A stretch of DNA of 38,975 nt, taken from positions 1 to 38,975 of the forward strand of contig JAEESW010000022.1 in assembly GCA_016290135.1 (NCBI GenBank), written 5' to 3'. The stretch's first letter is position 1. The number at the start of each line of letters is the position of its first letter. The position numbers were made by a program, and so were the translations under genes. The notes under the pieces were generated by a model. That model saw nothing but the letters and a program-made list of their open reading frames with translations, was not told where the DNA came from and made no database searches. This DNA is from a bacterium (GTDB lineage: Bacteria > UBP6 > UBA1177). This document shows, in pieces, positions 1-38,975 of this stretch.

Positions 1-1
1 A

Positions 2-469
2 CACGACATTCACTTGATCGAATCAGACACACGCACTGACGAACTTTTCGACAAGATGGACAGATACAGGATCGAATACAGGCAGGGAATCTTTTTCAAG
101 GGACAGATTTTCGATGCCTATGCAAAATTCGAGTCTTTTATCACGGAAGCTGAGAAAGAGATCCTTCTGATCGACAACTATGTTGATCTCTCTGTTTTGG
201 AAAGACTCACAAAAAAGCAGAAAGATGTAAAAGTTACGATTTATACCCGTTCTAAAACTGAAATATCGGCATTGGATATTCAAAAATTCAACGAACAATA
301 TCCGCCAGTTACACTCAAATATACGGAAAACATCCACGATAGATTTTTAATAATCGACGACAAGATCCTTTACCATATCGGAGCATCGCTAAAGGATCTG
401 GCAAAGAAGTGCTTCGGTTTTGAGATCATGGATTCATCGTGGATCGCAGAAATCCTGCGGAATTTGTGA
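2..469 (+). CDS. C-terminal part of a RhuM/ORF6N-type protein with PLD-like domain (truncated by window edge)
   Basis: The reading frame is open to the left edge, so the N-terminus, probably with a DNA-binding RhuM or ORF6N domain, lies outside the window; the TTG at 14 is unlikely to be the real start. The visible part closely matches the C-terminal half of the RhuM protein at 3109-3963: both share a G-IFF-GQIFDAY stretch, an acidic (I/L)DNY(I/V)D motif, an HDRFL-IDD motif and YHIGASLKDL-KK. HDRFL-ID looks like a variant HKD (phospholipase D-like) motif with Asp where HKD has Lys. Proteins of this build are common in gut anaerobes, often near phage or defence genes, with no settled biochemical role. 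It converges with the M49 peptidase, 14 bases apart. Confidence 0.7.
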   Translation, partial: HDIHLIESDTRTDELFDKMDRYRIEYRQGIFFKGQIFDAYAKFESFITEAEKEILLIDNYVDLSVLERLTKKQKDVKVTIYTRSKTEISALDIQKFNEQYPPVTLKYTENIHDRFLIIDDKILYHIGASLKDLAKKCFGFEIMDSSWIAEILRNL

Positions 470-483
470 TTTATCAGATTTGA

Positions 484-2028
484 TTAAAGTGCGTATTCGA
501 CTCTGATGTCGATCGGGATCTCTACGAGTTTGTCGAGTGCGTCGAGGATGTCTTTTCCGGGTTCTGCGTACTTCTTGAGGAATGCTTCAGCCTCTTCCGG
601 AGTTGCTTCCGCTTCGATCCTGCAAAGCTCGTAAAGAAGCGATTCCGCTGCTTCTACCAGATTGGTTGAGTCAGTTTCAAAGTCGCCGTTCGGGAGGACT
701 TTGATAACGCCCTTCTCCTTCAGCCAGTTGTATTCAACGACGTTTGCTGCGCCGTGAGCTTCGTGAACGCCGAATCTCATCGAGCGGAAAAGACCTGCGA
801 AGAAGCTGTTGAGGATGCGTTCTTTGTCGAATCCAGGAATTCCGTATTTTCCGCCGCATTTAAGGAGCGAGTAAAGGCTTCCTGTGTCGGCTTTCGCCTC
901 TTCGACAGCGGTGTAGTTCTTGCCTATCGCCTTTGCGACCGGCGTGCCGTCCTTTCTGTATGCAGGTCCCAGGCCGTGGCTGACTTCGTGCATAAGAACA
1001 AAGTAGAAGTAAGGATCGAAATCGGCGTGGATCTTGCCGTGTGAAACTTCTTCCGCGATTTTTACGGTGCAGGTGTCGAACTTAGCCTTCATGATGTTGT
1101 AGATCATGATCTGTTTCCAGCCGACATTTCCGCGTACCCATGCGTCGTTCGGAAGGTTGAACGCGCTCGCCATGATGCCCTGAGCCGCTTCGCCGCCGGT
1201 GTAGATCTGGTGAACGACGATCATCGGAGCCATGCCGCCGACAGCCGCTTTAGACTCAGCCGGAAGCGGGAAAATCTCGGAAATTTTGTTAAGGTTCTGC
1301 TCGATTTCGTGAAGTCTCGCCCCTTTTTCGTGGTCAACGACCATGAGGAAAGCCTCGTAAGTCGCCTTGATTCCCATAAAATCGTCTGCATAGACTTCGA
1401 ACGGGCCGATAACAGGGTCGATCGGAACGTTTTTCATGCGGACCCATGTCGCGTCGGAATCACGGTAATTGCCCGTTACAAGACCTTCGGCGCGTGCAAG
1501 CAAGTATTCTTTAAGTTCCTGATTTTCCACAGCATTTGCTGCAGCTTCCATATTGTCGAATATGTCAGCGAGCTCTTCAGCATAGTAAACATGGTAAGGA
1601 ACAGCCTTGAGTTTGCCGTTTTCGCGGACAACGACCGAATAGTTGTCCGTCATAAGCTCTTTTTCCTCTTCGCTCATTTCCGAAAGAGCCTTTTCCCACT
1701 CTTCTTTCGTGATATCTACAGGGTAGAAAGCGCATGTGCGCGGCCTGTCGTTGTATTCCGGGAAAAGCGATTTGTAGTTTTCAAGCTGTCCCCAAGGACC
1801 CATGAAAAGTTTGAAGAAATCCTTCTTTTCCTCGTCGTTTCCAGCCATAACTTCGTCGTAAACCTCGGGAAGACCTTCGCTCTGCTGGCGGAGAAAGATC
1901 CTCGTGATGCCGTCCATCGCCTTTTTAAGGTAAGGAAGGGCGTTTTTAACGTCATCCGTAAGAGTCGAATGATCGTAATCGATCGAAACTTTTTTGAATT
2001 TTGCAACTGCTTCTGCAACCTTTGACAT
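484..2028 (-). CDS. Dipeptidyl-peptidase III family zinc peptidase (M49)
   Basis: Predicted cytoplasmic metallopeptidase of family M49, which removes dipeptides from the N-termini of oligopeptides. Length is 514 residues from the ATG at 2028, which follows a GGAGGA ribosome site; an upstream in-frame TTG lies on that site and is rejected. There is no signal peptide or membrane segment. The zinc site is visible: H347-E-V-S-H351, then E376-E-A-K-A-D381, matching the family's second motif EEC(R/K)A(E/D). Most M49 enzymes carry a six-residue HExxGH; here it is a five-residue HEVSH, as described for the Caldithrix abyssi enzyme (HEISH). A Cys of the second motif is Ala. A promoter lies at 2071-2098. 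Probably single-gene. Confidence 0.88.
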   Translation of the reverse strand: MSKVAEAVAKFKKVSIDYDHSTLTDDVKNALPYLKKAMDGITRIFLRQQSEGLPEVYDEVMAGNDEEKKDFFKLFMGPWGQLENYKSLFPEYNDRPRTCAFYPVDITKEEWEKALSEMSEEEKELMTDNYSVVVRENGKLKAVPYHVYYAEELADIFDNMEAAANAVENQELKEYLLARAEGLVTGNYRDSDATWVRMKNVPIDPVIGPFEVYADDFMGIKATYEAFLMVVDHEKGARLHEIEQNLNKISEIFPLPAESKAAVGGMAPMIVVHQIYTGGEAAQGIMASAFNLPNDAWVRGNVGWKQIMIYNIMKAKFDTCTVKIAEEVSHGKIHADFDPYFYFVLMHEVSHGLGPAYRKDGTPVAKAIGKNYTAVEEAKADTGSLYSLLKCGGKYGIPGFDKERILNSFFAGLFRSMRFGVHEAHGAANVVEYNWLKEKGVIKVLPNGDFETDSTNLVEAAESLLYELCRIEAEATPEEAEAFLKKYAEPGKDILDALDKLVEIPIDIRVEYAL

Positions 2029-2070
2029 GATTTCCTCCAAAAAATCTGTTGTTAAAGAAACGAACGCAAA

Positions 2071-2098
2071 AGTCTATTCAAAGCCGGTTTTAAGTCAA
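2071..2098 (-). promoter_or_regulatory. Sigma70-type promoter for the M49 peptidase gene
   Basis: On the minus strand the -35 TTGACT (2093-2098) and -10 TAGACT (2071-2076) are separated by 16 bases, about 45 bases upstream of the ATG at 2028. Confidence 0.55.
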
Positions 2099-2133
2099 AA
2101 ATTGTTGCCGCAGCGCAGATATACTGCAAAATC

Positions 2134-2162
2134 TTGACTTCCATTTGATTTTCCCCTAAAAT
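2134..2162 (+). promoter_or_regulatory. Sigma70-type promoter for the DUF1566-like lipoprotein gene
   Basis: TTGACT (2134-2139) and TAAAAT (2157-2162) with a 17-base spacer lie about 70 bases before the ATG at 2230. It is divergent from the peptidase promoter. Confidence 0.6.
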
Positions 2163-2229
2163 ATTGCGGTTTTTTCGAGGTTTGTAATGTTTAAAACGAT
2201 TGTCATAAAGATTTTATAGGAGAAAGATT

Positions 2230-3030
2230 ATGAAAAAACTCTTTTTGATCGCACTACTTTTTATGTTTGCCGTGATTTCATGCGGGGCTGATGAAGATGA
2301 TGAAACTGATTACGAATCTATAGATGACAGCACTTTAAGTAATGATTCGGATTCAGATACCGATACAGGTAAAAATGATCCTGTTGTTGAGGAAAAGGAA
2401 GCATGTGATAAAGAAAGGACTTTTAAGTGCAAAAAAGATCCGACTGACGGCACGGAATATTCCTATTACTGTACTGGCAACGACCCTTATTATTTATACA
2501 AATTTGAAGAATGCAGGGCCGGTTGCAACACATCAACCGGAAAATGCAACCCGTATAAAGATCCTGATACGGGACTCACATGGTCCTCTGTTGGAATAGA
2601 CGAATCGCCAAATTCAGGTGAGGCATTTTATTGGGATGAAGCTCGCAAGTATTGCAACTCACTTGAAGAAAACGGTTTAACAGGCTGGCATTTGCCGAGT
2701 ATTGATGAACTTAGAACTCTTATACAAAACTGCCCCAACACGGAACCAGGCGGTGCCTGTAAAGTAAGTGAAAAAAACGGTTGTTTATCAAAGTCCGAAT
2801 GTTACTCATCATCAGATTGTAAATGTTCGAAAGATCAATCCGGCAAATACAGTAAACTTGGTTACTTTAGTTATGACCTCATTTGGTCTTCATCTACCTT
2901 TATCGGCAAAGATTATACTCATCCAGAAGGTGAAAAAAAAGCATGGTATGTGTTCTTCTCTAAAGCCACAATTGATGAAAAGGGTGCTGAATATCCTTAT
3001 ATCGGTTATGTCCGCTGCGTCTTAAAATAG
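2230..3030 (+). CDS. Lipoprotein with DUF1566-like (Lcl C-terminal) domain
   Basis: A 266-residue predicted outer-membrane lipoprotein. The ATG follows an AGGAG ribosome site. A signal peptide (residues 1-17) ends in the lipobox VISC with Cys18; Gly at +2 gives no inner-membrane retention signal. Next is a disordered Asp/Ser/Thr-rich linker (about 22-50), then a Cys-rich stretch. From about residue 112 it has the DUF1566 hallmarks: DPDTGLTWS, W-EA--YC, GLTGWHLPSIDELRTLI, IWSSS and a terminal YVRCVLK. That fold is related to C-type-lectin-like and sulfatase-modifying-factor-like surface domains; ligands are mostly unknown. The gene is AT-richer than the window's housekeeping genes, suggesting accessory origin. 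Confidence 0.8.
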   Translation: MKKLFLIALLFMFAVISCGADEDDETDYESIDDSTLSNDSDSDTDTGKNDPVVEEKEACDKERTFKCKKDPTDGTEYSYYCTGNDPYYLYKFEECRAGCNTSTGKCNPYKDPDTGLTWSSVGIDESPNSGEAFYWDEARKYCNSLEENGLTGWHLPSIDELRTLIQNCPNTEPGGACKVSEKNGCLSKSECYSSSDCKCSKDQSGKYSKLGYFSYDLIWSSSTFIGKDYTHPEGEKKAWYVFFSKATIDEKGAEYPYIGYVRCVLK

Positions 3031-3108
3031 CTCATTAAGCTTCATTTCAGTTCTACGAAGCAATTTCCACGGAACAAAACCAAATGAAGTAAGATTCCAA
3101 AATCAAGG

Positions 3109-3963
3109 TCATAATTTTTTCATTAAACTCTCAGTATCGATTTCCATTTTGCTGAAAGCGAACCACTTTTTGCCCAAATCCTTGAGCGAAGCCCCGATGT
3201 GGTAAACCGCGTCATCAATGCAGAGAAAGCGGTCGTGGGAATTGGTAAAAACTTCTAATTTTATTGGAGAATATTGTGAATTGTGCTTATCAATATCAAG
3301 CTGTAACTGAGGAGAAAGGCTTTTGGTCAGAATGCGGACATCAACGCCCTCACTATGCTTGTCGAGCATTTTCAGAACGCTGTCATCAATGTAATTATCG
3401 AATAATATTATCTGTTTTTTCGCACTGCGGATCAGGTCGCACACAAATGTATAGGCGTCAAAAATCTGTCCGTTGAAGAAAATCCCCTCGGCCGGCGGCA
3501 AAGCCGTGCGGACAAAAAAATCTATTTTTTCTTCCGTTTTGCTCATCCGGTTTTCCAGCCGTTCAAACCGTTGGTTGACGGAATAACCTTTAAGAAGATA
3601 GTCTTTTAAAACGCTGGTTGCCCACTTACGGAACATCGTAGCGTTAAAACTGTTTACGCGGTATCCGACAGAAAGAATGGCATCAAGATTATAAAATTTG
3701 GTTTTATAAAGTTTCCCGTCAGAGGCAGTATATTCCAAAATGGAATAAACTGAGTTTTCATCCAACTCGCCACTTTTGAAAATATTGTTCAGATGCTTGG
3801 AAATTGCAGGCTGTTTCACACCGAACAGAAAGGCTATCTGTGATTGTGTCAGCCACACCGAGTCATTGCTGATTCTAACCTCAAGATGAACAGCATTATT
3901 CGGCTGATACAAAACTATTTCATTTTCTTTAAAATTAGATTCAAAATAAATATCGTTTCCCAT
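3109..3963 (-). CDS. RhuM family protein with PLD-like C-terminal domain
   Basis: About 284 residues from the ATG at 3963; a GTG at 4017 would add 18 residues, but the family normally begins just before EIVLYQ, as it does with the inner start. Neither start has a clear ribosome site. Residues about 10-125 are a RhuM (Virulence_RhuM) domain: NEIVLYQ, a winged-helix-like WLTQSQIAFLFGVKQPAISK, SDGK-YKTKFYNLDAILSVGYRVNS, and FRKWATSVLKDYLLKGYSVN. A short coiled region follows, then a C-terminal PLD-like domain (FDNYIDDSVL, HDRFLCIDD, GASLKDLGKKWFAFSKM) shared with the truncated protein at the left edge. RhuM is named from a Salmonella pathogenicity island; no activity is established. AT-rich, isolated, possibly mobile. 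Confidence 0.82.
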   Translation of the reverse strand: MGNDIYFESNFKENEIVLYQPNNAVHLEVRISNDSVWLTQSQIAFLFGVKQPAISKHLNNIFKSGELDENSVYSILEYTASDGKLYKTKFYNLDAILSVGYRVNSFNATMFRKWATSVLKDYLLKGYSVNQRFERLENRMSKTEEKIDFFVRTALPPAEGIFFNGQIFDAYTFVCDLIRSAKKQIILFDNYIDDSVLKMLDKHSEGVDVRILTKSLSPQLQLDIDKHNSQYSPIKLEVFTNSHDRFLCIDDAVYHIGASLKDLGKKWFAFSKMEIDTESLMKKL

Positions 3964-4142
3964 ATCATTACCGAACAAAACATTTTTGTCAACTCGATGA
4001 TATTGATTTTTAAACACAGATCAATAAAAATTTATTATAGAAATAAAAACATTTGCCGATTTGATAAAGAATCCAACTATCATAATTCCAAACAGTTCAA
4101 ATTTAGGAAAACAGCAGATTTACAAGAAATGATTTATTTCTC

Positions 4143-4985
4143 TTATTCTTTCGGACAGTTGAGATCAACTCTGTCGGCACATTTCCATTCCGAGCCGTGA
4201 TTTTCTTCTTCGACGCATTCACACCAGTCGACTTTCGTGACTCCGTCGGCACAAGTCCATTCCATTTTATCGCCGATTTCTTTTCCCCAGCAACCGTAAC
4301 AAGTTGTGGCATCCTCCGCCCAGCCGCCGTCCCTGCACATCGCAGATAAGCACTTGTCAGAAATAACATCACCTTCGTTGTAAATCCTTCCTTCGCTGTC
4401 TTCGCACTGTGCCGGAGCTTCTTCGTCAGGTGTTTCGGTATCATCTGTTGTTTCGGTATCGGCAGGTTCTTCAGTTGTTTCTTCGTCGATCGGGAAAGCA
4501 GCTTTGTGGTTTTTGCCTTCGTAATTGATTTCGATTGTTTTGACCGAATCGATTTCTTCTGCACTTGAAGCGGTGTATTCTATCGGCATAAGATAGCAGC
4601 AATCGTCACATCCTGCAGCCAGATCAAGGTCTGTGTCACGCTCTAAAATGCTGACTTTCAGAACGTTGTTTTCAATTCCTTCAATTTTGTAGCCGTATTC
4701 CCAGTCGATACCGCAGTGCATCTCGCCAAACCAGTTGAATTTAATGGTTTTCTCTGCTTTTTCGGTGACTTCGACATACTCTTTGCAGGAAAATTCATCC
4801 TTTTGTTCGGTATAAATTCTGTCCCTGAAAGAAAAAGCAGGTTCATCGTGACGGCATTCGCCGACATCGACCGCCTTAAAATCATCTTCGTTTCCGTCTG
4901 CGGGCTCATTGCTGCTTTCCGAGCCGCAGCTTGTGACTAAAAACATCGCGAAAACCGCAGCTGACAAAATCAAAAATCTTTTCAT
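4143..4985 (-). CDS. Cys-rich lipoprotein of unknown function
   Basis: A 280-residue lipoprotein. The ATG at 4985 is chosen because it follows an AGGAGG site and starts the signal peptide MKRFLILSAAVFAMFLVTSC; an upstream in-frame start would add 18 residues before it. Cys20 is the lipidated residue with Gly at +2. Residues 36-185 form a domain with paired Cys (CDDCC, HCGIDW) that I do not recognise. A Thr/Glu/Asp-rich linker follows (about 186-212), then a C-terminal Cys-rich segment (CEDSEGR-Y--GD, CLSAMCRDGGW, CYGCWGK, CADGV--VDWCEC), reminiscent of VWC-like extracellular modules. Architecture (anchor, acidic linker, Cys-rich head) resembles the other lipoproteins here. Function not known. 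Confidence 0.72.
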   Translation of the reverse strand: MKRFLILSAAVFAMFLVTSCGSESSNEPADGNEDDFKAVDVGECRHDEPAFSFRDRIYTEQKDEFSCKEYVEVTEKAEKTIKFNWFGEMHCGIDWEYGYKIEGIENNVLKVSILERDTDLDLAAGCDDCCYLMPIEYTASSAEEIDSVKTIEINYEGKNHKAAFPIDEETTEEPADTETTDDTETPDEEAPAQCEDSEGRIYNEGDVISDKCLSAMCRDGGWAEDATTCYGCWGKEIGDKMEWTCADGVTKVDWCECVEEENHGSEWKCADRVDLNCPKE

Positions 4986-5051
4986 CTTTTCCTCCTTAAA
5001 AAAACAAACTTTACATATATTTAGTACCACAAAATTCATTTTTTATTGAAA

Positions 5052-5077
5052 AAATTTTCCTTCACTTAGGAAAATTT
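5052..5077 (-). terminator. Candidate terminator after the coaBC-M23 operon
   Basis: A perfect 10-bp inverted repeat (AAATTTTCCT / AGGAAAATTT, 6-base loop) lies 37 bases after the M23 peptidase stop. Read on the minus strand, the right arm runs into TTTTTT. The stem is AT-rich, so strength is uncertain. Confidence 0.45.
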
Positions 5078-5113
5078 GACAACTGGTTGATTTTATTAAC
5101 GATATTTGAACGA

Positions 5114-6694
5114 TTATTCTTTATACTGCTGATAGAAGTCGCCCGGCTGCGGCCCTTCGTTGTATTTTCTCATCCACTCCTGATACTGGGCGGTGTTTTC
5201 AAGCAGAGAGAGAATCTCTTTCATCTGTTTTTTGAAGCGCGGCATACGCTTACTGTCAAGCTGCGGAGTCGCAATCATCTTTACTTTCTGCGGATTGAGC
5301 CAGTTTCCCTTCGGATCTTTGATGCCTAAATGAAGATGCGGACCGGTGCTTCTTCCGGTGTTTCCGACCGAAGCTATTCTCTGACGCGCCGAAACCATCG
5401 TTCCAGGACGGACACTGAACGCGCTCAGGTGAAGATAGTAGGTCTCCGTGTTGTCAGCATGCTTTATCGTAACCTGCTTTCCGCCGAGCGGAGTCTCTTT
5501 TGTTTCACGGACTGTACCGGCTGCTACCGCATAGACCGGAGTTCCGACAGGTGCGCCGTAATCGACACCGTGGTGCATTGTCATTTTGCCGGTTATCGGA
5601 TGACGTCTCATACCGAAAGGACTGGTGACGCGGATTGTATCAAGCGGAAGCCTCATCGCGCTCGGGATAAGCGCTTTTCCTTTATCGGTATAGTGCGCGT
5701 TGAAAGCCGATTTCGGATCTTCGTCCTCATATCTGAAAGCCTCGCTGAAACCCGCCTGTCTGCCGCGGTATGAAGCGTAAAGCACCTTCGACCCCGGAAC
5801 CATTTCGCCGTGATAGTATCTGTCTTCGACTAAAATCCGGTATTCATCGCCCTTTCGAGCGTCAGTGCTGAAACTTACGATGCACTCAAGGATCCCGACC
5901 GTGACGGCGCGGATATTGCGTGTAACATCGTCCCTTTTGACAAGTGATTCGTTGAGAGTCGAGTCTATCTTCCCTTCGATTATCCTGAATCTGCGCTCAG
6001 TCGGAAGAAGTTTCGCGGTATATTTCAACTTTTTTTCGTTTGGGTCGCGCTTCAGAATGTGGAAAGTAACGATATCGGGATAGTAGACGAATTCCTCGAC
6101 ATTTCCCTCTTTGTCGAACTTCACTTTGAAGTCTTCTCCTGCCTTTATCTGAGTAAGATCGACGTCGTATCTGATCGCATTGCTTATTTCCATCGCATGT
6201 TTCAGCTGGAGTCCGGGGACCTTGAGCAAAGCCTCTTCTATTCCCTTTTTCGGAAGGATCTTGCCGTGCAGGAAGCCTTCGGCATCAGCTGTCGAATCTT
6301 TGTCCTTGACGACCTCGACATCAACTCCGCCCGTAATCTCACTGGATTCGATATCGTCACCTTCTTTCTGCGGCGCTGGACTTGATTCCGGTATGGCATC
6401 TCCGGCGGTTTCCTCATTTTCACGCATCTCGGCTGCTTTGCGGTGAGGATCGTCATTTTGCGGAGACGTTTTTTGTGGTGACGTTTCATGAAACGTCTGT
6501 ACATTTTGTTCTACGGGTTTTTCATCGGTTTTCATTTGTTCTGCGGGTTTTTGTTCAACGGTTTTTTCCGCTGCTTCGGAATTTTCAGATGTCTCTCCGG
6601 CACCTGATTTATAAAAAACAACCAGAAGAATCAGCACAAGAATTACAGCAGAAAAAACCCAAACCGTAAAATTATGTTTTTTTTCATTATACAT
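5114..6694 (-). CDS. Membrane-anchored M23 family peptidoglycan endopeptidase
   Basis: A 526-residue protein, ATG at 6694 after a GGAG site. An N-terminal membrane segment (about 10-28) puts the rest in the periplasm. A long low-complexity Glu/Lys/Pro linker follows (about 30-130), then a LysM/OapA-like middle region (about 135-335) typical of MepM/YebA-type enzymes. The LytM/M23 catalytic domain (about 345-470) shows TSPFGMRRHPITG, H374-xxx-D378 (in HHGVDYG) and H453-L-H455, so the Zn ligands are intact and the enzyme should be active, cutting peptide cross-links in the cell wall. A charged helical C-tail follows. It is the last gene of the coaBC operon, 22 bases after coaD. Confidence 0.9.
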   Translation of the reverse strand: MYNEKKHNFTVWVFSAVILVLILLVVFYKSGAGETSENSEAAEKTVEQKPAEQMKTDEKPVEQNVQTFHETSPQKTSPQNDDPHRKAAEMRENEETAGDAIPESSPAPQKEGDDIESSEITGGVDVEVVKDKDSTADAEGFLHGKILPKKGIEEALLKVPGLQLKHAMEISNAIRYDVDLTQIKAGEDFKVKFDKEGNVEEFVYYPDIVTFHILKRDPNEKKLKYTAKLLPTERRFRIIEGKIDSTLNESLVKRDDVTRNIRAVTVGILECIVSFSTDARKGDEYRILVEDRYYHGEMVPGSKVLYASYRGRQAGFSEAFRYEDEDPKSAFNAHYTDKGKALIPSAMRLPLDTIRVTSPFGMRRHPITGKMTMHHGVDYGAPVGTPVYAVAAGTVRETKETPLGGKQVTIKHADNTETYYLHLSAFSVRPGTMVSARQRIASVGNTGRSTGPHLHLGIKDPKGNWLNPQKVKMIATPQLDSKRMPRFKKQMKEILSLLENTAQYQEWMRKYNEGPQPGDFYQQYKE

Positions 6695-6716
6695 TTAAAA
6701 CTCCGGCAAGTTCAAA

Positions 6717-7205
6717 CTACATCAGCCTGAATTTCTCAAGCAAAGCCTTTTCGACATTCGGGGTAACGAAATGGGATAGATAGGTCCCGTTTTTCGAAGC
6801 GACCTCCTTGACGATGCTTGACGACAGAAACGAGTATTTGTCGGAAGTCATAAAGAACACAGATTCGATCTCCGGCTCCATCGCCCTGTTCGTCGAGGCC
6901 ATAAGGAATTCGTATTCAAAATCGGAAACGGCGCGCAGACCGCGGATCATGGTGAACACATTGACCTGACGCGCAAAATCGACAAGAAGATCGTTGAATA
7001 TCATGACAGTTATCGCAGGATCGTCCTTGAATATCTCTTCGATCTGCATTTTGCGCTCTTTAGGAGTGAAAAGGTTTTTCTTGCTCCCGTTCTCACCTAT
7101 TGCGATATATATTTTGTCAAAAATCGTTCTGGCGCGCTTCACGATGTCGAGATGCCCGAGGGTGAAAGGATCGAAACTGCCCGGATAGATCGCAGTCTTA
7201 GCCAT
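6717..7205 (-). CDS. coaD: Phosphopantetheine adenylyltransferase
   Basis: Joins 4'-phosphopantetheine and ATP to dephospho-CoA, the penultimate step of coenzyme A synthesis. The 162 residues match the normal length. Visible motifs: YPGSFDPFTLGHLDI near the N-terminus with the nucleotidyltransferase T15-x-G-H18, the IRGLRAVSDFEYE motif, and YSFLSSSIVKEVA (family ISSS-VKE). The ATG at 7205 shares its A with the TGA stop of the upstream gene (TGATG), implying translational coupling; a GTG three bases earlier is disfavoured. The same operon carries coaBC, so three of the steps to CoA are co-transcribed. Confidence 0.95.
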   Translation of the reverse strand: MAKTAIYPGSFDPFTLGHLDIVKRARTIFDKIYIAIGENGSKKNLFTPKERKMQIEEIFKDDPAITVMIFNDLLVDFARQVNVFTMIRGLRAVSDFEYEFLMASTNRAMEPEIESVFFMTSDKYSFLSSSIVKEVASKNGTYLSHFVTPNVEKALLEKFRLM

Positions 7206-10200
7206 CACTCTTCCTCATCGTCTTCTTCGTTCTGTTCGTTCCGTTCTTTCTGTTCGTTCCGCTTTTTTTCCTCGCTCTCGATCTTCTCAAGAGCTTTGGC
7301 AGCTTTTTTGTAGAATTTATTATTCTTTGAGACTGTTTTCATAACTTCCTGAAAAAGTCTTTTCGCCTCTTCAGGATCGTCATCTATAACATACATTCCC
7401 TCTTCGTAAAGGTCTTCAGCCTCTTCTGTCGCTTCTTCAGGATCCTCGGTCTCAGCTTTTGAAGCCGGAGTACCGTTCTGAGAGCGGCCGGGCTTCTCGC
7501 TGGGCTTCGTACTGCTTGGCGGCAGATTCTGTTTGATGTAGTAGACCTCGTCTTCGATCATTTTTTTCTCATTGTAGTTATCGACATATTTCAAACAGCG
7601 CTTGAAATAGCGGAGAGCCTCGGCAAGGCTGCCTTTTTCCTTGTAAATGTAACCGAGTTTGCTCATCGAATCGACATCTTTTCTGTCACCGGCGAGAACT
7701 TTTTTGTAGTAGTTTATCGCCTTGTTCGTATCGCCGGAGTCGTAATACATGCCGGCAAGCAGTTTGACTGCAGCGCGGTTGCCTGACCTTTCAGCTTTTT
7801 TGAGGTAATCCATCGCCTTGCTGCGTTTCCCGAGCTGGAGATAACTTTCTCCGATCTCGAGATATGCCTCTTTCAGCAAGGATTTGTCAGTCACTTTGTT
7901 GAAACATCTGATAGCATCCTGATATTCATCGAGATTTTTATGGACGACACCTTTCATCAGCATAAGATCCTGATCTCCCGGGTCGAGCTTTTCAGCCGCC
8001 TCTATCTTTTCCAGAGCGCCTCTGTGGTCTCCGAGCTTCAAGAGGATCCTTGCATAGAGCATATAATTGTCGAAATTTTTCATATCAAGGACAACAGCCG
8101 TCTCGATATCCTTTTCGGCATCGGCATAGCGCTCCATCGTATAGAGTATCTTTGCCTTGAGGTAATAGACCGACGTTTTCTGCGAATCGAGTTCAAGTGA
8201 GCGGTTTATCGCAGCGAGCGCCTTTTCGTAATCTTTCACATGAGCATAGGAGTTTGCCAGAGAAGCATAGCTCTTATACATCCTCTTTTCGACGAAAGTC
8301 TTCTGCTCAAGCTCCGAAATCACGCTTTTCCATTTTCTCTCCTTTTCGAGAGAGTCGATGTAGGACTGCATATAATCATAGTTCAACGGATCGCTCTTGT
8401 AGGCCTTGAGAAGCATCTTTGTCGCTTCCGCATATTTTTTCTGGTCTTTGAGGAACTCGCCGTAGAAGAAGTATACCCTTTCATCACCCGCCGAATTTTT
8501 CTCATTGGCAATTTTGAAGTGTTCCGCCGCACTCTTGTAATCGGCATTTTTATGGTCGATCACAGCCTTTACCAGATGATACGGATACCTGTCTTTTCCG
8601 AGTTTTTCGAGAACGATCATTATCTGTTCAAGATCTTTCACTTTGTTGAAATCAAGCAGCAGGATCTGAGCTTTCGCGATATAAGGTTCGACATACGAAG
8701 GATCCGATTTTATCGAAAGGTCATAGAATTCGATAGCCTTCGCTTTGTCGCCGATATTCGAATAGATCTTCGCGACCCTCGCAAGAAGCTCCGGGTTCGT
8801 CAAAGTCTTGAGTTCAAGTTTCGCAAGTTCAAGATAGATCTTTTCCTTCTGGCCGAGAAGGACATAGACCTCAGTCTTTCCGATGATCGAAGAAGCATGC
8901 TTCGGATCTATTTTGAGGGCCATGTCATAGTATTCCATAGCCTTCGTCGAATCGGAGATCTGGACATAAAAATCAGCGATCTTCGTTATAGCTTCAGTAT
9001 CAGTCTGATTTATTTCGACCGCCTTTTCGTAGTATCCTATCGCTTCACTGACATTCCCGCGTTTTGAAGCCATAGATGCAAGCATCTGATAATATTCGGC
9101 TTTTTGAAAATCTTCAGCTTTGGCAATGACATTATTGTCGATATTTTTGAGGAATTTTTCAGCTTCTGTGAGCCTGTTCTCGCTGTTCATGAGGATCTTC
9201 GATTTGAGCAGATACGCCTTGATGTAGTTCGGAGATTCCGAAATTATCCTGTTGATGAAAGCCATCGCCGACTGCGTGTCGCCGTTCTGATATTTCATAT
9301 TGGCGAGAGCATACATGATCTTCACGCTTTTTCCGCCGCCCTGAATGAAACCTGTGTTGAAAAAGTTTTCCGCTTTTTCGAGATCGTTCTTGCCGCTTGC
9401 GATCAAACCGAGGATGTAGAAGACCTCCTGATCGTTCTTGTCGGTAAAGGGCTGCAGCATCTCGGCCGCCGTGTCATACTGTTTCTGTTCGTAAAGGCAG
9501 AGCGCTTTCGCCTTTACAAGGTCGATATTCCCCTGTGCATTCTTCATAGCGGAATCGATCTTATCGTTTATCGAAGCCGGCGATTCCACCTTTTTGTTGT
9601 ATGAAATGAGGAGATTCATCTTGACCTGACCGTCAAGACCGACGGCACTCGGAGCCGAATCGTCAGGCTTTATGTACTGTTTCAGAATGCCGATACTGTT
9701 GATATAGTCTTCCGGCACATCTTTGTCCAAAGCCTCTCTGACATCAGCCAAAGTTCCTGTATTGACAGCGATCTGCTCGCTTATATTGTCGAGGATATCC
9801 GCAGAATTGTTGCGTTTTGAGTAGAAATAGTAAGCTCCGCCGGCGATTATCGCCAAGATCGCAAGCGTTGCAACTGAAGTCGCCGCATAAAAAAGAGCCG
9901 GACTGCCGCCGCGTCTCTTTCCCTTTTTGGGGGAGCCGCCCTGGACACCAGTCGCGGTATCGCTGAATTCGTCAGGGATATAGACATGCTCGACCTTGCT
10001 GTTCTCATCATCGAAATTGATATCAACTGCGGAATTTTCTTCTCTGTGGATGGCGGTTCCTTCCTCGAAAAGGAGGGAATCCATCGAATCGTCCACCTGA
10101 TCAAGACCGAGAGAAGGTCCGGAAGATGAAAGATCTCCCTGAGCAGCTTCCGGCGCATCGCTGCCGTTCCAGTTCACACCGTCGTAGCTGATATCGTCGT

Positions 10201-11059
10201 CTTCGGAGATCTCGCCGTTTATCATAAGACTATCGACTTCCGATTCATCGACAGGACCTGTGACTTTTCCTGTGGCTTTGTTTCTGAAATAGATCTTCTG
10301 GCTTCCCTGAGCATTTTGAGCCTGTTTCGCCGCCGGAGCGTCACCAAAAAGCTCTTTCAGGAAATCGTCGGTCCCTTCGCTTTTACTGCCGGAGTTGTCT
10401 GACACATCGCCGAAAAGATCATCGGCCGCATCGTCACCGAAAAGGTCGTCAGCCGCCTGTTTCCCCGCATCGGAAGGAGTTCCGGCAGGTTTGTCGGCAA
10501 AAAGAGCGTCAAAATCGTCATCAGACTGCTTTCCAGTCTGCGGAGCGTCTGAAAAAAGCGCATCGGCATCTTTCTGCGCCGGGTCGTCGTCAAAAAGACT
10601 GTCATCAGTTTCATCGAAACGGTCCGAAGCAAGATCAAGGTCTGAACTGCCGCCGCCACCCAGCGAAACGCCTCCTGCATCCGACTGCTGCTGCGCACCA
10701 GATATCTCGTCGTGATATGAAGCGATATCGATCCCTCCGGCATCCTCAGATCCTTCTCCATTCTGAGGAGCTTCATCAGACTGCTGCCCGCTGAAATCAC
10801 CGTCAAGAAGGGCATCGAGATTGTCCGCCGCCTGATTGCTGCTTGCCGGCATTGAGTCAAAAAGGGAATCGACGTCAGATGGATCGTTCCTGTTTTCGGA
10901 AATCCCGCTTTCCGGAAGTTCCGGCTCGTTCTCCGCTCCTTCCCTGAAGACTCTGAACTTGTTCCCGCATGCAGAACACTTTACCGGAAGTCCCTTTTCA
11001 GGCACTTTGGCATCGTCTATCTGATAGTTCGTATTGCAGTGAGGACACACGATTTTCAT
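7205..11059 (-). CDS. Giant MJ0042 zinc-finger / GYF-like / TPR membrane protein
   Basis: A 1284-residue protein. Residues 1-40 are an MJ0042-type zinc ribbon (C5-x-x-C8, C28-x-x-C31). A long Asp/Ser/Ala-rich disordered region follows (to about 250). A GYF_2-like domain (about 256-302: IYFRNKATGKVTGPVDESEV, then W in DGVNW) comes next. A single membrane helix (about 388-412), preceded by a Lys/Arg-rich KKGKRRGG stretch, puts the N-terminus in the cytoplasm. About 700 residues of TPR-type helical pairs (roughly 480-1200) then lie in the periplasm, ending in a highly charged Glu/Lys tail. MJ0042-TPR proteins are frequent in myxobacteria and relatives and usually act as assembly scaffolds; here a client is not shown. 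It sits between the Crp-like gene and coaD. Confidence 0.82.
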   Translation of the reverse strand: MKIVCPHCNTNYQIDDAKVPEKGLPVKCSACGNKFRVFREGAENEPELPESGISENRNDPSDVDSLFDSMPASSNQAADNLDALLDGDFSGQQSDEAPQNGEGSEDAGGIDIASYHDEISGAQQQSDAGGVSLGGGGSSDLDLASDRFDETDDSLFDDDPAQKDADALFSDAPQTGKQSDDDFDALFADKPAGTPSDAGKQAADDLFGDDAADDLFGDVSDNSGSKSEGTDDFLKELFGDAPAAKQAQNAQGSQKIYFRNKATGKVTGPVDESEVDSLMINGEISEDDDISYDGVNWNGSDAPEAAQGDLSSSGPSLGLDQVDDSMDSLLFEEGTAIHREENSAVDINFDDENSKVEHVYIPDEFSDTATGVQGGSPKKGKRRGGSPALFYAATSVATLAILAIIAGGAYYFYSKRNNSADILDNISEQIAVNTGTLADVREALDKDVPEDYINSIGILKQYIKPDDSAPSAVGLDGQVKMNLLISYNKKVESPASINDKIDSAMKNAQGNIDLVKAKALCLYEQKQYDTAAEMLQPFTDKNDQEVFYILGLIASGKNDLEKAENFFNTGFIQGGGKSVKIMYALANMKYQNGDTQSAMAFINRIISESPNYIKAYLLKSKILMNSENRLTEAEKFLKNIDNNVIAKAEDFQKAEYYQMLASMASKRGNVSEAIGYYEKAVEINQTDTEAITKIADFYVQISDSTKAMEYYDMALKIDPKHASSIIGKTEVYVLLGQKEKIYLELAKLELKTLTNPELLARVAKIYSNIGDKAKAIEFYDLSIKSDPSYVEPYIAKAQILLLDFNKVKDLEQIMIVLEKLGKDRYPYHLVKAVIDHKNADYKSAAEHFKIANEKNSAGDERVYFFYGEFLKDQKKYAEATKMLLKAYKSDPLNYDYMQSYIDSLEKERKWKSVISELEQKTFVEKRMYKSYASLANSYAHVKDYEKALAAINRSLELDSQKTSVYYLKAKILYTMERYADAEKDIETAVVLDMKNFDNYMLYARILLKLGDHRGALEKIEAAEKLDPGDQDLMLMKGVVHKNLDEYQDAIRCFNKVTDKSLLKEAYLEIGESYLQLGKRSKAMDYLKKAERSGNRAAVKLLAGMYYDSGDTNKAINYYKKVLAGDRKDVDSMSKLGYIYKEKGSLAEALRYFKRCLKYVDNYNEKKMIEDEVYYIKQNLPPSSTKPSEKPGRSQNGTPASKAETEDPEEATEEAEDLYEEGMYVIDDDPEEAKRLFQEVMKTVSKNNKFYKKAAKALEKIESEEKKRNEQKERNEQNEEDDEEE

Positions 11060-11080
11060 TGTTACACCCCTTTAGTTAGT

Positions 11081-11740
11081 TTATATGTTTGCCTTTTTGT
11101 TTACAACATTCAAAAACGAGAGCGTTCCCGCCCCTTTTTCTCCTTTCGCCCCCGCAAAGACCGTCTCGCGGTTGTATTTTTTGAAAAGTGTCGATAGTTT
11201 ATCCTTTCCGCAGGTAAGGATCTTTCCGTCAACGAGCGACACATAGCCGAATACTTTTGAAAAATTCAACAGTTCCAGCAACTTATCAGTTGTCAGCTCG
11301 ATCTGGGCTGCAAGCGTTTCAAGATCTATTCCGGCTTCGTTGACAGGATCCGCGCCGCCTTTCTCGACGACATACGGAAGAACTCCCGCAACAAGCCTTA
11401 TATGCTGAGGTCCTGTTTCGGTCAAAGGCTCCTCCTTATCGTTGGCTCTCGCCGAATTTTTCATAAAAAGGGCGAACGACGCCTTTGCATTTCCGGCAAA
11501 AAATTCCTCGGCTTCGGCACTTTCCATAAGCTGAAGCAGAGTCTCTTCGCCTACCGTGACGCTGAATCGGGACGGTTTGCCGAAAAAGCACCCCTCTTCA
11601 CCAAAAAAATCATCTTCCGACAGCAAAAAACTCTCGTCCTTGCTTTCAAGTTTGACACTGCCGCGCTTTATCAGAAAAAGATATGGTGAAAACTCTCCGG
11701 TCAGCAGAACAGTTTCTCCCGGCAGGAATTCCTTTTCCAT
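11081..11740 (-). CDS. Crp/Fnr-like protein with degenerate ligand and DNA-binding parts
   Basis: A 219-residue protein. The ATG at 11740 overlaps the upstream TGA (TGATG), so the TTG just before it is not preferred. Residues 1-80 are a cyclic-nucleotide-binding beta-barrel (FLPGETVLLTGE, IKRGSVKLES, DDFFGEEGCFFGK). The phosphate-binding R-(S/T)-A motif is altered to SRFSVTV, so cAMP binding is doubtful. A helical linker and a C-terminal segment (about 135-190: DLETLAAQIELTTDKLLELL, then V-LVDGKIL) have the layout of a Crp winged helix, but its recognition helix is poor. It could be a regulator responding to another ligand, or a non-DNA-binding adaptor. Its position directly after a DtxR-type gene suggests joint regulation. 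Confidence 0.68.
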   Translation of the reverse strand: MEKEFLPGETVLLTGEFSPYLFLIKRGSVKLESKDESFLLSEDDFFGEEGCFFGKPSRFSVTVGEETLLQLMESAEAEEFFAGNAKASFALFMKNSARANDKEEPLTETGPQHIRLVAGVLPYVVEKGGADPVNEAGIDLETLAAQIELTTDKLLELLNFSKVFGYVSLVDGKILTCGKDKLSTLFKKYNRETVFAGAKGEKGAGTLSFLNVVNKKANI

Positions 11741-12189
11741 CAATCAAGCCTCTCTTCTTTCTTTAACTTCAGTGAATTAGGGCACTTGCCTTCACATTCA
11801 TCGGCACGCTTTATAAAAAGCCTGAATTTTTTCAAAGCATTCCCGGAAACGGTGTGCTCGATTTTGCATGCAATTTCGTCGGCTTCATCCTCTTCGAGAT
11901 TGAGGATATCGCGGAAAAAATGTTTAAAAAGCTCATGTCGCGCAAGAATATCCTGAGCGATAGCCTTTCCTTCGTCTGTCAGAGTGACATAGCCGTTCAT
12001 TTCGTGGTTGACAAGCCCTTTCTGGGTCAGAAGTTTGAGCGCTCTGGTGACTGTAGCGCGGCGTACGCCCAGTTTGCTCGAAAGTTCCATGTTTCTTGCA
12101 ACGACTCTCTTTTCGGTAAGTTCAAGAATCGCCTCGAGGTAATCTTCCTGAGTCGAAGTCAGGTTTTTATCGTTAGTTTTTTCCGCCAT
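11740..12189 (-). CDS. DtxR/MntR family metal-dependent transcriptional regulator
   Basis: A 149-residue repressor type that binds DNA when loaded with Fe(II) or Mn(II). The ATG at 12189 follows a GAGGTG site and lies inside the 3' end of coaBC (17-base overlap). The N-terminal winged helix (about 10-72) shows TQEDYLEAIL and LGVRRATVTRALKLL; the dimerization/metal domain (about 73-149) shows H85 in RHELFKHFF and C108-x-x-E111-H112. D16 and E19 correspond to the MntR metal ligands D8 and E11, while Cys108 is DtxR/IdeR-like, so Fe versus Mn cannot be settled. There is no SH3 domain, as in MntR. Coupling to the CoA operon is unusual. Confidence 0.9.
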   Translation of the reverse strand: MAEKTNDKNLTSTQEDYLEAILELTEKRVVARNMELSSKLGVRRATVTRALKLLTQKGLVNHEMNGYVTLTDEGKAIAQDILARHELFKHFFRDILNLEEDEADEIACKIEHTVSGNALKKFRLFIKRADECEGKCPNSLKLKKEERLD

Positions 12190-13402
12190 TGCGTTTCACC
12201 TCATACAGATTTAAGGCATTTCCAACAATAATATCAGCAAGTTGCGATTTTTCTATATTTTTAAACTCTTCAATGCGGTCCGCAAAAACGATCTTTACAG
12301 TGTTCGTGTCGGCACCGAAAGGATCGAACTCAGCAGTCACTTGATTCGCCACAACAAAATCGAGACCCTTCTTCACGAGTTTTTTTCTCGCGTTTTCCTC
12401 AAGATTTTCGGTCTCGGCTGCAAAACCGATCCTGACAGCGCCCGGTCTCGTCCACTTCAACGATTCCGCAAGAATGTCTTTTGTCCTGAAAAATTCAGCA
12501 GTTACAGAATATTCGCCCTTTTTTATCTTTTGAGCGTTTTTTTTCGGAGAATAGTCTGCGATCGCGGCGCTCATCACGAAAATATCGGCATTTCCGGCAT
12601 ATTTTTCAACGGTCTCTGCAGTCTCTGCCGCTGTAACGGTCTTGACAACTGAATATCCGGGATTGAACTTAGGTTCAGCGTTGACACCGATAAAAGTAAC
12701 ATCTCCGCCCGATTTCAAAGCCGCTTCTGAAACAGCGAAGCCCGTTTTTCCTGAAGATCCGTTCGTCACAAAGCGCACCGGATCGAGATATTCCCGAGTC
12801 GCACCGCCGGTAACGAGCCACTTCACGCCGCCGCGTCTGACCGGATAAAAGATCTCTTCAAGTTTGAAGATTATCTCTTCAGGTTCGGCCATTCTCCCCT
12901 TTCCGCTCGTTCCGCAGGCCAGAAAACCGCTTCCCGGATCAGCGAAATGAACGTTTTCACGCTTTTTCAGCCTTTCGATATTTTCAAGATTCGCCGGATT
13001 TTCATACATCGCCGTATTCATCGCCGGAGCGAAAAGAACCGGAACAGTCGCCGCCGCAAGGATCGTAGAGGCAAGGTCATCGGCGATCCCGCATGAAGCC
13101 TTCGCAATAAGATTCGCCGTAGCCGGAGCTACGATCACAGCATCGACATCCTGAGCCAGCGTGATGTGTGTTATTTTGGAAGAGTCCCTGACCTCGAAAG
13201 AATCGAAAAGCGGAGTTTTTCCGGAAAGAGCCTCCCAAGCCGACCTTCCGATAAAATTCAAAGAGTTGGCAGTTCCTACGACCTGCACCGATGCGCCGAG
13301 TTTCGTCAGTTCTCGAAGAAGATAGACCGACTTGTAGGCCGCAATACCGCCCGAAACTACAAGAAGCAGATTTTTATTCTTGAAAATTTTTTCCGAAGTC
13401 AT
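12173..13402 (-). CDS. coaBC: Bifunctional phosphopantothenoylcysteine decarboxylase / phosphopantothenate-cysteine ligase
   Basis: Two consecutive steps of coenzyme A synthesis in one polypeptide of about 409 residues. The ATG at 13402 is preferred (GGTGG six bases upstream); a GTG at 13411 is possible. The CoaC half (about 1-180) shows LVVSGGIAAYKS, the active-site His in ITHI, TANLIAKASCGIADDLAST, APAMNTAMYENP and the flap Cys in GFLACGTSGKGRM. The CoaB half (about 190-395) shows VTGGATREYLDPVRFVTN, NGSSGKTGFAV and MSAAIADYSPK. Both halves keep their key residues. First gene of a six-gene minus-strand operon that also holds coaD. Confidence 0.95.
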   Translation of the reverse strand: MTSEKIFKNKNLLLVVSGGIAAYKSVYLLRELTKLGASVQVVGTANSLNFIGRSAWEALSGKTPLFDSFEVRDSSKITHITLAQDVDAVIVAPATANLIAKASCGIADDLASTILAAATVPVLFAPAMNTAMYENPANLENIERLKKRENVHFADPGSGFLACGTSGKGRMAEPEEIIFKLEEIFYPVRRGGVKWLVTGGATREYLDPVRFVTNGSSGKTGFAVSEAALKSGGDVTFIGVNAEPKFNPGYSVVKTVTAAETAETVEKYAGNADIFVMSAAIADYSPKKNAQKIKKGEYSVTAEFFRTKDILAESLKWTRPGAVRIGFAAETENLEENARKKLVKKGLDFVVANQVTAEFDPFGADTNTVKIVFADRIEEFKNIEKSQLADIIVGNALNLYEVKRNGGKN

Positions 13403-13432
13403 CTCAACCACCAGTCAAACAACAGACGCGGA

Positions 13433-13460
13433 ATCTTACTCAAGAATATATAATATACAA
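13433..13460 (-). promoter_or_regulatory. Candidate promoter for the coaBC operon
   Basis: TTGTAT (13455-13460) and TAAGAT (13433-13438) with a 16-base spacer on the minus strand, about 30 bases upstream of the ATG. The stretch is very AT-rich, so alternatives exist. Confidence 0.45.
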
Positions 13461-13470
13461 AAATTTTTTA

Positions 13471-13499
13471 TAAAATTTAAGGTCTGCCTGCAAATTTTA
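13471..13499 (-). terminator. Candidate terminator after hisC
   Basis: Inverted repeat TAAAATTT / AAATTTTA with an inner AGG/CCT pair, nine bases after the hisC stop. On the minus strand it is followed by TAAAAAATTTTT. AT-rich and therefore of uncertain strength. Confidence 0.4.
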
Positions 13500-13507
13500 G
13501 GGAAGAT

Positions 13508-14638
13508 CTAAACTCTTTCCAGAACTTTCGACATTCTTTCAAGGAAATCTTCGGTCTGAAGATGGTCGCCCAGAGTGACTCTGAAGAATCCTGGAAGCAT
13601 TTTGAAGGAGCTTCTGTCGCGGACGAAAATATTTTCCTTTTCCATTTCTTCAAGAAGTTTCGGCAGATGCGGATGCTGCACCATGATATAGTTTGCCTTG
13701 CTGTCGAAAGCGGTAAGTCCGTGTTTGCGGAAGAAATCGAGCATTGCGAGTTTGCTGTTCCTGACATCGGTGACATATTTTTCCATATACTGCTTGTCAT
13801 CAAGCGCCGCAGTCGCTGCGACCTGAGCCAGAACACTCACGCTTTTCGGATTGAACACTTTTGAAAGCTGCGCGATGAGCGAAAGGTTCGTGAGAAGATA
13901 GCCGACTCTGAGCCCGGCCAAAGCCCACGCCTTCGAAAAAGTCCTCGTTACGATCAGGTTCGGGTATGTGTCGATAAGGTCAAGGACTGTTTCACCGGCG
14001 AATTCATAGTAAGCTTCGTCAACTATGACTATGCAGTGGCTCGCGATGGTGCAGAGGGTCGAGATCTGCTGCTTTGAAAGAAGGACTCCCGTCGGATTGT
14101 TCGGATTGACGACATAGATCATTTTGGTCGCCGGGGTTATATTTTCAAGGACGGAAGCGATGTCCGGCTTGAAAGGATCAGGAGTCTCGACTTTTTTGAC
14201 AACTGCGCCGCGAGTATGGATGTAAGTCAGAAAGTGAGTATAGGTCGGAAAAGGAACTACGACTTCATCTTTAGGATCGAGAAAGACCTTGCAGATGAGG
14301 TCAAGGGCATCGTCACTGCCGTTCGTGACAAGGATCTCCTCCATCGCACGGCCGGAATAGGCTGCAAGTTTGCGGCGGAGCTCCTTGCTCGAAAGTTCGG
14401 GATACCAGTTGAGCAGATTGTCATTGCATGCCAAAGCGTTTATTATAGCGTTTTTAACAGCGACCGAAGGGGGAAGAGTCGATTCGTTCCAGTCGAGTTT
14501 CAAGGGCGGAAGATCGCAGTTGGAAAGACCTGAAACAATTTTGTCGCGGCTTGAAATCGGCGAATAAGGCTCAAGATCCTCTATAAAATTTGATGCGAAA
14601 TTTTTTTCGGTTCTACCGTAATAAGCGTTTCCTTTCAT
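13508..14638 (-). CDS. hisC: Histidinol-phosphate aminotransferase-like PLP enzyme
   Basis: A 376-residue fold-type I aminotransferase of the HisC group, which converts imidazole-acetol phosphate to histidinol phosphate with glutamate as amino donor. Motifs: LDWNESTLPP, NWYPELSSKELRRKLA, VTNGSDDALDL, VVNPNNPTG, VDEAYYEF, and the PLP Schiff-base Lys236 in TFSKAWALAGLRVGY. ATG at 14638 after AGGA. No other his genes are in the window, so a broader aromatic or other aminotransferase role (HisC paralogues do this) is possible. It has its own promoter at 14674-14701 and probably its own terminator. Confidence 0.85.
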   Translation of the reverse strand: MKGNAYYGRTEKNFASNFIEDLEPYSPISSRDKIVSGLSNCDLPPLKLDWNESTLPPSVAVKNAIINALACNDNLLNWYPELSSKELRRKLAAYSGRAMEEILVTNGSDDALDLICKVFLDPKDEVVVPFPTYTHFLTYIHTRGAVVKKVETPDPFKPDIASVLENITPATKMIYVVNPNNPTGVLLSKQQISTLCTIASHCIVIVDEAYYEFAGETVLDLIDTYPNLIVTRTFSKAWALAGLRVGYLLTNLSLIAQLSKVFNPKSVSVLAQVAATAALDDKQYMEKYVTDVRNSKLAMLDFFRKHGLTAFDSKANYIMVQHPHLPKLLEEMEKENIFVRDRSSFKMLPGFFRVTLGDHLQTEDFLERMSKVLERV

Positions 14639-14673
14639 CTTTTTTCCTAAATCAAATCAACAAAAAATCGGCA

Positions 14674-14701
14674 ACAATAAGCAAAAAATATGCCATTTCA
14701 A
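14674..14701 (-). promoter_or_regulatory. Candidate promoter for hisC
   Basis: TTGAAA (14696-14701) and TATTGT (14674-14679) with a 16-base spacer on the minus strand, about 40 bases upstream of the hisC ATG. Confidence 0.5.
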
Positions 14702-14736
14702 GCACTTGATTTCATTGATTTTTCTCGGCAAAGCAT

Positions 14737-14753
14737 TGTAAAATATTTTTACA
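14737..14753. repeat. Short palindrome between the beta-helix lipoproteins and hisC
   Basis: TGTAAAA / TTTTACA, a 7-bp inverted repeat with a 3-base centre, 32 bases after the lipoprotein stop and upstream of the hisC promoter. It could be a weak transcription end for the lipoprotein operon or a protein-binding site. Confidence 0.35.
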
Positions 14754-14784
14754 TCGCAATTTTTGGTTAAAAAACTCTTTAAAA

Positions 14785-16479
14785 TCAGAGTCCCTCTCTG
14801 ACAGGCTGGGAATCGGAAGTGAAGACCGAACCGTTGCCGCAGAAAGAGGAATTCGAGAGATTTTCATCCAGCATACCGAGATCATCTATATCCCACGCAT
14901 TTACAGCCGATGAATTTTTCCCGAAAAATATACTTTTAGAACCGAATCCCGCGACCTCGGAAGCAGCTATGTTCAAGCCGTTGTTGTTATTGAAAAGCGT
15001 CACGGAACCGAACTGCAGTTTAGAAGATGAATAAAGCGAGATCCCGTGACCGAAAGCGGCATCCGGAGCAAACAGACAGTTTCCTGTTTCAGTGCAGCTG
15101 CGGGGGCGGGTGTCCCTTATCTCTACATTCTCCAGCAAAACAGCCGCATCTATCGCAAGAATACCGCTTTCCCTGTTATCAGAAAAAAGACCGTTCCTCA
15201 TTATCACCGACGCTCCGTCCTGGACAGCAGCCCCGACACCGAATTCGTATGTGCAGCTGTCCGACCTTGTCGAGATTATTTCGAAATCCTCGATATCGGC
15301 ACTGCAGATCCCGTCAAGGAGGATCCCCGCCTTTTCAGCCGACACCACAGAAAGCCGTTTTATGAAACTTTCGCTTCCGTCCACGAGCTGCAGAGCAAAA
15401 CCGTTTGCGCACAGGCCGTCGGAAAAGACCGATTTCACGGAAAGATCCTCGGCATAAAGCCGCGCACCGCGTGAAAAGAGTGCGTTTCCCCTGCTGTTTT
15501 CGACCAAAACCCTCTCCAGACAGGCGCTCACATTGCCGTCAAGCACGATCCCGCCCTGTTCTTCTCCGGTTTCAAGGATATTTTCTGCGGTAAAATCGAC
15601 AAGTTTCAGATCCATCTCACCGCTTTCGGAAGAGACCAGTATAAAAGAGGCCGCAGTATCGGATACAGAACTGTTTTTTATCGTCACCGACGCTGAATTT
15701 TCGGCGTAGAAGCCGTGCCCTTCGTAGCTGCGGAGACCTCCGTAGACCCCGGAGATCCGCGAATCTTCGATATTGACCGAATTTTTTTCGCCGCTCTCTC
15801 CCCAGACTGCTATGCCGAAAGAGTTCACTCCGGAGATCTCGCTCCCGGAAATATCCAGCCTGCCGTTTCCAAAGGAGATACCGTAACTTATCCCTGAAGG
15901 AGCCTCGTCTATATCGCCTATAAAACTATCCGAGACCACCAGATCCGCACGGCATCCGCTTTCATCGGGACAGATGTTTATCCCCCCTTTCGCGCAGTGC
16001 GAAAGGACGCTTTTCCTGATCTCTGTCCTGCTTCCTTTTTCTGCATAGATACATCGCACGCTTCCAGAAAGCGAAACGTCCTCAATGACAAGTCCGGCAT
16101 CGGGAAGGACTTCAACTACCGCGGCGCTCTCTGTGTCATTGCAGACGATCATTGTGTTTTCTGCACCTTTTCCAGAGATTTTCAGCTTTTTTCCGACTTT
16201 CAGACAGCCGCTGAAACAGCCTTCGCCCAGGGCAAGTTCTCCGTTTTCAGCCTCAGGCAGAGGAACACAGTCAGAATTTCTGCTGTATTTTTTTATTTCT
16301 GAAAAGACCGTTTTTCCCGGAGTGGACGGCTTTTGATATGAAACGGGCCTCTCTTCGCATTCATCCGCTGCTTCGCCTGAAAAACCGCCGTCACCCGCGT
16401 TCATCTCAGGAGCGTTTCCGGCGGATCCTCCGCAGGAAAGTGCAAAAAACGCAGTAAAAACCAGCAAAAAGCATCTCAT
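14785..16479 (-). CDS. Beta-helix repeat lipoprotein (second of a tandem pair)
   Basis: A 564-residue predicted lipoprotein. The signal peptide ends in the lipobox ALSC with Cys16 and Gly at +2. After a Gly-rich linker and a short Cys-containing segment (about 15-60) nearly the whole protein consists of right-handed parallel beta-helix (pectate-lyase-like) repeats with recurring (I/V)-(I/V)-(E/K)-(D/N)-(S/V)-x-(I/V)-S patterns, for example DLVVSDSFIGDI, LDISGSEISG, VNIEDSRISG, VTIKNSSVSD. Such folds bind or cut polysaccharides or serve as adhesins; no catalytic site is recognisable. Its ATG overlaps the stop of the upstream beta-helix lipoprotein by four bases (ATGA), so the two are translated together. 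Confidence 0.75.
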   Translation of the reverse strand: MRCFLLVFTAFFALSCGGSAGNAPEMNAGDGGFSGEAADECEERPVSYQKPSTPGKTVFSEIKKYSRNSDCVPLPEAENGELALGEGCFSGCLKVGKKLKISGKGAENTMIVCNDTESAAVVEVLPDAGLVIEDVSLSGSVRCIYAEKGSRTEIRKSVLSHCAKGGINICPDESGCRADLVVSDSFIGDIDEAPSGISYGISFGNGRLDISGSEISGVNSFGIAVWGESGEKNSVNIEDSRISGVYGGLRSYEGHGFYAENSASVTIKNSSVSDTAASFILVSSESGEMDLKLVDFTAENILETGEEQGGIVLDGNVSACLERVLVENSRGNALFSRGARLYAEDLSVKSVFSDGLCANGFALQLVDGSESFIKRLSVVSAEKAGILLDGICSADIEDFEIISTRSDSCTYEFGVGAAVQDGASVIMRNGLFSDNRESGILAIDAAVLLENVEIRDTRPRSCTETGNCLFAPDAAFGHGISLYSSSKLQFGSVTLFNNNNGLNIAASEVAGFGSKSIFFGKNSSAVNAWDIDDLGMLDENLSNSSFCGNGSVFTSDSQPVREGL

Positions 16480-17519
16480 TGCAGTTCAAAAAAAGTCTCT
16501 ATTATAAAAAGTTTTTCTTCCCGCTTTATGTCGTCAGCCGAAAAATCGTTCCTCAGGATCCCTTCGCGGAGAGCCTCATCTTCGGCAGCATTCTGGACAA
16601 CGAGCCCGAAACTCCCTTTTTCAGAAAAAAGAGAGAGATTTTTGAATGACGCACCGGCTGCAAGAGAGCCTTCACCGCCGTCAAGGATCACTCCTGCCCT
16701 GCTAAAACCGCTGACTGAAGTGTTTTCGACAACGACTGAATCTTCAGCAGCAAGAAAAGGATTCTTCACTACGATGCCGTCACCGACGCTCTCAAGCATG
16801 ACATCGCGTTTTATGACATTTTCGACCGAGCTCTCCGATATACTGAGGAAAGTGTCCCCAAGGATCTCGACCGCAGCAGCACCGTTATCCGAAAGCCGAC
16901 TGCCTGAAACGGAAAGAAAACCCCTTTCACCGCTTTGGTTCTGCGCCCAGAGAGCGGTGAAGCCGCATTTTGAAAGAGCCACATTTTCAAGACGGACATT
17001 GTGGGCTCCGTTTATCAGAATGCCTGTCCCGTCTGTCTTTTCCATTTTTGAATTTTTTATCAGGACATCGGATCTTCTGCCTGAGATAACGACACCGCGG
17101 CCTCCGAAGACGGAAGATGCCCTTATTCCCGAAAAGGAGAGATTGTCGATCTCGACCGAACTTCCCGAGATATAAAGTGCCGAAGAACCGGTTGCGACAT
17201 CTTTGAACGAAAGATCCTTGAGCATGACTCCTGAAGTGTCAATGACAGCAAGAGTCTTCAAGTTGGTAGAGCCGTCTTTCCGCCCAAAGAGCCGGAGAGG
17301 CTTCGCAACAGTCACGGAACCTTCAAAGGTCCCGCTTTCGAGACAGATGCAGTTTGCAAAAGCAGCCGCAGAATCAACGAGGGCATCCTGAAACGAACTG
17401 ATATCGTGCGCCATCCGGCACTTTCCTCCGCATTCTTCCGGCAGAGAATAATCCGCGGCGCCGTTTCCCGAACACGAGATCACAAAAATAAAAAGGATCA
17501 CAAAACATAATTTGAACAT
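16476..17519 (-). CDS. Beta-helix repeat lipoprotein (first of a tandem pair)
   Basis: A 347-residue lipoprotein. The ATG at 17519 is chosen because it follows GGTGGG and starts the signal peptide MFKLCFVILFIFVISC (Cys16, Ser at +2); an upstream in-frame start would add seven residues. A short Cys-containing segment (about 24-65) with ISSFQDALVDSAAAF and CICLESGTF resembles the opening of other beta-helix proteins of the DUF1565/NosD kind (a site list, then LESGTFEGSVTVAKPLRLFG). Parallel beta-helix repeats follow (LYISGSSVEIDNLSFSG, GVVISGRRSDVLIKNS, GILINGAHNVRLENV). No catalytic residues are recognisable. Function unknown; probably a surface partner of the downstream paralogue. Confidence 0.75.
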   Translation of the reverse strand: MFKLCFVILFIFVISCSGNGAADYSLPEECGGKCRMAHDISSFQDALVDSAAAFANCICLESGTFEGSVTVAKPLRLFGRKDGSTNLKTLAVIDTSGVMLKDLSFKDVATGSSALYISGSSVEIDNLSFSGIRASSVFGGRGVVISGRRSDVLIKNSKMEKTDGTGILINGAHNVRLENVALSKCGFTALWAQNQSGERGFLSVSGSRLSDNGAAAVEILGDTFLSISESSVENVIKRDVMLESVGDGIVVKNPFLAAEDSVVVENTSVSGFSRAGVILDGGEGSLAAGASFKNLSLFSEKGSFGLVVQNAAEDEALREGILRNDFSADDIKREEKLFIIETFFELQ

Positions 17520-17552
17520 TTTCCCACCATAAAAAATCAATCCACAAAATTT

Positions 17553-17580
17553 TCAATAACAATAAAAAAGTTTTTGTCAA
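17553..17580 (-). promoter_or_regulatory. Promoter for the beta-helix lipoprotein pair
   Basis: TTGACA (17575-17580) and TATTGA (17553-17558), 16-base spacer, minus strand, about 35 bases upstream of the first ATG. Confidence 0.5.
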
Positions 17581-17671
17581 ATATTTTTTAAAATTTCATT
17601 ATACAAGAGAAAAAATATTCAAATTTAAAAACCAGACATCTTTACTCGATCTAAAATACAAAGTTTAAAAT

Positions 17672-17699
17672 TTGCATGAAAAAATCCTTTCGCTATATT
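17672..17699 (+). promoter_or_regulatory. Promoter for nagZ
   Basis: TTGCAT (17672-17677) and TATATT (17694-17699), 16-base spacer, 30 bases before the ATG at 17730. It is divergent from the lipoprotein promoter. Confidence 0.55.
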
Positions 17700-17729
17700 T
17701 CAGCGGAACAGTTTTTTAAGGAGTGAAAA

Positions 17730-18644
17730 ATGACATCACCCAGACTTGAAAGGTTGAAAAAGGAAGCAGGCGGACGGTTTTTCGTATCTCTTTCGGGAAC
17801 AGCGCTCACAAAAAGCGAGATATCGATGCTGCGCGAAGTCTCTCCGTGCGGGATCATATATTTCAAACGGAACATCGAAAGCTGCGGATCGCTGCAAAGC
17901 CTTATCGGATCGACGAAATGTTTCGAATCGATACAGTTCCACTCGATAGATGAGGAAGGAGGAAGAGTCCGCAGACTGCCGAAAGACTACTACTCGCTTC
18001 CTTCAATGAAAGAACTCGCCGCCTGCGGGAAGGAAGCTGCCGCGGAAAAGATCGGCATCCTGGCTCAAAAACTGAGTGAGATCGGCATAAACATGGACAT
18101 GGCGCCTAATGTCGACCTCAGAAGCGGAGAAGATGATTCGATAGTCGGAGACAGATCGTTCAGCGAAGATCCCGGAACAGTTTCAGAATTTGCCGCCATC
18201 TACATCAAAAAAATGCGCGAGGCAGGTGTCTTTCCCGTGATCAAGCACTTTCCCGGACACGGAACGACCGTCATAGACTCGCACTCGGAACTCCCGCTCA
18301 TAAACAAGCCTTATGAAGACCTTTTCAGGGAGGATCTCGTTCCTTACCGCAGACTTGCGAACGCGGCCGGTTTTGTCATGAAAGCCCATCTTCTGCTACC
18401 GGAGATCAGTCCTCTTCCCGCATCACTCTCTCAGGAATGGGACAAGATCCTCCGGAAAGAGACCGGTTTTCTCGGAATTTCGATGACTGACGACATTGAA
18501 ATGCACGCACTCGACATCTTCCCGGCAAAAGAAAAAACAGAACTTTTCTTCAAAAGCGGCACAGACAAGATCCTTATCTGTTCAGGCAGGGAAGAGACCA
18601 TCCTTGAAATGCATGAGGCGGCCGTAAAATTATTGGAAAAATAA
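17730..18644 (+). CDS. nagZ: Beta-N-acetylhexosaminidase, glycoside hydrolase family 3
   Basis: A 304-residue GH3 enzyme that removes N-acetylglucosamine from muropeptides during cell-wall recycling. There is no signal peptide, which fits the cytoplasmic NagZ of Gram-negatives. Motifs: DEEGGRVRRL (about 74-83), DMAPNVDL, VGDRSFSEDP, the substrate-binding K172-H-F-P-G-H-G178, the D-SH-ELP loop with the catalytic His, and the SMTDDIEMHA segment with the nucleophilic Asp (254 or 255). It lacks the C-terminal second GH3 domain, as NagZ does, and is slightly shorter than the E. coli enzyme (341). ATG after AAGGAG. Confidence 0.92.
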   Translation: MTSPRLERLKKEAGGRFFVSLSGTALTKSEISMLREVSPCGIIYFKRNIESCGSLQSLIGSTKCFESIQFHSIDEEGGRVRRLPKDYYSLPSMKELAACGKEAAAEKIGILAQKLSEIGINMDMAPNVDLRSGEDDSIVGDRSFSEDPGTVSEFAAIYIKKMREAGVFPVIKHFPGHGTTVIDSHSELPLINKPYEDLFREDLVPYRRLANAAGFVMKAHLLLPEISPLPASLSQEWDKILRKETGFLGISMTDDIEMHALDIFPAKEKTELFFKSGTDKILICSGREETILEMHEAAVKLLEK

Positions 18645-18671
18645 GTAAAACATATTACTTGATTTTATTTT
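18643..18671 (+). terminator. Weak candidate terminator after nagZ
   Basis: AAGTAA / TTACTT, 6-bp stem with 6-base loop starting inside the nagZ stop codon, followed by GATTTTATTTTT. It overlaps the -35 of the next promoter. Confidence 0.3.
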
Positions 18672-18686
18672 TCACCTAACTATAAT
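18659..18686 (+). promoter_or_regulatory. Promoter for the MshEN-HD-REC gene
   Basis: TTGATT (18659-18664) and a perfect TATAAT (18681-18686), 16-base spacer, about 40 bases before the ATG at 18729. Confidence 0.6.
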
Positions 18687-18728
18687 ATACAGTCTTTTTT
18701 TTGAGTAGTTTTTTTATGGAGTCTAACT

Positions 18729-20393
18729 ATGGCTACTATGAAAGTCGGAGAATACTTCTTAGATAAAGGGCTGATTTCCGAATCAGACATTTCTTTGGCT
18801 CTCTCTTTTCAAAAAAACCACCCCACTTATTTAGGCGAGATTTTGTTCAAACTCGGCAAGATTTCTGAAACGGAACTTCTTCAGTATCTCTCGAAACAGT
18901 TCAATGTGCAGTATATAACGAGCGAAAAACTTGAAAAAATGGCTGTGGTGAACCCCGCCGACATCATTCCTGTGAAAATGGCTATGGACAGGACCATTTT
19001 CCCGCTTAAATACAGCATCAACAATTACCGTCTCACCCTTCTCACCTACGAACCGCAGAACATAGTCCTTTTCGATGAGCTGAAGATCCTGCTTAACGGA
19101 GTCCAGACCGTAATTCCTGTCGTGGCGCCGTCCAATGTGATAAAAGCTCTTATCCTCAAACAGTACAGCAACGATGTCAATGCCTTCGACAGACTCGTCA
19201 GAAATACTGTGCAGGTAAACCAGAACATGGGGATGTTCTCAAATGAGACCATCATCAACCTTGAAAATCCGAACGACATCGAAATGGCGAACAGGATCCA
19301 GGATATCTCCACGATGGACGATGACAAGCTGCGTCAGGAAAACAGAGAAACTTTCTCGATGATCGTAAACAAGGCAGAGCTTTCGGACCAGAAACTCGAT
19401 GTCACCGCGGTTACGACGTCAATGATGAGCAATATGCCGAGCTGGGTCCGCGAACAGGGAAACCAGCTGATCGAACTTCTCAGGGTCTTCTCGAACCTTC
19501 TCGATGTGGCGCGTGGAGACGAATATTTCGCTCATTCTCAAAGGGTCGCGATTCTGTGCAAAGAGATCGGCGAAGCAATACACCTTTCCGAAGTCGAGCT
19601 TTACGACCTCACGATCGCGGCATACCTCCACGATGTCGGCAAGAAAGTCCATCTTACCGCCCTTGATATAAAAAATCAGACAAGTCTGGAAAAGATGAAA
19701 AATTATTCTCTGGTCGTCACGAAACTTTTCACAGACGTCCAGCTTTCGAAACTGGCTCTCAACTGTCTCGAAAATATGTATGAGACCTATAACGGTCAAG
19801 GCTTTCCCCGCGGGCTCAAACTTAATGAGATCCCGATCGGTTCGCTCATCCTGCTCCTTGCAAACACCTACGATTTCATGACGAGGATCTCGAATATTCC
19901 GCCGAAAGAAGCTCTCCGGCAGTTGAAAGAGACCATGTTCTTCAGCGACAGGATAATCGAAGCTCTTGAGCAGACTCAGCAGATATCGGAAGCGAACTCG
20001 TCGCTGAAAAAGATCACCGCTATCGTTATCTCGCAGAAAAAATTCGACCTTGACGACATCGCCGACAAGTTCGGAAGAGTCAATGTCGATGTCATAAAAG
20101 CGAAGACCATAGAAAAGGCAGCACAGATAATCAAGGAGGAAAAGAACCGTCTCGGCTTCATCCTCTGTGACATAGACATGACCGACAGCGCGATCACTCC
20201 GCTCAGACTTCTTGCGGCGATCAAGCACAAAAAGGAGATATCGGAGATCCCGTTCTACCTTTTCTCGCAGTATTCGGTCGACAAAAACACAACTATCGCT
20301 GCAAACGCGCTCAAAGTTTCAGGCATTTTCGCAAATTATCACCCTGTCGAAATGACAAGAAAGATCGCGGACGAAATCAGGAAAAAAAGCTAA
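18729..20393 (+). CDS. MshEN - degenerate HD-GYP - receiver-like signalling protein
   Basis: A 554-residue soluble protein with three parts. Residues 5-57 carry two consecutive MshEN c-di-GMP-binding motifs (K-V-G-xx-F-L-xx-G with L25 and Q28; then Y-L-G-xx-L-xx-L-G with L54 and Q57). A central HD domain (about 260-400) has H301-D302-V-G-K and NGQGFP (355-360) followed by EIPIGSLILLLANTYDFMT, the HD-GYP layout. But the HHE and HxxxDGxGYP histidines are replaced, so phosphodiesterase activity is doubtful. Residues about 430-552 resemble a CheY-type receiver (FILCDIDM, IPFYLFSQY, ending EMTRKIADEI). Likely a c-di-GMP receptor in motility or development rather than a hydrolase. The ATG follows GGAG. 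Confidence 0.82.
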   Translation: MATMKVGEYFLDKGLISESDISLALSFQKNHPTYLGEILFKLGKISETELLQYLSKQFNVQYITSEKLEKMAVVNPADIIPVKMAMDRTIFPLKYSINNYRLTLLTYEPQNIVLFDELKILLNGVQTVIPVVAPSNVIKALILKQYSNDVNAFDRLVRNTVQVNQNMGMFSNETIINLENPNDIEMANRIQDISTMDDDKLRQENRETFSMIVNKAELSDQKLDVTAVTTSMMSNMPSWVREQGNQLIELLRVFSNLLDVARGDEYFAHSQRVAILCKEIGEAIHLSEVELYDLTIAAYLHDVGKKVHLTALDIKNQTSLEKMKNYSLVVTKLFTDVQLSKLALNCLENMYETYNGQGFPRGLKLNEIPIGSLILLLANTYDFMTRISNIPPKEALRQLKETMFFSDRIIEALEQTQQISEANSSLKKITAIVISQKKFDLDDIADKFGRVNVDVIKAKTIEKAAQIIKEEKNRLGFILCDIDMTDSAITPLRLLAAIKHKKEISEIPFYLFSQYSVDKNTTIAANALKVSGIFANYHPVEMTRKIADEIRKKS

Positions 20394-20989
20394 TCAAAAG
20401 TCCTGAAATTGGGATGGTTTGACATCTCGAGCATCTCTTTATCGCCCCTTGAATCACCATAGGCATAGATATCGGAATATTTTTCGATGTCGTAAACTTC
20501 TTTGACTCTGTTCACTTTCTCCGCTTTGCGGCAGTTGGGACCGACGATTTTTCCGGTGTAGATCCCGTCTTTCACTTCAAGCCTCGTTCCGATCAGATTG
20601 ATGCCGTATTCTTCGGTGAAAGGCCACAGCCAGTCTTCGGGAGAAGCCGAAACGAGCGAAACGTCAGCACCGTTTTCGAGATGCTTCCTTATCTCGTCGA
20701 GAGCTGATTTTCTGAGGAATTTTTTGACCCTTTTTTGATAAAAATCCTGTGCGACAGCGTGGAACTTTTCTTTTGTCCACCCTTTTATCGTCAACTTAAA
20801 GATATTTTCCTTAAATCTTTTCCGCGACATAAAACCTGCGAGACAGATCAAGGCATAAGGGAAAAACAGAACTAAGACAGATATCGTCCTGATACGACCG
20901 AACGCAAAGAACATGAACGGAAGAAAAGTGTCGGTATCTGTGATCGTTTTGTCAAAATCAAAAAGTGCCAAAGTCTTTTTTTGTTCCAT
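20390..20989 (-). CDS. HAD-IB family phosphatase
   Basis: A 199-residue haloacid-dehalogenase hydrolase of subfamily IB (phosphoserine phosphatase-like; some members dephosphorylate lipid intermediates). Motif I is D11-F-D13-K-T; motif II is VSLVSASPEDW with the Ser; motif III and IV appear as K in CRKAEKVNRV and YGDSRGDKEML. Residues about 30-55 (FGRIRTISVLVLFFPYALI) are very hydrophobic and may touch the membrane. ATG at 20989 after GAGG. Its stop overlaps the stop of the convergent MshEN-HD-REC gene by three bases. Confidence 0.88.
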   Translation of the reverse strand: MEQKKTLALFDFDKTITDTDTFLPFMFFAFGRIRTISVLVLFFPYALICLAGFMSRKRFKENIFKLTIKGWTKEKFHAVAQDFYQKRVKKFLRKSALDEIRKHLENGADVSLVSASPEDWLWPFTEEYGINLIGTRLEVKDGIYTGKIVGPNCRKAEKVNRVKEVYDIEKYSDIYAYGDSRGDKEMLEMSNHPNFRTFD

Positions 20990-21114
20990 GAGACCTCTTA
21001 AAAAAATAACGGTGAAGTATATTGAAAAATCATTTTAAAAAAAGGATTTTTGTATAGAGATATTGCAATAAAAAAAATATTATATAAATTCTCCTCTCAG
21101 CAAAGGAGGGGGAG

Positions 21115-22134
21115 ATGACACAGAAAAAAATACTTATAATCCACACAGGCGGCACTTTCGTCATGGAATCGAACGAACAGGGGTTTCTCACCCCGGGGAA
21201 TTACGCGCTTGACTATATTTCCGACAAGATCAAGCCGCTTTTCGACGCTGAGATCACACAGCATCAACTTTTCAACCTTGATTCCTCGCTCTTCAGGCCG
21301 GTACACTGGGTCAAGATCGCAGAGCATATCGCCGAAAACTACGCTCTTTACGACGGTTTTGTCGTTATCCACGGCACCGACACGATGGCCTACACCGCCT
21401 CGGCACTCTCTTTCATGCTGAAAAATCTCGGCAAACCGGTCGTCATGACAGGGGCGCAGCTTCCTTTGATCGACCGCAGGAGCGATGCGTTCATGAATCT
21501 CGTCGATGCGATGGAAGTGGCGATAAACAGCGATCTCAACGAGGTCGTCATCCTCTTCAATCATACCGTTTTCAGAGGGAACCGGGCAAAAAAGAAGGAT
21601 GCGTGGGATTTCGACGCTTTCTACAGCCCGAATTACAACTCGCTCATAAAACTCGGGATCGGCATGGAGAGCAAAAAACACCGTTTCCTGCAGAAGCCGG
21701 CCGAAAAATTTGAAATAGACACGAGAGTCATGGAACAGGTCGTTATCATCCCGTTTTTTCCAGGCATCGACTTCTCGACTTTCTCTGTTATGGTAAGGGA
21801 CAAAAAGGTCAAAGGCATCGTCATCGAAGCCTACGGCAGCGGCAACATCCCGAGCGACAACCCGGGGCTTGAGGAACTTTTCAAGGATGCCGCGGAAAAC
21901 TGCGTTCCGATCGCGGTATGCAGCCAGTCTCCGATCGGGAAAGTCAATCTCCGCCTCTACGAAGTCGCTTCGAAAGCCGCATTCTACGGCCTTATAAGCG
22001 CAGTCGACATGACCCGTGAGGCCACTCTTGTAAAAATGATGGTCGCTTTGGGCAGATACTCCGACATAAACGAGATCAAACGCTTCATGATGAAAAACTG
22101 CGCCGGAGAAAAGGAAAACGAAAATGCTGGGTAA
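21115..22134 (+). CDS. ansA: L-asparaginase, type I (cytoplasmic)
   Basis: A 339-residue enzyme that hydrolyses L-asparagine to aspartate and ammonia. Nucleophile Thr14 lies in HTGGTFVM; the second catalytic group is H86-G-T88-D89-T90, with the Lys in RGNRAKKKDAWDFDAF; VMTGAQLPLIDRRSDA is typical of the type I group. There is no signal peptide. ATG follows a strong GGAGGGGG-type ribosome site. Its 3' end overlaps era by 11 bases, so the two are probably coupled. No clear sigma70 promoter could be read in the upstream AT-rich gap. Confidence 0.93.
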   Translation: MTQKKILIIHTGGTFVMESNEQGFLTPGNYALDYISDKIKPLFDAEITQHQLFNLDSSLFRPVHWVKIAEHIAENYALYDGFVVIHGTDTMAYTASALSFMLKNLGKPVVMTGAQLPLIDRRSDAFMNLVDAMEVAINSDLNEVVILFNHTVFRGNRAKKKDAWDFDAFYSPNYNSLIKLGIGMESKKHRFLQKPAEKFEIDTRVMEQVVIIPFFPGIDFSTFSVMVRDKKVKGIVIEAYGSGNIPSDNPGLEELFKDAAENCVPIAVCSQSPIGKVNLRLYEVASKAAFYGLISAVDMTREATLVKMMVALGRYSDINEIKRFMMKNCAGEKENENAG

Positions 22135-23056
22135 CGAGCTTAAATATTCAGGATTCGCGGCAGTCATCGGAGTTCCGAACTCAGGGAAATCGACATTCGT
22201 AAACACCGTAGTCAAATCGAAGATCTCGATCGTCACCCCGAAAGCGCAGACGACGAGAAACAAAATACGCGGGATCTACAACGCCGAAGACACGCAGATC
22301 GTTTTCACCGACACTCCCGGAATAACCTCGACTGATTTCGGCAAACTCCTCAACAACTGGATGAATAAATACAGTTTTTCGGCCGCTCAGGATGCCGATT
22401 TCACGTTGTTTTTCGTCGATGTTTCGACACAGCACCCGGAAAAAGGGATCGGAGACGAGGAAGCTCACATTCTCAAAAACCTTTCCGTTAAAACGCCGGT
22501 GATCCTTGTAGCGAACAAAGCCGATGCCGTCAAACCGATGCGTGTCGACGATACGATCGCAGTTTACAAAAAGCATTTCAAATTCGCCGCAGCATACGCA
22601 ATTTCAGCCAAAACAGGAGAGGGAACAGAAGAACTTCTCGAAGGCTTGAAGCAGTTCTGCAAACCGGGACCGCAGCTTTTTCCGGAAGATATGGAGACCG
22701 ATCAGGAAGACAACTTCCTCGTTTCTGAAATAATCAGGGAAAAACTGTTCCTCGAACTTTCGCAGGAACTTCCCTACTCCGTCGTCGTCACAGTTGAAAG
22801 GATGCACGATCACAGAACAAAGGATATCCTGATGATCGATGCCACGATCCACGTAGCGAGAGACAGCCAGAAAGGGATCGTTCTCGGGAAAAAAGGGGCG
22901 ACTTTGGGCAAGATCGGCTCCGCCGCAAGAAAAAATATCGAAGAAATCTACGGTTGTCAGGTGGGTCTGAGTCTTTTTGTCAGGGTCGAAGAAAAGTGGT
23001 TCGACAAAGAAAGGCTTCTTCAAAAAGTCGGTTTTGAAAAAGATTTCGACAGATAA
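22124..23056 (+). CDS. era: GTPase Era
   Basis: A 310-residue Ras-like GTPase with KH domain that binds the 3' end of 16S rRNA and assists 30S assembly. G1 is GVPNSGKS (16-23); switch/G2 region has KAQTTRNKIRG; G3 is DTPGI; G4 is NKAD; G5 is SAKTGEG. The KH domain (about 205-300) contains ARDSQKGIVLGKKGATLGKI and ARKNIEEIYG. Start ATG lies within the last codons of ansA. Ends at 23056, directly abutting the convergent thioredoxin-like lipoprotein stop. Confidence 0.96.
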   Translation: MLGNELKYSGFAAVIGVPNSGKSTFVNTVVKSKISIVTPKAQTTRNKIRGIYNAEDTQIVFTDTPGITSTDFGKLLNNWMNKYSFSAAQDADFTLFFVDVSTQHPEKGIGDEEAHILKNLSVKTPVILVANKADAVKPMRVDDTIAVYKKHFKFAAAYAISAKTGEGTEELLEGLKQFCKPGPQLFPEDMETDQEDNFLVSEIIREKLFLELSQELPYSVVVTVERMHDHRTKDILMIDATIHVARDSQKGIVLGKKGATLGKIGSAARKNIEEIYGCQVGLSLFVRVEEKWFDKERLLQKVGFEKDFDR

Positions 23057-23599
23057 TCAAAGTTCTGAAAGCAGTCCGTAATAATACAAACTCGGGTAGG
23101 CGCCGGTGATATCAGCAGTTATCTCGCTTGCCGAATTGCTTAAAACAACGACTCTCGGCATGACATCGGTCTTTTCGAGCGAAAGTTCCTTCGGAGATGA
23201 AACGACCGCCATTTCAGGGACAACACCGCCGTATTCCTGACCTTCCTGAATATCATTTTCAAGGTAAAGACGGATGAAAAACACGCGGTTCCCGAAATAG
23301 GAGACCAGTTTGGCCGTCGTCTCCTTCATTTCAGGACATGCCTCGCACCATGAAGCTGAAAGTTCGATAAAAACTATGCTTTTCTGCGCTATTCTGCTCA
23401 GCGGATACTCCTCTTTCGTGTAGATGTCACGGACGATCACCTCATCTGCAAGCGATCTTTTCTTTTTCAGTTCAACAGGCTTCGGGCTATCTTCGGTCTG
23501 AACATCCTGATCTTCATCATTCCTGACTTTTTCGGTCGTGGCGCAGGAAAAAAAAGAAAAAATGAGAAAAAATAAGACAAAGACTGAACTAATTTTCAT
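23057..23599 (-). CDS. Thioredoxin-like lipoprotein (last gene of the lapAB run)
   Basis: A 180-residue protein from the ATG at 23599; an upstream in-frame start would place it before the signal peptide. Signal peptide ends in SFFSC (Cys19, Ala at +2), so it is a membrane-attached periplasmic protein. Residues about 50-180 form a thioredoxin fold with ASWCEACPEM, active-site C85-x-x-C88 (WCEAC rather than WCGPC), and a cis-Pro region near MPRVVVLS. Predicted thiol-disulfide exchange at the cell surface. It overlaps the upstream Cys-rich lipoprotein gene by 11 bases. A thiol redox partner beside a protein with over 30 cysteines is a sensible pairing. Confidence 0.82.
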   Translation of the reverse strand: MKISSVFVLFFLIFSFFSCATTEKVRNDEDQDVQTEDSPKPVELKKKRSLADEVIVRDIYTKEEYPLSRIAQKSIVFIELSASWCEACPEMKETTAKLVSYFGNRVFFIRLYLENDIQEGQEYGGVVPEMAVVSSPKELSLEKTDVMPRVVVLSNSASEITADITGAYPSLYYYGLLSEL

Positions 23600-24728
23600 A
23601 AGTCGGCAGACATTGAGGTTCCTGACAAACACGGACTTCGCTGCCGTCATCTCCGGTAACTGCTACACAGTAAAGGGATGCGCACTGTTCACCACCGGTG
23701 CACGGAGTTCCGGCGCTTTTCGGCCATTGGCATGTATGCGACGAAGAATCGCAGTAAAGACCTCTGTCCGAATCACAGTATTCAGAACACTGAAGATTGG
23801 AATCAGCGGACATTTTCTGGCAGACATTCGCCGCGCCGCACTCAAGTTTCGAGAAACGGTTGCACTCAAGAACGATGTCGTTTCCGTTTTCATCCTGCTC
23901 CGGCTGGACCCCGCACGGAGAACCGACAGTATCGCTTATCCTCGAACGGGTGCAGAGATTGTCGACACAACTCAGGCCGACTACACATTCGTTGGTGTCG
24001 GTGCATGCAAGACCTTCGCTTTTTCTCTTGAGGCATACTCCGAAAGAATCGCCCTCTTTGACATAGCAGAAAAGGAACGTCGTGCAGTCACTGTTGCTCA
24101 CACACGGATCGTTGACGACTCCGGTACTTGACTTCGAGCAGCCTGAAGAACGGCACTCGTATCCGATGACACACTTGTCAAGCGATGAATTGCAGGTCTG
24201 GTCGGGCTGTTTGTAGTCAACGCACGCTCCGGGGCAGACATCGCCGCGCATGTTGCACCAGCCGTTTTTGCACTCTTCATCCTGATTGCACTCCTGTCTG
24301 AGCTGTTTTGTCCCTTTGAAAACATTGGCGCACTCGGGAATGTCGAGGAGCTGAACATCAAGAGGATTGCACGGCTCCATCTGCGAGATCACAGAAAAAC
24401 AACTTTCCGCCTGAGCCATGTCGAGTGAGATCCACCCCATTTCCTCAGCGTTCGCCAGCATTTCATACTTGTGCTTGAAAATTACAGATTCACCTTTATG
24501 AAAAGCTTCGAAAGGTTTCGCTGAATTCAATATCGTCCTCGGACAGAAAGAGAGATTCTCCTCGTTCACAAAACCGGACGCGCATTTAGATGCGGCGTTG
24601 CAGAGCGTGTCAAGATATCTTTCGAAAAAACCAGCAGTGTTCATCCCGCCGTCATTCGACTTGGAATCACCGCCGCCGCATGCGGAAAGCAGCGAAACTA
24701 AAGTGAGAACAAAAAACAGTTTTTTCAT
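23589..24728 (-). CDS. Cys-rich lipoprotein
   Basis: A 379-residue lipoprotein: signal peptide MKKLFFVLTLVSLLSAC (Cys17, Gly at +2), ATG after AGGAGG. Residues about 30-130 hold a helical-looking domain with few cysteines (CNAASKCASGF). From about 133 on, repeated Dickkopf-like or EGF-like Cys motifs (CNQDEECKNGWC, CVSNSDCTTFLFCY, CTDTNECVVGLSCV, CTGGEQCASLYC) give a disulfide-rich extracellular region; myxobacterial genomes have many proteins of this kind. Immediately after lapB and overlapping the thioredoxin-like gene. Function not recognised. Confidence 0.78.
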   Translation of the reverse strand: MKKLFFVLTLVSLLSACGGGDSKSNDGGMNTAGFFERYLDTLCNAASKCASGFVNEENLSFCPRTILNSAKPFEAFHKGESVIFKHKYEMLANAEEMGWISLDMAQAESCFSVISQMEPCNPLDVQLLDIPECANVFKGTKQLRQECNQDEECKNGWCNMRGDVCPGACVDYKQPDQTCNSSLDKCVIGYECRSSGCSKSSTGVVNDPCVSNSDCTTFLFCYVKEGDSFGVCLKRKSEGLACTDTNECVVGLSCVDNLCTRSRISDTVGSPCGVQPEQDENGNDIVLECNRFSKLECGAANVCQKMSADSNLQCSEYCDSDRGLYCDSSSHTCQWPKSAGTPCTGGEQCASLYCVAVTGDDGSEVRVCQEPQCLPTYEN

Positions 24729-25775
24729 TTAAGCCTCCTGATTTATTTTGAATTTTCTACCGGTAATTTTCTGGCAGCCGGGGCATACGGGAAGTCCGCC
24801 GGGGATCTGCCTGCCGCATTCGCAGCACACGAACAAAGCGTGATCCGGGATCACCTCATCGAGGATATCCTGATCGCCTGAAAGCGAGTTCCTGATCTTC
24901 AACTTCTGCGCAGCGAGCGTGTTTGCGGCGACAGGTGAATTTTTCCCGTCATACTTGAGGTTCCCGTTGAAGAGCAGTTGAAAAAGCTCTTTGTAGTCAC
25001 CGTCTGCGCTATAATTTATTTCACTGCCGCTATCAGGAAAATTCAAAAGAAGCGAACGCGCAAGGATCTCATGATATTCCCCTAAAGCGACGATCTTTTT
25101 AAGGTGATCCAGACTCTTCTTTGCATTTGAGTTTATAAGCACAGATAAATAGTCGGCAACAAGCGACTGAGAATCGTCTCCGCATTTTTTCGAAAAAGCG
25201 GAAAGCCACTTCAAAGCGCCGTTTTTGTTTTCAGCCCTTGTTCTGAAGAAAAAGTTCACCGCCCTCGCGTAGAAACGCTGCAAAACCGCATCATTTTTAG
25301 GATCGGTAAGCGAAATATACCTTTTGATTTCCTCAAGAGCGGCGTCGAAATCGCCTTCAGCCTCGTAAACTTCCGAAAGAAGAAGCGAAGCCGGAGCGTA
25401 ATCGGCGCATTTCACAGCGTCTTTCAGCACAGAAAGAGCCTTTTTGTTCTGCTTCAGCACAATATAATCCCTCGCGATATGCTCTAAAACCATAGCGCGG
25501 AAAACACCTGTCGTAACCGGCCTGAAAAGAACATCGCGATGAAGCTCGAGAGCTTTTTCCGGATTTTTGTCACGCAGGATATCGCCGGCAAAAAGCCAGA
25601 AAACAGGTTCCTCGGGATAAGTTCCGGAAAGTTTTTTCAACTCGGCGAAATATTCTGCACGGTTATTCAGGTGACAGTCGCGCAGAGCATCGAAAAAATC
25701 CTGAACTTCAGACGGGAACTTGTAAGTCGAAGTATATTTTCTGCTTTTTTTTCTGAAGCGGTCAAAAAGCCACAA
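24729..25775 (-). CDS. lapB: TPR protein with C-terminal rubredoxin-like zinc ribbon (LapB-like)
   Basis: A 348-residue protein. TTG start at 25775, six bases after AGGAG, which overlaps the upstream stop TAG. TPR helices occupy most of residues 30-300; the C-terminus has C317-x-x-C320 and C331-x-x-C334 in a rubredoxin-like ribbon, the arrangement of E. coli LapB (YciM), which controls LpxC turnover by FtsH and so lipid A synthesis. The order lapA-lapB is the one in E. coli. Unlike E. coli LapB it has no N-terminal membrane helix, starting MWLFDRFRKKSRK. Membrane placement may come from the adjacent LapA-like protein. Assignment is by architecture; moderately sure. Confidence 0.68.
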   Translation of the reverse strand: MWLFDRFRKKSRKYTSTYKFPSEVQDFFDALRDCHLNNRAEYFAELKKLSGTYPEEPVFWLFAGDILRDKNPEKALELHRDVLFRPVTTGVFRAMVLEHIARDYIVLKQNKKALSVLKDAVKCADYAPASLLLSEVYEAEGDFDAALEEIKRYISLTDPKNDAVLQRFYARAVNFFFRTRAENKNGALKWLSAFSKKCGDDSQSLVADYLSVLINSNAKKSLDHLKKIVALGEYHEILARSLLLNFPDSGSEINYSADGDYKELFQLLFNGNLKYDGKNSPVAANTLAAQKLKIRNSLSGDQDILDEVIPDHALFVCCECGRQIPGGLPVCPGCQKITGRKFKINQEA

Positions 25776-25784
25776 AGCAAGCTC

Positions 25785-26162
25785 CTAATTTTGTTCTTTA
25801 TTTTCGTTTGCAGTCTCTTTTACCGGAAGATTTCCGCTGTTTTCCGACAAATCGGACGCATCAATATTGTCCAGTTTCTCGTTACGGATCGAGGAAAGCT
25901 CCGATTTGAGTTTTTTCAATTCCTTAAGCAGCTTTCTTTCTTTGCCCGACATGAAAATAATGTCGAGAAATACCGCCAGAACCGAAAAAATAACGCCGGC
26001 AAGGAAGCAGAAAAGCGAAAGTAGCCAGAGCTGGATATCCTTAACCGAAACAAAAATCAGATTGAGCGTAACGTTCGTATCGTTCACCCTTGCAAAATAT
26101 GAGATCATGACAGCGATCAAAGCTATGACCAAAATAAAAAGCAGTTTTTTAACCAGTTTCAT
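25785..26162 (-). CDS. lapA: LapA-domain membrane protein
   Basis: A 125-residue inner-membrane protein. Two membrane helices (about 5-22 and 45-70) surround a short NDTNVTLNLIF segment, the LapA (DUF1049) pattern, and a basic coiled tail (KERKLLKELKKLKSEL) faces the cytoplasm, followed by an acidic end. ATG at 26162 after AAGGTG. It is 10 bases from the lapB-like gene, which fits their joint role in envelope homeostasis. Confidence 0.72.
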   Translation of the reverse strand: MKLVKKLLFILVIALIAVMISYFARVNDTNVTLNLIFVSVKDIQLWLLSLFCFLAGVIFSVLAVFLDIIFMSGKERKLLKELKKLKSELSSIRNEKLDNIDASDLSENSGNLPVKETANENKEQN

Positions 26163-26200
26163 GTTTCACCTTCTTAAGTTAAACAAACAAAAAACGCGTT

Positions 26201-26228
26201 ATTATAATCATAATTAAATTTTTCTGAA
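26201..26228 (-). promoter_or_regulatory. Possible promoter for the lapA run
   Basis: A perfect TATAAT (26201-26206) with TTCAGA (26223-26228) 16 bases upstream on the minus strand. The -35 match is poor. Confidence 0.35.
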
Positions 26229-26239
26229 TTTTTTATGAT

Positions 26240-27730
26240 TTATCTGTGGTCAACGTTGAACCACCACTCGGCGCTGAGACCGAAATAGTGGAGAACGGAG
26301 TGTTTTGCGCGGTAATCTTCTTTGTTGTAAGAGTAGCGCGCGTCGTCATTCTGCAGTGCGAGAGTATAGACCAGACGCAGTTGAGGCCTGCCGTAGTTCC
26401 CGCCGCCGTAAGTGACGATCGGAATGAGGGAGAATTTCGTGACCTGCGGCACAGCGCTTTTGGTCTCGCCGTTGCTGAGCGTCTTAAGACCGTTCATATC
26501 CTTGAGCTGGTGCGAAACTTCGAAAGCGAGGTAAAAATTATCGTGGATGAAGAAGTGCGGACGAAGCGAGAAAGTGTATTCGACAAAATCGTCGTTGTCG
26601 TATTTGTTGCCGTCGGAATCCCTGAACGAGCGGACATAGCCGCCGAAGATCGCTCCGAACCAGCCGATCTCAAGATTTGATGTCACCGCAAAAAGGATCT
26701 CGCGGGCATCTTTTGTTTTGTAATCGGAATCGAATCCCCACGGAACGCTCATCAGGCCGTAAGCCGCGAGACCTCCCGAATATTTGAAGAAAATATCGGT
26801 AAAACTGTTCTTCGCATAGCCGAAAAATCCGAGTTGTGCGCCGAGAGACCAGCCGAAATCCTCAGGATATGCAATAGAGTTGTCCTCATCAAGAGGATCG
26901 TTGCTCTTTTCGCCTGAACTGATTCTCTGAAATTCGCCGATAAGTTTCCACTTCAAGCCCAGAGTGTCGGAAATATTGTATCTCTGCATATATTTGAGAC
27001 CTGTGACGATGCGCTGTCTGTCCATCCATGTGATGCTTTCAGTGCCGAAAGTGTCGGAAACGACCTCTTTCGACTGATACTGCCAGTCGACCTCGAGACG
27101 GTTGAAACCGAAATAATATTCAAGCCCCCATGTATCGAAGTGGAGCGTGACGCCTCCGCCGTAGATATTGTCGTCGTCAAGAGGCCAGAAGTCGAGAAGA
27201 TAGATGTCGTCACCGCGGTACATCCTGCTTCCTACCCAGAAACCGAGCGGTTTCCAGAAAACGTTTTCCGCTCTGACGAACAGGTTTCTGACCGTATTCA
27301 GTGCGATCCATTTTCCGTTGTCGTGGAAAAGCGATTCGGAAAAAGCAAGAGTCGAGACAAAGTCGAAAAGCGGACCGTTGTCGCCTATTTTCGGTAACAG
27401 ATAGGCAAAATCGAGCTCGACATAACTTTCCTGCTCAAGCCTGCTGCCGTGACCGACTATATTCACCCATTTCGGTCTTCCGCCGCGAAGATCTGTCGCA
27501 GGCTGGACTCTGCCGTATGAACCGAAAACAAAACCGCGGCCGTCGTCCTTTTTCTTTTCCTTGCTCTCTTCACTCTTTTCTGCCGGAGCCGTCTCTTCTG
27601 CAGACGCCGCTGCAGCATCGTTCAATCCGGGCTTAGTCCCTTCCTCAGTCCCGGCAGTCTCCTCCGCGGCAAGGCAGAGAGGAGCGAAAAACAACATAAA
27701 AACAAACACACGCTTAAAAATAGAGTTCAT
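26240..27730 (-). CDS. LamB-like carbohydrate porin
   Basis: A 496-residue outer-membrane protein. The ATG at 27730 follows GTGAGG; a GTG at 27745 is disfavoured. Signal peptide (about 1-21, ending in CLAA) then an acidic/Lys-rich linker (about 23-63) with YGRVQP beginning the barrel. Aromatic and Asp/Asn-rich beta strands alternate to the end, and the last strand ends WWFNVDHR with Trp-Phe near the C-terminus. GSRMYRGDDIYLLDFW and GFGSYGR-like strands resemble LamB-type sugar porins. Substrate unknown. It has a strong promoter overlapped by a palindrome. Confidence 0.75.
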   Translation of the reverse strand: MNSIFKRVFVFMLFFAPLCLAAEETAGTEEGTKPGLNDAAAASAEETAPAEKSEESKEKKKDDGRGFVFGSYGRVQPATDLRGGRPKWVNIVGHGSRLEQESYVELDFAYLLPKIGDNGPLFDFVSTLAFSESLFHDNGKWIALNTVRNLFVRAENVFWKPLGFWVGSRMYRGDDIYLLDFWPLDDDNIYGGGVTLHFDTWGLEYYFGFNRLEVDWQYQSKEVVSDTFGTESITWMDRQRIVTGLKYMQRYNISDTLGLKWKLIGEFQRISSGEKSNDPLDEDNSIAYPEDFGWSLGAQLGFFGYAKNSFTDIFFKYSGGLAAYGLMSVPWGFDSDYKTKDAREILFAVTSNLEIGWFGAIFGGYVRSFRDSDGNKYDNDDFVEYTFSLRPHFFIHDNFYLAFEVSHQLKDMNGLKTLSNGETKSAVPQVTKFSLIPIVTYGGGNYGRPQLRLVYTLALQNDDARYSYNKEDYRAKHSVLHYFGLSAEWWFNVDHR

Positions 27731-27755
27731 GGTCGTCAACCTCACAAAAAAACCG

Positions 27756-27767
27756 CTAATATTAGCT
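27756..27767. promoter_or_regulatory. Perfect palindrome over the porin -10: candidate operator
   Basis: GCTAATATTAGC, a perfect 12-bp palindrome, covers the -10 TAATAT of the porin promoter. Such placement suits a repressor site, though chance occurrence cannot be excluded. Confidence 0.4.
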
Positions 27768-27786
27768 TTATTTACAAGGTTGTCAA
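27759..27786 (-). promoter_or_regulatory. Promoter for the LamB-like porin
   Basis: TTGACA (27781-27786) and TAATAT (27759-27764), 16-base spacer, minus strand, 28 bases from the ATG. Confidence 0.65.
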
Positions 27787-27805
27787 AAGAAGTTTCGGAT
27801 TTTTC

Positions 27806-28453
27806 TCACAAAACCGTAACAGTCGTCACCATTTTACCGAGAATCCTGAAATCTTCGCGGCATGTGACGTTTATCGGCGAATATTTTTCGTTTTCCGGAA
27901 GAAGGAAGACTTCGCCTTTGCTGAGCGAAAGGCGCTTCAGCGTAGCATCGCTGTCGATAAGGGCTGCGATTATGTCTCCGTTTTCCGCCAGAGGCTGGCG
28001 TCTGATTATGACGAGATCTCCGTTGTTTATCCCGGCGTTTATCATACTGTCGCCGCGGACACGCAGAGCGAAGAACCTGCCCTTCCCGATGTTGCTCTCA
28101 TCAACAAGAATCTCCCCTTCCATATTCTCATCGGCAAAAATAGGAACACCTGCTGCGATAGTGCCGATCACAGGAACTTTAACCAGTTTGACCGCACCGC
28201 TCTTTTGTGCAGGCATTTCATTTTCAGGCTGATCAAGGATACCGATAGTTCTCGCAGCACCTTTCTGACGGGTTATATACCTTTTTTTCTCAAGCCTTTC
28301 AAGCTGTTCAAAAACTGAAGTCTGCGTGATGCGCAGGATCTCAGAGATCTCCTTCGCGGTCGGAGAAAAGCCGTTTTCAGCAATAAAATCGCTGATAGTC
28401 TTAAGAACTTTTGCCTGGGATTCGGTAAGTCCGGCAGAATTGGACGCTTTCAT
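27806..28453 (-). CDS. lexA: LexA repressor
   Basis: A 215-residue SOS repressor and self-cleaving protease. N-terminal winged helix (about 10-65) with FSPTAKEISEILRITQTSVF then LEKKRYI. The C-terminal peptidase S24 domain has the A101-G102 cleavage site (GTIAAGVPIF), nucleophile Ser136 in RGDSMINAGI, and Lys173 in TLKRLSL; all are intact. ATG at 28453 after GAGGTG. Promoter at 28485-28512. The recognition helix differs from E. coli LexA, so a non-E. coli operator is likely. Confidence 0.93.
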   Translation of the reverse strand: MKASNSAGLTESQAKVLKTISDFIAENGFSPTAKEISEILRITQTSVFEQLERLEKKRYITRQKGAARTIGILDQPENEMPAQKSGAVKLVKVPVIGTIAAGVPIFADENMEGEILVDESNIGKGRFFALRVRGDSMINAGINNGDLVIIRRQPLAENGDIIAALIDSDATLKRLSLSKGEVFLLPENEKYSPINVTCREDFRILGKMVTTVTVL

Positions 28454-28484
28454 TTTTCACCTCATAAAAAAACATTAACGCCGG

Positions 28485-28512
28485 ATCATATACCTGGAAT
28501 TTAAAAGGTCAA
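28485..28512 (-). promoter_or_regulatory. Promoter for lexA
   Basis: TTGACC (28507-28512) and TATGAT (28485-28490), 16-base spacer, minus strand, about 30 bases upstream of the lexA ATG. No E. coli-type CTGT-N8-ACAG box lies near it. Confidence 0.6.
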
Positions 28513-28525
28513 GAAAATTTTTGAA

Positions 28526-29782
28526 TTATTCACACATACCTGTCGGATTCTCATCATAATACTTGCTGCCGCTCATCGTCATCAAAAGAGAGCACTGGCA
28601 GGCCAGTTTGTGAGTACCGGGCTCAGTGTAGCAGGCACCGTAAAGACCTAAAAGAGAATCATCGCAGAATCCTGACGGACAGGTCGCAGTGCAGCCGGGA
28701 GTGCTCAAGTTTGCCGGAGGATTATCGACATCGCATACCGTACACATGACGTTGTTCGGAATATCTGAAAGACTGCACACAACAGATTCGCCCAAACCGT
28801 TTGTCAGCCAGCCCTGTTCGCATTCACAGGTCGAAAAATTGCAGTGACCTGCAATAGTAGTCGTGCTGCCCAGCAAATTTGAACAAGAATACTCTTTAAA
28901 ACATCTTTTTGCATTACATTCTTTGACGCATACATTGTTGTTGGAAACAAAACCATTCTCACAACCGCACTTTTCCGTGCCGTTTTCGACGACGCACGAA
29001 ACTGCGTGTTCGCCGCAGAAATGGGCTACATCGCAGCTTTTGCAGTCCGCACCGGAATAATATTCATCGCACTGATTGCAGCCTGCTTCGTTGGTCGTAT
29101 AATCGATCCCGCAGACTTTCGGCGCGGTGCAGGTCATATTCGTGCAGTCGGGTTTGCATTTGCCGTCACTGTTGCTCTTGAGATAACCTTCAACACAGCC
29201 CTCGCACCATCTTCCGGCCGAATGAGTCGACGTGGAGCATGTGCATTTGACAGTATCGCCCTCTTCACGGCAGCCGCTATTATTGCACGGATTCGGATTG
29301 CATGTCAGATTGACTACGCATGAGCGGATATCGGGATTTCCGTCTTCATCGTCACCCTCAGCCTCAAGGTGATAACCCTCTTTGCATTCCGAACAGTCTT
29401 CACCATTGTGATTTTCCTTGCAGGTGCATTTTCCAGTCGTAAAATCGCAGTCACCGAAACCGCTGCAAGCATTCGGACATGAGATAACATCATCAGGGAC
29501 CTCGGCATCAACGTCATTTTCACTCGGCAAAACGCTGTCGTCAGGCAATTCGCCTTCCGGAGCATCGTTCTGTTCGGGAAGATCCGAAGTATCGTCCAGA
29601 TCGCCGTCTGTCTCTGAAGGATCGTTCTCGGTTTCGGCACTCGGTGCACGGCAGACCGAATCAATGCATAAAAAACCGTTAGGACAGTCAAACGCAGTGA
29701 CACAGGCATCATCCTCATCCGAAGAGCATGCTGCAAAGACAAGCAAAAACATCAAAACTAAGACCAACTTTAAATTTTTCAT
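28526..29782 (-). CDS. EGF-like Cys-rich lipoprotein
   Basis: A 418-residue lipoprotein: signal peptide MKNLKLVLVLMFLLVFAAC (Cys19, Ser at +2), ATG after GGAGG. A short CVTAFDCPNGFLCIDSVCR disulfide knot follows, then an acidic Asp/Glu/Pro/Thr linker (about 48-104), then EGF-like and laminin-EGF-like repeats (CSGFGDCDFTTGKCTC, CNNSGCREEGDTVKC, WCEGCVEGYL, CDEYYSGADCKSC, HCNFSTCECEQGW) to the C-terminus. Bacterial EGF-repeat proteins of this kind occur in myxobacteria and relatives. Function not known; an extracellular binding role is likely. Own promoter at 29809-29836. Confidence 0.8.
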   Translation of the reverse strand: MKNLKLVLVLMFLLVFAACSSDEDDACVTAFDCPNGFLCIDSVCRAPSAETENDPSETDGDLDDTSDLPEQNDAPEGELPDDSVLPSENDVDAEVPDDVISCPNACSGFGDCDFTTGKCTCKENHNGEDCSECKEGYHLEAEGDDEDGNPDIRSCVVNLTCNPNPCNNSGCREEGDTVKCTCSTSTHSAGRWCEGCVEGYLKSNSDGKCKPDCTNMTCTAPKVCGIDYTTNEAGCNQCDEYYSGADCKSCDVAHFCGEHAVSCVVENGTEKCGCENGFVSNNNVCVKECNAKRCFKEYSCSNLLGSTTTIAGHCNFSTCECEQGWLTNGLGESVVCSLSDIPNNVMCTVCDVDNPPANLSTPGCTATCPSGFCDDSLLGLYGACYTEPGTHKLACQCSLLMTMSGSKYYDENPTGMCE

Positions 29783-29808
29783 TTTCTCTCCTCCAACAAA
29801 ACCGGACT

Positions 29809-29836
29809 ATTTTACTCGAAACATATCATTTGTAAA
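29809..29836 (-). promoter_or_regulatory. Promoter for the EGF-like lipoprotein
   Basis: TTTACA (29831-29836) and TAAAAT (29809-29814), 16-base spacer, minus strand, 26 bases from the ATG. Confidence 0.5.
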
Positions 29837-29911
29837 TGCAAATATTGCAGAAAACATTGAAAAAACTGCATTTATTTTCAAATCAGATCCGCTGCGAAGA
29901 GTAGATGCCAG

Positions 29912-30463
29912 CTATTCCCAGTTGTAGAAAATCGAAAGATAAGTCCCGCCGAACTTTTTGGTTTTCACACTCCAGCCTGCCTTTTGCCAAGCAGTCTCAG
30001 CGTTTCCTTCGACAACGATGACACAAACTTCGCCGACGATGCCTGAATCCGCGATCTTATCCAAAAGGGCCGGCATCCTATCGCCCAAAGCGTAAGGAGG
30101 ATCTATAAAAATAGTATTGAATTTTTCATTGAGAGCAGCGAAATTCAAAGAAAAAGCATCGGCGTTTATGACATTCACCTGGTTTTTGATACCGAGAATA
30201 TCCGCACTCTTTTTTATGGCCGAGGCAGCCTTAGGGTTTGATTCGATCAAAAAAGATTTGTAAAATCCGCGACTTATAGCCTCAAAAGCCAGGATCCCGC
30301 TACCAGAAAAAATATCGAGGAAATTCCTGTTTTCAAACTCTATCATTGAAAAAAGAGTGTTGAAGAAAGCACTTCTGACCTTCTCTTCAGTCGGCCTCAG
30401 ATCTGTATCAGGAACTTTGATGTAGCGTCCTCTCAGGACACCGGATGATACCCTGAGATTCAT
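29912..30463 (-). CDS. rsmD: 16S rRNA (guanine966-N2)-methyltransferase
   Basis: A 183-residue class I SAM-dependent methyltransferase that methylates G966 of 16S rRNA. The SAM-binding loop is LDIFSGSGILAFEAISRG (about 49-66) and the catalytic N-6/N-4-type motif is D121-P-P-Y124. RGRYIKVP, LRPTEEKVRSAFFN are RsmD hallmarks. ATG at 30463, three bases after the upstream stop, so it is the last gene of the efp operon. Confidence 0.93.
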   Translation of the reverse strand: MNLRVSSGVLRGRYIKVPDTDLRPTEEKVRSAFFNTLFSMIEFENRNFLDIFSGSGILAFEAISRGFYKSFLIESNPKAASAIKKSADILGIKNQVNVINADAFSLNFAALNEKFNTIFIDPPYALGDRMPALLDKIADSGIVGEVCVIVVEGNAETAWQKAGWSVKTKKFGGTYLSIFYNWE

Positions 30464-30466
30464 GAT

Positions 30467-30805
30467 TTAAAAGAAGAAAAAGAATGCGGCAGCCGCTGCG
30501 GCAAGGAGCAGAAGCACGACTGCGAGCACGACACAGACCCTGCAGACTTTGCAACCGCTTTTCTTCGGCTTTTCGACAGGCAGGCTCTCATCGATATTCA
30601 CTTCGGTCAAAGTGACACGCTGAGTCGGACCGCTGCCTCTTGAATTCTGCGGACTGATGTTCCCGTCAGCACGCTCTTCCGAGCCGATAGGGAATTTCGA
30701 TGCTTCAGCCGAAGAGGAGACATTCGAACTGCCGCACATCGGGCAGGCAGACATCTGCTCCGGAATATCGGCCGTAAATCCGCAGTTATTGCATACAAAC
30801 TTCAT
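30467..30805 (-). CDS. Small tail-anchored zinc-ribbon protein
   Basis: A 112-residue protein: N-terminal zinc ribbon C5-x-x-C8 and C21-x-x-C24, a polar linker (about 27-85), and a C-terminal membrane helix (about 90-112: VVLLLLAAAAAAFFFFF). The orientation suggests cytoplasmic zinc ribbon with the tail in the membrane. It lacks a signal peptide. A CKVCRVC stretch just before the helix adds Cys. No known family assigned. In the operon between the MXAN_5187-type sensor and rsmD. Confidence 0.7.
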   Translation of the reverse strand: MKFVCNNCGFTADIPEQMSACPMCGSSNVSSSAEASKFPIGSEERADGNISPQNSRGSGPTQRVTLTEVNIDESLPVEKPKKSGCKVCRVCVVLAVVLLLLAAAAAAFFFFF

Positions 30806-30812
30806 AAAGCAC

Positions 30813-32336
30813 CTAATTTATCGGTTTTGCCTTTATTACCGGTTTGCCGTCTTTGTCCTCAACCGAGAACTGAACATCAGAACATTTGTATTTTGCCATG
30901 ATCGAAGCTTTGTTCGTTCTGACTTTGCCTATAAACGCCGTTTTTTCCTTATCACTGACAGTTTCACCGTGTTTGCGTTTTATCCTGCAGAAATCCTCCC
31001 ACAGAGCATCGAACGGATTTGCCTGGTTCTGAACCACGGGACCAAGAGTGGGCGCGATCTGAGTCTTTTCGTTATCTTCGTCATCGTCGTCGGGAAGTGC
31101 AGGTTCAGGCGTCACTTCATGCTTCAAAGTCTCCTGTTTCACTTCACGGACAGATTCCTGCTGGAACTTCGGCGCCTCTTCTTCCGGCATCCGGGTGTCG
31201 TGGATCGGAGCCCGATCTTCTTTACCAGGCTTGAGATCCTCTATCGATTCTGTAGCAAAAGGATCCGGCAGAGCCTCGGAATCGAAATCATCCACAGCTT
31301 TTGCCGATGCACCTTTTCCCGATCTTCCGAGCGGAGAAGCGGGGATACCTTCGACATCCTCATTGAGTTCAAGGTATTTCTGGATAAGCTTGTTCATAGC
31401 CGAAACAACGATATCTGCACCGTTCGAATACCTTTTGAGGACGAGTTTTTCACCGACTCTCATCCTTGAAACATCGGACGCGAGGTTTTTGAGTATCTTA
31501 TCGATCTCATGAGTAACTATGAACGTGAAGAAAAGCGCGACGAGTATCGCAACGACCGAATAAAGGATCGCAGTGTAAAGAACTTTGTCGTAGCTTTCCC
31601 AGCCAGGTATCATGGAAGTCATGGTCACGATCATGATTTTTTCGCCGCCGGCAAGGTCGTATGGCATCGAGAAAGCAGAAAGTCTCGTCCATGCGTTGAG
31701 CTCTTTCTGACCGCCGCTCGATAAAAGAGCCGCAATGTCGGCATCAAGAGCCGCTTTTCCGTATGAACTTTCTACAGCGGACCATACATCTCCCCCTTTT
31801 TCAGCAATGGATTCCGAGCCTTTGAAAGCTCTGACAGCCATCGGGAAGACCGAAAGAAGGTCATTGACGAACTTCTCGAAAGTTACCGCCGCAAACACCT
31901 TTCCCTCAGCAAGAACAGGAGCGACACCGATAAGATAAAGGTCGTTGCCAAGAGAGAAGAGACCGTCGGAAGCTACGCCGTCCTTCAAAGCTCTCTCAAC
32001 TGCGGGGATGCCTGCGTAGGAACTCATCACTTTTGCTCCGTCGATCACAGCACCGTTGCCGTCAACTATCGCATACTCTTTATCCGAAACTATCTGCGAA
32101 ACAAGTTTGCCCTTTTCGATTTTAAGCTGTCTGGCGATCTCGAAAGAATTGCCTATCAGGGAATAATTTCTGCTTTTAAGCTCGGACTCAGCCAGTTTGG
32201 CAATTTCCTTAGCCCCTTCCTGAACATCGATCTTAACGATAAAATCCTTGAAGAGAATAAAATTCGCGGCGGAAAGAGCCGTAATAACTACAGCCATCAG
32301 GAAAAAAACCTTTAATTTCAAGCCTAAATTTGTCAT
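30813..32336 (-). CDS. Membrane sensor-like protein with MXAN_5187-type C-terminal domain
   Basis: A 507-residue protein. ATG at 32336 after AAGGAG. Two membrane helices (about 8-28 and 253-274) flank a periplasmic Cache-like domain (about 30-250), then a HAMP-like stretch (ILKNLASDVSRMRVGEKL). A long acidic/Pro linker (about 325-435) precedes a C-terminal domain (about 440-507: LWEDFCRIKRKHGETV, then IMAKYKCSDVQFSVEDKDG) that matches, as I remember it, the small domain named after Myxococcus xanthus MXAN_5187. No kinase, methyl-accepting or GGDEF output is present. Function unknown. Confidence 0.72.
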   Translation of the reverse strand: MTNLGLKLKVFFLMAVVITALSAANFILFKDFIVKIDVQEGAKEIAKLAESELKSRNYSLIGNSFEIARQLKIEKGKLVSQIVSDKEYAIVDGNGAVIDGAKVMSSYAGIPAVERALKDGVASDGLFSLGNDLYLIGVAPVLAEGKVFAAVTFEKFVNDLLSVFPMAVRAFKGSESIAEKGGDVWSAVESSYGKAALDADIAALLSSGGQKELNAWTRLSAFSMPYDLAGGEKIMIVTMTSMIPGWESYDKVLYTAILYSVVAILVALFFTFIVTHEIDKILKNLASDVSRMRVGEKLVLKRYSNGADIVVSAMNKLIQKYLELNEDVEGIPASPLGRSGKGASAKAVDDFDSEALPDPFATESIEDLKPGKEDRAPIHDTRMPEEEAPKFQQESVREVKQETLKHEVTPEPALPDDDDEDNEKTQIAPTLGPVVQNQANPFDALWEDFCRIKRKHGETVSDKEKTAFIGKVRTNKASIMAKYKCSDVQFSVEDKDGKPVIKAKPIN

Positions 32337-32351
32337 ATACGTCTCCTTTCT

Positions 32352-33053
32352 TTAATCCATCGATGTCGAAATAGCGTTGAGATTGTTCACTCTGCCCTTT
32401 TCTATTTTGTAGATAAAACTTTGCGCTGCGTTCTGGACGACCATAAAATCTTCGGTATAAATATCTTTTGTTCCATAATAAATCTTCAGAGAGTAACTTC
32501 CCGGAGCGATGTCAGGAATGTCTTTGTTGTTGCTCCCTTCTTTCAGTCTCCAGACATAAGTCGTTCCGAGGACCTTGACGGAAGCGGTGTTCCACGGAAA
32601 CATCTCGTCGGTCATCGTGTAGTCGCCGACTTCATTGAACGGATATTCGACCGAAGACTGAGGCTGGATCTCAAGCGAGGAGGCCTCTCCACCTTCATGT
32701 GCTATCGAGATCTTTCTCGGGAATTTCTCTGTGTTTTCAATAACGATAACGCCGCTTTTGGGGCAAAGAAGTTTTCTGCGGCTGAAATCAGCACCGGAAA
32801 GCTCGATCTTTTCCTTTTTAGCCTCGGAAGTCGAGTTGTATCCCTCAATGATGACAGAATACTGCTCTCTCTCTTTGCCTTTCGGCACTTCCACGACCGG
32901 AAAATTCCAATAGCCGTCACGGATATCGACCCTGTACTGATCACTCTTTTCATCACTTCTGCTGTAGTTGACCGTGAGTTTGATCATCGTCGCAGAAACG
33001 GAAAAAGGGATCATGACCGAAAATATAAAAATCAGTGTCAGAAATCTTTTCAC
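32352..33053 (-). CDS. Secreted protein of unknown function, cupredoxin-like middle part
   Basis: A 233-residue protein with a signal peptide (about 1-21, ending SVSA). GTG start at 33053, about seven bases after GGAG and just past the TGA of the TPR gene. It has no lipobox. Residues about 100-160 (VIVIENTEKFPRKISIAH, PFNEVGDYTMTDEMFPWNTA) resemble a cupredoxin-like strand order, but the usual Cys and Met copper ligands are not visible. The final part has a beta-sandwich-like look. Family not recognised; membership in the sensor operon suggests it is an extracytoplasmic partner. Confidence 0.6.
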   Translation of the reverse strand: MKRFLTLIFIFSVMIPFSVSATMIKLTVNYSRSDEKSDQYRVDIRDGYWNFPVVEVPKGKEREQYSVIIEGYNSTSEAKKEKIELSGADFSRRKLLCPKSGVIVIENTEKFPRKISIAHEGGEASSLEIQPQSSVEYPFNEVGDYTMTDEMFPWNTASVKVLGTTYVWRLKEGSNNKDIPDIAPGSYSLKIYYGTKDIYTEDFMVVQNAAQSFIYKIEKGRVNNLNAISTSMD

Positions 33054-33054
33054 A

Positions 33055-34698
33055 TCACTCTCCTTTGTTTGCAGGAATAGCAGCTTTGATCTCTTTCAGG
33101 AAAGCCGAATTCGGATAAGTTTCGATGAGTTCTTCGAGAAGCTGGGTCGCACTGACGAAATCTTCGATCGTGATATAGAACTCAAGTTCGTCGAGCCTGT
33201 CCTGAGGAGGTTCGGCCGATTCGTCGTAAGCAGCCTCTTCCGCCTTTTCGGCAGGTTCCTGATTTTCGATTCCGTCATCCGGCTGGACATCAGCCTGACC
33301 TTCTTCGGGATGCTCAAGATTCGGAATACCGCCGAACAATTCACCCTCAGCATCCGATTCCGGATTGATAAAATCGTTCTCCTGTTCATCGATCAACTGC
33401 CTGCGGGCTGCGACTCTGATATCGTCTTTGCCGAGCATTTCTCCTGCATCACCGAGCAGATCACGCGCTTCGGCGATCCTTCCCTCCGAAAGTTTGAGAT
33501 CTATGAGCGAACAAAGAAGCTCGCCGGCCTCATCGACTTTTCCCTGCTCGATATTGGCTTCGATCAGAACGTCGTAGGCGTCATCGGAATCCTCCCAGCC
33601 CTCAGCCGATTTTATCTTGTCGACCGCTTTGTCGAAAAGTTTGTAGGTGAGGAATGCGCGGGCTTCTTTCACTGCCGTGCGGACGGAGATCTTCTGCGGG
33701 ACTTCCGCGTTTTCCGCTGCCGGATCGATATCGATCACGAGATCGTCCTTGGAATCTTCACGGTTCAGATCACCTGTCGTATCCTTTATCTTGTCAGAGA
33801 TGATGTCGCGGAGCTTCGCATTCTCATTGAGGATGAAAAGAGCCTCCCTGTCGTTCGGATCAAGTTCAAGGATCCTGCGGTACATCTCGTCGCGTTCGCC
33901 GTAATTCTTGTGTTTGGAATGAACGACGGCTATCTGTTTGTAGATCGCGATAAGCTTCTGTGTTTCGCCGAGTTTGTCGAAAACGAAAGCGAGCTTCTCA
34001 AGGAATTCTATCGTGTCCGGATTGTCGACCACAAGTTTCTGCAGAACAATGAGAGCATTCGAATAGCTCCCTTTCTTGAGATAAAAATTGACTAGAGTCT
34101 TTCCGATCTCGGCATCGTTCCCTGTCGCCGTATAGAGAAGTTTCAGCACGGAAACATACTCGTTGACACGGTCGGTATTTTTCAGCGATTCTGCAAGCGG
34201 AACCAGGAGTTTCTCGGCATCGTGGTTCATCTCTTCGGAAATCAGCATATTCGCAAGTTTGACCGTGAGGTTGATGTTGCCGGGATAAAGCTCCAGCATC
34301 TTGCGGAGAATGTTTATTGCCGCGATCTTATTGCCGTTTTTCACATAGTAATTGACCGCCGTGTTGTAGCGCATAGCGGCGTCTTTGACAAGACCGCTCT
34401 GTTTGTCGTAGTCGGCAAGCAGGACATTGATTTTCCCGTGTTCCGGGCTGAGAAGAAGTGCCTGCTTCAAAACGGCCTTTGCCTTGTTGAGAAAACCTTT
34501 CCTTTCGAAAATGACGGCTACTTTCTCGTAAGTTTCTATCGCTTTCGTCTCTCTGCCGGCCCTTGCGTAAAGCTCTGCCAGACGGACATATGCTCTGTCG
34601 TCATCCGGATTTTTTCTGATAAGTTCTTCGAACTGCTCTATTTCAGAAACAGCCTTTTTGCCTTTGAGAAAAAATTTGCCGTTAGTATTACTTGACAA
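33055..34698 (-). CDS. Cytoplasmic TPR protein
   Basis: A 547-residue protein of TPR helices (about 20-330, then about 340-420 and 505-545) with an acidic linker (about 430-505). The TTG at 34698 is the start; an AGGT lies eight bases upstream and no in-frame ATG is nearby. The opening (EQFEELIRKNPDDDRAYVRL, then ETYEKVAVIFERKGFL-KA) is like the TPR proteins found beside motility and assembly genes in myxobacteria. There is no signal peptide or membrane helix. It lies 19 bases after efp and its stop is within the start region of the secreted gene, so it is in the same operon. Confidence 0.78.
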   Translation of the reverse strand: MSSNTNGKFFLKGKKAVSEIEQFEELIRKNPDDDRAYVRLAELYARAGRETKAIETYEKVAVIFERKGFLNKAKAVLKQALLLSPEHGKINVLLADYDKQSGLVKDAAMRYNTAVNYYVKNGNKIAAINILRKMLELYPGNINLTVKLANMLISEEMNHDAEKLLVPLAESLKNTDRVNEYVSVLKLLYTATGNDAEIGKTLVNFYLKKGSYSNALIVLQKLVVDNPDTIEFLEKLAFVFDKLGETQKLIAIYKQIAVVHSKHKNYGERDEMYRRILELDPNDREALFILNENAKLRDIISDKIKDTTGDLNREDSKDDLVIDIDPAAENAEVPQKISVRTAVKEARAFLTYKLFDKAVDKIKSAEGWEDSDDAYDVLIEANIEQGKVDEAGELLCSLIDLKLSEGRIAEARDLLGDAGEMLGKDDIRVAARRQLIDEQENDFINPESDAEGELFGGIPNLEHPEEGQADVQPDDGIENQEPAEKAEEAAYDESAEPPQDRLDELEFYITIEDFVSATQLLEELIETYPNSAFLKEIKAAIPANKGE

Positions 34699-34717
34699 TG
34701 TTCTACCTATTCAAAAA

Positions 34718-35281
34718 TTATTTTTTTACCCTTTCAATGTAGGTGAATTCTTCAGTACTGATCTTGATGACATCACCGTTGGAAATGAAAAGCGGGACCA
34801 TGACCTGACCGCCTGTCGACACTTTCGCAGGCTTGTACGAAGTCGTTACCGTGTCGCCTTTGAAACCGGGTTCGGTGTCGGTAACTTCGAGCTCGATGAA
34901 CTGCGGAAGCTGGACGGAGATCGGGGAGCCGTTATAGAACTGAACTGTAACCTGAGTGTTTTCAGGCATATACGGGATAACATCTTCGATAACTTTTTCG
35001 TCGATCGGAAGCTGCTCGAACGATTCGTTATCCATAAAAATGTAGTGGTCGCCGTCCTGATAGAGGTATTCCATGTTTTTTTCCTCAAGGTCCGGGCTAT
35101 CGACACGCTCTCCGGAAAGGAAAGTGTACTCAGCGATCGAACCGTTGAGAACGTTTCTGAGTTTAGTCTTGATGACAGCCCTTCTCTTCTGTTGAATGTG
35201 CTGCATCTCAACGATCTGATAAGGGATTCCCTCCATCTCGATCTTTAAACCTCTTCTAAATTCCGATGTCTGAATAGCCAT
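34718..35281 (-). CDS. efp: Translation elongation factor P
   Basis: A 187-residue protein that rescues ribosomes stalled at polyproline. Three beta-barrel domains of normal length; FRRGLKIEMEGIPYQIV, KLRNVLNGS, YLYQDGDHYIFM, FIELEVTDTEPGFKGDT, VPLFISNGDVIKI are all visible. The functional loop is Q30-Q-K32-R-R34 where E. coli EF-P has KPGKG, so the modified residue is K32 or a neighbouring Arg and the Pro-Gly is lost. No epmA, epmB, earP or ymfI-like gene is in the window. ATG at 35281 after AGGAG. First gene of the operon. Confidence 0.94.
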   Translation of the reverse strand: MAIQTSEFRRGLKIEMEGIPYQIVEMQHIQQKRRAVIKTKLRNVLNGSIAEYTFLSGERVDSPDLEEKNMEYLYQDGDHYIFMDNESFEQLPIDEKVIEDVIPYMPENTQVTVQFYNGSPISVQLPQFIELEVTDTEPGFKGDTVTTSYKPAKVSTGGQVMVPLFISNGDVIKISTEEFTYIERVKK

Positions 35282-35336
35282 GTTTTTCTCCTATAAAAAT
35301 AAAGATTGATGAACTCCGTCCACAAAAAGCGGCAGA

Positions 35337-35365
35337 ATCCTACTTAGCAAGCACTTTATTGTCAA
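35337..35365 (-). promoter_or_regulatory. Promoter for the efp operon
   Basis: TTGACA (35360-35365) and TAGGAT (35337-35342), 17-base spacer, minus strand, about 55 bases before the efp ATG. Confidence 0.65.
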
Positions 35366-35390
35366 GTTTTACTGCATTTTGCAGAATCGA

Positions 35391-35423
35391 GACCTCTGAC
35401 GCTCCGTTTTTTCTGACCTCTGA
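35391..35423. repeat. Short direct repeat in the efp-hsp70 gap
   Basis: GACCTCTGA occurs at 35391-35399 and 35415-35423, spacing 24 bases centre to centre, in the 217-base gap between two divergent genes. It may be a protein-binding pair or chance. Confidence 0.3.
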
Positions 35424-35498
35424 TGTAAAAAATTATTGATGTTGGCGCGTTTTTTATTAACATATCCGCGATATTGCTTTTTTTTAAGAGGCGTAAAA

Positions 35499-37391
35499 AT
35501 GACAGTTATCGGAATCGATCTCGGCACGACCAACTCATGCGTCGCGGTCATCAGGAACGGAAAGCCGGAAGTCGTAAAGGACGACGGCGGCAAGGCGACG
35601 ATCCCTTCGATCGTCAGTTTCATCAAGAACGATCTCACCGGAGAGATAGGCAAAGTCGTCGGTGCGCAGGCTCATCAGCAGATGTTCACGAACGCCGAAA
35701 ACACAGTCTACTGCATAAAAAGGCTCGTCGGGCACGACTTCAAAAGCGCGTCCATAAGCCATATCCTCCCCTCACTCCCCTACAAAGTCATTCCCGGCCA
35801 GCAGGGGAACGGTCTTGAGATATACATACCCGCTCTCGGCAAAAATTTCTCGACTGAGGAGATCTCATCCTACATTCTGACCGAACTGCGCAGCATAGCC
35901 GAAAAATACACCGGCGAAACAATAACCAAAGCGGTCATCACCGTTCCGGCCTACTTCAACAACAAACAGCGTCAGGCGACAAAGGACGCGGCAGCGATCG
36001 CAGGGATCGAAGTCCTCAGGATCATCAACGAACCGACTGCGGCGGCGCTGGCTTACGGTTTTTCGAAATCGTTCTCCGAAGAAAAACTCCTCGCGGTCTT
36101 CGATTTCGGCGGCGGAACTTTCGATATCACCCTCATGGAGGTTTCCAAAGACACTTTCAATGTCGTAGCGACTGCAGGCAATACTTTCCTGGGCGGAGAA
36201 GACATCACGAACACGCTTCTCGACTATATGCTTGACGACCTGACGACAAGATACAACATCCCTGAGATCGACGACCAGCTCGTCATCCAAAGACTTCGCG
36301 ATTATGCGGAAACAGCCAAGAAAAACCTCACGATCCAGACGAGCGTGACAGTCGAGATCCCCTACCTCACGGAGATAAACGGTTCCTTCATACATTATAA
36401 AACAGAGATCACCAGAGAAAAACTTGAGGAACTCGCACTTCCGTTCATTCAAAAAGCGATAAACACTTTTGACAAAACTTTGCAGGAAGTCGAACTCACG
36501 CCGGGAAATCTTGCCGGCATAATCCTCATCGGCGGTCAGACGAGAATGCCGCTCCTGCAGAACGAACTTGCGAAATTCTGCCCCGGCATACAGATCCTCA
36601 AGAACATCAACCCTGACGAAACGGTCGCCATCGGCGCAGCCATCCAGGCGAACTTCCTCGAGGAAGAGTCCGGCAACGACGGAATGCTTCTTCTTGACGT
36701 GACTCCGCACAACCTCGGGATCGCCGTAGGCAAAGATATGTTCTACACCCTCATTCAGAAAAATTCGACGGTTCCGACTTCCGTGGACGATATTTTCGTA
36801 ACATCCCGCGACAATCAGGAAAAGGCCAAGATCCTGCTGCTTCAGGGAGATTCTCCGGTCGCTTCGGAAAACGAGATCCTCGGAGAATTCGAACTTGACG
36901 GTCTGCGTCCGGCGAAACGCGGCGAAGTCAAGATCAGGGTCACTTACGAAATCGACATCAACGGTATCGTCACAGTTCAGGCAATGGATATGGACACCGG
37001 CATTTCGCAGCGCATCACAGTCGCTTCCACCGGCAACATGACGAAAGAGGAACTTCAGAAAAAGATCGAAGAAAACTCTGACTACTACCTTGATCTCGCA
37101 GAAAAGACCATGGTCGAAGAGATCGTTCAGAGCATCGAAAACTATCTTTTCGAACTTGAGACGATGAAACCGAAACTTTACCAGATCTTCGCCAATTCAA
37201 AGATCGGAAACGACAAAATGGAAAAGATGGAGATCCTCATCGCAGGAACGAAGTCATACATCAAAAGCGACAAACTCGAGCTTGAAAAACTTCAGGACAT
37301 AGAGACAAAACTCGACATTCTCAAAAACACCTACAAAAACCTTATAGACCACTCCGACGAGACTGCGGCTGCCGACGGCGGACTTTTTTAA
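35499..37391 (+). CDS. Hsp70 (DnaK-family) chaperone
   Basis: A 630-residue Hsp70. The ATG at 35499 follows AGAGGCG; an upstream in-frame start would add 21 hydrophobic residues of non-coding origin. The nucleotide domain has IGIDLGTTNSCVAV, VITVPAYFNN, INEPTAAALAYG, FDFGGGTFDI and IGGQTRMP. The substrate domain has LLDVTPHNLGIAVG, ILLLQGDSPVASENEILGEF. It differs from canonical DnaK in loop and C-tail (ends AAADGGLF rather than EEVD-like or KKK). No grpE or dnaJ partner is adjacent. It may be one of several Hsp70s, so the symbol is left blank. No clear promoter could be read. Confidence 0.9.
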   Translation: MTVIGIDLGTTNSCVAVIRNGKPEVVKDDGGKATIPSIVSFIKNDLTGEIGKVVGAQAHQQMFTNAENTVYCIKRLVGHDFKSASISHILPSLPYKVIPGQQGNGLEIYIPALGKNFSTEEISSYILTELRSIAEKYTGETITKAVITVPAYFNNKQRQATKDAAAIAGIEVLRIINEPTAAALAYGFSKSFSEEKLLAVFDFGGGTFDITLMEVSKDTFNVVATAGNTFLGGEDITNTLLDYMLDDLTTRYNIPEIDDQLVIQRLRDYAETAKKNLTIQTSVTVEIPYLTEINGSFIHYKTEITREKLEELALPFIQKAINTFDKTLQEVELTPGNLAGIILIGGQTRMPLLQNELAKFCPGIQILKNINPDETVAIGAAIQANFLEEESGNDGMLLLDVTPHNLGIAVGKDMFYTLIQKNSTVPTSVDDIFVTSRDNQEKAKILLLQGDSPVASENEILGEFELDGLRPAKRGEVKIRVTYEIDINGIVTVQAMDMDTGISQRITVASTGNMTKEELQKKIEENSDYYLDLAEKTMVEEIVQSIENYLFELETMKPKLYQIFANSKIGNDKMEKMEILIAGTKSYIKSDKLELEKLQDIETKLDILKNTYKNLIDHSDETAAADGGLF

Positions 37392-37436
37392 GCCCCGCGA
37401 ATTTTCCGAAAAGCGGCACCGGGCTACTGTTTTTTG
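37391..37436 (+). terminator. Candidate terminator after the Hsp70 gene
   Basis: AGCCC and GGGCT form an outer stem with a second CCGC/GCGG pair inside, then TTTTTT at 37430-37435. It starts in the Hsp70 stop codon and overlaps the galU stop, in the 32-base gap between the convergent genes. Confidence 0.4.
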
Positions 37437-38287
37437 ACTAATTCAGTGATTTTTTTATCGAAATCAGGAACTCTGCGAAGGGCTGCATAGGCGTTTGCAA
37501 GGGCAAAGCCTTCCATGTTTCCGGTGTCGAAAACACGGGTCTTGGAATCGATCACATACCCGAGGATCCGTTCTTCGGCAAGCAGCGAGACCATAGCGTC
37601 GGTAAGCTGTATCTCGCCTCCGCGTCCGGGTCTTACATTTCTCAGGATCCCGGCGATCCTCGGCGTGAAAATGTATCTTCCCAGGATCGCAAGATTGGAT
37701 TCTGTTTCACCGTCAGCCGGTTTTTCAATGAGTTTTTTGATATCTATGACACCGTTTTCCAGGTTCGTCCCTTCCGCGATGCCGTACATTCCGCGGGTCT
37801 CTGCCGGTACTTCCATGAGTGCAATGACCGAGCAGCCGTATTTTTCGCTGATACGCCCCATCTCACGCATCACGGTGCCTTCTCCTTCCGAAAAAATGAG
37901 CATGTCGGGAAGCATCACCGCAAAAGATTCTTCTTTCGGGACCGCAAAAGTCCCTTTCATGACAGCGTGTCCAAGGCCGAGCGGCGATTTCTGGCGCACA
38001 GAGATGACTTCTATCATGTCGTCAAGCGTCTCGACTTTCTCACGGACATTCTCCTTGAGATTTTTTATCGGAAATTTCGGATTTATCCTGTCAAAATGGT
38101 CAAGTATCGCCTCTTTCCCGCTGCCTGAAACAAAAACGACATTCGTTGCGCCGGCTTCGACAGACTCTTCGACGATATACTGGATCACAGGCTTGTCGAG
38201 AACAGGAAAAAGCTCCTTCGGGATGCACTTTGAGGCCGGCAGAAAGCGCGTGGCAAGCCCGGCCGCCGGAATGATCGAATACTTCAT
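37424..38287 (-). CDS. galU: UTP-glucose-1-phosphate uridylyltransferase
   Basis: A 287-residue nucleotidyltransferase that makes UDP-glucose from UTP and glucose 1-phosphate, feeding glycan and outer-membrane polysaccharide synthesis. PAAGLATRFLPASKCIPKEL (the GxGTR-P-TK-xPKE signature with Ala for Gly), VSGSGKEAILDHFD, LGLGHAV, IEKPADGE and GGEIQLTDAM are visible. ATG at 38287, three bases after the galT-like stop, so the two form one operon. Confidence 0.95.
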   Translation of the reverse strand: MKYSIIPAAGLATRFLPASKCIPKELFPVLDKPVIQYIVEESVEAGATNVVFVSGSGKEAILDHFDRINPKFPIKNLKENVREKVETLDDMIEVISVRQKSPLGLGHAVMKGTFAVPKEESFAVMLPDMLIFSEGEGTVMREMGRISEKYGCSVIALMEVPAETRGMYGIAEGTNLENGVIDIKKLIEKPADGETESNLAILGRYIFTPRIAGILRNVRPGRGGEIQLTDAMVSLLAEERILGYVIDSKTRVFDTGNMEGFALANAYAALRRVPDFDKKITELVKKQ

Positions 38288-38290
38288 AGC

Positions 38291-38975
38291 CTACTCCCTT
38301 ATGTTTCTTAAAAACTCTGCAGCATCTTCCGGCAGAGTCGGATTGACAAAGATCCCGTTTTCAAGACTGTCGGCAGTTATCACTGAAATGCGTGGGATTA
38401 TCTCAAGATGCCAGTGATACGCAAGACTTTCGGCCTCAGCCTCGCTGCCGCTGTTCACCGGAAGATAGTTGAAGACCATGTTGTAAGCCGGTGAATTGAG
38501 CCCGTTTTTAAGTTTGACGGCGACACTTCTTAAGATCCTGGCGAAATCGTTTATCGCCGAAACAGGGTTGTCACTCAGGATCCGCCCGTGTTTTTTCGGA
38601 AGGATCATTATCTCAAACGGAAAGCGGCTTGCATACGGGCAGAATGCAACAAAATTGTCATGTTCCTCCACTATCCTTTTCCTGTTTGAAAGTTCCTGAT
38701 CGGCGATGTCGCAAAGCAGACAGCGCTCCTTCATGCGGTAATATTCAAGACAGTTGTCGAGTTTAGCGCGGACGAAAGGGGGAATGAAAGGATATGCCTT
38801 TATTTCCGAATAGTTGTGGTCGATGGTCCCGCCCGCAGCAGCACCACGGCTCTTTATCACCGAGATGTAGCGGAAGCGTGTGTCCTTTCTAAGATCGGAG
38901 ATACGGTCAAAAATGATCTTTCGACCGTCGGCTAGCTCCTCGCCCGAAAGCTGGTCGAGACCGCTACCGCTGTCG
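38291..38975 (-). CDS. GalT-like HIT-family nucleotidyltransferase (truncated by window edge)
   Basis: The frame is open through the right edge (visible upstream coding: DGRKIIFDRISDLRKDTRF), so the N-terminal part is outside; a GTG at 38860 is not the real start. The family is galactose-1-phosphate uridylyltransferase: zinc-type CLLC, EEHDNFVAFCPYASRFPFE, ILPKKHGR, and the C-terminal YHWHLEIIPRIS with INPT/VNPTLPE like the Thermotoga-type. At the catalytic HPH(G/S)Q position, however, the sequence is H-N-Y-S-E: the nucleophilic second His is Tyr (codon at 38810-38812) and Gln is Glu. It may be a GalT-related enzyme with another reaction or an inactive copy, so no symbol is given. It is co-transcribed with galU. 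Confidence 0.75.
   Translation of the reverse strand, partial: DSGSGLDQLSGEELADGRKIIFDRISDLRKDTRFRYISVIKSRGAAAGGTIDHNYSEIKAYPFIPPFVRAKLDNCLEYYRMKERCLLCDIADQELSNRKRIVEEHDNFVAFCPYASRFPFEIMILPKKHGRILSDNPVSAINDFARILRSVAVKLKNGLNSPAYNMVFNYLPVNSGSEAEAESLAYHWHLEIIPRISVITADSLENGIFVNPTLPEDAAEFLRNIRE

Follow-up and report, generated by a model that had tools for sequence, protein, structure and literature searches.

A maintained MshEN protein with a degenerate HD-GYP domain and a pseudo-receiver in the candidate phylum UBP6

The gene at positions 18729–20393 of the window (i.e., the whole stretch of 38,975 nucleotides analysed here, one contig of the 2.47 Mb genome of a bacterium from the rumen, placed in the candidate phylum UBP6) encodes a protein in which an MshEN domain is followed by two domains that resemble signalling enzymes but have lost the residues on which their chemistry depends. 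Comparison with its orthologs indicates that this product is a maintained pseudoenzyme under strong purifying selection, and the reading that we favor, with a probability of about 0.62, is that of a conserved non-catalytic c-di-GMP receptor/adaptor. The domain architecture and its conservation are real, far above chance, since each of the order's 25 genomes carries one ortholog and dN/dS within the genus is approximately 0.04. The earlier note on this DNA had delimited the gene correctly. It is a single open frame of 554 codons plus stop, and the features discussed below, all on the forward strand, are the following:

17730..18644, +, nagZ-like β-N-acetylhexosaminidase gene, given as context (PF00933, 177 bits)
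18659..18686, +, sigma-70-like promoter TTGATT-16-TATAAT preceding the gene (hexamers largely conserved in the genus)
18729..20393, +, whole gene, MshEN – pseudo-HD-GYP – pseudo-receiver, 554 amino acids + stop (intact single ORF)
18741..18812, +, MshEN motif I, residues 5–28, KVGEYFLDKGLISESDISLALSFQ (11/11 of the relaxed pattern, PMC5013675)
18828..18899, +, MshEN motif II, residues 34–57, YLGEILFKLGKISETELLQYLSKQ (9/11 of the same pattern)
18951..19172, +, MshEN C-terminal subdomain, residues 75–148 (PF05157, 25.9 bits, cut-off 23.1)
19458..19973, +, degenerate HD-GYP domain, residues ~244–415 (PF13487, hhalign, alignment to PmGH 4mcw)
19629..19643, +, retained HDxGK: H301 D302 V G K305 (H301, D302 and K305 in 24/24 orthologs)
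19776..19808, +, replaced HHExxDGxGYP: M350 Y351 E T Y N355 G Q G F P (ortholog counts)
20001..20390, +, pseudo-receiver, residues ~425–554 (PF00072 in orthologs, hhalign, AF2/Foldseek)

Domain layout and distribution

The order of the domains is MshEN (~1–150), a flexible linker, the degenerate HD-GYP (~244–415) and the pseudo-receiver (~425–554). The fusion of these three elements recognised in the earlier note is borne out by family profiles scoring over their cut-offs and, for the receiver-like part, by the CheY fold returned by Foldseek and by hhalign. The AF2 model of the full-length protein is poor (pLDDT 56.8) and gives no basis for an inter-domain mechanism, although the secondary structure that it predicts is in line with the domains assigned. 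The family profile search detected no T2SSE ATPase domain behind MshEN in the 554 residues, and identity with an MshEN-ATPase of the MshE/PilB/GspE type was rejected on this basis. An open reading frame lies antisense to the gene at window positions 19419–20228 (−).

The fusion differs from the usual MshEN-ATPase layout, as the earlier note had maintained, but its novelty was overstated, since Wang et al. recorded in 2016 that MshEN occurs fused to HD-GYP as well as to REC (PMC5013675) and MXAN_2807 of Myxococcus xanthus is known to possess MshEN and HD-GYP (PMC8844925). Like these proteins, the one described here has MshEN joined to HD-GYP, the joining of MshEN to receivers being also on record; unlike them, as far as their descriptions go, it has a degenerate HD-GYP and an additional, degenerate receiver at its C-terminus. 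Given these fusions and the inactive HD-GYP of DvhD considered below, the protein is only a variant on known themes: its building blocks were already known, the fixed combination of MshEN, pseudo-HD-GYP and pseudo-receiver has not been previously studied, and what is new is that MshEN is associated with two fixed pseudo-domains in every sampled genome of one order.

The comparisons that follow concern 24 full-length orthologs from eight genera and three families, the copy of genome G025, which is cut by a contig end, having been left out. The nearest named records are for the most part metagenome genomes from rumen or gut, two bearing the label UBP6 and others Spirochaetales or Sumerlaeota, so that the attribution to Myxococcota previously contemplated does not hold. 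In a further family of the same phylum (f4) the full-length protein was not found; the best matches to its N-terminus there are short MshEN proteins of 245–268 amino acids having R/K-LG motifs and no HD (L074:5137-5871, L075:5784-6587 and L076:876-1643), which were excluded from the count of full orthologs.

The MshEN domain and its c-di-GMP motifs

The host is predicted both to synthesise and to break down c-di-GMP, being endowed with two GGEEF proteins, one EAL protein (a REC-GGDEF-EAL with a degenerate GGDEF) and three HD-GYP proteins; it also has two PilZ proteins and, elsewhere in the genome, three MshEN-type ATPases, both motifs being well kept only in that of contig C24.

The MshEN domain is recognised by NF053729 over residues 6–57 (50.6 bits, cut-off 38) and, in its C-terminal subdomain, by PF05157, which is also matched by 23 of the 24 orthologs. 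The two motifs, separated by a spacer of five residues (29–33), are located where the earlier note had placed them, and its claim that both are present stands in full for motif I, which fits the relaxed pattern at every position, and in part for motif II, in which Tyr34 occurs where Arg/Lys/Leu is expected and Lys44 where a hydrophobic residue is expected. The Leu set and the position-3 glycine of each motif are retained. Among the orthologs, Q28 of motif I is invariant (24/24), G7 is found in 23/23 and position 1 is K/R in the 23 cases in which it is read; all 24 also share L35, G36, L50 and L54 in motif II, whose position 24 (Q57) is occupied by Q in 13, R in six and I in five. In family f3 motif II lies further off the consensus, with Lys at position 10 and Ile at position 24, so that some members of the protein family may not bind the ligand.

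The most instructive comparison is offered by PilF of Thermus thermophilus, whose GSPII-B domain has Lys and Leu in place of the two Arg and binds c-di-GMP with an affinity of ~6 nM, a finding that led its authors to widen the MshEN consensus to R/K/L at position 1 (PMC11731258). The domain of the UBP6 protein shares with GSPII-B the Lys at position 1 of motif I and a non-Arg hydrophobic residue at position 1 of motif II; unlike it, it carries Lys at position 11 of motif II and belongs to a protein other than a traffic ATPase with three such domains. The Lys5/Tyr34 pair is thus compatible with c-di-GMP binding in view of the GSPII-B precedent, but the extension to Tyr is an extrapolation, since this residue falls outside the widened consensus, and binding by the MshEN domain is considered here only plausible because motif II deviates.

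Indeed, these deviations also lend themselves to the opposite reading, namely that MshEN has lost its ligand and that the protein is a scaffold, a docking platform operating independently of c-di-GMP. The precedent is the GSPII-A domain of PilF, with one near-perfect and one poor motif, which shows that an MshEN-like domain can fail to bind even when the consensus is restored (PMC12002112), and the departures of motif II, two in the protein of the window, rise up to three in f3, where the phosphate-contacting Gln at position 24 is Ile. On the other hand, the constancy of Q28 and G7 in motif I and of the invariant Leu and Gly residues of motif II, together with the very high affinity with which GSPII-B tolerates a hydrophobic first-position residue, weigh against the loss of binding, and we regard a pure scaffold as unlikely.

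Two fixed pseudo-domains

PF13487 (HD_5, the HD-GYP model) matches residues 264–400 with 56.6 bits (cut-off 27.2; E-value 3.5e-15) and is matched by 24/24 orthologs, and hhalign against the intact HD-GYPs of the same genome gives a probability of 99.3. Assignment to HDOD was rejected, PF08668 scoring 23.1 bits vs 56.6 for PF13487 and the NGxGxP loop aligning with the GYP loop. A plasmid search yielded partial matches to the HD part only, none covering 80% of the query.

The eight metal ligands of PmGH (4mcw) are known, and single changes at most of them abolish its activity (PMC4159591); this enzyme was therefore taken as alignment reference and the equivalents of its ligands were counted over the 24 orthologs. 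Only H189, H221 and D222 have invariant counterparts (H269, H301 and D302, 24/24), the H301-D302 pair being that which the earlier note had seen to be kept. H250 corresponds to Y326 (Tyr in 24/24), and H276 and H277, replaced in all the orthologs, correspond to M350 (22/24, with Val in the other two) and Y351 (24/24), respectively. Asp D305, the metal ligand of helix 5, corresponds to N379, a position held by Asn in 11 orthologs (the window clade), Asp in 12 and His in one lineage, and the equivalent of E185 is variable. The Glu of HHE is retained (E352, 24/24), the Asp of DG is replaced by Asn (N355) in 23/24 and by Ser in one, and, of the substrate ligands, Arg314 corresponds to Ile390, hydrophobic in 24/24, and K317 to a variable residue. 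The alignment thus confirms the loss of the HHE histidines and of the DG Asp that had been claimed (M350, Y351 and N355) and adds to it the changes H250 → Y326, D305 → N379 (in the window clade) and Arg314 → Ile390. An internal control is provided by three further proteins of this genome, whose four HD-GYP domains all keep HHExxDG; one of these proteins (L078, G000:C38, 424 amino acids), a tandem HD-GYP with both HHExxDG intact, is present throughout the genus.

Since the counterparts of H250, H276 and H277, the DG Asp and the substrate Arg are all replaced, phosphodiesterase activity appears very unlikely, and its loss, taken alone, can be predicted from the alignments with high confidence, in keeping with the earlier prediction that the protein is not a phosphodiesterase. 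It could nevertheless be argued that H269 and H301-D302, with K305, form a one-metal site hydrolysing some other substrate under the control of MshEN. In fact, all 24 orthologs have H269, R272, H301, D302, K305 and D382 in spite of the loss of the GYP-specific His, a retention exceeding what a dead scaffold would seem to need; however, this invariance may reflect a structural role of these residues, D305 has given way to Asn in 11/24 orthologs, those of the window clade, and to His in one lineage, most ligand changes inactivate PmGH and the substrate Arg is gone, all of which renders such an activity quite improbable.

Degenerate HD domains are not without parallel. The best PDB sequence match is V-cGAP3 (5z7c), one of whose two HD domains is degenerate, with NGQG for DGxG; V-cGAP3 is a phosphodiesterase of 3′3′-cGAMP, has its HD domains in tandem and lacks an MshEN. 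According to the available part of its description, Bd1817 of Bdellovibrio (PDB 3tm8), matched by profile, is likewise an inactive unconventional HD-GYP, in which the two-iron site is kept and the GYP Tyr is lost, neither MshEN nor a receiver being mentioned in that part. The closest analogy concerns DvhD of Desulfovibrio vulgaris, a solved inactive HD-GYP in which HH is changed to Met-Asn and which acts as a c-di-GMP receptor/switch module (PMC13090378); the PDB entries 9rbz and 9rc0 apparently correspond to it. Both are signalling proteins whose HD-GYP, dead in DvhD and predicted to be so here, has other residues in place of HH, but DvhD consists of a periplasmic dCache, PAS and HD-GYP, shows SQ where the HD pair has been lost and uses its HD-GYP to bind c-di-GMP, whereas the UBP6 protein keeps the HD pair and has a separate MshEN as well as a pseudo-receiver. 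By analogy, its pseudo-HD-GYP could be a second, metal-free c-di-GMP receptor, making the protein a two-site sensor. The metal-free binding by DvhD, the Met common to both proteins at the first His and a match (E 1.1e-6) extending over most of the domain would be consistent with this possibility; yet with Ile390 for R314, a variable residue for K317 and Asn for the DG Asp we consider it rather remote.

For the last 130 residues of the protein encoded in the window Pfam gives no match; PF00072 (Response_reg) matches 3/24 orthologs, at best with 9.3e-5. hhalign against true RECs of the same phylum gives a probability of 95.2%, vs 0.2 and 4.3% for two control domains, and, when the domain is modelled in isolation by AF2 (pLDDT 71.7, the last third being of low confidence), Foldseek returns CheY as the best fold (E 3.9e-6, TM 0.70). 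An Asp is found at the phospho-acceptor position in 24/24 orthologs (D481), the acidic Mg pair of receivers is lost (S435/Q436) and the Lys of the KP motif aligns with His538, the position being His in 18/24 orthologs and Lys in one. On these residues, phosphorylation of the pseudo-receiver is uncertain.

The identity between families falls to 37–39%, and the replaced catalytic positions are nonetheless the same. Pairwise dN/dS values with close relatives range from 0.04 to 0.06, being approximate because dS is high; with respect to L006 the ratio is 0.04 for both MshEN and HD, 0.10 for the linker and lowest, 0.02, for the pseudo-receiver. The term “eroded” applied earlier to the HD-GYP is therefore misleading, the same losses recurring in 24/24 orthologs of three families under strong purifying selection, and the notion of a decaying phosphodiesterase gene heading for loss, to which the replaced catalytic motifs might lead, is rejected as virtually impossible in view of these identical replacements, the low dN/dS, the lack of stop codons and the conserved promoter.

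Gene neighbourhood and possible mode of action

The gene has a promoter of its own, and in 12 loci of the genus both hexamers, as well as the GGAG-type ribosome site downstream of them, are for the most part conserved. The nagZ-like gene (NF003740, 205.6 bits, just below the cut-off of 207) ends 84 bases before the MshEN gene on the same strand of the window and is upstream in all the genus loci examined save L031, which has a PBP2 (mrdA)-like gene instead. In sister genera (L032, L071 and L077) the ortholog is divergent from mraZ-rsmH-ftsL-like-ftsI-murE-murF-murD-ftsW, an arrangement found also in L072 with two short intervening ORFs, and in L068 and L070 it is preceded by an N-acetylmuramoyl-L-alanine amidase gene. 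A REC-GGDEF gene is upstream in L066 and neither this nor a cell-wall gene is upstream in L067 and L069. Peptidoglycan or division genes thus adjoin the ortholog in most lineages; this suggests a possible envelope role, against which it counts that in G018, G020 and G021 the immediate upstream neighbour is not a cell-wall gene. The mraZ/dcw, nagZ, amidase and mrdA neighbours also prompt a more specific reading, in which peptidoglycan synthesis or division in UBP6 would be linked to c-di-GMP by a lineage-specific effector made of an active MshEN and the two fixed pseudo-domains; this reading is doubtful. On the downstream side, the neighbour facing the ortholog is repeatedly a gene for a C25 (gingipain-type) peptidase whose tail is Cys-rich, as in L071 (L071:10849-13215) and likewise beside the orthologs in L032, L066, L068, L070 and L072.

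If the protein is the receptor/adaptor that we favor, its N-terminal MshEN would bind one c-di-GMP, and this event may alter the dimer arrangement or the inter-domain contacts through the flexible linker. Pseudo-HD-GYP and pseudo-receiver, predicted to lack their usual chemistry, could serve as surfaces for oligomerisation or partner docking and pass the c-di-GMP state on to a target protein; because both enzyme-like parts have lost activity, the signal is probably relayed by protein contacts. The target might belong to an envelope or cell-wall process, as hinted at by the gene neighbourhood. Should c-di-GMP indeed be bound, the protein would be an effector occurring in every examined genome of one uncultured bacterial order, in which two signalling-enzyme folds have been reused purely as interaction modules.

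Other proteins of the window, all encoded on the opposite strand, include a putative lipoprotein (23592–24728, −) with a Dickkopf_N-like stretch rich in cysteine (PF04706, 28.5 bits), this domain being known by name mostly from animals, and with related proteins at the corresponding site elsewhere in the genus; a protein with a laminin-EGF-like stretch (28529–29782, −; PF00053, 26.2 bits); one joining a RhuM-type domain (3112–4017, −; PF13310) to a PLD-like domain that scores weakly, slightly below its cut-off (PF13091); and a protein of 1284 amino acids (7208–11059, −) that has a zinc ribbon (PF13717) at its N-terminus and numerous TPR repeats.
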